This document shows positions 1 to 64,000 of a stretch of 64,000 nucleotides of DNA, piece after piece. The stretch comes from Diphasiastrum complanatum (Eukaryota > Streptophyta > Lycopodiopsida > Lycopodiales > Lycopodiaceae). Where the stretch lies: positions 1,078,217 to 1,142,216 of the forward strand of contig CM055108.1 in the NCBI GenBank assembly GCA_029204225.1, in the 5' to 3' direction. Under the pieces are notes generated by a model that worked only from the letters and a program-made list of their open reading frames with translations, ran no database searches and was not told the origin of the DNA. The number at the start of each line of letters is the position of its first letter. Within the stretch, counting starts at the first letter, position 1. A program made the position numbers and the translations under genes.

Positions 1-82
1 AAGTGGCCTTGGAATCCATGAAGGGCCACTTTATAAGTTTCAAATTTTTAAACAGATACCCGGTTTTCGTCGGAGTTACCGG

Positions 83-1712
83 ATGATCAGAAATTTGCAT
101 CTGAAGATATGCATCACATTCAAGGGTGGTCACATCCAATTCACCTTACAGACATGTGTGATCCTTTTCAGCCATCTGTTGTTGACCCTGGAGCAAGTGC
201 ACTTGTTGCTTTGCATCCTGCACGGCCTGGTCTACTTGGTCTTGGGTGGTTGTGAGTCCAATCTAGATGCGTCATAGCTGGGCCATCGTAAACATCTTTC
301 GATTCTGGCACTTGTTCTTTAGATTCGCGATATGCTTTTGATAACATGATAACCATATCATTCAGAGTATAACATTTGAAATGCTCTGGCATATCATGTT
401 GGACTTCATTTGATTGTTCTTTGTCAATAGGATTAGTCTTGGATCTTCGCTTAGCTTTCTTAGCAAAAAACGATCGTGGAGGCGATAACTTTTTGGACGG
501 TGATGTCTTGCGAGAACTTTGACTTGAAGAATCATCCGACCATATTATAATATTGCTTATCTTGTTTTTTTGTCATTGATCCGGTAATCTTGTCTTCCTT
601 TAATATAACTGTTTTTGACGGTTTTATTGTTGGTTTATCAGGAATATCATGTACTCCAAACCTGGTAGGATCCATGTGATTTAGAACCTATTCATTAGTA
701 AGTTCTGCATTGTCATCATAAGTCAAGGTGTGACTCACATGAATAAGTTCATCTTCAATGGGATCTAGTATGGGTTCCATTGATATCCAAGCTACATTCA
801 GTACATTCAAAGGAAAAGTGATAGGTGTATCCAAGGTTCGATCCAATAATGAAATCTCGCTCAAGTTGGACTGGTTATCTTGTTGACACATGTATCCTGC
901 TGTACAATCAATTGTTGCAAGAGCTTGATTCCAGTGATTGCCCGTACAAATGGAACACCATACATTTTCCCTGGTAGGAAAAGTCTTAGCAAACTTCTCC
1001 GGTTCCTTGTTCACTTTTCCATGGAAATCTTCGAAGGCTTTTATCTTTTCGTCAAATTGCGACTGCAATTTTTCCATCTGTATCTGCGGGTTCTTCCCAA
1101 GTTTCTCGAACAAAGAATCTCTGTAGTAGCGTTGACATTTGTTGATGCAATAGTCATGGATGTCATAGTGGTCTGCCCTACCATATAGAAAAACATATTG
1201 ATATTCGACTCATCAGAATCTTCGTCTTCCTCCCATATTGCATCATCCATAGTGTTTTGCAAAATTGCGTACTCATTATGGCATTTCAACTCACGCCGGA
1301 TCCTCTTAGGTAGACTTGACAAAAACCACATAATCATAGCATTTTCATTAATCAGCTTGGGTTCACACTCAGATCTGAGGCATTTACCCCGTTCAATATA
1401 GTCTCGTACCATTTCCCTCTTCCCCATTTTAATTTTACTTTAAAGTAGAAGGTCTCGTTTGAAAGTTTCTCAATCTGTACGTTCAGTCTCATCTTGATTA
1501 TAATATCAATCTTGTGTTGCACCCACTAAGGCCATTGGAAATAGCTTAAGTTTATTTTGAGAAAAAACTTCACCATAGACTTCACAAGATTCAACATAGA
1601 TTTGGAGAAATCTAACTAGATTCGTTAATCCATTTGTATTTGGGTAGATCCAAACGGGGTGATTTCCTAACAAAGATTGGATTGACTTCTTGGGAAACAC
1701 CTCCAGGAGCAA
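83..1712 (-). pseudogene. Ty3-type retrotransposon gag, degraded
   Basis: Capsid-type gag of a Ty3 LTR retrotransposon, which would package element RNA in the cytoplasm. Minus-strand frames 1712-1506, 1427-1041 and 1113-688 follow one another in the order of a plant Retrotrans_gag domain. They contain KLFPMALVGATQD, then MGKREMVRDYIERG, then a FLSSLPKRIRREL stretch. A stop and frame changes lie between the pieces, so no intact protein is possible. Frames below 688 are broken further and run off the window. It is read downstream of the PBS at about 3041-3068, which fits a single transcription unit on the minus strand. The family call rests on motif order; the sub-lineage is not assigned. Confidence 0.75.
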
Positions 1713-3040
1713 TCATTTTTCCAAATTAAATCAATTAGACAATGAGATTGGATCTAGATTTTCAATCAGATACTATCTCAGTTCAGATCTACAAATTTTC
1801 TTTCACCTGACAATAATCAGATTTTTGATTTTTGGAAAAAGATTTATGAACAAGCGATCGACACTTCTAAAAATGATGAATTCTCAGAATTAGAATCAAA
1901 TTGTAATAGAATTGTCTAAAATTTGACAGAGGCTTGATCTAGAAAATCAAAACCTAAAAATAGTACTGACAAAGATTTCATGGACGCAGGTTGACTCGAC
2001 AAAGGTTTATCAATGTTATTTTTGGTAAAAAACTCTCTGATCAGATCTTTTCTGACAAATTTGGTGGAAATAACCTTCGTTGAACTCTCAGATAGTGAAT
2101 CTGACTCAGATAAGGCTTGGGTGGAACTGGCGGAGGTTCTTAATACACAAAAATATGGATTTTGTAGTTTGGTGAGAGTAAAAATGGAGATTTTTCTTGA
2201 TCTTGACAAAATTATCATTCGTCGAACTCAAATATGTCAATTTACTATGAAAAATTTTTAGTAAGTTTCAGCAAAGGTTTTGAGGAATGTTACAAATGTA
2301 ATACTGCTATATTTATATAAAAAAAAATTGACAAAAATGAAACAATATGTGGAACTCACTGATGCACTAAAATAGTAAATCATGCTGACACAAACTTTGG
2401 CGAAGGTTCTTTCTAGAAACTGGAAATTTTTGTGAAAATGTGTTAAAATCTCACAAAATTTTATCCATTTCTAGATGAACAGTCACTTTGACCTTCTATT
2501 TTTAAAATTAACGTTCGTCGACTTGACAAGAGATAGATTTGAATCACACCTATGCATAGTGAAATGAACGAATGTTCTTTTTTGTATTTTTTAGGATTTT
2601 GGGTGTTTTTTGGTGTTTTTTGATGGTTTTTTTGATGTTTTTGGAAATCTCCTAGAGAGGAATGTTTGCCCTTCAAACTAAATGTTCTGTGATCAAAACC
2701 AAAGATGCCTATAACTAGGCAAACTTTTTCTGAAAAAGGATAAAAAGTTATCAACTCTGATGATGATTTTTGTCTCCTTTTGACCAAGATCTAGTAGATT
2801 TGACCGATTTTTATTGTTTTTTCTGATTTTTCAGATTCAGATGGATCTTAAGAATGGTGATCTAAGTAGATTTCCTTTCTCAATAATCAGATTAGATTTC
2901 AAACAAGCAAACTCACTCAAATAAGGCAAAATCACTTTCAAACTAACCCTGAATGCAGTTTTAACACTATTCATGCCACGACAAGATGCCTAATGCAAGC
3001 TAACCATCCAACAAACATGCAACAAACTGAAAAATTGGCA
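1713..3040 (-). other. Untranslated leader / gag N-terminal remnant of the Ty3 element
   Basis: AT-rich sequence between the primer-binding site and the recognisable gag. Short open frames on both strands (for example 1916-2218 minus) show no family signature. It most likely holds the 5' leader and eroded gag N-terminus of the Ty3 element, by position only. Confidence 0.4.
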
Positions 3041-3068
3041 TAGCTCCCCGGCAACAATGCCAAAATTG
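3041..3068 (-). promoter_or_regulatory. Primer-binding site of Ty3-type element
   Basis: Read on the minus strand this is TTTGGCATTGTTGCCGGGGAGC. It differs only slightly from the TGGCGCCGTTGCCGGGGA motif seen at many plant Ty3 elements. It directly follows a sequence ending CCACTACA, the expected LTR 3' end. It defines the minus-strand orientation of the gag below it. Confidence 0.6.
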
Positions 3069-3413
3069 TAGTGGGTTTCTTTCCTAGCCTATCCTCAACC
3101 CAAGATCCAAGCAATCTAGCATCAAGGAGATGAAATTAGTTTTCACACGTAGGTTTGTTCCCATGAGAGCGATAACATATCTTAGATTTCAGCATGAATG
3201 GAAGATCCACATCTAACTCTAACATCCATTAATCCCAAGTCACTACTCCATTAAGCCTATGATCCATAATGAAGATAGCTTACTCTTTCTCTCTTTCCCT
3301 TTCTCTCACAAAAAACATAAGAAATAGCAATTCCAAATACATTCAGGTCTAACAATTAGCAAACTAAACAAAAGCATGATATATGGAGGAAAAGAAATAG
3401 AGAGCAAGGACAT
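3069..3413 (-). repeat. Probable LTR remnant of Ty3 element
   Basis: About 345 bp lie between a truncated integrase (ending at 3414) and the PBS. It contains a TTTCTCTC-rich patch and no coding signal. By position it is the LTR, shared between the pol fragment upstream and the gag downstream. The outer boundary cannot be seen and no second copy is in the window. Confidence 0.4.
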
Positions 3414-4382
3414 TCACAAATCCATTCCATAAGAGAACCAATCTGCTGTGACAGAGTTAAGAAAATGTGTACCCCTATCGTTGATAAATTCTAGAGGACA
3501 TCTCAAATGAACAATAACCTGTTCATAGAGAAATTTTGCTATAGAATGAGCGTCAACATTGCAAAGAACTCTTGCTTCAGCCCATTTGGTAAAATAGTCC
3601 ATAGCTACTACGATATAGCGAGATTGGGTGTGTCTAGCAGCGGGACTAATGAGTCCAACATAATCAATTCTCCATTTTTGGAAAGCTTGATAAGTTGTGA
3701 CATGATGTAAAGGCATGTAATGTTTGAAATCATTTGGTTCTTGACAAACATCACAGGCCTTAGTGTAGGTGTGTGTATCCTTAAAGAGGGTTGACCATCA
3801 AAATCCTGCCAAGAAAATTTTCTTAGCAGTCATTTCGGAAGAAAACTGACTTGCTCCAACACCTTCAAGAGTGAGGGATATAACAGAGAGTATTTCACCT
3901 TCAGTAAGACAACATCGGATAATTCCATCTAACCCTTGTTTGAAAAGTTGGCCTGCAATTAACGTATAAGGTTTGTTTTTGAGGACCAATGCACGTTGTT
4001 CGGGTTTAGATAAGGATGGATCCATTTGCCCTGAAGTTAAATATTCTATGATTTCCTTGGCCCAAACGGGTGTAGAGTCAACTTGAAATAAGATGGCATC
4101 GGGCAAATCATCGTTGATACCTTGATCTAGAGTTGGCAGGTTCGGGATTCGAGATGGATGGTCTACTAAAAAATGTTGAACTCCCATTCGAACCACGATC
4201 CTAAACTCAAATTCTCGCAGTAATAGAATCCATCGAATAATTAGACCGGTTGTGCAAGTCTTGTTGATAAGATATAGGAGTGCCTGATGATCAGTGAAGA
4301 AGGCAAAAACTTTTCCCAGAAGATAATGGCGAAATTTCTGAACCGCATACACCATTGCCAAAGCTTCACGCTCAATAGTGGT
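3414..4382 (-). pseudogene. Ty3-type pol fragment: RNase H and integrase
   Basis: Minus-strand reading gives, in order, a Ty3 RNase H and the integrase N-terminal end. The RNase H shows TTIEREALAMVYAVQKFRHYLLG, then FFTDHQALLYL and a VDHPSR motif. The integrase shows a CDVC pair of the HHCC finger near 3740, then a core with DYVGLI, MDYFTKWAEA and NDRGTHFLN. The first two catalytic Asp are present; the Glu is lost because the frame stops at 3414. An in-frame TGA near 3798 separates the halves. The reverse transcriptase that should precede RNase H is missing: the reading stops exactly at the CACTA terminus at 4383. Confidence 0.85.
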
Positions 4383-4395
4383 CACTACAAGAAAA
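4383..4395 (+). repeat. CACTA terminal inverted repeat (left)
   Basis: CACTACAAGAAAA, the canonical plant En/Spm-class terminus. It abuts Ty3 RNase H codons directly, which fixes the insertion point. A GTAGTG at about 5058-5063 resembles an opposite terminus, but the flanking 3 bp (TAA versus GGT) do not match. Confidence 0.8.
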
Positions 4396-5060
4396 GGTGG
4401 CAAAATTTGAGAAAAAAAATGGCAAAAATTGTGAAAATTTCCACGCAAAAATTGCGGTAACGGTTTCTGCAATTTTTTTGACAAATTTGCAATTTCGGTT
4501 TCGCAATTTTCTTGGTTTATTTTCTGCAACTCTTATGGCTTAATTAACAATAAAAAAAATTCCGAAAACCCACCCACAATTTTTTGACATGATAATTGCG
4601 AATTTATTTTCGTGATTTGTTTTTGCAATTTGTTTGGCTGATATTTTCTGCAAAACTTTTTGGGCAAAAAAAGTCAAAAAAAATTGTGGAAATTCATTTC
4701 CGCAATTGTTGTGACAAAAATTGCAGATATTTTTTCGCAATTTTTTTTGCATAAATCGTGAAAATTCATTTCCACAATTTTTTTTCAAAATAGTGTATAA
4801 AAATTGCAAAAAATAAATCTGCAGTTTAAAATTCCGAAAATGAATTTTCGTAATTGTTTTGACAATTTTTGTCAAAAAAAATTTTATTGGCTAAAATTGA
4901 AGAAAATATCACCAATACAATTGTGAAAATGTCTCCAAGCTTTTGTCCACAATTGCAAATTTTTTTTGCAATTTTTGGGCAATCTCGACTATTTTGGAGA
5001 CAAATTTTGGCTAAAATTACCGAAATAAATAATTGGCCTTGCACATTTTTTATAACTTTG
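4396..5060. repeat. CACTA subterminal repeat region (left)
   Basis: AT-rich stretch built from repeated short motifs such as TTGCAATTT, AAATTGCGG and TTTCCGCAA in both orientations. Subterminal arrays of this kind bind the CACTA TNPA-type protein in characterised elements. The open frames here (4540-4875, 4826-5131 minus) are products of the base composition. Confidence 0.6.
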
Positions 5061-5469
5061 TAGTGTAAACCGCTGTGGAGCTTGATGTGCAAACAATTGA
5101 TGGTGTGAGGCTTCATGAATTCCAAATCCATATCATAGTCCTAAAATTCAATAACACTTAACAACAAATGGCCAACTATACAAATTTGCACTTACTTGAG
5201 AAATTTGTTTAGAAGAGCCCACTTTCGAGCATAAAGTTGACTTTCTACTTCTCTTAGAAGAGAAGCTCTTTCTGGTTGGCAAATTTTTCGCTAATCCATT
5301 TCGCAAGTAGTATGCGAAAGTTTTGAATATCATCGTAATTGAAAATTTGCGGATTAAGCTAAAAACAAAGCAAACCTCAAACTCATTAGTTGGATAAGTG
5401 GCACACGAGCCCAAATCGTAACAAAAAAACAATAAATCGAAGGTTAACTTATTGAATGCATAAACTTAC

Positions 5470-6152
5470 ATGAGCCACTTGTGAATCAAAACTTTCAATA
5501 TTTTGGACCATCAGGTTGAACAAATATAACATGAACAAAGCACAACTATTACAGTCTCTCTGTTGCGGCACCTACAAAATGCGCAAGAACAATTTTTTAG
5601 TTAATATATGCAAAATAAAAAGATCATTTGGTAAAATACAAAAAATAAAATTACCTGAAGTTGCTTCCAAGTCAACTTGGCCAGTTTTTCCAATGTACGA
5701 ACATGTCCATTGGGAACATATATTTGTTTATTTTAGAATCTTAAAAATGAAAAACAATAAACAAATACAAGAAGAAAACCTTTTGACTGTGGAATGCAGT
5801 CCACGTTTTGAAACCATGTGGACCGCTATGAAAGAAGTCGTCTCAATTATTACCAAGCTCCAATAATTACTGTATCAAAAGCATGTGTAAGTAAAGGTTG
5901 ATTGTAGTAAGAGCATGAATCAAGAAGACAAGCATGTCTTTAAAATATTTAATTTGATACATACTGGGCAACAACGGGAATGAAAATGTGACTGATATTT
6001 GTCCAACTATTATGAATAAAAAATTTCTCCATTGATTCCCGATTTGTCAAATCATCTTTTTTTTTCGTAGCTCTTTGGTAAAATAGTGGCTTGACAATGC
6101 ATATTCGATCTTTTTCATTGATCTGCTCTAAACATAATATGCAAAAATGCAA
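5470..6152 (-). pseudogene. Ulp1-like (C48) protease domain of CACTA TNP1-type gene
   Basis: Three minus-strand blocks with splice-like borders read as a Ulp1/SENP-type cysteine protease domain. 6152-about 5967 ends in NISHIFIPVVA with a GTATGT donor. 5869-5780 has NYWSLVII, then a GT donor. 5571-5470 is preceded by TTTTGTAG and has VPQQRDCNSCALFMLYLF. In the family these correspond to the His-Trp strand and the Gln / Asp-Cys-Gly active-site loop. Here Tyr replaces the catalytic His and Ser the residue before Cys, so it is probably inactive. An intervening piece near 5640-5690 (VRTLEKLAKLTWKQLQ) may be another exon. Ulp1 domains are known as passengers in plant CACTA and MULE transposons. In-frame stops elsewhere mark it as a pseudogene. 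Confidence 0.6.
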
Positions 6153-7430
6153 TTCTCTTACATAAGTATATAATGAAATTTAAGATTTACAGACATGACT
6201 ATAACCAAATATAAACAACCAGTGTATATGTAGTTCTTACTCCATGTACATTTGCACAAGACCATCTATTGCCCAATCACTCCCAAGAAGTTGCAGCAAC
6301 ATGAACCTATGAAACTCATAGGTATCATAATGGCAACTTATTTTTTTCTTTTCTTTCAAATTCAATAAACTACAAAACAAAAACTACAATTGGTTAATAA
6401 TGTTACAGAAACTTTGTTAATAAACATGCACTTTTTGAACGATATTTCATGATGTATAGGAACATAAAAAATTGGAATATAGTAACATCCTCTTTATCTC
6501 AATATGGTATCATCCTCTTGAAAAGACATTTGCAAAGTTACAATCTTGGAGGATAAAAAATCTTTGTTATTTTTGGATGTTGAAGCAAGTTCCACCTACT
6601 CTCCATATAGAACAATGATTATTTCCAACAAACCTCTTTTCATTTTGAATAAACGACAAATTTAAGAACTAACAAAAAACAATGATAACTAGATTCGAAA
6701 CTTTAGATACCTTTCCAAGTTTTCTAAGTGATGTGATCACATTTTTTTTTTCTCTTCGACCATGATGCTTGAAGCACATTGATTTTCATCTACATGGTCT
6801 TTCATCTGAAACATTGAAAAAATACACATACAATTCTCTTTAAACATACACTTACGAATCATATAAATGTACATGTGAAGTATAAAAAACAAGTACACTT
6901 CTAGAAGCAATGGGGTCAATTCTCATTAACCATAGATTTTAGTTGCACTGAGGACAAAGGATCTTGCATCCTAATGTCCACCTCTGCTTGAGCTTGTTGC
7001 GTCACATTCAAGTAACATTAGAAAATCACGAGAAATTCAACAGTGGCAAAAGAGTTAGATTAGTAAAAACCTCGATAGCAATTTCTTTACCTCAGATAAC
7101 GGCTGAGCTAAACATGACAGCCATGGCGTCAGGTCCTTCTCTATAGCAGCACGCTACATGACATACGAAAAAAATTATGAAATTGTTAGAAAACTTATCT
7201 CTATCTCTCTAATGAGGTCCATACTTTTTATAAGGCTTCACAATTTAGAGTATGACATTCCATGCATTGTCTTGTGTCTCAAAGTACATGTGTAATAATT
7301 AGACTCTTAGAAAGAAGTGAGGTTAAATCTCTTTAACTGTAGATAACGGCGACTGAGTTAAACCCAATTGTTGTAGCGTTGGATCCTCCTCAACAGCAAC
7401 ACGCTACATGATCAAAACTAAAATAAGGAA
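6153..7430 (-). other. Interior of CACTA TNP1-type gene, no clear domain
   Basis: AT-rich, intron-like sequence with short coding-like patches on the minus strand. Two patches, about 7090-7145 and 7340-7400, look like copies of one exon motif: each reads E-[KE]-D-[LP]-T then a Leu/Gln-rich stretch ending QPLS or QSPLS. They could be small repeated exons between the coiled coil and the Ulp1 domain. No catalytic or known domain is recognisable. Confidence 0.35.
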
Positions 7431-7717
<287 letters not shown>

Positions 7718-7794
7718 GTAGATAGCTAGGACCATACCAAGTTTCAAAAGAAAGAGATGGAGAGAGAGAAAGAAGAAATGAGAAAGCAAATTAA

Positions 7795-8900
7795 CCTGGG
7801 ATCAACTTTTCATCATCTTCATCTGCATCTGTACAGTCTTTTGAAGTTCTTCCATTTCTTTACGTTGTCTCTCTATCTCCTTTCTCATTTCATCTACTTG
7901 GGAAGAATACTGCATCTCTTTTCTGTAGACACTTAAGCCTCTTACTCTCTTTCATCCCTGACTATTTTTTTCTAAAATCTTCATTACTTTCTCATCGAGG
8001 TTTGTTCCTAGCGTATTAAAATCTTCCTTCTACACACAAAAAAAACATAGCTAATCAAATTTACATGTAGAATCATATACATGTTCATCATTATATTTTA
8101 TAAAATTAAATGCATTTAAATCATTCAAAAAATATATGTAAATGTATTTCATGTTGGGTGTTACCTTCAAAGTCTAAGCCAGGTCAAGATCCAAGTCGCA
8201 TGCTTTTAGTTTGTCAAAACCTTTACTGATATGAGCATCTACATAGATCTCGGCAATAGTTGGAGCCCTATTTTTTTCTTGTGCCTGGAATTTGGCACTC
8301 AAACAATAGACAAAAACAAATGACATCATGAAAAAAGAGGTTTCGCATATCGGAGTATATAAAATGCAACTTTTGTTGTATGTACACATACCAGTCTCAT
8401 ATTGATGTCTACATATCCAACTCGACCAACGGTTGGCATCTTTTGTTGTTTTGCTCTGTTGATCTTGTTTTGTTGGCTCAATTTCTAAGCAAATTATTGT
8501 ACACATATCAAACAAATGAATAATAAGTCAGTAGTAGGATAAATAAATCATGCACTAACTAGAGATGACCAAGCGTTCAAGTCAAATTTTGGTTTCAAAA
8601 TACATAGATAAAACAAAAAAGTGGAATACAATTTGGAAAGTTTTGCTGTTTAAGTATTGACGTAGAAGATGCCATCTCTCCTTTTCCATCCACTTAGGAC
8701 ATTTTGGCATTAAATTTTCTTCCTCTGCTTTATCAATGTCGTTCTTGAGTCTCTGTCTCAATGAACAAAAACTGGATGACAATTTGTCCTTGAAGTCTTG
8801 TGATGAAAATTGGCAATCATATTCTGCCTATGATAACTGGCAATCATATTCTGCTTGTGATATGAAATAAAATTCATTTTCATTCTTTACCTTGTCTTTT
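7795..8900 (-). pseudogene. CACTA TNP1-type transposase (Transposase_24-like), degraded
   Basis: Minus-strand reading from about 8830 gives FCSLRQRLKNDIDKAEEEN then CPKWMEKERWHLLRQYLNS, resembling the start of the plant Transposase_24 (PF03004) region (Pro-rich lead, Trp, W..L..Y). At 8515-8174 follow NKTRS-type basic residues and PTIAEIYVDAHISKGFDKL, matching the family's P-T-x-A-E-[IV]-[YF] stretch. About 7920-7795 reads as a heptad coiled coil (VDEMRKEIERQRKEMEELQ), also typical of the C-terminal half. Frames change between pieces and stops are present. The gene runs towards the Ulp1 domain on the same strand. Family assignment is from motif order only. Confidence 0.55.
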
Positions 8901-8954
8901 TTAGATATTATCGAAAGAAATCATATAATGTGTTTGTTATATTAACAAGAAATT

Positions 8955-9836
8955 TGAAAAAGATATGGCTATGTTGCAAAAGAAAAGGTCTAAAGATGTC
9001 ATCAACTTCGATCACAATGCAAATGATTTTTTGAAATGGCTCTTGAAAAAGGTTTTTTCTACTTTATGTTCTCAACATGATATTTTGAAGTTCTAACGTT
9101 TCATTTTTTTATCACTTTGTCATGGAGAATATAATTAATTATTTTTTCTTTTGAATTCTAGGTAAATGAACTCCATGAAGCATGCGAGATGTTGGATTCC
9201 ATGTTGATTGATTTGACAACAGGACCAAAGCACCGTGCAACATCATATTTAGGTCTTTGGGTGAATGGCTATCATTTTTGTACTAGGGATGAAGATTTGA
9301 GTAAAGTAACTCAAGACAGTGGTATTACAACATGCTTTAGAACTTGGAGCCACGGTAGTGTGAGAGATAGAAATCCTATTTCAACCAATCTTTGTAATTT
9401 TAGATGGATTTGCAAAATTTTGGAAATTGAATATGGTTTCAATTCAGTTATTCTTTTTTACAATAAATAAGTGAAACTAAATATAGTCGGAAAGCATGCA
9501 AGCATGAGGATGGACAACAATGGTTTTTGCTTGATAGATGTAACAAAAACACTCTGACAAACTAGTATGAAAGATCAGCCATTTGTTATGCCTGAGCATG
9601 TGCAATAAGTGTTTTATGTCTAGGACCCGATGGCAACGAATTGGAATGTTGTATTGCATCATTATGCTTGGGGAAGATGTCATGGTAAGGATGGGAATAA
9701 TGTCATGGATTTTTCATTGGTCAAGGACTTTTGCACGACATTAGTAGATCTTATCGTGGATGAAGAGGAATGTACATCTCATGTGGATATTGTTGAAGGA
9801 CATGTTATCAATCTCCTCACAAGATCCCCAAAGTAG
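8955..9836 (+). pseudogene. CACTA TNP2 C-terminal fragment (DUF4216)
   Basis: Plus-strand coding remnant of the large CACTA transposase gene. The first exon (about 8955-9050) has DVINFDHNANDFLKWLLKK. After a GT...AG intron ending near 9161 comes a frame with LTTGPKHRATSYLGLWVNGYHF, TQDSGITTC, then NLCNFRWICKILEIEYG. These are the usual order of motifs leading into and through DUF4216. The last part (9478-9836) has HASMRMDNNGFCLIDVTKTL and DPMATNWNVVLHHYAWG but contains four or more in-frame stops. The catalytic Transposase_21 and DUF4218 parts are absent. It is divergent to the TNP1-type gene, with only about 100 bp between them, consistent with a large internal deletion. Confidence 0.75.
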
Positions 9837-9839
9837 TGA

Positions 9840-10200
9840 TGATTTAGAGACAGAGTGATCTCAAAATGTACTTTGCAGATATTTGTTAACTATTTTATCA
9901 AGAAATTTGAAACTATTTTTTCTATTAATTCTAGTAATGTTAGCACATTGTGCAATCATAAAGTTTTTTCTTAACAAACCACATGTTATCAAAACTTGTA
10001 TAGATCCAATACATGCATATTTTCAAACATTAAGGTATGTAGCTATGTATATCAAGCAATCATAAAGTTTAATCCATATGGCATGTGTTTGTGTACTATA
10101 CATGCAACTGATCATTTGCATTATGCATATGCGCTTATATATCATGCACCAATCTTAAAATCCTATATTGAATAACATATATTTTAAGACACAAAAGAAA
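9840..10200. other. No recognisable feature
   Basis: AT-rich sequence with ATGCATAT-like words between the TNP2 remnant and the right subterminal repeats. No coding or RNA signal seen. Confidence 0.6.
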
Positions 10201-10204
10201 TGGC

Positions 10205-10399
10205 AATAAAAAGTGTTGTTACTACCATACAGCCTCAATTTCTACCATGGCAACTGTTTCTGCATTTTCTGCCATTACCAATAAATTGTAGAAAACTTTT
10301 TCGCAAATTTTGCCATCCTCCACAAGTTCCAGAAAATGTGTTTTTCTCAATTTTTTGCCACGACTACTCTCTTTCTCTCTTGCTCTCTCTCCTTATCAC

Positions 10400-10469
<70 letters not shown>

Positions 10470-10813
10470 ATAAGGGTTCTGCAATATCTGCCAAGGCCAA
10501 AAAATTGCAAAATTTTTTTTTTGCAATTCTTGCCAATTCCGCAATTCTGCAACAATTTCCGCAATTTCTGCCATGTATAAAAATTGGAAAAAAATTTCCG
10601 TAGTTTTCTCTATGCTTCCTACCACGACGTGAGAAATTGCAAAACACTTTTTGCAATTTTTTCTGCAATTTTTGTCGCGAAAAGTTTTTCGCAATTTCTG
10701 CCATGGCCTAAAAATTGCGGTAATTTTTTTCCGCAACTTTGTCTGCACTTCTACCACGATAGGAGAAATTGTAGAAAACTTTCTATAGTTTTTTTTGTAA
10801 TTTTTGCTGCAGA

Positions 10814-10820
<7 letters not shown>
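10205..10820. repeat. CACTA subterminal repeat region (right)
   Basis: Same style as 4396-5060: dense TTGCAATTTT, TTTTCGCAA, CTGCCATGG and CCACGAC units in both orientations. It contains a (CT)n block at 10403-10467. The open frames here (10200-10580, 10584-10901 plus; 10347-10871 minus) follow from the repeats. It supports the element extending to about 10.85 kb. Confidence 0.55.
10403..10467. repeat. (CT)n microsatellite
   Basis: About 65 bp of pure CT repeat inside the right subterminal region of the CACTA element. Confidence 0.95.

Positions 10821-10850
<30 letters not shown>
10817..10850. repeat. (GA)n microsatellite
   Basis: About 34 bp of GA repeat at the outer edge of the CACTA subterminal region, where the right terminus would be expected. 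Confidence 0.9.
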
Positions 10851-10852
<2 letters not shown>

Positions 10853-11121
10853 TGGATGTCTTGGTTATCAAGACTTGCCATCATCCAAAGGTAGGTCTTG
10901 AAAGGTTTGTAGATGCTTGCAAGCATACACCACTCTTGGATTATTGTGCAACTTTCAAGCATCATGGAACACATAGGTAATAGCTCCACCCATACTGCCT
11001 AGTAACATAACGAGGAAACTTGACTTGAGGCTTGGACTCGTGCAGGCCAGCAATTTTTTCCCCACACGCAGCACTTTTAGATTCGCAACCATTGGATGAT
11101 CCTAGTCATATTCAGATTTAT

Positions 11122-11168
11122 CCACGTGTTCTAAAATCTCACCGTCCACGTGGCACGTTGACACGTGG
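11122..11168 (+). promoter_or_regulatory. G-box / ABRE-like cluster upstream of DGAT1
   Basis: Three CACGTG cores within 47 bp: CCACGTGT at 11122-11129, the palindrome CCACGTGG at 11146-11153 and ACACGTGG at 11161-11168. A GCACGTTG lies between the last two. Clustered ACGT cores are the binding sites of plant bZIP/bHLH factors and, when multiple, function as ABA-response elements. They lie about 155-200 bp before the chosen DGAT1 start, a promoter or 5' leader position. Confidence 0.55.
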
Positions 11169-11286
11169 AATACATCTAAGTGGGCGCGCGTCCAGTACAT
11201 ATCACCGACGGATTTCTCTTCCTTTTGCTTGGAAATCTGGGCGATCATGAGAGTTGGCATCTGTTTAATCCCCTCCTCGATCAGCG

Positions 11287-11307
11287 ATGGCGGAAGCAAA
11301 ACCATAG
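11287..11307 (+). CDS. Possible upstream ORF (6 codons) of DGAT1
   Basis: ATG GCG GAA GCA AAA CCA TAG lies 17 bp before the DGAT1 start at 11324, in another frame. The ATG context (GCGATGG, G at +4) is good. If the transcript starts upstream of it, this minimal ORF could reduce initiation at the main ATG. Its use depends on the unknown transcription start. Confidence 0.3.
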   Translation: MAEAKP

Positions 11308-11323
11308 CTCTTGCATAGATGCG

Positions 11324-12856
11324 ATGGGGGAAGCATTTCCAGGCTCAAAATCAAAAGATCAAACTGATGCTGTAGCTGAATCAGTTGCAGCCTCGGAAGC
11401 AAAACCAGCAAATCAGACTGATTCACAGGGAATGATCAGCTCTCAAGGTGAAAGCGGCCTGAGGCGGCGATCAGAAAGCATCCATTCCACCTCTTCTCAA
11501 CCCAAATTCCCCCACCTTCAGAATGAGCAACCCCCTCCAAAGAAAGGCTCTCTGGACCCCAATTTGAACTGGACGATCCCTGCATCAGCACCCGTGCACA
11601 AGAGGGCCAGGGAGAGCCCCCTCAGCTCCAAGGCCATCTTCCAGCAGAGCCATGCAGGGCTCTCCAACCTGTGTATTGTCATTTTGGTGGCCGTGAAGGG
11701 CAGGCTGATCATTGAAAACCTGAAGAAGTATGGGCTATTGAGTCAAGCAAGCTTCTGGTTCAGCTCCATGTCTGCTAAGGACTGGCCGCTTCTCATTTGT
11801 GGGCTGTCCCTACCCATCTTCCCAATCTTAGCTCTTGTTGCTGAGAAATTGATGGCAAGTGCCTTGATTTCTGAGGGTATGGTCAGGCTTCTGCACTTAG
11901 TAAATTGCACAGTTGCAATTCTTTACCCTGCTTATGTGATAGAGAGTGTGAAGTCTACCCCAGTCCCAGGCTTTGCTCTCATTTTCTTGGCAATCACAGG
12001 CTGGATGAAGCTTGTTTCTTATGCCCACACCAATGCAGACATCCGGCAGCTCGCGCTTTCTGGCGGCGAGAAACCCGATATTCCAGCTGATGCGCAGGTG
12101 GTTGATTATCCAGATAACATCACAGTGGCAAATATTGGGTACTTCATGGTGGCACCCACATTGTGTTATCAGCTTAGCTATCCCAGATCCCCCTGTGTCA
12201 GAAAAGGCTGGGTTTTGGGACAAATTGGCAAACTGGTTGTGTTTCTGGGGCTTGCAGCATTCATCATAGAGCAATATATCACCCCTACTATTAAAAACTC
12301 AGAGCATCCACTAAAAGGAAACTTTTTGTCTTCAATTGAGAGGATGTTGAAGCTGTCCATTCCAACTCTGTATGTATGGCTTTGCATGTTTTATGTCTTC
12401 TTTCATTTATGGTTCAACATTCTGGCTGAGCTTTTACGCTTTGGGGATCGTGAGTTCTATAAGGATTGGTGGAATGCAAAGACTGTGGAGGATTACTGGA
12501 GGATGTGGAATATGCCTGTGCATAGATGGCTTGTGAGGCACATCTATTTTCCATGTCTCCGCCTTGGGATTCCGAAACACACAACCTTGATTGTTGTATT
12601 TACAATTTCTGGAATATTTCATGAAGTTGTTATCGGAATCCCTTGCCACTTCTTCAGATGCTGGGCCTTTCTAGCCATAATGCTCCAAGTGCCCCTGGTC
12701 CTTCTTACAAATTGGCTACAAAGAAAGTACCAAAGTTCTACGATGGGGAACATGATTTTTTGGTTCTTTTTCTGCATTGTAGGTCAGCCCATGTCAATTT
12801 TGCTGTATTACCATGAGCTTGTTGTGAAGCAGCAACAAGCCCTGCAGGTTCAGTGA
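11324..12856 (+). CDS. DGAT1: Diacylglycerol O-acyltransferase 1 (DGAT1), intronless
   Basis: Catalyses acyl-CoA + diacylglycerol to triacylglycerol, the committed last step of storage-oil synthesis, in the ER membrane (MBOAT family). The frame is open from 11180. I chose the ATG at 11324 (510 residues) because this is the usual plant DGAT1 length and the extra 48 upstream residues look like leader. Visible landmarks, numbered from 11324: acidic/Ser-rich N-terminus with RRR at 47-49; conserved ESPLSSKAIFQQSHAGL near 97-113; KLVSYAHTNADIR near 229-241; APTLCYQ at 277-283; FYKDWWN at 378-384; and SGIFHEVV with the MBOAT His at 433. It ends with a YYHE motif and no lesion. Flowering-plant DGAT1 genes have about 16 exons; this copy has none, suggesting a retrogene or complete intron loss. 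No poly(A) tract or target duplication was seen. Confidence 0.93.
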   Translation: MGEAFPGSKSKDQTDAVAESVAASEAKPANQTDSQGMISSQGESGLRRRSESIHSTSSQPKFPHLQNEQPPPKKGSLDPNLNWTIPASAPVHKRARESPLSSKAIFQQSHAGLSNLCIVILVAVKGRLIIENLKKYGLLSQASFWFSSMSAKDWPLLICGLSLPIFPILALVAEKLMASALISEGMVRLLHLVNCTVAILYPAYVIESVKSTPVPGFALIFLAITGWMKLVSYAHTNADIRQLALSGGEKPDIPADAQVVDYPDNITVANIGYFMVAPTLCYQLSYPRSPCVRKGWVLGQIGKLVVFLGLAAFIIEQYITPTIKNSEHPLKGNFLSSIERMLKLSIPTLYVWLCMFYVFFHLWFNILAELLRFGDREFYKDWWNAKTVEDYWRMWNMPVHRWLVRHIYFPCLRLGIPKHTTLIVVFTISGIFHEVVIGIPCHFFRCWAFLAIMLQVPLVLLTNWLQRKYQSSTMGNMIFWFFFCIVGQPMSILLYYHELVVKQQQALQVQ

Positions 12857-13303
12857 TTGAGCTACCCATTTTGTCTGCTTACGTGAATGTTTATGATTAC
12901 GGCCATAAATTGTGTGTGTTTTGATAGAAGCTGCCATACCCATGCTTTCAGGCACAAAATGCAATTTTTATGGAAAACTATTTGTAAAATATTTGACAGA
13001 ATAGCATCTTCAATTCTATGCAGGAAAACTTGCTGTGTGAAAAATCATAGTTACCATAAAAACATGTTGCTCCTTCCTGGGAATGGGGAATTCCCTCCCC
13101 TCTGAGCAAAGGCCATGTTCCTAGGAACTTTGATGTTGCCTGGGGAATTCTCCCAGCGTTCCTCAACGGTGGGAATGCTTTCCCTGGATAATGCAATTAC
13201 CTGTTCTTTGAGGAGCTAATTTCATCCCAGCCTTGATTTCAGAAATGTTGATGCCTTGTGTGATAAGAAACAACCTCATAAACAATTGGATAGATAATGT
13301 TGT
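12857..13303. other. DGAT1 3' region, no other feature
   Basis: Probable 3' UTR followed by unremarkable sequence. A GGGAATTCYCC-like motif recurs at about 13086-13098 and 13141-13152. No AATAAA was noticed near the stop and no coding signal is seen. Confidence 0.5.
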
Positions 13304-13421
13304 CATAATTCTGGGGATGACCCAACGGGGTTGGCTCAACTGGTTAGCTTGGCATCCAAAGTTTCTTTGGTCCCAGGTTCGAGCCTCCCCTTGGAAACCA
13401 AGAAGCATAATTCTGGGGATG
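13304..13421 (+). mobile_element. tRNA-derived SINE-like insertion with 16-bp TSD
   Basis: A perfect 16-bp direct repeat (CATAATTCTGGGGATG) at 13304-13319 and 13406-13421 brackets an 86-bp unit. The unit carries an A-box-like TTGGCTCAACTGGTTAGC and a B-box-like GGTTCGAGCC, the two halves of an RNA polymerase III promoter with tRNA-like spacing. This is the structure of a short tRNA-derived retroposon (a SINE head or tRNA retropseudogene). There is no poly(A)/(T) tail. It lies about 450 bp downstream of DGAT1 on the same strand. Confidence 0.65.
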
Positions 13422-13697
13422 GCAGAATGAAGGGACACTATATCATAGGTGTCTTTTTTATCAAATTGGGATCAACCCACCTAGCCTTAGTTTGACCAAT
13501 CCAATCTAATGTTTCAAAAGCTATAAATAGACCAAGGACCCGCGTTTGAGATGTGACATGTTTAGGAGCTTATAATAAGACTAGCGATGTGAGCCCACAA
13601 GTCTACGGGGAGGAGTTTTGGGCGGGCAGGGCAGGGGAAAGTTAAAATTTTGAAAAATGGGGATTTTTGTTTTTGGGCTGAGTCAGGCTGCCCGCGG

Positions 13698-13785
13698 GGC
13701 AGCGCGACCGCTGTCCAAAAAAAAAACATGTTTAAAAAGGGTCCCGAACAGCGCTCGCGCTGCCAGTCACAGCGTGAGCGCTGCC
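13698..13785. repeat. GC-rich inverted repeat (hairpin)
   Basis: GGCAGCGCGACCGCTGT (13698-13714) and ACAGCGCTCGCGCTGCC (13748-13764) are reverse complements with one mismatch around a 33-bp loop. A third copy of the right arm, ACAGCGTGAGCGCTGCC, follows at 13769-13785. The GC content contrasts sharply with the AT-rich surroundings. It may be part of an unknown small transposable element. Confidence 0.7.
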
Positions 13786-13862
13786 TGTTGCCCGGGAACA
13801 CTATAATTTTAATTATAATAGATTAGCTTAGACTTACAAAATGGGTATTCTACATCTATTGA

Positions 13863-14537
13863 AACACAAGAGCTCTGGTAGCATGTGAAAGATTTCAGAT
13901 CATTCAAGATCCAATCCATGTCCCTGATCTTTGGTTACAATAAGGAGCAAACCAACAACCCTGCCAATGTAGAGAAAACAACATCTACATACAAAATGAG
14001 ATGCAAACTCTAAGGAAACACTGATCAAACATGAACCAAAACATAAAATATGTTTGTTGTCCGTACAATTACAGTACCCTACTATATTTCACACGTGTGG
14101 AACCAAAAATAGCAAAATATGAGCATTCTACACACAAGATTGCAAGATAACACCAAGATAGTGCACTAATGAGTAGTAGAACCCAAAGAGAACCATGTAT
14201 AATGATGAAATGAGAGAGAGAAGAGAGAAGATGTGTCTCTCCACGAGTTACATCCTTTAATAGAGTGTCCAAACCCTATTTGGCCACTTGGCTTTCCCTC
14301 CAAAATGTAAACCCTACTATTTTTGGGTCTAGATTCAATGTACCCAAAGTTCAAATTTGAATCTCTCTCAAACTCGACTACCAACTTTTCCACACTTTCA
14401 AAAAGTGTTTATTGAATGTATTTTAAACTAATATAACTTCAAAAGTTTATCTCTAAGTCTAAAATGAGTTTTGGCCTCTTATTGACAGTTTACCAAAATA
14501 TGACTAAACTAGACTAAACTAGTTGAAATCTCTCACA
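13863..14537 (-). mobile_element. 5' LTR and PBS remnant of truncated Copia element (family of 47014-52488)
   Basis: 13884-14537 is about 654 bp and matches both LTRs of the element at 47014-52488, starting TGTGAGAGATTTC and ending TTTCACA on the minus strand. The next 20 bp (13863-13883) resemble that element's PBS leader (AACACAAGAGCTATGATACCA there), so this is a 5' LTR with a few bp of internal sequence, then truncated. It is not a solo LTR. Confidence 0.75.
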
Positions 14538-15300
14538 TTTTCCACCCAAGCTACTTCCACTGGAGAAATGGATTTAGAGATCATAGATAGTTGATACTGA
14601 TAAAAAATTCGTCTCACTTGATGTGGATGAGACACATGTACAAATTTTTTTAATAGAAATATATTTACAGTTTTCTATGGTTGTTCTTACTTGTTTGTTT
14701 TCCTGTTATTAATTCAGGTCATGATTCATTCATCTTCAATTTCTACGGTTTTCTGACATGTTTGTTTTTCATAGCCTTGGTCTGCCTTGCCTTTACCATG
14801 GTTTTTTTTGGATAAGTTCAGAATGATGATCTAATCAAACCTTTGCCACAACCAATCCAAACATGCGACATTAGTTCACTTAGATTTGTTGCAGCAAAGC
14901 TTTGATCAGATCATCATCTAAACATATCCAAATATGCCAAGACAAGGACAATACAGACCAAGGCAATGAAGACCAAAAATACAACCGATATATACGAGAC
15001 TTCAACAAGGGCAAGCGTCGATTCGATATCTGATTGTAGTGGTCGCTAGAGTTCAAGTGACTGAAGATTTCGATTTTGTGATCCTTCATTCTGAACTCAC
15101 TAGTCATTTTGTTTTCTTTCTTTCTTGTGATATCAAATCGATGCGCACCTCCCATATAGTGCACGGTGGGTTCATTCAGACGCGCTGAATCGATATCAAC
15201 CTCTTCTAATGTGTGCTTGCGGAAAATTCCAATCTCATCCTAACGATATCGGATCAACGTGCGCACTATTGTTCATTTCTCTACCAATATCATTCTGTCA
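14538..15300. other. No recognisable feature
   Basis: AT-rich single-copy-looking sequence with no domain, RNA or repeat signature. The small minus-strand frame at 14880-15164 has no supporting motif. Confidence 0.5.
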
Positions 15301-15892
15301 CGTTGAACCAATATCAGGTTCAATATGTCTAGTTCCTCCATGTCCTCAGATAACAAAATTCTGGATTTTTTGAATGCCAGTGACATCCATCTGAGAAATT
15401 AGAGTATTTTGCGAGTATTTTTTTTGCTCCCTTCAATATCAATAAGCTAGTTTATGAAAATCGTTATAATTTAATTTCTTATCTTGATAATTTTTCTCAG
15501 ATTATTAGTACTCATGTTTTGGATATAGATAGTTTTTGTTTCGTTCATTTTCAAGACCTTGTGCATTCCCAACCATCCTCTAAGCATAAACACAATAGAA
15601 AGTCTGCATGACCATTTCAAAAGAAATATATATTCTGATCACAAAAGGATATGTCGCCTTATAATCAAAGGAATGGCTTTTGTCTTTTACATATCTACTG
15701 AAATTTCAGATGATGAGTCTGTTGAATCTTCAATTGTTCCATTGATCGAAGTATCTGCACCTACTCCAGTTGATGTAGATGATGCAGATACTGATATAGG
15801 GGTTGAAGCTGAAGCATCTTTGGCTTCAGATTCTCAAAAAACTCTCCCTCGTTTTATAATCCTCTCTGATTCTCTTCCATCTGCATCTCTTG

Positions 15893-16714
15893 TGTGAGAA
15901 ATTGGCAAAAATCTAGCTTGGTATTTTTTATGATAGAAGTTTGTAAGTGAATCTCACATGTGTGGAGGACTTCCCACGTGTGGATAATTGTAAAGTAAAT
16001 AAAAAATGTTTGATATAGGGGTCTCATAGAATTTCATAGTCAAGCATTTAGGTGTAGGGTGTTGATAGGGTCAAATTTGGCATAGATGGCAAATTATCCA
16101 TTTCCACTTGTAATGCCACTATTGAGCCAAAATAGAGTAGGAGGCCAAAATTGTGCCAATTAGAGTGTAGACAAGTGTAATGTTTTTGTTTGATGAAGTT
16201 TAAGAGGTCCAATAGGATTTAGAGGTGGAACCATGAGTGGTCCAATAGAATTTGAGGTTTGCTTGAAAATGGTCCAATAGAATTTAGAGGTGCATGGATC
16301 AATGGTCCTATAGGATTAAGAGGTGGAAAAGAGTGGTCCAATCATAATTAAGCATAATGGTAGCTCGTGGATCTACTAGTATCATTGTGCACCTCATTTG
16401 GATCTAATTGATTTTGATATTGAGTGGATTTTGACTATAAGTGATTTTCTAGCTTTCTCTCTCTACCCGAGAGCTATTGATGATTTTCTCTCTCTACCCA
16501 AGGAGAGCAGCTGTTTTAACTTAGATTACTTTTAAAACACTTCCCATATGTGTGAGTGAGAGTTGGAAGTGATTGAATGCATGTAGTAGTGTGTTTTTGC
16601 CATAGATTCAAAGATAGATCTTGAATCTCAATCTAGTCTTGATCTTGGTGCATCTACACACCTTAGGAGATCACAAGTACATGTTGTGGATAGTCCACAC
16701 GTGTGAAATCAACA
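15893..16714 (+). repeat. 5' LTR of element A
   Basis: 822 bp, TGTGAGAAATTGG...GAAATCAACA. Shares its body with the LTRs at 20158, 39508, 40957 (inverted) and 58744. Contains CTCTCTACCCGAG and ACACGTGTG words common to all copies. Confidence 0.92.
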
Positions 16715-16727
16715 TGGTATCAGATCC
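16715..16727 (+). promoter_or_regulatory. Primer-binding site of element A
   Basis: TGGTATCAGATCC, one change from the initiator-Met tRNA complement TGGTATCAGAGCC found in its relatives. Confidence 0.85.
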
Positions 16728-17849
16728 TACCTAAGGTTACCATGCATTTTGATCCATTTGAGTGAAAACTATTCATCAATCTTGAGCTAGAAATTGTCAA
16801 GATCCATTTTCCTAGCTATCTTGTCCAATTTTGGATCAAAAGAGATCAATAGGGCATTGATTGGGTCTGATCTGGTATTGTACAGAATCAGGTGCTCGGA
16901 CACGTGTGAGGAACATACAATTCCAGTTTGGGAGTTCTCTTTCATGTTTGATCCAAAAATCTTGCTAGATAGCTTGTTTTGAACATTAGGGGAGTTTTGA
17001 GATCCAAAAAGACCCTTTAAGAATTCGTGCAAGATATCTTTTATATTATTAAAATATTATAACACTAATACTTTTGACTTCCCATAACTTTTTAATCATA
17101 TCTCAAAAGTATGTCATGTAACATATCATTGGAAAGCCCTTGTTGAGTGCTTTCCAATGCACCAAACTCCGCTAAATTTGGACTTACCACTAAAAAATTA
17201 TGCCATTTTTAGTGTGGAATCAAAATGTGGACTCAAAAAGTTACGTTACGTAAATTTCAAATTTGAGTGTTTTGATTGGTCCATGTGTAAGAAAAATTTA
17301 AGAAAAAAAATAAAAAGAATCTTTACAAAGGGTCTTTTTTGGATTTAGAACTCCTCTAATGGCTATTTTTGTCTAGTTTCTAATGCAATCAGTTTCATTC
17401 CATTTGGTTGAGCCAATCAAAAGTTATAAGCTTTTGAAGAGGGTTAGGTAGGGCACCTAGACCTAGGTGGACACATTTGATTTGGTCAAGAGATTGCCTG
17501 TTTGATCCAAAATCACAGTTGAATGCTTACCAATCTCATCTATATGTGATCTAGGCACTGTTTTGAGATCTAAGCCATTTTGTTTCATGCAATATCACTG
17601 TATTTGAGTCAAATTTGGTTTCTTAGTGTATTTCACACGTGCTAAGAGTGTTTGATCCTAACTTTGCCCATACTCCATCATTTGATGTGAAGTAGATCTA
17701 GTTTTGGAGAGATTGAGATAGCTAGTGAGAATCATCTCACAGTTTGTTGCAAGATCTTGCATAGGAGTTGGTAGCACACCATTATTGGATCCTTTAGTGA
17801 GAGAGATGCAACATTTTTTGTTCATCACATTTATCTATCTCCACTTTAC
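16728..17849 (+). other. 5' leader of element A
   Basis: About 1.1 kb untranslated leader, homologous to the leader of element B (59493-60236). An extra segment (about 16985-17345) ending in TTTGGATTTAGAACTCCTC is absent from the B leader, so it is either inserted here or lost there. Confidence 0.6.
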
Positions 17850-19270
17850 ATGACTTCAATGAGTTCATACTTGTTGCAATCAAGGGAGAGATTGTCTACT
17901 TCCAATTATACAATATGGAAGTTGAGGATGGAGTCCATCTTTGATACTCCAAGATGTGATGGACATTGTACTTGGGATTGACGAGGAGACTCAAGTCCTT
18001 CAAGAAGTACAAAAATACAAGAAGAGAGCTAGGATGGCTCTCCACTACATTAAGATGAATGTCTTTAATGAGATATTGAGGGAGATTGGTGATTGTTCTA
18101 CATCCAAGAAAGCTTGGGATTGTCTCAAGTCCATTTATGAGGCTAAGAACACCTCTAGGCTCCTCACTCTTAGAAATCAAATCTTCCAAAGTAGTCAAAA
18201 GAGTGATGAGAGTGCATCTAATTATGTGTTGAGAGTCAAGGATATTCATAGGGAGCTTGCATGTATTGGTGACTCAATCAATCAAAGTGAGCTAGTCCAA
18301 GTCATTCTCAATGGCTTGAGAGATGAATATGACAACCTTGTCCAATCCTATGCCATTAAGGAGGAGCTACCAAGTTTGGAGGCCCTTCAAAGTGTGCTTA
18401 TTTCTGAAGAATCAAGACAAGAGTACAAGCTCTTGAGGATGGACAAGCTATCACTCAATCATGATGATGTCAAAGTTCTATTTGCCAAGCACAAAGAGAG
18501 GAGTAAGAAGCAACACCATCACTTCTCTAATGAAAAAGCTAAAGACCAAGATGGAGAGGAGGAATATGATTCCTCTAAAGCTTCATCATCCAAGCTCAAG
18601 AAGAAGAAGATCGAGTGCTTTTATTGTGGCAAGAAAGGCCATTATGCCACCAATTGCTTCAAGAAGAAGAATCAACTCAATCAAGCCAATATCACCAATG
18701 AGAAAGAAGACTATATTGCAAGTGATGGAGAAGGCTCTCTTATGACATCAAGCTTCTCCTCTTCCACCTTCAACAAGGATGACTCATGGTATATTGATAA
18801 TGGAGCATCTTCACATATGTGTGGCTCCAAGCACTTTTTTCATCTATTATGCCTTATGATGGAGTCAAGAAGACCATATACATTGCAAGTAAGCATGAGT
18901 GCAATATTGAAGGAGTAGGGATTATTTCCTTGAAGCTTGCATCTTCCAAAGATCTCTTTCTCAACAATGTTTTTTTTGTCCCAAAGCTTACAAAGAACAT
19001 CTTAAGTGTTGGCCAACTTCTTGATAGTGGCTTTGATGTCAATTTCAATATTGACAATTGTGTGATCAAGAAGGATGGTGAGATCCTTGCATATGGATCA
19101 AGATTTGAAGGCATCTACAAATTGGATCCAAGTGAGAGTGCAAACTCTCTTGATGTTTCTTATATGTCCAATATTTCAAAGGAGGATGATCACACAAGAT
19201 GCACATATCTTCTCTCTTCAAGTATTATGGTGTATGAGTATTCCTTATTATTCAAAGCATATGTTGAGGA
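17850..19270 (+). pseudogene. gag / protease region of element A
   Basis: The ATG at 17850 opens a Copia gag that shifts frame at about 17938 and continues at 17941-18918. Seen are a UBN2-type capsid region (KRARMALHYIKMNV, RLLTLRNQIFQSSQKSDES), a zinc knuckle CFYCGKKGHYATNC at about 18616-18657 and the protease-like motif IDNGASSHMC. The usual DSGAS has become DNGAS. After another frame change at about 18830 come the C-terminal protease strands (FVPKLTKNILSVGQLLDSG, then GEILAYGSRFEGIYKLD). The frame ends near 19463 without a GAG-pre-integrase motif. Confidence 0.85.
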
Positions 19271-19279
19271 GAAATTCTC

Positions 19280-20100
19280 ATTGAAGATCCAAGCCCCCGA
19301 GTCTTTATGGCTCACCTTACATGGCAAAGAGGGGCATCTTTCATGTTGTATCTACTACAACACATTCATATATGCTTCTCTTCCTTTCCTTGAAATGCTA
19401 TCTTGCTTCATTGAATTTTTTTGGATCTCAAAGTTCAAGAAAAGCTATACTAGTTTTGTATGATGCTTATGGTATGGACATGTTTCTTGTCATTATTGAC
19501 TTAGATGTGTTTCCAATACTTTTTGAAAGCAAGATATTGTATTGTCAAAAGTATGCTCTCGGTTCTAGTAAGAACAAGATTGAGCTTGGTGCTCACTTTT
19601 TTGAAAATCATGTTTTCACATGTTTTGAGGCAAATTGTAAACTCCTCTTGAGATTAAATGAAGCATCCAAAGTGGACACTTACATCCTTGAGAGAGTAAC
19701 TAGAATAAAAAAGATCAAGATAGTCTTTGATATCAAGATTAGATCCATCATGGATATAGTTCATTGTATGTGGACTAGTCAAGCTAGAAAGCATAATCTT
19801 GATAATCATCATTGTTTCACATCTTATGATCTTGATCTCCATGATCCTTATGAGGCTTGGAAGCCTCAGATTTCTCTATTTATGGTGCATCCATCATGCA
19901 AGTGGAACTTTCAAAGCAAACATCATCATCAAGCATGGAGGAAGCCCATGATCATAGTGGCATATTGGTGGAGCACTCTTCAAAGGCATTGGCAAGAGAT
20001 CTCTACCAAAGAGATCTTATCATGGATATGGTGAGGGTGCTGCTATGATGGATCCCTTGGCTGATCTTCACTTCTTATGCATACCAAAGGATCCAGTCAA
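19280..20100 (+). other. Non-pol insert replacing integrase/RT in element A
   Basis: Where integrase, RT and RNase H should be, a plus-strand frame (to 20034) encodes unrelated sequence. It includes SSKNKIELGAHFFENHVF, then NEASKVDTYIL and Trp/His-rich sequence. No known domain is recognised. The SSK...HF...C...EAS..DT.IL pattern also occurs in the corresponding place in the element at 47014-52488. It could be a shared accessory region or a captured host fragment. Confidence 0.5.
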
Positions 20101-20157
20101 AAAGATTTACAAATTTCTCAAGTGATCTAGTACCTTTCCAAGCTATTTTTTGAGGAG

Positions 20158-20980
20158 CGTGAGAAATTGGCAAAAATCTAGCTTGGTATTTTTTATGATA
20201 GAAGTTTGTAAGTGAATTTCACATGTGGGGAGGATGTTCCCACGCATGGAGAATTGTAAAGTAAATCAAACTGTTTGATATAGGGGTCTCATAGAATCTC
20301 ATAGTCAAGCATTTAGGTGTAGGATGTTGATAGGGTCAAATTTGGCATAGATGACAAATTATCCATTTCCACTTATAATGCCACTATTGAGCCAAAATAG
20401 AGTAGGAGGCCAAACTTGTGCCAATTAGAGTGTAGACAAGTGTAATGCTTTTGTTTGATGAAGTTTAAGAGGTCCAATAGGATTTAGAGGTGGAACCATG
20501 AGTGGTCCAATAGAATTTGAGGTTTGCTTGAAAATGGTCCAATAGAATTTAGAGGTGCATGGATCAATGGTCCTATAGGATTAAGAGGTGGCAAAGTGTG
20601 GTCCAATCATAGTTAAGCATAGTGGTAGCTCGTGGATCTACTAGTATCATTGTACTCCTCATTTGGATCTAATTGATTTTGAGATTGAGTGAATTTTGAC
20701 TGTAAGTGATTTTCTAGTTGTCTCTCTCTACCCGAGAGCTATTGATGATTTTCTCTCTCTACCCGAGGAGAGCAGCTTGTTTTTACTTAGATTACTTTTG
20801 GAACACTTCCCATATGTGTGAGTGAGAGTTGGAAGTGATTGAATGCATGTAGTAGTGTGTTTTTGCCATAGATACAAAGATAGATCTTGAATCTCAATCT
20901 AGTCTTGATATTGGTGCATCTACACACCTTAGGAGATTACAAGTACATGTTGTGGACAGTCCACACGTGTGAAATCAACA
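20158..20980 (+). repeat. 3' LTR of element A
   Basis: 823 bp. Its first base pair reads CG instead of TG (C for T). Otherwise very close to the 5' LTR, with scattered substitutions. Confidence 0.92.
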
Positions 20981-21876
20981 TCTTGTTAATCAATTAACTC
21001 TACTCGATGTTCCCTTATATTTTATAAATAATGAAAGTTATATTTCATTTAATGATATAGAAGATGTTTTGAATTTGAGAGAGGATGAAATCCTCTCAAT
21101 TTTTGCTGAAAAATTATCATAATTTTTTGACATTGTTGATTACACATATGATGACCTTGACAATGAGATAGATTATGATAAAGATGGCAATTGGAAATCT
21201 GGCAATGAGACCTTGGAGGCCATGATTGAAAAATCTAAAGCCTATGAAAAAACTTTGCCTACAGAGGAGGAATTTTTGGAATTCCAAAAAAAATATCCCC
21301 CAAGGCCTAGATATATCCCCTCCGAAAATGTAGAGGCCATTGAAGGACATGACATTAGCAAAATTCGTTGAATACGATGATTATGATTTGGTATGTAGAT
21401 ATTATATTGCTATTTATATTGTTCAGTTTTCTTATTTCAAACATTGTGTTAAAGTATGAGACCATTTTAAATTTATTTTCTTTTCTCGTTTATAGGATGG
21501 TATTGAAGTAGATGCCTTTGGTATGAAACATGGAGGCGTCTGCGGGAGAAAGGATGTGTCTCTATCTCATTATTTGAAAAACTTTCAAAATAATGAGATT
21601 TGTATATATCATTCATCTTTTGATCCATATGCAACCACTGTCATCGTGGCCATCAAATCATTATCAGTTTGATTAGGAGGCCATAAGTACGCAAGGGGAA
21701 CATATAAAATAATTTTGTGAAAAGGGATTTGGCTATTAAAATACTGGGTTATACTCCCAATGCTAGTAGAATATGCAAGTAAATAAGTTTTTCAATAATA
21801 CGGACCTCAGCATGCAATGTGCATATGTGAACATTTTTTTAATGGAATTGGCAGAACACTTTTCATATTTGGATCT

Positions 21877-23549
21877 TCAGCTTCTCATGTTGGGCCAGTG
21901 TTTGTTGATCATCCCAAATTCATATTGTAGCAATCCTTCAAAGCAATAAAGACATGGATGCTTTGATGTTGCCCCGTGAGAGACATTATACATACATTTT
22001 AATGTTTTCAAATCCCCTCCAAGGTGCCATTTAATTTGAAAACTTCCATGGTTTTTGACTGTAAATTTCTCACCCTCCAAATGTCTATTTATAATCTCGC
22101 CATAATTTGTTCTTGAAAATATCCATGAAAGTATTTTATGGTCCTCTTTCAAGACCTGTAGAGAAGCAAGTAATGCATGACATGTCAATAAAAACTGGCA
22201 AGGTATGAATTTTTAATAATGATATTCTAAGTGAAAATTGAAATGTATACTTGGAATGCCGCCAACCACCATATGTGATTTTCCAATTGAACACTAAATG
22301 CTCGATTATTTGTATCTGAAATTTTGTTCATCAAAGTGACGCTCACTCATTCCAACTTTTGACCCTTGATGATTTCAGATTCATCCAATTTTATTACAAT
22401 AATGATCTTTCTATTTACTTGATGTTCGTCTAGTTTATAGAATCGAATAATGTATTTTAGAACATTTTCAATATCAAGAAAAATATTTTTGCAATTGTTG
22501 TCATTGAGCTAACCATATTCTGATTTGTATAATTCAGTTATATGAAGTGGTTGGCCAACTACTTTGAACATTCCGTCATTATAATAATTTCTTGCTAATC
22601 TTACCCAATATGGATGCGGAAGATAAATTTCCTTCACCATCACTTGGGAAAAAGCTTCTTTAACTATTCTACAAAAAGTATTCCAGATACATCACATGCA
22701 CCTTGTATCACATTTGCATCCAAGTATGATTGAACCTTAATCAAAACAGTCTCTACAATTTCATTTTTCATTTTTTCAAACCGAGCATTTTTTATCATTT
22801 CCTTTGCTGAAGTTCTTGGTAAAACAAGACTTCAAATTATATTTAACAAATAGATTATCCATATTATCAAGTGCAAATCAAACTTAAATGACATATATAA
22901 ATCAAATAAACTGTTTATATGACAACATACTTGAATGCTCGAATTCTTTTTTTTTTATTGCCGCTATGTGTAGATAAGTAATCAATATTCTTCATCGGTA
23001 CTCTCTTTCTTTTCTTCTTCATCATTGTCTTATTGATAACTTTTATATCAACAGCAGATTTTAAACTCTCGGATCGCAACTTTTCCATGGATTCTAACAT
23101 TTCTTGGTTTGATCCCCAAAGAGTAGTGATTGTAGCATTCAACTCTGACATAGCATTCTTGAGTGCATTGTTTTCAGCACTAGTGTGTTGCACATAGTGA
23201 AGCAATTGATGATTTGTTGCAATTGTTGATTAGGAAAGTGTAATTGTTGATTAAGACAAGATATGCTATGCATTCCAACATCACGCAACCTTTGACAATA
23301 TCCAAGTAATCCTCTACTTCCTTCACATACATATCTGAGAAGATGAGTTACGGACTCAAAATCTAGACACAAATTGGTAGCTGGATCATTAGGATAAATT
23401 GATCCATCCATCCACAAATCTATATTCATATGATTATTCATTCTCAATTCTCTAACTATTGCAGCAACATTTTCTACAACTTTCACATTTTTCTTAATAA
23501 TTGGAATGCATTCCATCGGAAGAGCAACATACAAATGGAACATTGCCAT
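21877..23549 (-). pseudogene. Transposase-like gene of unidentified DNA transposon
   Basis: Minus-strand coding segments 23549-23139 and 23205-22915 give Asn/Leu-rich and coiled-coil sequence (ENNALKNAMSELNATITTLWG) followed by a basic KKKRKRVP stretch, a likely nuclear signal. The strand continues with coding-like pieces at about 22640-22260 (HPYWVRLARNYYNDGMFKVV; IIVIKLDESEIIKG) and, after an intron-like gap, 22188-21877 (WHLGGDLKTLKCMYNVSHGATS then HPCLYC). The order LDES / LGGDLK / GATSxHPCLYC resembles transposases that place a substrate-like acidic motif before a CxxC. I cannot name the superfamily. A stop and frame changes are present. It converges with the split gene to its left. Confidence 0.4.
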
Positions 23550-23559
23550 TGTTAAAAGC

Positions 23560-23860
23560 TACGATCTTGCAAATGCGTCAAACTACAGTAAATCAATATG
23601 ATTAGATCTAGCATACCTTACTTTAGTAATGTTTATGTCACATTGAAAAATTGTCTCGCCTCATATTTCACTATAAGCATATAGTGATTTCAAAAATTTT
23701 GCCACTCCGGCTTCAGTTTTTGCATTGAGCACACCAAGATTTTTAGTCTTAAAGCTCTAGTCCCGAATTTTGAAATGAGCATGAAGAGAAGTTACTACAT
23801 CTCATGCTTAACTAACTATTTTTTGAAGTTAACCATACTAGTTTAATGTCGAACAAGGCC
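23560..23860. other. No recognisable feature
   Basis: AT-rich sequence between the transposase-like gene and a Copia leader remnant. Nothing supported. Confidence 0.5.
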
Positions 23861-23869
23861 GAAAACTCG

Positions 23870-24800
23870 AAAAACGGAGACCAGAAGTTACCAGTTTGCA
23901 TTCTCTCTCTAAAGTGAAATTTCTTAAAGGGCTCATTTTGAGCTCGGATGATTGATGGAAATTCGAGGATCAAACTTGATCAGGGCCTAATTCCATACTG
24001 TTCACAATTCTGAACCCAAAAATAATTTCCATTTTTGCTAAGATCCATAAAAATTCATAGTTTTAGTACTTGATGAGTTTTTTGATGCTAGATCTATAAG
24101 AAAGCATCAACGTTAGTATGCCATTGACTGGATTTGACTTTGTGTCATTAAATCTAATCAATTGAGGCTAGATTCAAGCCCTTTAAATGTGTTTTACATG
24201 TCTTGAAGAACCATCAACAAGAAAGTACAAGTTTTAGCCATTAGTCAAAATTGACTTGATTTGGTAAGCCTTTGATAGATTTTCATCTAATTTTCATTTC
24301 ATCTTGGCTAGAAGTCCATTGAGAGGTCTAGAAGTCAAATTTGAAGTAATCAAGACAAGTGAAACCTTTGTGAGTTTCTAGGTCCAAATCAAAACCAATT
24401 TACTTGAGCATTGTTTTTGTAGAATCCTTCCTAAAAATTCTTGTGAATCAAGATCAAGGGGATCTTGCCACTTGTGTCTTTGTGAACAACAAGTGAGTTG
24501 CTAGTGAGGCAAAATTTGGAAAAGAGCTTAGGGAGGGCCAGCAAGCACATCATTAGTACAAGTCATTAGGGAGATCGGAACCATTGGTGGATTCCTTCTT
24601 GGATCTAGTGAGAGGTTGAATTCTACAAACTACTCATTGACAATATGGAAAGTGAGGATGGAGTCACTCTTAGTGCTCTAAGACCACTTTGATATTGTCC
24701 TAGAATAAGAGGATGAGCCTCTTGGAGGACAAGAATTTGTTAGATACCAGAAGAAGGCAAGACTAGCACTTGATCCTACATAGATTGAAAACCAAGATCT
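23870..24800 (+). pseudogene. Copia leader and gag N-terminus, truncated
   Basis: Plus-strand leader-like sequence leads to a gag start at about 24630-24790 that reads TIWKVRMES, then DEPLGGQEFVRYQKKARLAL, with several stops. This matches the first 60 residues of the gag in elements B and D. It ends at about 24815 against an LTR in the opposite orientation. Confidence 0.6.
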
Positions 24801-24814
24801 ATTCCATCAGTCTA

Positions 24815-25437
24815 AGGTAAGAGCACTACAAATCATGCATAAATCAATCATACAACTACACTCACATGTGTGGAGACTTTTCAAACAAAAAACTGAGTAT
24901 GAAAATGCCCTCCTCTTGGGTAGAGAGATAATCCAACCAGCAAAACTTGGGTAGAGAGAGAAAGCAAGATTTGATTTAAAATGTGTAGAAATCTCATAAC
25001 TCCACAATACAAGTGGACTATTGCCTCTATATGAAGCTACTTGAGGTATAGGGGAGTGAAACATGATTGGACCCCTTCTTTTCCTCCTCAAAATCCTATT
25101 GGTTGAGCATATGAGCCCTCAATCTTGATTGGACCATTTTGATAGATTCTAGCTTTTTCATTTGTCACTAGCTCTCATGCCAACACATAGGGACATGTCA
25201 ACTTTCTACTTTTGTCCTAGTCATGCTCTAACATGTGTACTTGCCTATTTTGCCTCTAATGCCAAAAATGGCCTAATCAAACACTTGGCTAGATCTCTAC
25301 TAAAAACTTGAGTACCCCTAACTCAACATAATTAGTCTATTTTCCACACATGGGAACATGCTCCGCACATGCAATGTTTTCTCACAAACAAGAATATGCA
25401 AAGTATCCAAGCTAGATTTTGCCAAATTTTCACAACA
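24815..25437 (-). repeat. 3' LTR of degraded Copia element G
   Basis: Minus-strand LTR beginning TGTGAAAATTTGGCAAAATCTAGCTTGG, the same start as element A, with CTCTCTACCCAAG and ACACATGTGAGTG words near its end. It is preceded on the minus strand by the RNase H of element G. Confidence 0.65.
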
Positions 25438-27480
25438 GATCAGCTCATGAGTGCTACAAAAAATAGTTTTAGACCTAAAACTAATATCCAATGCCTTAGA
25501 CATGAATGCTTATCCACTTGGTGATTGGAGTTTGATGCCTCATGTGGTTGGTGCCAAATCTCACCACTAACCTCTAAAATGTAGGGACTCGACTCGGAGC
25601 TCAATGACCACCAAAAAATTTCATCCGACAGTAATCTTGTTGACTTCTAATCACTACCTAACTATGTACATGTTAATGTGACGCTAGGTCATGAAAAATG
25701 ATGCCATGTGGGAACAGTCTACAAGTAGATTTTACAATTTTAACACTTCTTGAAACTAGCTAGATTCTAACATGGATTGACTAACTCTAAGCTTGAAAAT
25801 AAACATTGGATATATCCACATGATCAAGCTTAATCTCTTTATATTGAATGTTTTCCCTAATAAAAAAATGAGCAACTTCTATGTGGTTGTTGCTTGCATA
25901 GAAGATTGAATTCAAAAAAAGCGCTTGGGGTGAGATAATGTCACACATTATCAATGGACTGCCTTTCAATCTGATTATCTTGACTTCCTCCTAGAGCCTC
26001 TTGATCCACAAGATCTCTTTTGTTGTTATAGTCAATTCTTTGTTCTCGGCCTCAATGGAAGAGAGAGACTATGACTGACTTTTAGAGAGCCCAGAGATGA
26101 CTCATTCTCCAATAAAAATGACATGAGTGCTTATGGATTTTATATTGGACATCTTATCACCTGCACAATCCCCATCTAGAAATCAAATCAAACAAATGTT
26201 ATCTCCTTTATGCAACATTTCAAAGTTGAGGGTGCTAGAAATGTATGCTAGCACACATTTTTCTAATTTCCATTGAAGACCTTTCATCATCTCTATTTGG
26301 ATCTCTTACATGGTGCTCCATTGGAGTTTCTAATTTCTTGCATAAATCCATGTTAAACTTTTTGAGGAATGAAGTAGAATACTTAGATTGACAACAAAGC
26401 TATGACTTGTTGTCCTAACTACCTCAATGCCTAGAGGATAATTAAAAGGGCCAAAGTCTCCATCTTGAACTCTCTACACAATGCCAACTTGGTTTCATCA
26501 ATAATTTCATCACTATCTCCACTAAAGATTATGTCATCTACAAATACAAGTATAATTACTTTTCCATCGGTTAATTTGAAGTAGAGTGATGGATCTTAAT
26601 GACCCACAATGAAAGAAGGAAAGTGTGGAGTTGAGCATTCCATGATCTTGGATCTTGTTTTAAACCTTATAACAAGCTCTTTTTAAGTAGATAAACCTTT
26701 TTTTCATGGCCTTGTTTGATGAAGCTCTTGAGTTGATCAATGTAGATATCCTCATCAATGTCTCTATTCAAAAATGAATTAGCCACATCCATTTGAACAA
26801 GTGACCAATTGAAACTTGAAGTCAAGGCAATCAAGATTCTAATTGTAATAATCTTAGTAACGGGTGCAAAAGTTTTTTCATTATGTATCCCATGGCCTAG
26901 CCTTAAGCTTATTAATGGATTCGTCTTGGTTGTACTTAGTTATAAACACCCATGTACAACCATTTTTTTTTATCACATGGAAGATCTACCAAAACTTAAG
27001 TAGCAATAGTAGCACCTTCTAGTACTCAAAAAGTGCACATCAAAATGAACTAATTGCAAAACTTGAGTAGATCTAGTATTATATTTTGGGAAAGGCAACT
27101 TATCTGTTTTTACCAAAACACATGCCTTACCATACTTTGACAAGATTTTTCGGAACCTCAATTTGATTCACACACAAATTAATCAAGATTCTCAAGGTCT
27201 TGATCACAAAAATATTCACTCATCTCACAAATGTCAATTTCTTTGAAAAAATTGACCTTGCCTAATTTAGAAAGGAGGAACTTAACTAAGAGCTACGAAA
27301 ATCATTTTTATAGATTCAATCACATCTTACATCTCACCAAGGTCTAATATATTCATATCCTAAGATTTGTAAGGGATTAAAAACAATTTAGAGCTCAATT
27401 ATGTCAAAACAATTTCACGACTTGACAACAATTGAGATTTTCCAAGTAATTTGTACTTTTTCACTAACTCACACACATTG
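25438..27480 (-). pseudogene. Copia element G pol: integrase start, RT, RNase H (degraded)
   Basis: Minus-strand order: pre-integrase/integrase start (27161-26973; YGKACVLVKTDKLPFPKYNT, LQLVHFDVH), RT with catalytic FVDD at about 26534-26545, and RNase H (25969-25787; CDIISPQALFLNSIF, NHIEVAHFFIREN). Many stops. It is the same subfamily as the plus-strand copy at 36840-38603; 26100-26330 and 38420-38600 are close reverse complements. Confidence 0.75.
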
Positions 27481-27904
27481 AATAGATATGAACCAAAACC
27501 ACTTAGGTCTTTTGCTCACCAAGAGCCTATAGATCAGACCTAAACACTCAAATGTGTAATTGGAATTCCTTAGAGTAAGTTGCATTCAAATCTATGCTTC
27601 AATATCTTGATTATAGAAATGCACTTAGTTACAAAAGAAAAAATATTTCTAAAATGGTACCACCTCAAAATTTTGGTTCCATCTCGATTTATGAACCTCA
27701 AAAATGGTAAATTGAATTCTTTTGAGCCTGAAATCACTTGATTAATGATAGAAACAAAAATTATAGCCTAAGATCCAATCAACTTCATGCAAGCTTCAGA
27801 AATTAATAGTTTTGCACTCAAAAACTTGCTATTTGTAAACATTGAATATTGTATCAACAAAAAAAAATGTTCAAAACTACACTGAGATTTTAGTTGGAAA
27901 CTTT

Positions 27905-28130
27905 CAACATGTGTACTTGACCATTTGACCTCTAAAGCCAAAATTGGCCCTATCACTTAGTGACACCAAGATGCTTGACTAGCAATCTTTATGATACGCC
28001 TAAAGTCAACATTATAAACTATTTCTAACTATTTTACACATGTGGGAACATGCTCCACACATGTGAAATGTACTCACAAACATAAAATCATAAAATTACC
28101 AAGATAGATTTTTGACAATTTTTGACAATT
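27905..28130 (-). repeat. LTR fragment related to element G LTR
   Basis: Parallels 25200-25430: CATGTGTACTTG..., ...TGTGGGAACATGCTCCACACATG, then AGATTTTTGACAATTTTTGAC. This is another copy of the LTR start in the same orientation, truncated at both ends. Confidence 0.55.
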
Positions 28131-28247
28131 TTTTCTTTGTCAAACCTTATTGAACGTATTGTTTATACACCTTTCCGTGATAGATCTATCTGCAACTTCA
28201 ATTCCAATCCTCTTATTAATCTACTTTAGCTAGACTTGAAGCTGAGT

Positions 28248-28710
28248 AACTCTTCTCTACCTAACTATTTCACCTTTGCTTTTCTATAAAACTATGCATC
28301 ATGAACTATGATTCTCAATCTATTATCGCTAGAGATGCCTTGCTTCTTTAGGAGTACCTTTGGCTTCTCCTCCTATTAATATCCATGCATTTAAGGTTAA
28401 GAAAAATACCTCTCTAGCAAAGATAGATGGCACCTTGATTGCTTTTGAATTATATCAGTGACTCTTCTCTACCAAACTATCTCACCTTTACTTCTCTATA
28501 CAACATCACATCACAAACTTGATTCTCAACCTATTGTTGCCAAGTGCATTTTGCTTCTTTAGAGCAGCGAACTTTGGCTTCTTCTACTAATAATTTCCAT
28601 GTATTTCAAGTCAAGACAAAGAGTTCTCTAGCAAAGATAGATGCCATCATGACTAATTCTAATGTCTATGAGAATATCCAGACACAATATATCTATGCAT
28701 GTGTCAAGAA
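28248..28710 (+). repeat. Two-copy tandem duplication, about 215-230 bp unit
   Basis: The segment starting GACTCTTCTCTACC at about 28245 recurs at about 28460 with the same order of words (ACTATCTCACCTTTRCTTCTCTATA, TTGATTCTCAAYCTATT, TTGCTTCTTTAG, CTCTAGCAAAGATAGATG). Copies have diverged. A third partial copy begins near 28830. Confidence 0.6.
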
Positions 28711-28839
28711 TGCTACATCCCCTTCCTCGTTGTATCTTTTTTGTCAAACCTTATTGAATAGCTTGTTATACACCTTCCTTGTTACCTCTCTCTCACAATT
28801 TCAATTCCAAAAACTTGAAAATGACTAACCCTTCTCTAC

Positions 28840-29660
28840 CTAACTACTTCAATACCACATTCTCCAACACATGGGACTTTTTGTTACCATTGGTAATTGT
28901 TCTTTCTTTGTCATCCATGCCATTGTCGTTAGATTATGTTTTCGTCATTCCAACAATGAGAAGAGGCTTTTCAAAGAATGCTTTCTTACAGTCCTCAATT
29001 TATTTTTGTTTCTAGTGTCATAGTATGATAATTTTATTCTATTTGGGATGATGCAAACTTACCTTTGTGGTTGCTAGATTTATGGACTCTTCTACAAATT
29101 ATCATTGAAGGCACCTTGTAATGCTTTTACACAACATTTTTGCTTTGAACACCTAACTTGAGGGTCATCTTTTTGGCTTTACCGATACCAAACAACCTTG
29201 GTCTAAACACCTTACGTAGTGTCTTTTTCATTTTTTTTTACAAACAAAATATGATTGTTATATTATTTGGTTATGGTATGCAGCTCTATTGGTCAAATAT
29301 GTATAATTTAGGAAGAGTGGCTTTGAAAAACCATTTTAGTTGTCGTCATGATGTTCGTCCTTTGAAGTCTTCAATTTTTAGGAACATTGATTTTTCACAT
29401 CTTTGGTTTTGGCATTAGTTCAACAACTTTAGCCAATCTTCAAAGTTTTGACATGTATTTGACCAACAAAGAATTTTGCTTTTGTGAAATAAATATTTAG
29501 CGATTATTTGGACACCTCAAAAGTCCCCGAGGCCGCTTATCATACAGATCATGCAGAAATATGGAATTTTTTTTTTCAGTGGTTTTTTTTTGTGCAATAT
29601 ACTCGGGTATCAGGTGAAAGCTCTAATTAAGAGCATAATTGTGCAGGATGGTCCAGTTCA
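28840..29660. other. Coding-like but unrecognised AT-rich sequence
   Basis: Short plus-strand frames (28779-29015, 29158-29418) with hydrophobic residues and stops. No domain is recognised. It probably belongs to the same unknown repeat as 28130-28840. Confidence 0.35.
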
Positions 29661-29789
29661 GGTGCATTAATCCATGTTGGGTTCTGTCAAGGATAAAAAT
29701 TCAAAACTAACCGCTAGCCTGTCTGTTACGATCACAGATGGTCCCAGTAAGTGTGTTTTCGCTCAGGGAGTTGGAAGGCTAAGTCATGA

Positions 29790-29890
29790 AGAGGCCTTAC
29801 CGTCGGGGCCGGGGTCTACCTGCAGCCCCTGGGGGGCGTTGCCCCCCAAACCCCCCATCGGGGCGCTACCGCCCCCCGAACCCCCTGAGC
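29790..29890. repeat. GC-rich palindromic block
   Basis: GGGGGGCGTTGCCCCCC at about 29831-29847, followed by a GGGGCGCTACCGCCCC-type palindrome at about 29860-29876. Two adjacent short hairpins stand in otherwise AT-rich DNA. Such hairpins occur in plant transposable elements; the element itself is not identified. Confidence 0.6.
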
Positions 29891-30053
29891 ATTTATTGAA
29901 AACCAGAGCAAATAACAATCAAATAGCTATTCAAAATAAGATCTGTTTGTGACCCATCTACTGCACTTTTGAGAGGCAAAACGTTCATTTGACCATTGAT
30001 CCCCTAAAAAAAATTTCAGCCATAAGCTATTTTTTTTTTTTTTTTTGCAATTC

Positions 30054-30091
30054 TGGGAGGAGAAACGCGGTTTCCGAAACGTCTCCTCCCA
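30054..30091. repeat. Short perfect hairpin
   Basis: TGGGAGGAGA (30054-30063) and TCTCCTCCCA (30082-30091) are exact reverse complements around an 18-bp loop, following a poly(T) run. Confidence 0.7.
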
Positions 30092-30113
30092 GAAACGCGA
30101 TTCTGTGCAACTA

Positions 30114-30115
<2 letters not shown>

Positions 30116-30204
<89 letters not shown>
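30116..30204. repeat. (TA)n-(GA)n compound microsatellite
   Basis: About 52 bp of TA repeat passing directly into about 36 bp of GA repeat. Confidence 0.95.
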
Positions 30205-30207
<3 letters not shown>

Positions 30208-30637
30208 AACAATGTCTTGTGCTTCAAAAAGGTACATACATGTTTTGTTTTCTCCAATCATAGCACAAATGCTTCTCCGTAATAGATAACTGAAACCAGA
30301 AGTCAAAAGGGGTAAAACAATAATCACACCTAGAAGTGTGACACACTAGCTTTATCTACTAAATGTTTCATATAAATGTATAAACTCACGATGGTTATTT
30401 ATTTCACATGAGGTTGGAATGTCAAGGAGTCCCAAACACAATGGCTGTGGGACAACCAGCCAATACAATTTTGTAATTATCAGACTTGTGCTTCAAAACA
30501 GTGTTGAGGCTTGCAATGATCTTTACTTTTACAGAAAGAATCCAGATTGTCACTAGATAAAGATTTCATGCACAAAAGAGCAAGCTTGAAACAGAATTAA
30601 GCAGTCAACCAAAATAGTTCTTTTACATTTATTTCTT
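30205..30637. other. 3' region of the BTB-family-like gene
   Basis: Sequence downstream (minus strand) of the stop at 30638. Probable 3' UTR with no separate feature. Confidence 0.5.
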
Positions 30638-30968
30638 TCATGATTGCTTATCACTTATATCCTCACAGACAATATAGTCCAATTTCCGAGATACATGACA
30701 CCAATTGTAATAGCAAGATTGCAAATTAGGCCAATCAGAGGAAGAATGTGTAAATTCTCGTAGCCAAACCGCTAGTACCATTTCCTGCTCGGACTCTGGA
30801 AGTATAAAGATTGCCTGCTCAAGCATTCTCTCTGCCTCTGCCTTCTCGTATGCAGAAAATACAGACCCCTCAATTCCACTTATGTTACTGCAGAGTAAAG
30901 GAAGCCACAAGAGAAGTAATTGGGATGTGATGTCGATCGATACTTCATAATCACCCGAAACCATTCCC
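30638..30968 (-). CDS. Last exon of the BTB-family-like gene
   Basis: Opens after TTTGTGCAG. Encodes the WLPLLC...EKAEAERMLEQ...WLREF...DWPNLQ block, which is the strongest family match in the gene, and ends at a TAG-type stop at 30638. Confidence 0.7.
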
Positions 30969-33900
30969 CTGCACAAAATGACTGCACCATACAATGGCAC
31001 ATCCCTTCAGTTAGCAAATGTACAATCTGGCATTGAAGTACACTAAGGATACTTATGGGTGAAGGTTGATTAAAATGATGCCCTCAATATTGTGCTGACT
31101 GATGCGGTCCAAAATACAAAGAGAACGAGCACTTGAATTTTCCAGTTTGATTTTATAGCTGGAAAGGTTGGCCATAACCAAGAGGGCTCTGCCTGGCAAA
31201 AGTTACTACAAATAAGTCGAAAATGCTTACCTGAGAGTTTCATTAATGATCTTTGAACTCGTGGATTTGCACACAAGGACAGACTGGCCAAAGACGTGGT
31301 GGTGCTCCACTGCCGGATTGCATCATCAAGAGCTGAGCACTCATTCAACTTCTCTGCCATCCATGACAATTCTTGTGCAAGCTTTTCTGTCATCTCTTCC
31401 TTTTCAGCAATCTGAGCAACTCTTGATGCAGCTGCTTGCTGCTGGATCTGCGCTGACGATCGGCATGCATACCCAAGATAGTGACCAATATTACCAACAA
31501 ATGGAACGGCTGAAAGTTGGCTGGTAGTTACTCCTAATGGAATGCCTTTGAGAACACGCCAAGGCCAGGCTAAAGCATCGACTTGCTGCTGCTGCTTTAT
31601 ACCTTCCAGATATTGGCTCAATTGGTAAATCGTCCTTGCAAACCCTTCTTGCACTGCTATCTGGTTAACTTCCTTCAGTGCTTGTGAACCATGTGCGGCA
31701 TTCTCATGGATCAATTTGTCAGCCAGTGCCCGCACAAAAACATATTTTCTTGAAGATGCTGGAGTATCATTCACCAACTCCAGAGCCTGCCAGACGAAAA
31801 AAATTCCAGCACTAAGAGCATAATTAAGGATTCGAGCATTAAGAATTCATTCAACCACCAGTAACAGTTACAACTCAAAACCAATAGCAATTTACAAGTA
31901 AAATCTGTTTCCGTCAAGTTCATTTTATACTTCTATATTTGATAATTTGTGTTTTCCAAAATGCAATTTTCTAGAAGCATGCCTGCGGCAGATTTTCGTA
32001 CTGAGTCAATTCCAATGATTGGGTAATTCCATTTGGGAAATGCAATCCTATTTTCATCAAATTTGCAATCAAATTAACCACTATAGCTTTGCTACACTTA
32101 GCAGCAACATCTCAGACAAGACAGGATGGTTCACACATGAAAGAGGGACGGCACAAAGATTTATACTTGTCAGAAAGAGCACAATAAGGTCAAGAAATAT
32201 TGAGAGGGGGTACGCTCATTGCCAAGGCAGCACATAGAAGGATCATGACAATGCAACGAAATTGCCTCGACAACACTAAAATTCTGAGTAGCCACCTCTC
32301 ATATGCAAATAGAACATTCAAAAACAGAACCCTTTGTACTCAAAGTTTTTGTTGAAGGTTCCCTCAGTATTTTATCATTAATCTTACAAGAGAAATATAA
32401 ACTACGAAGAACTTCGATTCTTCAGGAGATCATGTAGTATGTACTGGCCATTGAGAGGTGAATTGTTATGGACTAGGTAGCGGGCGTGGGCAGGCCCGCT
32501 ACCGCGTATAGCAGGTAGTCAGTACCTACCGAGCCGCGGAGGCGGCGAGGTAGGTACGACTACCCGGTATGCGGTAGTGGGCCTGCTCACGCCCGCTACC
32601 GGACGTAATTATCTGCTCACGCCCGCTATCGGTGGAGGAGGAGAGATGGCAGGAGACGAGGAGAGAGATCGGTGGAGGAGGATGGTAGGAGAGGAGGAGA
32701 GAGATCGGTGGAGGAGGAGAGATGGCAGGAGAGCAGGGGCGCAGCAGAGGAGAGGGAGGCGGAAGAGAGAGAAAGGAGGTGGGAGGCGGAATAGGGAGGG
32801 AGGCGGAAGAGGGAGGAAGAATGGACGTGGAGGGAGGCGGAGAGATAGGAGGGAGGCAGTAGGTAGCGGTGGATGCTCTACCACTGAGCTTAGCTGTCAC
32901 CTGCCTCACAACTTGGGCCACCTAACCATGGCTTTGACACCATGAACTGTTAGGTCTAACTTGGCTCTGATACCATGTAGGAAAGCAAGAGTCAAGTCAC
33001 CAAGATCTAGTTATCAATCAATCTCCACAAGAAACAAGAGAGAAGAGGCTTGGGTGCCCAACATTAAGAGAGAGAGAGAGAGAAAACAACAACAAGAGCA
33101 ATGGAGAGCAATGCTTAGCCAAACTGAAAAATGTGACACAATAAGCCAATATGTACTCTACCTACTTACTGACTGTAGGGCACCCCCAAAAGTCAAGCTA
33201 GGGCCCCTAAACCAAATTAGACCTCTAAGGACCCACATGTTAGAAATCCATAAATCATAATATGGATGGACAGACTAGGATTCGAACCCAGGACCTCCCT
33301 CATACCGGATGGGATGCTCTACCACTGAGCTATCTGCCCTGTTTGATAGTTCTCTCTAGAGTGTGGATTGATATTCCAACACCCCCCCTAAAGCCACACT
33401 TGGTTGGGGTCCTAGCTGTCACCTGCCCCACAACTTGGGGCCACCTAACCATGGCTTTGACACCATGGTCTAACTTGGCTCTGATACCATGTTAGAAATC
33501 CATACATCATAATAAGGATGGACAGACTAGGATTCGAACCCAGGACCTCCCTCATACCGGATGGGATGCTCTACCACTGAGCTATCCGCCCTGTTTGATA
33601 GTTCTCTCTAGAGTGTGGATTGATCTTCCAACAAATATTTCGACGAGAAGCAAAATGCTACCTGGACTTGCAGATTGACAGAGATCTTGAAGGTGGTAGA
33701 TTGTATCTACACCAATCCAGATACATTCAGAAAATCATTAATAATTTCAAATGGTTGATTGCAAGGGAGTAAATACTCCAATGATTCATGGTATAGTACT
33801 AACAAATGAAGACTGTCCCAGAGACGCTGCAGAAAGGGAAGCAATGCAGCATAAGCCTTACAGAAGGTCTATTGGTTCTTTGATGTACTTGGCAGACAAT

Positions 33901-35678
33901 ACGCGGCCAAACATTGCTTATGCAATGTTCAGACTGAGCCAATTAGAACGAGCTTAACCAGTTTCTTGTAATCAAATGATTAGCAAAACCCCCTTTTCTC
34001 TATTCCTATATAAACAGGATGAACGAGAGAGATGAGTTGGTTGTTTTGATGCGTCAGTGTTAGTCATGCAGCAGCAATCACACTTTCACACAAACAGATA
34101 TAGAAGTAGTAGTAGCTAGTTCCTCATAAGAGGGAATCCTTCTCATGCAACGACGCGCTGATCTAGGAAACAGACCGCTTGAAAAATGTTGTAAACTTAT
34201 TTCTGAAAACAGAGTTGCAACATTTTGTATATGGTGTGTAATCTGTGAATGATTTTTGATGCTTGCTTACAGTAGATATATTTCCGCTGTAATTAAACAT
34301 TATCTACTGTTCATAAACTTAAATCAGATCTGCAGTGTCAATCTATAGCTTGGAAGAGGATAGACCTTAGTGTGCAGCAGTAGCTATGGCTAGGAGTTCG
34401 ACTCTATCTAGGCAGAATAGGAATCAGAATTACGATCCATTCAGAGGTTCCAACAAGGGCATTTTGCCTGTGAAGCACATGAGCTTTACAGCCATATTGC
34501 CCTGAGGTCAATAATGTCCTAAAAAATGCACATGAGAATTCATAAAAGGATTGATGGCACATGAAAAGTCCATTAAGAAGTTACAAAAGGAGACTACATC
34601 CCAAATGAGGTCAAAGAATGTGACCCATATAAAAATTTAAGCAGTAAAAAATGGTATGTCTGTCTCATGATCCTTTAACGCTTCCGAAAGGATAACCTAG
34701 CGAGCTTCCGACGAGGTTCAACACTGTTCATTTATGGCTGTGCCTTGGTGCCTTGCAATAAATTTACAGCTGTTTTACCTGGTCACTAGGCAATTCTTCT
34801 CAATAAGTTCCCCAGAATTGCCATGTTTTACTATTTCTCACAGTCAATCTTGATTCCATTGAAACGTGTCTTTCCCCAACAAAAATTTCAACATTTGAAG
34901 AGCAGGGTTTTCTTTCTCGTGTTGATATAGGGTGTATCACCTTTTATTGAGAGCACAAAAACAAATAAAAAATCAAAAAGCTATAAAAAATACTGTTGAA
35001 CCTACAGGGTTTATCCGAGTACGCCAATCAACCCTCTGCTACTACCGAAGTTATTGGGTATAGTCGCAATCTATAAAAGAATTTTGGTGTCAATGAAATC
35101 ATTTTACGAGGCAAAATTGATCCACATGATTTGCAATTTTCCAGTGAATGCTTAGCATCTTACCATGATGGAAACGAGCTCGCTAATGTCATCACCAACA
35201 CGATGAGGTCTAATTGACGAAAGTTGCCAAAATAATCAAATTACTACTACTACGGCTCCATTATATAAGAGAAAATTTAAAAAGTAAAGTTACACACCTG
35301 AGATAGAGCACGGCCCATGGCACTTCCTTTGGAGGAAGAAGAAGCGCTAGCCACTGCATGCTTTGTGGAGCTACCGCCCATGAGAGCTTTTGTGGAGGCA
35401 GCACCCGGTCCGATCCATGCCGCCGCCGGTGCATCGTCCTCTGTCAGGAAGGGATTGTTAGTGCGGAAGCTCTCAAGCATGTTGGTGAGACCGGCAGAGT
35501 GGATCTGCGGGGGCAAAAGCACCAACAAAGCGCGTGCTACAGTGGCTGCCATCCACAGCATGAACATGAACACAAACCGAAGCTGCTCTGGGAGCCCCCA
35601 TGCCTGCATCTGCATCTGCTGCTGCTGCTGCTGCTGATCCCAATCCAATCCATTGCTTCCACTCACAAAATTCACCAT
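30638..35678 (-). CDS. Plant protein with BTB/POZ At3g05675-like C-terminal region; multi-exon host gene
   Basis: Minus-strand gene. Exon 1 is 35678-35298 (127 codons, donor CAG/GTGTGT). Exon 2 is 31786-31231 (acceptor CTGGCAG, donor CAG/GTAAGC). A probable exon 3 starts at about 31192. The last exon is about 30968-30638 (acceptor TTTGTGCAG). Exon 1 has a poly-Gln run (residues 15-21), a hydrophobic segment at about 33-57 that may span a membrane, and an Ala/Ser-rich tail. Exon 2 has YVFVRALADKLIHENA, a Gln-rich stretch and WMAEKLNECSALDDAI. The last exon has TSQLLLLWLPLLCSN, EKAEAERMLEQAIFILP and SDWPNLQSCY, which match the C-terminal part of plant BTB/POZ proteins such as At3g05675/At1g63850. 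No BTB domain is encoded. The exon 2/3 gap is only 38 nt and the exon 3/4 phase does not fit cleanly, so the middle structure needs transcript support. Function unknown. Confidence 0.65.
31231..31786 (-). CDS. Second exon of the BTB-family-like gene
   Basis: Begins at ALELVNDTP after CTGGCAG and ends in MKLS plus one base before GTAAGC. Rich in Gln and Ala with amphipathic helices. The open frame covers the whole exon. Confidence 0.75.
32470..32866. repeat. GC-rich palindromes and polypurine tract
   Basis: 32470-32630 has repeated GGTAGCGGGC / GCCCGCTACC inverted pairs and CAGGTAGTCAGTACCTACC. 32630-32866 is almost purely purine on the plus strand (GGAGGAGGAGAG-type). The composition is sharply different from its surroundings. 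The Pro/Ser and Arg/Gly frames here are artefacts. Confidence 0.7.
32867..32975 (-). mobile_element. Degraded third unit of tRNA-bearing TRIM
   Basis: 32867-32889 matches part of the TRIM's tRNA-like LTR (GGATGCTCTACCACTGAGCT). It joins directly to 32890-32975, which matches the TRIM interior (TAGCTGTCACCTGCC... to GGCTCTGATACCA, the inverted PBS). It carries an 8-bp insert relative to the intact interior. Confidence 0.65.
32976..33237 (-). repeat. Second LTR-like sequence between TRIM units
   Basis: 262 bp that on the minus strand runs TGTGGGTCC...TTTCCTACA and is followed directly by a TGGTATCAGAGCC primer site at 32975. It has LTR-style TG...CA ends but no second copy in the window. It may be the LTR of a related small element. 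Confidence 0.45.
33268..33339 (-). tRNA. tRNA-like sequence inside TRIM 3' LTR (probably not a functional tRNA)
   Basis: 72 nt on the minus strand. Acceptor arms GGGCAGA/TCTGTCC pair; the D arm GCTC-AGTGGTA-GAGC and T arm CTGGG-TTCGAAT-CCTAG fold. The A box TAGCTCAGTGGTAGAGC (33332-33316) and B box GGTTCGAATCC (33288-33278) are near consensus. The anticodon arm is irregular (TCCC/GGGA around an 11-nt loop, no U33 before a clear anticodon), so a working tRNA is unlikely. The Pol III promoter looks intact; no TTTT terminator follows within the LTR. Confidence 0.6.
33520..33591 (-). tRNA. tRNA-like sequence inside TRIM 5' LTR (probably not a functional tRNA)
   Basis: Same 72 nt as in the other LTR with one change in the acceptor stem (GGGCGGA), which still pairs with TCTGTCC through a G-U. 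Identical A and B boxes. Confidence 0.6.
33634..33957 (+). pseudogene. Copia reverse transcriptase fragment
   Basis: Plus-strand RT C-terminal part. Frames give EAKCYLDLQIDRDLEGGRLY, then SRYIQKIINNF, then MVDCKGVNTPM...RRSIGSLMYLADNTRPNIAYA. These are the standard LGIQI..R..., YI.K.L, TPM and GSLMYL...RPDI.YA motifs. One frameshift near 33740. It is from a different Copia lineage than the other copies here. The upstream RT is cut off by the TRIM at 33633. Confidence 0.8.
33958..34500 (+). other. Probable 3' end of Copia fragment and leader/gag start
   Basis: After the RT fragment comes non-coding sequence. At 34386-34504 there is a short frame starting MARSSTLSRQNRNQN that resembles a gag start. 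It could be an LTR plus the beginning of another copy; boundaries are not visible. Confidence 0.3.
34505..35276. other. No recognisable feature (intron sequence)
   Basis: AT-rich intron sequence next to exon 1 of the BTB-family-like gene. No coding, repeat or RNA signature supported. Confidence 0.5.
35298..35678 (-). CDS. First exon of the BTB-family-like gene
   Basis: 127 codons from the ATG at 35678 to the donor CAG/GTGTGT. Contains a CAG/CTG trinucleotide run (35619-35636) coding for Gln and a hydrophobic segment of about 25 residues. Confidence 0.7.
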
Positions 35679-35773
35679 CTCTGTGTCAGATCCTCTCTCT
35701 GATCAACCTCTTCTTCCTCAGAAACTACACAGAAAACAAAAAAAGACGAGTTTTTCTTTGCAAATACTTGGGC

Positions 35774-35909
35774 TATATATACCTGTTTTTGTTCAGTACT
35801 TCTGATGGCTCTCAACGGCACCCTCCGCTTACGCGCGCCCCAGTGGATGTCGGCCACGAGTCTATACTGCCACGTGGGGCCTTCTTAACAAATAGCTCAA
35901 AACACGTGG
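35774..35909 (-). promoter_or_regulatory. Promoter of the BTB-family-like gene: TATA box and two G-boxes
   Basis: On the minus strand a TATATATA (35781-35774) lies about 95 bp before the ATG. Upstream are CCACGTGG (35870-35877) and ACACGTGG-type (35902-35909) G-boxes. The arrangement is that of a plant core promoter with bZIP/bHLH sites. Confidence 0.5.
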
Positions 35910-35999
35910 TAAAATCTCAATGGTGGTGATCATCCAACGATAGCGAGCATAAAAGCCTCTACTAACGATGGAAAGGTCAAAGACAGATTTATAAGAACA

Positions 36000-36839
36000 A
36001 ACAAATGAAATCAAGGAAAGCTTTTTTTTTTTTTAATTATTCTTAAAATGAGGGGAGGCCTACTTTGGTTGGTTGGAAAAGACCAAAGAAGTGGAGAGCT
36101 AAAGATCTACCTATGTTTCTGGGCACGCCTTTCCCAAGAAGAATCAATAACATTTTTTTTCTTTTTGTTTTTTTCTTGGAGCAATTGATCATTGCACCCA
36201 TGCGCTCTTGCTTCTTCCTTTCTCACAAAATGCCTTGCACTGGATGCCCACCCAAGGGATTTTGGTGTCTAAGATTTTAAGATATTGTCTTGATTTACTA
36301 AAAACTAAGGTGTTATTATTAGGTGAGTTTGACATTCAAATAATTTTCTTAATCTTTTGATTCTTTTGAATTGCAATTTCTTGTTTTTTGATTTTTTAAG
36401 GCTTGCACAAGGCAAAGGTTATCACGACATATTAATCATCCTATTGATTTCAACTCCAATGTGTGTGAGGTTTAGCTCATGATAAAAACCTTGTAGCTTG
36501 CTCCCTTGGGCCTTGGTCTTTAGAAATGGCAATTGCAAAAGTCAATACTATGTTGGGCTCCAACTCATCTTCACTAAATAATCTTCTTATATCTTTTTGC
36601 ATACCAACACACACAACACACAACACACACACAACACACAAGTGATATCGTATGTTTGCCACTCACAATACAACACTCTCATGTGGGGCCATGAAAGTTT
36701 TGAAGTTGGGGCTTGTGATTGGTAATCAATTGTGTGCCATTGAGTTTTATCTTGCTATTTTTTTGCCTTATATGTGAAAACAAAACTCTTCGATATTGTG
36801 TGTCATTCTAAGTCAGATTTGAAAAAATGAAAAGCAAAA
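36000..36839. other. No recognisable gene
   Basis: AT-rich sequence with a poly(T) run (36021-36035) and an ACACAAC microsatellite-like patch (36605-36645). No supported coding region. Confidence 0.5.
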
Positions 36840-39068
<2,229 letters not shown>

Positions 39069-40380
39069 AAGCTTTGTGATTAGCACAGTAAGCTGATTCT
39101 AGATTGTTTAGCAAGATCTAGTTCAGAAGAAATGACTTAATCACAATCTAGCATACTAAGCATCAGAATATGATAGCAATGAATCAAAGAATGAGCAAAA
39201 GTAAAAGATTTTGGAGTATTAGCATTAGCTTCAACACGAGTTAGAGAGAGAAAGCTAGAGAGATAACAAGCAAAATAGTTTAGATCCAAAATGACATGAG
39301 GTAGATACAAAACTTTGGTTCTTCATCATTGATTGTGAGGAGAGCTACACATATTTATGGAGTTTGAGGTAGCTCGAGGTAGAACCACATCCATCCATTC
39401 CAAAATGACTACCAAAGTGACACCTAGAGTCTATGTGACATTTTCACTTGCCATGCATGAAATTCTACCAGCTTTTTACAAGTGTACTAGTTCTAATTAA
39501 CAAAGTACTGAGCCAAAATAGAGTAGGAGGCCAAACTTGTGCCAATTAGAGTGTAGACAAGTGTAATGCTTTTGTTTGATGAAGTTTAAGAGGTCCAATA
39601 GGATTTAGAGGTGGAACCATGTGTGGTCCAATAGGAATTTGAGGTGTGCTTGAATATAGTCCAATAGAATTTAGAGGTGCATGGATCAATGGTCCAATAG
39701 GATTAAGAGGTGGCAAAGTGTGATCCAATCATAGTTAAGCATAGTGGTAGCTCATGAATCTACCAGTATCATTGTACTCCTCATTTGGATCTAATTGATT
39801 TTGAGATTGAGTGGATTTTGAGTGTCATTGAATTTCTAGCTTTCTCTCTCTAACCGAGAGCTCATGATGGTTTTTCTCTCTCTACCCGAGGAGAGCAGGT
39901 TGTTTTTACTTAGAATACTTTTGGAACACTTCCCACACGTGTGAGTGTGAGTTGGAAGTGATTGAATGCATGTAGTAGTGTGTTTTTGCCATAGAATCAA
40001 AGATAGATCTTGAATCTCAATATAGTCTCGATCTTGGTGCATCTACACACCTTAGGAGATCACAAGTACATGTAGTGGACAATCCACACGTGTGAAATTC
40101 AACATCCATTACACTTTGTGCATGCCTTGCATGTCACTATTGATCACTTACAATTAATGCATGTGAATTGCCACGAGTTTCTACAAGCATGAATTTGCCA
40201 ATTCTATGTCTACAAACTATATGCAAGTTGTATTCTTCAAACTAGACATTACATAACCACGTAGCTCTAGTTCTATATAGGCCAAACTTGGCATTTTGCA
40301 TTTATGAGCTACATACTTGCATGGTACAACATTTGTAGCAAGCCAAAAAATCAATATAATTTGTTTTCCCAATTTTAACA
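39069..40380 (-). repeat. 3' LTR of element C, interrupted
   Basis: Starts TGTTAAAATTGGGAAAAC at 40380, continues to 40105, resumes at 39507 and is cut at 39069 by the CT block. Its last 60 bp (39069-39130) are the reverse complement of 44055-44113, the corresponding part of element D's LTR. Confidence 0.7.
39508..40104 (+). repeat. Element A-family LTR, 5'-truncated, inside element C LTR
   Basis: Plus-strand match to the last about 600 bp of the element A LTR, from TGAGCCAAAATAGAG to GAAATTCAACA. No target duplication can be found because the 5' part is missing. Confidence 0.8.
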
Positions 40381-40397
40381 CTTCTCCTAAAAATAAT

Positions 40398-40952
40398 CTA
40401 TATTGATTTGAGCATGGATCTTGGTATAACTCCAAGATTGGCTCTATGCTTGATGAAGGAACTTTTGCTCAAAGGTTTGGTGAGCATATCAGCAATGCAA
40501 GATGATGTGTCGATGTGCTCCAAATTGATTTCCCCTCCAATGAGCTTCTCTCTCACGAAGTGATGTGCAACTTCGATATGCTTGCTCCTTGCATGGAATA
40601 TCGGATTGTTGGCAAGGGCTTGGGCTGAAATGTTGTCACACATGATCATAGGTAGATCCTCTTCCAAGATTATCTTTAGTTCCACTAGTAACCTCTTAAT
40701 CCAAAGCACTTCCTTTGTTGTTGTAGTGAGTGCCTTGTACTCAGCTTCACATGATGAGAGTGATACAATATCTTGCTTTTTGGAAAGCCAAGATATCAAG
40801 TTTCCTCCAAGATATATGACATAAGCACTTGTAGATTTTCGATCTGCTCTATCACTTGCAAAATCTGAGTCAAAATAACCAATAATAGAAAGATCTTCAC
40901 TTTTATACAATAAACCAAAATCAAAAGTTGAAGATATATATCTAAGCACTCT
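40398..40952 (-). pseudogene. Element C RNase H
   Basis: Minus-strand frame with GYFDSDFASDRADRKST, LSSCEAEYKALTTTTKEVLW, DNISAQALANNPIFHAR, KHIEVAHHFVREK and IADMLTKPL, the complete Copia RNase H signature. It continues the RT frame across the solo LTR insertion. Confidence 0.9.
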
Positions 40953-40956
40953 CTTG

Positions 40957-41693
40957 TGTTGAATTTCACACGTGTGGACTGTCCACTACATGTACTTGTG
41001 ATCTCCTAAGGTGTGTAGATGCACCAAGATCAAGACTAGATTGAGATTCAAGATCAATCTTGAATCCTATGGCAAAAACACACTACTACATGCATTCAAT
41101 CACTTCCAACTCTCACTCACACGTGTGGGAAGTATTCAAAAAATAATCTAAGTAAAAACAAGCTGCTCTCCTCGGGTAGAGAGAGAAAATGCATCATGAG
41201 CTCTCGGGTATAGAGAGAAAGCTAGAAATCCAATAACTCACAAAATCCATGAAATCACCAAATCAATTGCTTTCAAAATGAGGAGTACAATGATACTAGT
41301 AGGTCCACGAGCTACCACTATGCTTAACTATGATTGGACCATATTTTGTCACCTCTTGATCCTATTGGATCATTGATCCATGCACCTCTTAGTTCTATTG
41401 GACTATATTCAAGCACACCTCAATTTCCTATTGGACCTCACAAGGTTCCACCTCTAGATCCTATTGGACCTCTTGGAATTCATCAAACAAAAACTTTACA
41501 CTTGTCTACACTCTAATTGGCAAGTGTTTAGCCTCTTACTCTATTTTGGCTCAATAGTGGCATTACAAGTGGAAATGCATAATTTGCCATCTATGCCAAA
41601 TTTATTCCTATCAACATCCTACACCTAGATGCTTGATGTAAAAAACATAAGACCCCTATATCTAACATAGATAATCTTTTTCAATTTTTCACA
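40957..41693 (-). mobile_element. Solo LTR (element A/B family) inside element C, TSD TCTTG
   Basis: 737 bp, TGTGAAAAATTG...GAATTCAACA-type ends on the minus strand, flanked on both sides by TCTTG (40952-40956 and 41694-41698). Its closest relative in the window is the 5' LTR of element B. It splits the conserved AKRVLRYIS segment between RT and RNase H. Confidence 0.9.
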
Positions 41694-42430
41694 TCTTGGC
41701 CATTTTCCAATGATAGATAGTAGGATTTTGCATAGCCTCGCTCAACTTATGAACACTAAAGTTTATGTTAGGTCTAGTTATTGTGAGCCAAATTAAGGAG
41801 CCTATAAGACTTCTAAAAAGTGTGATGCCCACAAAGGATCTTTCATCACCTTTGTTAGAATCCTTTACATTTTGCTCCATAGGTGTTTCTATACTCTTAC
41901 AATTCAACATATTGAACTTCTTTAACATTGAAAGAGCATACTTGGATTGACATACAAAAGCTTTATCTTTAAGAAAGTCAATCTCTAATCCTAGAATATA
42001 GTGAAGTTTTTCAAGATCTTGCATCTTGAACTCTTTTCCAAGTGCAATCTTGGTTTTCTCAACTAACTTGATACTACTACATGTTAGAATGATATCATCA
42101 ACATAAATAAGAAGAATGACAATATCTTTATCAAAAAACTTGACATATAAGGAAGGATCATAGTTACTAAGATTAAATTCTAGTGACTCAAGAAAGGTGT
42201 TAAGTCAAGAATACCATGACCTTGGAGCTTGCTTCAATCCATATAAACTTTTGAAAAGCAAGCAAACTTCTTCTTTATCATGGATGAACCCAATAGGTTG
42301 ATACCCATTTAGAAATGCATTAGAGACACCTAGTTGAAGAACTTGCCAATTGAAAAAACAAGCAAGAGAAATTATGATTCTAATTGATACCATCTTTGCA
42401 ACTAGGGCAAAGGTCCTTCATAATCAAGTC
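41694..42430 (-). pseudogene. Element C reverse transcriptase
   Basis: Minus-strand RT with QLGVSNAFLNGY (42393-42205), KSLYGLKQAPRSWY, the catalytic YVDD at 42094-42105, LHYILGLEIDF and SIETPM...SLIGSLIWLTITRPN. A stop or frameshift near 42205 breaks it. Confidence 0.88.
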
Positions 42431-42601
42431 CATAAACTTGAGCAAAACCTTTAGCACAAAGCCTAGCCTTGTACTTGTTGATTGTGCCATCTTGAATATA
42501 CTTGACTCAAAAAACCCACTTGCAATCAATGATGTGCTTGTTGGATGGAGGATCCACAAGCTCCCATGTCTTATTGGCCATCAAAGCTTCATATTCCTCC
42601 T

Positions 42602-44054
42602 TCATGGCAAGGTACCATTCCTTCGAGTTGAGTGCATCATGTACATCCTTCGGCTCCTCATGAGAAATAAATTAAGCATAATTAGTGGAGTTGATTTCCA
42701 CTTGCTTGCCTCTATCTTCATAGGTAAGCCTTCTAGGCTCGGATCTTTCTCTTTGAGATCTCCTTGGTGAAAAGATTCAAAGTGACTCCTCCTCAATTCT
42801 CGGCCCCATCTCTCCATGATAATCTTCAAGGGTGATGATTGGAGTATCTTTGTGAGAATCTTTGAACTCGGCCTCCTAAAGAATGTATTTTTGATCTTCA
42901 TGGAATATAACATCCCTACTCTCAATTGTAGTTGAGGTAGAGGGAACATATATTCTGTAAGCTTTCTTGTTGGATGCATATCCAACCATGATCCCTTTAA
43001 TAGAATTAGGATCATCTGTTTTCCTTGTTTCCAAGGGCACATTAACAAAGCAAGCACAAGCAAAAACTCTAAGGTGATCTACCTTAGGTTTCTTCCTAAA
43101 CAAGACTTCAAAAGGTGATTTTCCAGCAAGTGCATTGTGAGGTAATCTATTGCACAAATAGTTTGCACAATTTATAGCTTCACCCCAATAATCAATAGGC
43201 AAAGAAGCTGCTACCCGAATTGCTTTAGCACATTCACATAAAGATCTATTTTTCCTCTCAGCTACTCCATTTTGAGATGGAGAATAAGCACAAGAAAACT
43301 CTCTCTTTATTCCTTCACCTCCACAGTATTCATGAAACTTGTTGGAGATGTATTCACCTCCTCCATCACATATTAAAGCTTTAACTTTAAAAGAAAACTT
43401 TTTCTCAACATAAGCTTTGAAGATTAGGAAGTGATAAAAAATCATAGCCTTTGAAGAAAGTAGATACAACCAAGTATATCTAGTAAATTCATCAATAAAG
43501 GTGACAAAACATGTTGCACCACCAATACTTTTAGAAGATGAAAAATGTACATTTGAGTGTATAAGATCCAAAGGATGAGTAGTCTTTAGAAAAGACTTTT
43601 GATATGGCTTTCTTTGTGACTTTGCAATGGCACAAGCCTCACAAGGCTTGAAATCTTTAGAAAGAGATTTTGGAAGACCAATAGCCTTCACCTTATCAAC
43701 CATAGAAGACATAGATTTAAAGTTAGGATGACCCAACTTTCTTTGCCACAACTCCTCCTTAGATAACAAAGCAACTTCACAAAGGTTTGCATTCTCATAA
43801 GAATTCAACTTAAAAATTCCACCAGATCTAGATCCATCAGCAAGGATCTCATCATTCTCTATGATAAAACAAGTACTGGAGTTGAACTTTACATCACAAC
43901 CAATATCAAGCAACTTTCTCACACTAATTAAGTTCTTTGTGAGTTTTGGAATAAAAAGAGCATTAGAAAGTGCAAGTTTCAATGGAATGTTGCCAATTCC
44001 TTCTATTGGGCACTCATGATCATTAGCAGTATAAATAGATCTCTTGAGAGTCAT
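42602..44054 (-). pseudogene. Element C protease end, GAG-pre-integrase and integrase
   Basis: Open from 44054 to 42876. It has protease strands (FIPKLTKNLISVRKLLDIG), a GAG-pre-integrase ELWQRKLGHPNFKSM, then CEACAIAKSQRKPY. The integrase core has FIDEFTRYTWLYLLSSK, CDGGGEYISNKF and SQNGVAERKNRSL, followed by the C-terminal KPKVDHLRVFACACFV. A stop at 42876 and frame change to 43063-42602 follow. Most of the active-site surroundings are intact. Confidence 0.88.
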
Positions 44055-44178
44055 TTCTTCTAAACTAGATCTTGCTAAACAATCTAGAATCAGCTTACTG
44101 TGCTAATCACAAAGCTTAATCAAGATCAATCATACTTGTGGACATTCTCCACACGTGTGAATTCTGAAAATTTTGTCA
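44050..44178 (+). repeat. 3' end of element D 5' LTR (truncated)
   Basis: Plus-strand LTR remnant ending ACACGTGTGAATTC...TTTTGTCA immediately before the PBS. The upstream part is missing; it abuts element C head-to-head. Confidence 0.7.
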
Positions 44179-44191
44179 TGGTATCAGAGCC
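44179..44191 (+). promoter_or_regulatory. Primer-binding site of element D
   Basis: TGGTATCAGAGCC, the initiator-Met tRNA complement, directly after the LTR end at 44178. Confidence 0.88.
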
Positions 44192-44929
44192 AAATTAAGC
44201 TTTGCAAAATCTCTGATTGTACAAGAAACTGAGAGCTAAATCAAGTAAAAAAAGTAGTTTTGCATTTTTTTCTCACCTTTCTCTAAAGTGTATTGGGATC
44301 AAATCGGATTGAAACTGAATTTTCAGACCTGAAAAGTGGTAGTATGGAATTCTGGAATTTCGCACGTGTGAAAATCAAAGATTTTCAATCCCTTTGTTCT
44401 CCTTGCTAATAGATCCAAAGATAGCAGTGTTATAGCTTAATGGAAAGCTTATGATTTGTACTTTTTATAGAAACTAAAACCAAATCAATTTGATGTATTT
44501 AGCAAGAGCTATAAGCTCTTAAAGAGGATAGGGATAGGGCCAAAATCTGAGTGACAACATTTTGATTTGATTCAATTTTGCTTTGTTCTGAATCCATTGT
44601 TTTGAACATCCTACACAAGAAATGAGTTTAAACTACTGAACACTTTTGAGCCTTCTAAGAGTCAATTGTGTTTTCTTTTGAAACGTTTCACACGTGCCAA
44701 AAGTAGGATTCAAACTAGCCAAAGTGTCTCAATCAACTTTGTGTGTCTGATCTAGTTAACTTGTTTTGTGAAATATTTGAGAGTCATCTCAAATACAGTT
44801 GCAAGTGTTTCACATAGGAAGGTAGTACATCCTTGAAAATACCTATAGTGAAAGAGAGCAACAACTTTAAGTCTAATTGGAACAAGCTCAAACATATCTC
44901 AGTCCAATAACTAAGAAGTCTTCATTAAA

Positions 44930-45657
44930 ATGGCATCTCAGGGAGGATATCTTCTAGAAGCCAGTTCTAATTACTCAATTTGGAAGTTCAGAATGGAGTC
45001 TATTTTGATACTCCAGGATGTTATGGATATTGTGCTTGGTGTTGAGGAGGAGCCTCAAGCACAGGCTGAAATTTTTAAGTACAAGAAAAAAGCTAGAATG
45101 GCTCTACATTTCATTATTATGAATGTATCTAATGAAATTTTGAGAGAGATAGGACCTTGCACTACAGCCAAAGAAGCTTAAGATGCACTACAGACCATCT
45201 ATGAAGCAAAGAATACTTCTAGAATACTCACTCTTATGAACTAGATTCTCTAAAGTTTCCAAAGAAGTGAAGAGGTGCATCTAACTATGTTCTGAGTGTT
45301 AAAGATCTACATAGAGAGCTTTCCTGTGTTGGTGTTGCTATTAACCAAGATGAGCTAGTTCAAGTCATATTGAATGGCTTGAGAGATAACTATGATAATC
45401 TTGTTCAGTCTTTTGCTATTAAAGAGGAGTTGCCTAATCTAGAAACTCTCCAAGGAATTCTTATTTCTGAAAAAATCTAGGCAAAGCTATAAACTCTCTA
45501 GGATGAACAAACTCGAGCATGGTGGAAGTAACAAAGCCCTCTTTGTCAAAGGCAAGCAGAAAGGAAGGAGTAAGAACTGGTTCTCTCAAGCATCCAACAA
45601 AGACAAAGACAAAGATCGAGACAAAGATGGTGGAGAGGATGATACATCCTTTTCTAG
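44930..45657 (+). pseudogene. Element D gag, truncated
   Basis: Starts MASQGGYLLEASSNYS, with KKARMALHFIIMNVSNEILRE, a stop at 45179, then RILTLM, LVQVILNGLRDNYDNLVQ and a Lys/Asp-rich tail. Several stops and a frame change. It ends abruptly at about 45657, before the zinc knuckle. The preceding 740 bp are leader. Confidence 0.8.
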
Positions 45658-46595
45658 TTTTTGAACTGTTTCTTCAAAGTGAAGAAACTTCACCTTTCAT
45701 GAATTTGAGACTCAGCTCAACTTTCACTTTGAAATTTTTTAATGAAGTTGCAATGTGAATTGCACTTCAGTTCTTCAGGGCCCAATTTAACTTTCATCCA
45801 ATGGTTCTTTCAATCCAGCGGCCCTTCTTGTACACAATCCCCACCATGGATTCATGATCTCCTCAATTCGACGGTCCTGAGCGCTTTTGTGCACTGATAG
45901 AAGCTCTTCCAATCATAGTCCACTCCAAGACGCTACTGGTCTGGCCTGACTGGCCGCGCGTGACAGCCCTCATCCTTTTCTACGATTGCACCTCTCCAAA
46001 CTGACTTTTGCCTGATGGCAAACTCGTTTTTGGATCGATTTGAGCATGATCTGAGGCCTAGAGTAGGGTTGCCCTACTGATTCCAAGTCCGCAGAGTGTT
46101 CAAACGTGGAATTCTGTGGAGAAACGGTGATTTTAGCTCAACTTGACAAAGTGGCTTTTTTTACCTTTTACCGCAAATCTGCTAGGTTATTTGTCTACAG
46201 ACAAATCTCTGACATAAACCTCAGAATCTCTCCATGGCTGGTCGACAGTATAATAAGCTTCCTTCTTGTCCTTACAGCATCCAAAATGGTGCACAAACAG
46301 CGAAGAAATCACTAGTTATGTGTAGAAAACCGTAACCCCAAATCGGTTTCAATTTTCAACTAGCTTTAAAATTGTCAATTTTTCACCAATTTTTTCTCTG
46401 TCTGATGCTATGCATAGGCTAATAAGCCCTCTGCTGAGCTTGGCAAGCCTCTACAAACTAAAAACCATGCACCAATGTTTCTCTTTCCGTCAACCTGCCG
46501 TAAACCCCGAACTCTCAGAAGACTGTTCTTCTCCCGAAGCTCTCTTCAACGGTGACACTGTACTATGTACACTTCCTGTACGGCTCTGATACCAG
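45658..46595 (-). mobile_element. Copia leader remnant F with inverted PBS
   Basis: GGCTCTGATACCA at 46583-46595 is a minus-strand initiator-tRNA primer site. The sequence below it (46582 to about 45658) has the length and lack of coding of a Copia leader. No gag or second LTR is visible and the LTR side (above 46595) is not delimited. Confidence 0.4.
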
Positions 46596-46667
46596 CTTAG
46601 AATTTGCTTTGAATAGAAACACAGGTCATGCTACATAGTAACACAGAAAGAAAGGTACCAATAACCT

Positions 46668-46992
46668 GTCGTTTATTAGCGGCAGGTTGTTCGGACCATT
46701 TACTGAATAATCTGTCGCCAAAATGGCGTTGACATAAAGAATAGAGTCGGTCCAAAACCACCTTCCCTTTTCTATTGGCAATTGTATTTTCTTGAGGATC
46801 CACGTCATAATAAGGATTTGTGGATGACTCTTCGGTGGGGGCGGGAGCCGCGGCCGCTTGTGAGGGACCACCCTCATCTTGGCTAATAAGCATACTTTGC
46901 AGTTGTGTTTTCTGCTCAGGAGTTAATGATTCATATAATTTTTTTACAAAGTCTCCCAAGCTTTCACCACTGCCTAACCCCGACATGATTAC
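46668..46992 (-). CDS. Unidentified exon divergent to CACTA TNP2
   Basis: Minus-strand ATG at 46992 opens MSGLGSGESLGDFVKKLYE, then LTPEQKTQLQSMLI and an Ala/Pro-rich linker. It ends in SKWSEQPAANKRQ before a GT donor (GTTATTGG). It looks like a genuine first exon of about 108 codons. No domain is recognised. It lies divergent to the CACTA TNP2 at 52.7 kb, separated only by the inserted element E, so it may be the first exon of that transposon's TNP1-type gene. Confidence 0.4.
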
Positions 46993-47013
46993 TACATTCA
47001 TAAACATGTAATA

Positions 47014-47664
47014 TGTGAAGGATTTCAGATCATTCAAAATCCAATCCATGTCCCTGATCTTTGGTTACAAAAAAGAACAAACCAACAATCTTGCCAATGT
47101 AGAAAAATCAGCATCTACATACAAAATGAGATGCAAACTCTAAGAGATATTGATCAAACATGAAACAAAACATAAAATATGTTTGTTGTCCATACAATTA
47201 CAGTACCCTACTGTATTTCACACGTGTGGAACAAAAAATAGCAATAAATGAGCATTCTACACACAAGATTGCAAGATAACACCAAGATAGTGTACCAATG
47301 AGTAGTAGAACCCAAAGAGAACCATCTATAATGATGAAATGAGAGAGAAGAGAGAAGATGTGTCTCTCCATGAGTTACATCCTTTTATAGAGTTTTCAAA
47401 CCCTATTTGGCCACTTGGCTTTCCCTCCAATATGTAAACCCTACTATTTTTGGGTCTAGATTCAGTGTACCCAAAGTTCAAATTTGAATCTCTCTCAAAC
47501 TCGACTACCAACTTTCCCACACTCTCAAAAAGTGTTTATTGAATGTATTTTAACCTAATATAACCTCAAAAAGTTTATCTCTAAGTCTAAAATGAGTTTT
47601 GGCCTCTTATTGACAATTTACCAAAATATGACTAAACTAGATAAACTAGTTGAAATCTCTCACA
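47014..47664 (-). repeat. 3' LTR of element E
   Basis: 651 bp, TGTGAGAGATTTC...ATCCTTCACA on the minus strand. Differs from the 5' LTR by scattered substitutions and about 17 bp that the 5' LTR lacks near its end. Confidence 0.9.
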
Positions 47665-47674
47665 CTCCCTCTTC

Positions 47675-49348
47675 AACTAGTTTTAGCATAGTTTTGACAA
47701 TAGAACTTTGATCCAACTTTAGAATGATCTCCATCCTAAGTATATATCTCCTTTCTAAGGTTCTAAAGTATCTTTCATAATTGATATAGAGAATAGTGTC
47801 CAAATTGGATGCTTCACTATTTCTTACATCAATTTTACACATCAAGATATAACTAGAACACGAAGAACCAAATAGAATATGAATGAAATGATTCCTCCAT
47901 ATTTCAAACTTTGAACTCTCTGGAAAATTATAGCAACCAAACAATAAATGTGAGTGATGACCATTTGCTCGCTTGTCTCCTCCAACTTTGTCCTTTCTTG
48001 ATATGTCTCCACCATAAAACTCCATGAATAAGCCTCCATCTCCATCTTGCCACAAGAAACCATCAAACCTTGGAAGTTCATGAGTAGGTGAGTACATAAA
48101 TGATGCAAATCCAGCACCACATGACTCCATAAACCAAGTAGGTTGCACTAGTCCATCTTCAAGATCTACTTGACACAAGAAAATGACCATGAATGCACCA
48201 AAAATTGACAATCTCCAAACATTGGCATCAAGTAACTCAACACTTGAGAACTTGATCATGGATGAGTGATAACATGAACCTCCAATAGCTTCATTTCCAT
48301 CAGCAAAACCAGCCAAGAATTCTAGTACAACTCCGACAATAAGATATTGCAAGACAATGTAGCTAGTTTGTCCATATCTTGACAATTTGCACACATCCAC
48401 ATGAAACAGCTCAAACATGAGATAGAACAAGTAAAGTAAACTTGAACAACACTTCTTTGCTTCTCTTTTGACCTTAATTGAGTCTTCACACATCTGCACA
48501 AATAGATCCAAAACATCTTTGCCAAATGACCCTCCTTTGATGCTCTTGACTAGCTCCAAATTGCCACCTTTTCTTTTGTGTTGTTAAAGCCCTTTGAGAC
48601 CAACCTCTCAATCTTCCTCTTCACCATCAAAGTAATTGAACAAATTTTTTTTTCCAAATCCATTACTTGCTTTTCCAATATGAAAACCATGAGAACCAAT
48701 ATCTACTTGCATAGCATTATCTACACAAGACAATTCTCCAAAACATCTGAGTAAAGCAAAGTGAGTCGCTTCCACTTGCTTACCTTTCTCTTGATCATCA
48801 AAGATATCAAATATATGAATATCTTCAGACCTGAACCTCTGGAAATACTCTCTCTCAAACACATGATCAATATCCAACAAGATCTCATCAATGCTTGATC
48901 TTGAATTTCCACAAAGCTTAGTGAAAATAATGTCACCAATGTCACCATCATAAATCAAAAGATAGATTCCAAACTTTTCATCCAACATGAAGTAGAGTAG
49001 GTGAAGATGAGTATCAAACCTGATAAATCCGGCCTTCTTGAGTCCATAACAAACCTCAATAAGCTCACCACTGAAATCTCCCTTGCCTTGAAGAGATTGA
49101 TTCTCGATTTACTCCATGTAGTCTTCTCCAACCAACCTTTTGCCATCTCAATCACGAGTGATCAATTCATAATCATAGAATCCTTTGAGTTGATGAAGAG
49201 ATGTGAGATCCATGCCTTGGATCTTCCCGAGAACCAATCTCCCATTGCTCTTTCCTTCATAAGACTCCCTCTTAATGATTGCATCATAAGAAGTAGAAAC
49301 CTCAAAAACATTAGAAGCCATGAAAAAAATGATTAGTACCTTCAACAT
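47675..49348 (-). pseudogene. Non-pol coding region of element E
   Basis: Minus-strand frames 49348-49148, 48988-48608 and 48559-47660 show long openness but no integrase, RT or RNase H motif. The last frame has several hydrophobic and Cys-rich stretches, SSKFEIWRNHFIHILF and NSEASNLDTIL. The first has ASNVFEVSTSYDAII. The SSK...HF...EAS..DT.IL pattern parallels element A at 19570-19690. No family is recognised. Stops separate the frames, so it may be several exons or a decayed ORF. Confidence 0.45.
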
Positions 49349-50096
49349 AAAGGATGATTGAAGTACTCTCTTTTTTCAAACAAGAACTTCTATTCAATGT
49401 TTTAGGTAATGGCTCATTTGATAATGATTCTCCCTCACTATCATTCACAATGACATCATTCAAAGTACCCCCTACTTTGAACTCTTCACATACTTCTCTT
49501 CTTCTTGACTTGTGACTATCTCCCTCACCAAGTCTCTTGATAGAACCATTTGATCTACTCTCTTTATGAAGACATGTGACTCCACTTGCTGGAAAAATGA
49601 CTTTCTTGGACTCATCACAAAATAATATAGAAGAACCACTTCCTTCATGCATGCACCTAGCAACATCTTTTTCCATATGATCAAAGAAATCATTAACAAC
49701 AACCTTTTCCAAGGAAGAACCTTCACCTCCATTGATGAAGTTAGCTCTTTCCGTACCTTTTGCATGTTTGAACTTGCCATGAAGAACCATTGAAACACCA
49801 TCATTATCTTCAAGACTAGCCAAGTTAGCACAAAGATGAACATCTCCAAGAAGCATATTAGATCTTGACCTAGATCTAGCATAATGAAGCTTTTTAGACT
49901 TTGCATAAGATCCACCAATCTTATTGATGCTAAAAGGGAACTTTGGAAAGCTAAGACCAATCTCCTTTTCCATTCCATTCTTTTTGTTAGCCATAACAAA
50001 AGCATCAAGTAGAAAAAGTCTACCTTGTCTATTGCCCCTAGCAACCAAGATTTCTTCCTTTTTAGTGAAACAAGCATCACCACCAAACTTTACCAT
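49311..50096 (-). pseudogene. Element E post-protease ORF
   Basis: Frame following the protease: FGGDACFTKKEEILVARGNRQGRLF then about 200 residues rich in Ser, Gly, Lys and Glu. The first part occupies the position of the Copia protease C-terminus / GAG-pre-integrase (compare GEILAYGSRFEGIYKL in element A). The rest has no recognised domain. Confidence 0.5.
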
Positions 50097-50099
50097 GTA

Positions 50100-51249
50100 T
50101 CATTTCTCTATCATTTGACCAACACTTAGCAAATTCTTTGAAAGTGAAGGAATGTAAAGAACACCATCAAGCCTTGCTTTCTTGTAAGTAGAGAGACAAA
50201 TAGGAATTGAACCAATACCTTCAATCACACACTCACCACCATTGGCCATGTGAATTGCTTTCTTGGCTCCATCATAAGTGACCAAAGAAGTAAAGAACTC
50301 CTTGTGACTAGTCATGTGTGAACTAGCTCCACTATCAATCCACCATGAATCTTTGTCACCTTCACTTGATATTGGATTTGAAGAACACATGAAAAAAGAA
50401 TTACAACCACCTAGATCCTCATCCTTAGTAGTAAAGTTGATTTGCTTGCTACCTTCATCTCTTTGCTTCTTCAAACATTCATTTGCAAAATGCCCTTTGA
50501 TTCCACAATAAAAACATTTCAACTTAGACTTATCTTTTTTTTTTGCCAAAAGAAGAAGTCTTACCTTGATCTTGCCCTTTAGACCACTTGCCTTTGCCTT
50601 TTCCCTTGAACTTGCCTTTGATGAACATAGCCTCCTCTTCATAATGAGATGTTGATGTAGATCCACCTCTTCTTGATTGAAGCCTATACTCCTCATTCAC
50701 CAAAATCTCTTGCAAATCCACAATACTTGGCAAAGTCTTCTGAATAGCAAAACTTTGAACAAGATTAGCATGATCATCCAACAAGCCATTAAGTATAACT
50801 TGAACAAGTTTTACCTCCTTAATGCTTTCATCAATACATGCTAACTTATCATTGAATGCTTTAACCCTCAAAACAAAAGCATGAGTACTCTCTTCCTTCT
50901 TTTGCAAACTTTGAAAGATTTGCCTCCTAAGAGTAAGCACTCTTAATGTAGACTTGGATTCATAAAGCTTCTTCAAAGCTTCCCAAGCCTCCAAAGATGA
51001 TGTGCACTTACCAACTTCCTTGAGAAGTTCATTGGTAACATTCATCTTTATCATGTGTAGAGCTTTCTTTGCTCTCTTGTCATACCTCACTTGATCTTGA
51101 GGTGCTTGAGGTCTCTCCTCCACACCTGCAACAATCTCCATCGACTCATTCATCTCCAATAAGGACTCCATCCTCTCCTTCCAAGTAGAATAGTTGATTG
51201 AGGTAAGCCTATCATTGCTCTCCAACATAAAGCCTCCACTTGTATCCAT
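50100..51249 (-). pseudogene. Element E gag and protease
   Basis: Minus-strand gag starting MDTSGGFMLESNDRLTSINY, with KRAKKALHMIKMNV, LRVLTLRRQIFQSLQKKEES, LVQVILNGLLDDHANLVQ and a basic FKGKGKGKWSKG tail. After a frameshift at about 50540 (in an A-rich run) come the zinc knuckle CFYCGIKGHFANEC and protease motif WWIDSGASSHMTS, then LSKNLLSVGQMIEK. Apart from the one frameshift and the stop after it, this is well preserved. Confidence 0.88.
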
Positions 51250-51850
51250 GTTGAAGTGACCTGACCTTCTCTTTCAACCTGTTCCAATGCACAAAGCACT
51301 CTGTTGAATGTCAACAAATTAACTCATGAAGAAATCACAAAGATATGAAACCTCTCAAATCTCTTTTAGCACTTCTAACTAGAAAATCGACACATAGAAT
51401 AGTGAGATCTTGATCAACCTATGATCTATCCTCAATTTAATGATTCTTGCCACTTTCTAGGAATGAAACACACTCAAATGAAGTATAGTAACCTCACAAA
51501 CTAGAGATCCAATCAAAATTAGGGTTTTGACAAAATCACAAAAAATTAAATATCTCAAATTCTACATGCAATTTTTAGAAACTTGATATATCTTCTTGTA
51601 GACTCCAATGAGAACTTCCTAATGCACCAAAAATCATCTAAATCTAGTAAGCCAAGTGTGAAATCAGAATTGATCAAGTATATAGCCCTACATTGAGTTT
51701 TGACCTACAAAAGATCAATTCTACACATGCAAAAATGCTGATTTTTGAATAAAAATCAATCTAGCATGCTCTAGCATTGGTAGCTCCTCCAAACCCTTGC
51801 TAAAGATGGCTGATCCTTTCATAACCTAGAACACAAGAGCTATGATACCA

Positions 51851-52488
51851 TGTGAAGGATTTCAGATCATTGTCCCTGATCTTTGGTTATAAAAAGGAGC
51901 AAACCAACAATCCTGCCAATGTAGAAAAATCAGCATCTACATACAAAATGAGATGCAAAATCTAAGAGATATTGATCAAACATGAACCAAAACATAAAAT
52001 ATATTTTTTGTCTGTCAATTACAGTACCCTACTGTATTTCACACGTGTGGAACTGAAAATAGCAATAAATGAGCATTCTACACACAAGATTGCAAGATAA
52101 CACCAAGATAGTGCACCAATGAGTAGTAGAACCCAAAGAGAACCATGTATAATGATGAAATGAGAGAGAGAAGAGAGAAGATGTGTCTCTCCACGAGTTA
52201 CATCATTTTATAGAGTTTTCAAACCCTATTTGGCCACTTGGCTTTCCCTCCAAGATGTAAACCCTACTATTTTTGGGTCTAGATTCAATGTACCCAAAGT
52301 TCAAATTTGATTCTCTCTCAAACTCGGCTACCAACTTTTTCACACTTTAAAAAAGTGTTTATTGAATGTATTTTAAACTAATATAACTTCAAAAAGTTTA
52401 TCTCTAAGTCTAAAATGAGTTTTGGCCTCTTATTGACAATTTACCAAAATGTGACTAAACTAGACTAAACTAGTTGAAATCTCTCACA
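51851..52488 (-). repeat. 5' LTR of element E
   Basis: 638 bp. Ends next to the PBS-like sequence at 51850. Same family as 13884-14537. Confidence 0.9.
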
Positions 52489-52749
52489 TAATACATTACA
52501 ATAAACCCTAATATATTGAAATGAAGTAGAAAAGAAAATTGATTACAGAATTTTAATGCATATTGGAGTGGGACTTTCATACCTATGTTAACAAAAGAAG
52601 AGAGATATGCGTGTAGAGCTCGAGCCTGCACCAAGATGCAAAAGAATCATATAAGCAACAATGTATAAGAATAGTACTATCTAAAAATTTAAACATTAGA
52701 ATCATACAATAATTTTATGCTATTTGTGTTTTGTACTTGTGCATATATG

Positions 52750-55700
52750 CAGTTTATCACAACGAGATGAATTACATTTAGATCAGTCTAGCGATGAAGA
52801 CACTACTCAAGTTAACAGGGTAAGTAATAAACAGGCGTGTTTTCTTGTTCATAAAAATTTTGTTATTATATGATTGTTTTTTATTATAATCTTCGTCAAT
52901 CTATATATGTCACTTATGGAATTTGTTTCATGTGTGTAGCTAATACATTGAATGCCATTCTACAAAGTTGATCCATCCGTGTTTAGTTACAATCAACGTC
53001 AACTTTTGATAGACATGAGAAAACAAAGAATGAAACAAATTGAAGAGGCAAACACAATTGAAAAAGAGAATAATCAACTTGATTCTAATGATTATGATGA
53101 TGAGGTGCAACACGATGAAGCAATGCACAACATGTTTGAATCTTACTTTGAAACAAATGAGAATGATGATATGCATGCATCTTCTAATGAAAATGGAGAT
53201 CACGAACAATTTGAGATGGATGAAGACGAGATTCTATAGTGCAAGGAGGTAGACACTCCTCTATATCCTGGAGCATCCATTTTGAGACTAGCTACGTCAA
53301 TTCTTATTCTAAACCTTCAAGCAACATACAATTGGAGTGCTCGTAGCGTGACATCTTTATTCGGGTACTTAACGCATAACACAACTATTATACTTTATAG
53401 CGTATTTACATTAAGTTTTTTTTTTTCTTTTCTAACAACTCACATTGCTCTTTTTTTAGATTGTTGCATCGAATACTTCCGAAAGAAAATGTGATATCTA
53501 AAACATAAAAAGAAGCACGAAAGATGATCACCGTGCTTGGAATGGATTACAACACAATACATGCATGTACAGAAGACCATGTTCTATATTGAGGTGAGCA
53601 TTCAGAAAAGCTTCAATGTCCAATGTGTAATGCTTCACGTTTTCGAGATGATGTACAAGGGGATAAAGTGCCACGAAAAGTGTTACGACATTTTTCAATT
53701 ATCCCACGATTGCAATGTTTATTTCGATGTAAATCTTTGGCACAACTAGTGGATTGGCATGTCAAAAATTGATCTACGGATGATGTGATGTGAGTACCAA
53801 GTGATTCACCTGCATGGAAACATATTGAAGACCAATGGCCCGAGTTTAGAAACGAACCTTGTAATTTGAGATTTGGCCTTGCTATGGATGGCGTAAATCT
53901 TTTTAGCATTCAAGCGTCAACTTGGTCCACATGGCCAGTTTTGCTCGTTAATTATAACATACCTCCATGGTTGAGTATTAAAACGGGACACTTGTTATTG
54001 GCTTTATTGATTCCAGAAAAGTACAAGGCCAAGAACATGGATGTGTATCTTGCACCTTTGGTCGATGAATTCTGCATTCTTTGGAATGGTATTCACACTT
54101 ACGACATCTCGAGACCTTTACAACAACAGAACTTTATTGTTCATGGAATTCTAATGTGGACGATGCATGACTACCCTGGTTTAAGCGAATTTTAGGTATT
54201 GATATAATGAATCTAATCCGTTTTAGGGTTTAACGTTTGATTATATATAACTAAGCTTATGTTTAAACTGGTTTATGAACTATGCAGATTTATTCACATT
54301 GGGTTACAATGCATGTTATATTTGTGGACCACTTTTGGAGGGTCGACATAGCACAAATATGTTAAAAAAAGTGGTGTACAAAAATCATCGCAAATACTTG
54401 CTAGTTGATCATCCCTTTCAAAGGTTGAATAGGCAATTTTTTGGAGGGCGAGGAGATAATCCTCTACCTACACCACCACCCCCATGCATGGGAGTAGCAG
54501 AATGGCATGGTGAATGGCTTAAACATCACGACGTTAATTCTTCATAGAATGAATCCATTGATGGTATGAAACGGTTGTCTATTTTTCATAAATTACCCTA
54601 TTGGAGGAATTTATTGATAAACCATCTATTGGATCCTAAGGACATATTCAAAAACGACGGTGAATCCTTATGGAACCACATCATTGGCATAAAAGACAAC
54701 TCCACAGCTCGTAAAGATCTACAAGCAGCCGATGTGAAAAGACCCTATTGGATTCAATACACCGAAGGTGGAGATGAGATTCTACCTAGCGTGCCGTGGA
54801 TTCTTACAAAATAGCAACTCTCATATGTTAAACGTGTCATAAAACAAATGAGAACTCCAACAGGCTATGCACATTCTTTATGCAAGTCATTTACCAAAGA
54901 TGGTGAATTAAGTGGATTGAATCATATGATTGGCATAAGATGTTGCAATTCATACTTCTACTTTCTATTCGAGGTCTCTTCAACGATGACATACAAAATA
55001 CGCTTTACAATTTGTCATCGATGATTAGGTTTGTATATTTTTTTAAGCACTTGTATAAATATGTGATATTTCAATTTTTTTATGTGCTAAACAATCTAAT
55101 GTACTATCAATCTTGCAGGTGGATTTCCTCACTGAGAAATAAAAAATAGTGAATTGGATTCCATGAAAATCCAAATGATTGAAATGGTAGTTTGTTGGAG
55201 AGTGATTTTCCAGCTTTCTTTTTGGATATGTGTTCATCTTCTAGTGCATTTGTCAAAGAAGTATCAATTGCAGGACCTGTGCACACGAGATGGATGTTCT
55301 ACCTTGAGCACTTTATGAAAGTTTTGAAGGGCTTTGTGAGACAAAAGGCAAGGCCAAAAGTAGCATTGCAGAAAATTGTACAAGATTCTTTGTTTTATAT
55401 CACCGAAATAATCTCACAATTGCATCCTGCAAGTCCAAAAATGTTGTGTGAAGAAGAAGATGAACATGATAAGCGTGAAGTACCACAACAAAATGGTGTG
55501 CAAAAAAGACTTTCACCTCAATTAAAAGAGAAAATAACAACATTCATATTATATAATTGTGGACAAATGAAAAAGTGTATTTCAAGGTATGAAGAAGCCA
55601 AAAAGGAAAAAAACATAACATTGAAATGAAGAAGAAATATCAATCGAAGAAGAAGAAGGGCGTTGGAGAACGACGAACCTTTGGAGCCTTTACCTTCAAA

Positions 55701-56250
55701 ATGCTCTCGTGAATGAGTTTTTGATACGATGCTAAAAGCATCCGAAAATGGAGAAAAAGTGACCGAATTAGAATGAGAATTTGTTCGCGGATGTGGATGG
55801 AAGGTCAGTGTAATATCGTTTTTGTGAAGTTTTGGATTTGTACTACTCAATATATGAATAGTATTTCTAATTACACACATTTGTTTTTTCTGTTTTTGTT
55901 TTAGTATACATCATACACTGCCATGTGGACATATGGACACCATTACCATGTTGAGAGAGTTGACAACAAGCGACGTACATATGATTGTGGTATAATGACC
56001 AACTTTCAACAAGAGAGTCGTTCTAGTGCGAGAGACCCTAATGTCATTTCGGACGACCTAGACTATGTCGGCACATTGCAACATATTTATGAAGTCAATT
56101 ACGAGACTAACGACAAATACTTTATTTTTGACGTAAAATGGTTTAAGGTCATCTATCGTGGAAGCAACACCATGATTAGAAATGATAACTCAAAGTTTTT
56201 TCAAATCGACTCAACAAAATGTATATCGATGGACTCTTATGACACTTTCT
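52750..56250 (+). pseudogene. CACTA transposase TNP2 (Transposase_21 - DUF4218 - DUF4216), degraded
   Basis: Multi-exon plus-strand transposase remnant. An N-terminal exon (52952-53237) is acidic. After a stop comes PLYPGASILRLATSILILNL with a donor near 53366. The exon at 53460-54193 carries the Transposase_21 signature: HRILPKENVI, ITVLGMDYNTIHACTEDHVLY, LQCPMCNASRFRDD, then FGLAMDGVNLF, WPVLLVNYNIPPW and MWTMHDYPGLSEF. The exon at 54290-54815 has YICGPLLEGRHS and LPYWRNLLINHLLDPKDIFKN. DUF4218-type sequence follows at 55200-55430 (LAGPV-like IAGPVHTRWMFYLEHFMK). DUF4216 is at 55905-56250 (YVGTLQHIYEVNYE). At least five in-frame stops. The last exon is inverted. Confidence 0.85.
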
Positions 56251-56251
56251 A

Positions 56252-56518
56252 AATTCCCCCAATCTGGTCTTGTACGATCGTAGGAATCTCATCATTTTCA
56301 TTTGTACCTTCTTCTCCCATCATTTCGACATCATTTGGAGTTTGGATGAGTGGTTCAGGTTCTTTCAAAACGTCGACAAAATTGAGTGGTAATTCGTCGT
56401 GTGTATCCAATTCAGCAATATCTTTTCCTTCAAACACGCGTTGTTTTCTTGCATTAAGTTGTATCACATACCACCATCTTGGGTCTATTCAATCTGGATG
56501 GAATATAATCTGCCAAAG
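56252..56518 (-). pseudogene. Inverted last exon of TNP2
   Basis: On the minus strand, after the acceptor TTCTTTGGCAG, there is IIFHPD (stop) IDPRWWYVIQLNARKQRVFEG and an acidic tail ending QIGGI. This is the piece (FYV.DP....W.VV) that should follow DUF4216 in TNP2, but it is on the strand opposite to the rest of the gene. Confidence 0.6.
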
Positions 56519-56830
56519 AATTAAAAAAAAATTAAGCTATTCTTATAAGATTGATACATAAATAAGTGGATTGCGAATATTAATGACATTGAAATTTTAG
56601 AGTCTCACTTGTTCGCAATGTCGTGAAAAATTGGAAATTTACGATTATACCTAGACCTGGATTCAGATGGGTGTCAAGACTTGTGTGATGACGAAAATGA
56701 TGTAAATGATGAGAATGATCTATGATTATCTATCATTCTTTTTTTTATATTCATCGCAATACTTTTTATGTATGTTTTTATAGATAGAGTTGAATGTGAT
56801 AGTTATAATACCCGAACCTTGCGGTTATGT

Positions 56831-57300
56831 CCTATTTCAGAATGTCATCACATATTTCCTCCCTGCGGCGTGTAGGTTTTTTCATGCAGGTTGGAAAGAT
56901 TAGAACCTCAGTTTTAACAGGAGAAAAGTAAGGGCTACACACCTTCCAAGGATTGGAGATTTTAGTTATCTACATTTCACCATTGCATATTAATTAATTG
57001 CTAATGTATGCGATAAAATACGATATTTCTTGGAACAAAATGAAACTTATGAATTACATTTAATTTATTACTATGTTAGATAACATATTCCAATAATAAA
57101 ACAAATTGAAACAACACAAACTCACCGGTAAACTCACTTGAAGCTTAAGTGCAAACGTGCAATTGCTCGCTCTTTAAACGCTTGCTCTCTTTTTTTTTGA
57201 ATATTTTTGTCACATGCACAAGCAATTAAAAAATAGCACGATATTACACAATTGAACCATTATTATAAGCAAATTCAAACATACAATTACCATCAAACAC
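56831..57300. other. No recognisable feature
   Basis: AT-rich, with a CCCTGCGGCGTGTAGG patch near 56861-56876. No coding or terminal repeat identified. Confidence 0.5.
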
Positions 57301-57463
57301 TATCCAGTCATCTACTACTATAAATCTTAATCAAAACACACTCACACATACACACACACACACACTCTCTCTCTCTAAAAATCCAATATAAATTCTATCA
57401 AACACTATTTATTTATCTATCACTCTTAAATACCCTAAACTAATGCATAATACAAAATACACA

Positions 57464-57525
<62 letters not shown>

Positions 57526-57675
57526 TTAAATTCAAAATGCAAAACACAACACATACACACTTCCTCCCCCCCAAAACCCCCCCTCCCTCTCTCTCTCTCT
57601 CTCTCAAATCTTAAATCTTAAATCAATGTAAAATGCTAAACATGTTCACACACACACACACACACTCTCTCTCTG

Positions 57676-57707
<32 letters not shown>

Positions 57708-58069
57708 CTATCATTCTTAGTCCAAAATAAATATAAATCTAGCAATCTATTACTACCATAGACTATGTATTTATTTATATTCTTAAATTTTAAATCAATG
57801 CAAAATGTTAAACACACACACACATTTTTTTTTTCTCTCTCTCACACACAAACATTATAAATTTAACAATCTATTACTACCCAACACTATCTATATCTAT
57901 TTGTCTATTAACCTGAATTATAGATTAATGCAAATTTCAAAACACATATACATCCACTTAAACACACATACTCTATCTTAAATAATTCTAAAAATCTATT
58001 AAACAATATTTATAATTTTCTATCAAATATTACTATCACTCTTAAATACCCTAAACTAATGCATAATAC

Positions 58070-58130
<61 letters not shown>

Positions 58131-58546
58131 ACACACACACATTCTCTCTCTCTCTCTCTCTCACATCTTAAATTTTGAATCAATGCAAAATGTTGAACAC
58201 ACACACACACACACACACAATCTATTCATCTACTACCCTAAATCTTAATCAAATCACACACACACACACACACACACACTCTCTCTCTCTCTCTCTCAAA
58301 TCTTAAATCTTAAATCCATGTAAAATGATTAACATGTTCACCAAAAAACACACACGCACACACACACACACACACTCTCTCTCTCTCATCTATCATTCTT
58401 AGTCCAAAATAAATATAAATCTAACAATCTATTAGTACCACAGATTATGTATTTATTTATAATCTTAAATTCTACATCAATGCAAAATGTTAAACACTAT
58501 CTTAAACAATTCTAACAATCTATTATAAACACTATCACACTCTATT

Positions 58547-58580
<34 letters not shown>

Positions 58581-58740
58581 CTCTCTCTCTCTCTCTCTTA
58601 AATTTTTTTTTTTAAAAGACTCTAAAATCTTTCAATATCTTCAACCATACATCTACACTTCACCTCTTCTCTCTCTTTCTCTCTCACAAATTATAAATCT
58701 AATAATCCTAAATCTACTATCCTAAATAATACTAATAATC
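57300..58740. repeat. Compound (CA)n/(CT)n satellite-like block
   Basis: Repeated modules of (CA)n then (CT)n, followed by a unique-looking word set (ATCTTAAATCAATGCAAAATGTTAAACACA; AACAATCTATTA; CTATCACTCTTAAATACCCTAAACTAATGCATAATACAAA), occurring about eight times with variable microsatellite lengths. The longest tracts are CT at 57470-57522, CA at 58074-58140 and CA at 58555-58577. Confidence 0.85.
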
Positions 58741-58743
58741 TAT

Positions 58744-59479
58744 TGTGAAGAATTGAAAAAGATTATCTATGTTAGATATAGGGGTCTTATGTTTTTTACA
58801 TCAAGCATCTAGGTGTAGGATGTTGATAGGAATAAATTTGGCATAGATGGCAAATTATGCATTTCCACTTGTAATGCCACTATTGAGCCAAAATAGAGTA
58901 AGAGACTAAACACTTGCCAATTAGAGTGTAGACAAGTGTAAAGTTTTTGTTTGATGAATTCCAAGAGGTCCAATAGGATTTAGAGGTGGAACCTTGTGAG
59001 GTCCAATAGGAAATTGAAGTGTGCTTGAATATAGTCCAATAGAATTAAGAGGTGCATGGATCAATGATCCAATAGGATCAAGAGGTGACAAAATATGGTC
59101 CAATCATAGTTAAGCATAGTGGTATCTCGTGGACCTACTAGTATCATTGTACTCCTCATTTTGAAGCTAATTGATTTGGTGATTTCATGGATTTTGTGAG
59201 TTATTGGATTTCTAGCTTTCTCTCTCTACGGAGAGCTCATGATGTATTTTCTCTCTCAACCCAAGGAGAGCAACTTGTTTTTACTTAGATTATTTTTTGA
59301 ATACTTCCCACACGTGTGAGTGAGAGTTGGAAGTGATTGAATGCATGTAGTAGTGTGTTTTTGCCATAGGATTCAAGATTGATCTTGAATCTCAATCTAG
59401 TCTTGATCTTGGTGCATCTACACACCTTAGGAGATCACAAGTACATGTAGTGGACAGTCCACACGTGTGAAATTCAACA
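58744..59479 (+). repeat. 5' LTR of element B
   Basis: 736 bp, TGTGAAGAATTG...GAAATTCAACA. Nearest relative in the window is the solo LTR 40957-41693. Confidence 0.9.
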
Positions 59480-59492
59480 TGGTATCAGAGCC
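59480..59492 (+). promoter_or_regulatory. Primer-binding site of element B
   Basis: TGGTATCAGAGCC, exact initiator-Met tRNA complement adjoining the LTR end. Confidence 0.9.
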
Positions 59493-60236
59493 TACCTAAG
59501 GTTACCATGCATTTCGATCCATCTAAGTGAAAAAATTTTCATCAATCTTGAGCTAGAAGTTGTCAAGGCCCATTTTCCTAGCTATCTTGTTCAATCTTGG
59601 ATCAAAAGAGATCAAAAGGACATGGATTGGGTCTGACCTGGTACTGTACGGAATCAGGTGCTCAGACACATGTGAGGAACATCCAATTTCAGTTTGGAAG
59701 TTCTCTCTCATGTTTGATCCATTTATCTTGTTTGATAGCTTGTTTTGAAGCTATTTTTGTCTTGTTTCTGTTGCAATCAGTTTCATTCCATTTGGTTGAG
59801 CCAATCAAAAGTTATAAGCTTTTGAAGAGGGTTAGGTAGGGCACCTAGACCTGGGTGGACACATTTGGTTTGGTCAAGAGATTGATTGGTTGATCCAAAA
59901 TCACAGTTGTATGCTTGCCAATCTCATCTATATGTGATCTAGGCACTGTTTTGAGATCTTAGCCATTTTGTTTCATGCAATATCATTGTATTTGAAACAA
60001 ATTTGGTTTCTCAGTGTATTTCACACGTGCTAAGAGTGTTAGATCCTAACTTTGCCTATACTCCATCATTTGATGTGAAATAGATCTTGTTTTAGAGAGA
60101 TTTGAGTAGCTAGTGAGAATCAATTCACAAATTGTTGCAAGATCTTTCATAGGAGGAGATAGTACTCAATTATTGGATCCTATTGAAAGTGTGTAACAAC
60201 ATTTATTGTTCATCATTTGAGTTTTCTTCACTTCAA

Positions 60237-61776
60237 ATGTCTTCAATGGGTTCATCCTTGTTGGAACCAAGTGAAAGATTGACCACTTCAAATTATTCAA
60301 TTTGGAAAATGAGGATGGAGTCCATCTTGATCCTTCAAGACGTGATGGACATAGTTCTTGGCCTTGAAGAAGAACCACAAGTTCTTCAAGAGATTCAAAA
60401 ATACAAAAAGAGAGCTAGGATGGCTCTCCACTACATTAAGATGAATGTCTCTAATGAGATATTGAGGGAGATAGGTACTTGTACAACAGCCAAAGAAGCT
60501 TGGGATTGTCTCAAGGCTATCTATGAGGCTAAGAATACTTCTAGGCTTCTCACTCTTAGGAATCAAATCTTTCAAAGTAGCCAAAAGAGTGATGAGAGTG
60601 CATCCAGTTATGTTTTGAGAGTAAAAGATATTCATAGAGAGCTTGCTTGCATTGGTGATTCCATCAATCAAAATGAGCTAGTTCAAGTCATTCTCAATGG
60701 CTTGAGAAGTGAATTTGATAACCTTGTCCAATCCTATGCCATTAAGGAGGAGCTACCAAGTTTGGAGGCTCTCCAAAGTGTGCTAATTTCAGAAGAATCA
60801 AGACAAGAGTACAAGCTCTTGAGGATGGACAAGCTTTCTCTCACTCATAATGATGGCAAAGCTCTCTTTGCCAAAGATAAGCACAAAGGGAGGAGCAAGA
60901 ACCAACATCAACAATCCTCAAGCAAGGACAAAGTCAAATCCAAAGACAAAGATGAGGAGGAAGATGATTCCTCTAATGCTTCATCATCCAAGCTCAAGAA
61001 GAAGAAGATCCAAGTGCTTTTATTGTGGCAAGAAAGGTCATTATGCCACCAATTGCTTCAAAAAGAAGAATCAACTCAAGCAAGCCAATATTACCAATGA
61101 GAAGGAAGACACTATTGCAAGTGATGGAGAGGGATCTCTTATGGTCTCTAGTTTCTCATCTACTCCTTTCAAGAAGGACGGCCTATGGTATATTGATAGT
61201 GGAGCCTCTTCACATATGTGTAGCTCCAAGGACTCTTTCTCTTCTATTGCACCTTATGATGGAGTCAAGAAATCAATATACACTGCAAATGATTTTGAAT
61301 GTCCTATTGAAGGCATAGGGAACATTCCCTTGAAGCTTGCATCCTCTAAAGTTCTTTCTCTCTCTAGAGTTCTTTATGTACCTAAGCTTACCAAGAATAT
61401 TATTAGTGTTGGCCAATTGCTTGATAATGGCCTTGATGTAAAATTCAATGTTGATACTTGCACTATCAAGAAGAATGATGAGATACTTGCATTAGGATCT
61501 AGATTTGGTGGCATCTATAAACTAGATCCAAATGAGTATGTGAATGCTTGTAATGTTGCTCTTGTGAACAAGCTCTCTATGGAGGAATTATGGCATAGGA
61601 GGTTGGGACATCCCAACTACAAATCCATGCTCTCTATGATCAAAGAATCCAAAGCTATTGGCTTGCCAAAGTCATTCTCCAAGAAGATCAAGTCTTGTGA
61701 GGCTTGTGCTATTGCTAAATCTCACAAAAGCCATTTACAAGATCTTCTATCAAAAGCAAGCATCCTTTGGAGTTAA
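60237..61776 (+). pseudogene. Element B gag, protease and GAG-pre-integrase
   Basis: ATG at 60237 (MSSMGSSLLEPSERLTTSNY). Gag is open to about 61012, where one extra base shifts the frame just before the zinc knuckle CFYCGKKGHYATNC (61014-61056). It continues with the protease motif IDSGASSHMC, FVPKLTKN-type strands and GAG-pre-integrase ELWHRRLGHPNYKSM, CEACAIAKSH. A stop at 61774 precedes the integrase. Confidence 0.88.
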
Positions 61777-62279
61777 TCCACTCGGATGTGCATTTCTCAT
61801 CAACTACAAACAAGGGAGGAGCCACTTGTTTTGTTACTTTCATTGATGATTAAACAAGATTCACTTGGATATATCTTCTTGCTTCAAAATCTATGGTGTT
61901 TGATCATTTCCTTATTTTCAAAGCTTATGTAGAGAAGAAATTCTCATTCAAGGTTAAAGCTCTTAGAAGTGATGGAGGTGGTGAATATATCTCCAATAAA
62001 TTTCAAGATTTTTGTGAGCTTGAAGGCATTAAAAGAGAGTTTTCTTGTGCCTACTCTCCATCTCAAAATGGAGTGGCCGAGAGAAAGAATAGATCTCTAT
62101 GTGAATGTGCAAAATCTATGAGAATTGAGGCATCTTTGCCCAAAGATTTTTGGGGAGAAGCCATTAATTGTGCAAATTATCTTTGCAATAGGCTCCCACA
62201 TATAGCTCTTGGAGGAAAGTCACCATATGAAATCTTATTTTTGAAGAAGCCTAAGGTTGATCACCTTCGAGTTTTTGGT
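61777..62279 (+). pseudogene. Element B integrase core, truncated
   Basis: Reads through FIDD (stop) and then LASKSMVFDHFLIFKAYVEKK, RSDGGGEYISNKF, SQNGVAERKNRSL, FWGEAINCANYLCNRLPH and KPKVDHLRVFG. The D,D,E core residues are mostly present. It is cut at about 62279. Confidence 0.85.
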
Positions 62280-62375
62280 CAATGTGTCGTATTGCAACGG
62301 ATTATGAAATTTTTGAGCGTACGTCGGATGCCCACATCGGAATCTGCACGATATGGTATTGTGTTACATTCATTT

Positions 62376-62566
62376 TTATGCAATGTAATTGTACTTTACT
62401 AATTCAACTCCTTCTTGAGGTTCTACTTCCATCTCGAATACTATGTCATAAATTTCATGGAGTACAAGCAAAGACTTCATTCGAACTATCCAATTACCAT
62501 AATTAGTGGATGTAAGCCTTTCACTAGCTTCAAGCAAAAAACCACTCATTGATGCCATTTTTGAAT
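62376..62566 (-). pseudogene. Copia element H gag N-terminus
   Basis: Minus-strand MASMSGFLLEASERLTSTNY, then WIVRMKSLLVLHEIYDIVFEMEVEPQ, the start of a Copia gag like those of elements B and D. Truncated at about 62376; the 95 bp between it and element B are unassigned. Confidence 0.75.
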
Positions 62567-63150
62567 GTGGAAAAGCACTAGAAACTCTTATGGTTTCTCT
62601 AAGAGATCTGAACCTAAATCCTTCTAGCAATTTGAAAGCTTATAGACACAATCCTATCACTCATGAACCAATCTAGAATGATGGAAATTTAGATTCTAGT
62701 CTCAATCTTGCAAAATCACTCCTTAATCTATGATTTTTGGCAATATCTCTCTCAACTTCAACAACATGCACTCAAAAAATCAGAGAAACTCATTCAATGC
62801 ACCTGAATCAAGCTTTAAATTTAATTTTTTGGCTGATCTAATCTAAGAACAAATCGTAGGAATAGAATCTCTATAGAGAAAGCTTGATTTTGTGCTAAAA
62901 ATCTCTCAATTTGGGTGTGTGAGTCCAATTATACAAATCTTTGAATTTTCTCAACCAAAATCGGACTTGTACGGCCTCACACGTGTGAAAAGTATTCCTA
63001 TAGCCCACAACAAGTTCTGGTCCAAAATTTTTGTAATATACCTATCAAATCCAACTCGCTACACAAAAAAAAGCTAGTTTCCAAAAACTTGCTAATTTGG
63101 GCTTAGTTTTGGATCAACCCCATCAATATCAATAAATCCTCTTGTACTTG
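62567..63150 (-). other. 5' leader of element H
   Basis: About 580 bp between the PBS and the gag start, without coding signal, contains TCACACGTGTGAAAAG like the leaders or LTRs of its relatives. Confidence 0.55.
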
Positions 63151-63163
63151 GCTCTGATACCAT
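63151..63163 (-). promoter_or_regulatory. Primer-binding site of element H
   Basis: GGCTCTGATACCA on the plus strand, that is TGGTATCAGAGCC on the minus strand, joined to an LTR ending GATTTCCACA. Confidence 0.85.
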
Positions 63164-64000
63164 GTGGAAATCTACAAAATAGGACCAAGAATGGATCCTT
63201 AAATGATCACAAGAGGGATTGTATGTTAGATACAATTGATCTATCAATTTACACAATATTTAGATCAATCTAGATCAATTATAGGCATGAAAATCTAACA
63301 AGAACAATCATTAATGAAGGTAAATGTACTTGCTGGTTTCACATGTGTGAAAACTTGTCAGAGTACGGACTCCAACCTGAAAACAAAGTACACTATGATA
63401 GAAACTCAAAACATTCAAAACAAATGAAGACAAATGGAGAGATTGACACAAAACTGCTTCCAAAATCAAGATTCATGTTTCATGTTGATTATGGCCAAAT
63501 ATGCCTCTATATATACATTTCTTGGAGCTCGAGGTACTGATCATGCATCAGATCTGACATGTGTGAGAATGCCTTGTCATATAGTAAATCATCATGCAAA
63601 ATTGAAACTGGAATCAAACTTTCTATTTTGAGCACGTTTGGTCCATTTTCCTGCTATATGGAGATATACTTAGAAACCTTCAAGAAGTCAAAATTCACCT
63701 ACTTTAGCTTATTCCACACATGTGAGCAGTCCTCTACACATGGCATATGACACCTAACCTAAGGATGTGGCTCATGCAATCAATAGATTGATGCCATGTG
63801 TCATATGACTAGAAAACTAGATTTTGGCCTTTTTAGCCACTAGAACTTGAATTAAATCATATGTACAACCTATATGATTATGGTATATGACAAGTACACT
63901 AATCTCACACATGGGTACAGGCTCCACACATGTGTGATCATCCTATATACATGGATTTGGCCTTGACCAAGCATAATTTTTGCATTTTCCACAGGCGAGT
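63164..64000 (-). repeat. 5' LTR of element H, running off the window
   Basis: Sequence above the PBS, with several TCACACATGTG words as in the other Copia LTRs here. The outer TG end is not reached with certainty inside the window. Confidence 0.55.

Follow-up and report, generated by a model that had tools for sequence, protein, structure and literature searches.

A Helenus-type TRIM with tRNA-like terminal repeats in Diphasiastrum complanatum and its composites with Copia elements

Introduction

In the stretch of Diphasiastrum complanatum DNA analysed here (64,000 nucleotides, hereafter the window), a unit of only 396 bp carries a tRNA-like sequence in each of its two terminal repeats. What kind of element is this, and what does a tRNA-like sequence do in its LTRs? 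The explanation that we favour, and hold to be probable, is that the unit is a Helenus-type TRIM (TRIMp3) of D. complanatum, which is transcribed by RNA polymerase III (Pol III) and mobilised by Copia proteins, and that its composites with Copia elements arose via strand transfer. The evidence comes from the anatomy of the element, its copies in the genome, the composites and a comparison between two TRIM families.

Results and Discussion

Anatomy of the element in the window

The initial annotation took 33238-33633 for a TRIM retrotransposon, and our analysis supports this assignment: the element is 396 bp long, non-coding and laid out as LTR-PBS-PPT-LTR on the minus strand. Self-BLAST recovered the two 144-bp direct repeats with four differences that had been described, namely the 5' LTR (33490-33633, minus strand), with the ends TGTTGG...TTCTAACA, and the 3' LTR (33238-33381, minus strand), delimited also by its ends and by comparison of the pair; the two are 97% identical and differ at 4 of the 144 sites. 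The TG...CA ends, the initiator-tRNA PBS, the non-coding interior of 108 bp and the adjacent G-rich polypurine tract were likewise all present. The interior occupies 33382-33489 (minus strand) and is 116 bp long in most copies read; the majority of these copies measure 404 bp rather than 396 bp because the window interior is without 9 nt. Directly after the 5' LTR lies the PBS TGGTATCAGAGCC (33477-33489, minus strand; 0 mismatches to a 12-nt motif), which should pair with the 3' terminus of initiator tRNA-Met, and directly before the 3' LTR lies the polypurine tract AGGGGGGG (33382-33389, minus strand). A motif scan detected another PBS-like repeat, TGGTGTCAAAGCC, which lies 24 nt into the interior (33453-33465, minus strand). 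No target site duplication (TSD) was found at the element ends in the window.

A tRNA-like sequence is indeed present in each repeat, at LTR positions 43-115 of the 5' LTR (33519-33591, minus strand) and at 33267-33339 (minus strand) in the 3' LTR, albeit with a length of 73 nt according to both ARAGORN and Rfam and not 72 nt as first annotated. ARAGORN called both as tRNA-Thr (GGT), and Rfam matched both to RF00005, with 49.8 bits (E = 1.1e-7) in the 5' LTR and 52.4 bits (E = 2.2e-8) in the 3' LTR, the gathering score being 29. The reading of the fold also agrees with the first description, in that the acceptor, D and T arms are paired and the anticodon arm is irregular; the last has 19 nt, 11 of them in a loop closed by a stem of 4 bp, and thus departs from the canonical 5+7+5 arm. 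The folding energies of the two tRNA-like parts are not unusual (z = -0.55 and -1.08). No 5S rRNA was found in the window LTRs, in which tRNA was the only Rfam family above the gathering score; at E values up to 1, the sole other family was a sub-threshold match to a plastid 3'UTR. With the box motifs as given in PMC10886601 and as commonly described, we located an A-box-like stretch, TAGCTCAGTGGT, in the 5' LTR (33573-33584, minus strand), and the offset of 252 bp between the LTRs places its counterpart in the 3' LTR at 33321-33332 (minus strand). B-box-like stretches, GGTTCGAATCC at 33530-33540 in the 5' LTR and a second one at 33278-33288 in the 3' LTR (both minus strand), were placed by their position in the LTR alignment.

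Neighbourhood of the element

Sequence comparison identified a second, truncated element beside the TRIM. Two base pairs downstream of the TRIM begins a 260-bp piece of an LTR (32976-33235, minus strand) belonging to a Copia family, here called X, whose full LTR is ~416 bp. This piece is followed by the same PBS and a cut-off Helenus-type interior (32891-32975, minus strand), so that the X LTR and the Helenus interior form a truncated chimera, which ends in 20 nt left over from the A-box region of a Helenus LTR (32871-32890, minus strand). Directly beyond the chimera there is a GC-rich fold-back (32476-32600 and 32480-32870), with 33-nt arms 91% complementary to each other and purine/pyrimidine-rich imperfect repeats alongside. 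The upstream edge of the TRIM abuts a broken Copia reverse-transcriptase fragment (33635-33942, plus strand), the other half of which was not found beside the TRIM in the window, and the locus has therefore probably been rearranged. A small contig (G000:C57, 36348-37110) repeats the TRIM together with its chimeric neighbour at 100% identity, and may represent the window locus in a haplotype that was not merged.

Several further features of the window deserve mention. Related LTR-like repeats, 0.6-0.8 kb long and sharing 88-98% identity, occur in both orientations at 58744-59479, 40957-41693, 39506-40106, 20159-20981 and 15894-16715; some end at an iMet-type PBS, and at the locus L149 a Helenus interior is fused to an LTR belonging to their family. 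Open frames on the minus strand at 30638-31846 and 35277-35702 may be exons of one putative host gene, in which case the TRIM would sit in an intron in sense orientation. A diacylglycerol O-acyltransferase 1-like gene (MBOAT) is found at 11180-12856 as one long open frame, its best other match being a D. complanatum protein with 66% identity.

Dispersed copies with target site duplications

We searched the D. complanatum genome (1.74 Gb, 5176 contigs) for copies bearing TSDs, as had been proposed with the first annotation, and such copies proved to be dispersed, many of them with a perfect 5-bp TSD. The similarity search gave 1224 first-look candidates, 40 of which were scored and yielded 55 matches, and an exact pattern composed of the LTR end and the PBS matched 572 places, against 0 for the reversed pattern. 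The LTR of the window TRIM's family was present at that end in 37 of the 40 exact matches read.

The first 40 loci were the best-scoring matches and hence close to the window copy. After five loci sharing flanks with others had been dropped (L009, L023, L026, L037 and L043), 35 independent loci were left for the TSD and conservation counts. Perfect 5-bp TSDs flanked 25 of these, and three more agreed at 4 of 5 bases; mismatched partners, as a control, produced a perfect TSD in 1 of 1190 cases. The second sample, also of 40 loci, was made up of the first 42 places listed among the 572, minus two already in the first sample; its loci were selected on the PBS and the final 9 bases of the LTR alone, irrespective of the tRNA part. 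Two complete LTRs were present in 25 of these loci and absent in 15; the TSD was perfect in 16 of the 25 and matched at 4 of 5 bases in five more. Removal of shared-flank duplicates (four groups) changed the perfect count to 14/21, or to 13/21 when the other member of one of the clusters was kept. Local segmental duplication is ruled out as the origin of the repeats, as TSD-bearing copies are spread over many contigs.

In the first sample of 40, at least four loci (L021, L024, L041 and L045) consist of arrays with three or more LTRs. Between the two LTRs of a unit, the median number of differences is 2.5 over 144 sites, one pair being identical (36 units, duplicates included); this low divergence indicates recent movement, on an uncalibrated scale. 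As expected for a plant element, its pattern had 0 matches in two scans of viral contigs and one of prokaryote genomes.

Composites of the TRIM with Copia elements joined at the PBS

The chimera beside the window TRIM has many counterparts in the genome. Family X encodes Copia gag and RVT_2 reverse-transcriptase domains, and a query consisting mostly of its LTR gave 2780 first-look candidates. An X-type LTR end is joined exactly to a Helenus interior at 25 places, including several duplicate loci (L109/L110, L115/L122, L119/L120 and C17/C57), and at 25 more places with one mismatch; some of the latter could be Helenus ends altered by mutation. LTRs were read at 20 of the 25 exact joints, the other five being on C1, C17 (the window locus), C57, C682 and C2174. 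An X-family LTR was recognisable in 16 of the 20 at 74-89% identity, six of the 16 matching over about the first half alone; one of the remaining joints showed a weak X match and three showed none. The reverse joint, from a Helenus-type LTR end to an X interior, was found at nine places by exact match.

These joints belong to composites of two layouts. In the first (L057 and L059), X LTRs are outermost, and a Helenus interior and LTR separate the X 5' LTR from the X interior. The outer ends of L057 bear the perfect TSD GCACT, and the X LTR of this locus is joined (4678) to the second PBS-like repeat TGGTGTCAAAGCC rather than to the true PBS; no perfect TSD was found at L059. In the second layout, outermost Helenus LTRs enclose an X interior, an X LTR and a Helenus interior. 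Four such pairs could be tested, these being the loci of this layout that had a partner end listed close by, and three of them are flanked by perfect 5-bp TSDs (GATAC, TATCT and ATTGC); in the fourth, a Helenus interior precedes the upstream end, which places the pair inside an array. One of the three composites with perfect TSDs (L129) was read whole: it is 5025 bp long and contains matches to Copia gag, pre-integrase, SH3-like and reverse-transcriptase domains.

We also surveyed what stands upstream of the Helenus interior at the first 100 listed of 593 interior starts. An exact Helenus LTR end was found in 76 and a mutated or rearranged one in eight. X-type ends accounted for five (four from the joints listed above, one of which, L104, has only a partial X match, plus L140) and other Copia LTRs, which are also present in the window, for two (L147 at 80% and L149 at 86% identity); the nine other upstream sequences match no identified LTR. 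X as the sole partner is thus ruled out by the joints of L147 and L149 to other Copia LTRs.

How did the composites arise? One reading, to which we give about even credence, is that the Helenus TRIM and Copia elements swap modules at the PBS during reverse transcription in shared particles, and that the products are inserted as units, including an element of ~5 kb in which Copia coding sequence lies between two tRNA-bearing Helenus LTRs. The competing reading attributes the composites to DNA-level recombination between elements already inserted, or to circular cDNA, and would make them uninformative on a shared particle. We regard it as a credible alternative, albeit rather less than an even prospect. 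In its favour, the two partners have about 15 bp in common around the PBS; PMC11899658 and PMC7215508 attribute tandem arrays of plants to illegitimate recombination; and the composite at L059 is without a perfect TSD. Nevertheless, the joints are placed at the PBS, the site of strand transfer, either module can be the one inserted into the other, with perfect outer TSDs at L057 and in three of the four Helenus-outer pairs, and more than one Copia family is involved, all of which argue against this reading.

The tRNA-like part within and between two families

If the tRNA-like part serves as a promoter, it may be more conserved than the rest of the element. This expectation, raised with the first annotation, failed among copies of one family and held in one comparison between two families. 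Within the family of the window TRIM, the tRNA part is overall the most variable part of the LTR and the fastest to decay; its surplus of changes lies at CG and CHG sites (90.7 per 1000 cells in the tRNA part), an excess that matches what would be expected from cytosine methylation. At all other sites it changes at the same pace as the remainder of the LTR (13.8 versus 12.9 changes per 1000, p = 0.76; 59 LTRs, duplicates included). Equal decay is expected of inserted, unselected copies and says nothing on the source elements. LTR position 47 (tRNA position 5) is A in 7 of 31 3' LTRs and in 0 of 31 5' LTRs, and is otherwise G; ordinary LTR replication should not keep such a difference between 5' and 3' LTRs.

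A second TRIM family was found at L091, with an LTR of 153 bp and an interior of 73 bp. The tRNA-like parts of the two families are identical at 56 of 71 aligned sites (78% of 72 columns), as against 38 and 40% of columns in the LTR arms and 30% in the interior. The LTR-end/PBS pattern of the second family matched 247 places in the genome at up to one mismatch, of which 20 were read, one being L091 itself. Two complete LTRs were present in six of the 20; the TSD was perfect in one of these six, and two lay inside arrays. With so few intact pairs and TSDs, the second family looks older and more broken. In an Rfam scan of nine loci from both families, a tRNA was found in the second-family loci L091, L150, L151, L155, L158 and L163, several tRNAs were found in L045, and L153 and L168 yielded no tRNA that passed the threshold. 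Beside the Helenus array of L045 (1232-2010), there are further tRNA-like stretches on both strands, among them fragments of the second family and a more diverged type.

The copy at L030, of the first family, adds a further observation, which pertains to this one copy. Outside the tRNA part, its LTR (0 versus 6.0 expected, p = 0.02) and its interior (11 versus 29.1 expected, p = 0.0005) have fewer CG/CHG sites than expected, but the shortfall in its tRNA part is not significant (13 versus 18.8 expected, p = 0.086). This pattern suggests that the tRNA part was either kept in the source elements or recently captured. Together with the likeness between the two families, it is compatible with a promoter retained in the source elements.

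Transcription of the element

Transcription by Pol III from the tRNA-like part is plausible. Alternatively, the tRNA-like part is a mere passenger and the TRIM is transcribed by RNA polymerase II from other signals in the LTR. A passenger would fit the irregular anticodon arm and the finding that, among copies of one family, the tRNA part is no better conserved than the rest. We nevertheless consider this alternative unlikely, as the tRNA-like part has been retained in the LTRs of two families that are otherwise unlike and, at L030, is the part in which CG/CHG depletion is not significant. The motif TTTT as a sign of Pol III was discarded as evidence: it is absent in 30 of 31 units, with a chance probability of 0.56. 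Finally, working tRNA genes, or a tRNA duplicated locally without any retrotransposon, are a highly improbable source of the repeats in spite of the tRNA calls by both ARAGORN and Rfam, as the many dispersed copies with PBS, PPT and 5-bp TSDs already refute such a source, the 19-nt anticodon arm with its 11-nt loop rules out a functional tRNA, and ARAGORN assigns several isotypes (Thr, Ile, Pro and Ser) across the related loci scanned.

Returning to a Pol III-transcribed TRIM that is mobilised by Copia proteins, we infer the following order of events. Transcription by Pol III would begin at about LTR position 43, close to base 1 of the tRNA-like part in the 5' LTR, and would continue across the interior and the 3' LTR into the flank. 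The TRIM RNA would be packaged by Copia proteins, and initiator tRNA-Met would prime at the PBS. The cDNA would be copied by ordinary LTR strand transfers, and the Copia integrase would insert it. If, in the course of these transfers, a cDNA end with one PBS annealed to the PBS of a Copia element packaged alongside, composites would result.

Comparison with known systems

The initial annotation knew of no TRIM with a tRNA in the role of promoter. This view did not hold up, as exactly such a class has been described: Kojima (2024; PMC10886601) named TRIMs with tRNA-like LTRs Helenus and placed them, together with Cassandra and Ajax, in TRIMp3. The available text of that paper gives a length range of 311-1263 bp for Helenus, reports 5-bp TSDs for fungal and plant Helenus, links fungal Helenus to Copia and treats Pol III transcription as unproven there too; its only listed plant with Helenus is Selaginella moellendorffii, with an LTR of 120 bp and an interior of 85 bp. 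Among open-licence PubMed Central papers, as far as the listed titles and opening lines of abstracts show, we found no further work on TRIMs with tRNA-like LTRs after this study.

The element of D. complanatum agrees with Helenus in being shorter than 1000 bp and non-coding, in its two LTRs with a tRNA-derived sequence containing A and B boxes, in the PBS after the 5' LTR and the PPT before the 3' LTR, and in its multiple dispersed copies; the 5-bp TSDs typical of plant and fungal Helenus flank sampled copies and are lacking at the window locus. Compared by description only, the 120/85 bp of S. moellendorffii (LTR/interior; PMC10886601, in the text available) stand against 144/116 and 153/73 bp in the two D. 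complanatum families. In the same text, there is no indication of the helper of Cassandra, one interior match between Copia and Helenus is reported, in fungi, and composites with Copia joined at the PBS are not described. Helenus, listed there from one plant, is now known from a second lycophyte in hundreds of copies. The PBS-joined composites with TSDs constitute a countable genomic record of Copia families that may share reverse transcription with the TRIM; if the exchange in shared particles is true, they would preserve a trace of the Copia families by which Helenus RNA is packaged. A more practical consequence concerns annotation: tRNA-like LTRs inflate automatic tRNA counts in rust fungi according to PMC10886601, and would do so in the D. 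complanatum genome as well.

Other small elements are more distant. Cassandra resembles the D. complanatum TRIM in carrying a promoter derived from a Pol III gene in its LTRs and in forming tandem arrays, and TGGTATCAGAGC is part of the search motif in PMC7215508; Cassandra differs in that its LTRs carry 5S rRNA sequence, in place of the tRNA-like one here. The tRNA-derived SINEs (SINE2), as described in PMC10886601, are likewise short interspersed repeats with a tRNA-derived, Pol III-type promoter. Nevertheless, SINE2 elements have no LTRs and move by LINE-type mobilisation, whereas the LTRs, PBS, PPT and 5-bp TSDs of the D. complanatum element show mobilisation of the LTR type. The canonical plant TRIMs of Gao (2016; PMC4717578) are alike in size class and in tandem arrays, and the putative autonomous relatives of TRIMs given in the accessible text are all Copia in six named flowering plants. 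The large relative given there for S. moellendorffii is a Gypsy element, whereas the partners in D. complanatum are Copia, and the term "tRNA" does not occur in the main text of that paper as available, so that the tRNA-like LTRs set the D. complanatum TRIM apart. What is new here, in relation to all of these systems, is a second lycophyte host of Helenus, the presence of two families in it, and an unusually clear record of fusion with Copia.
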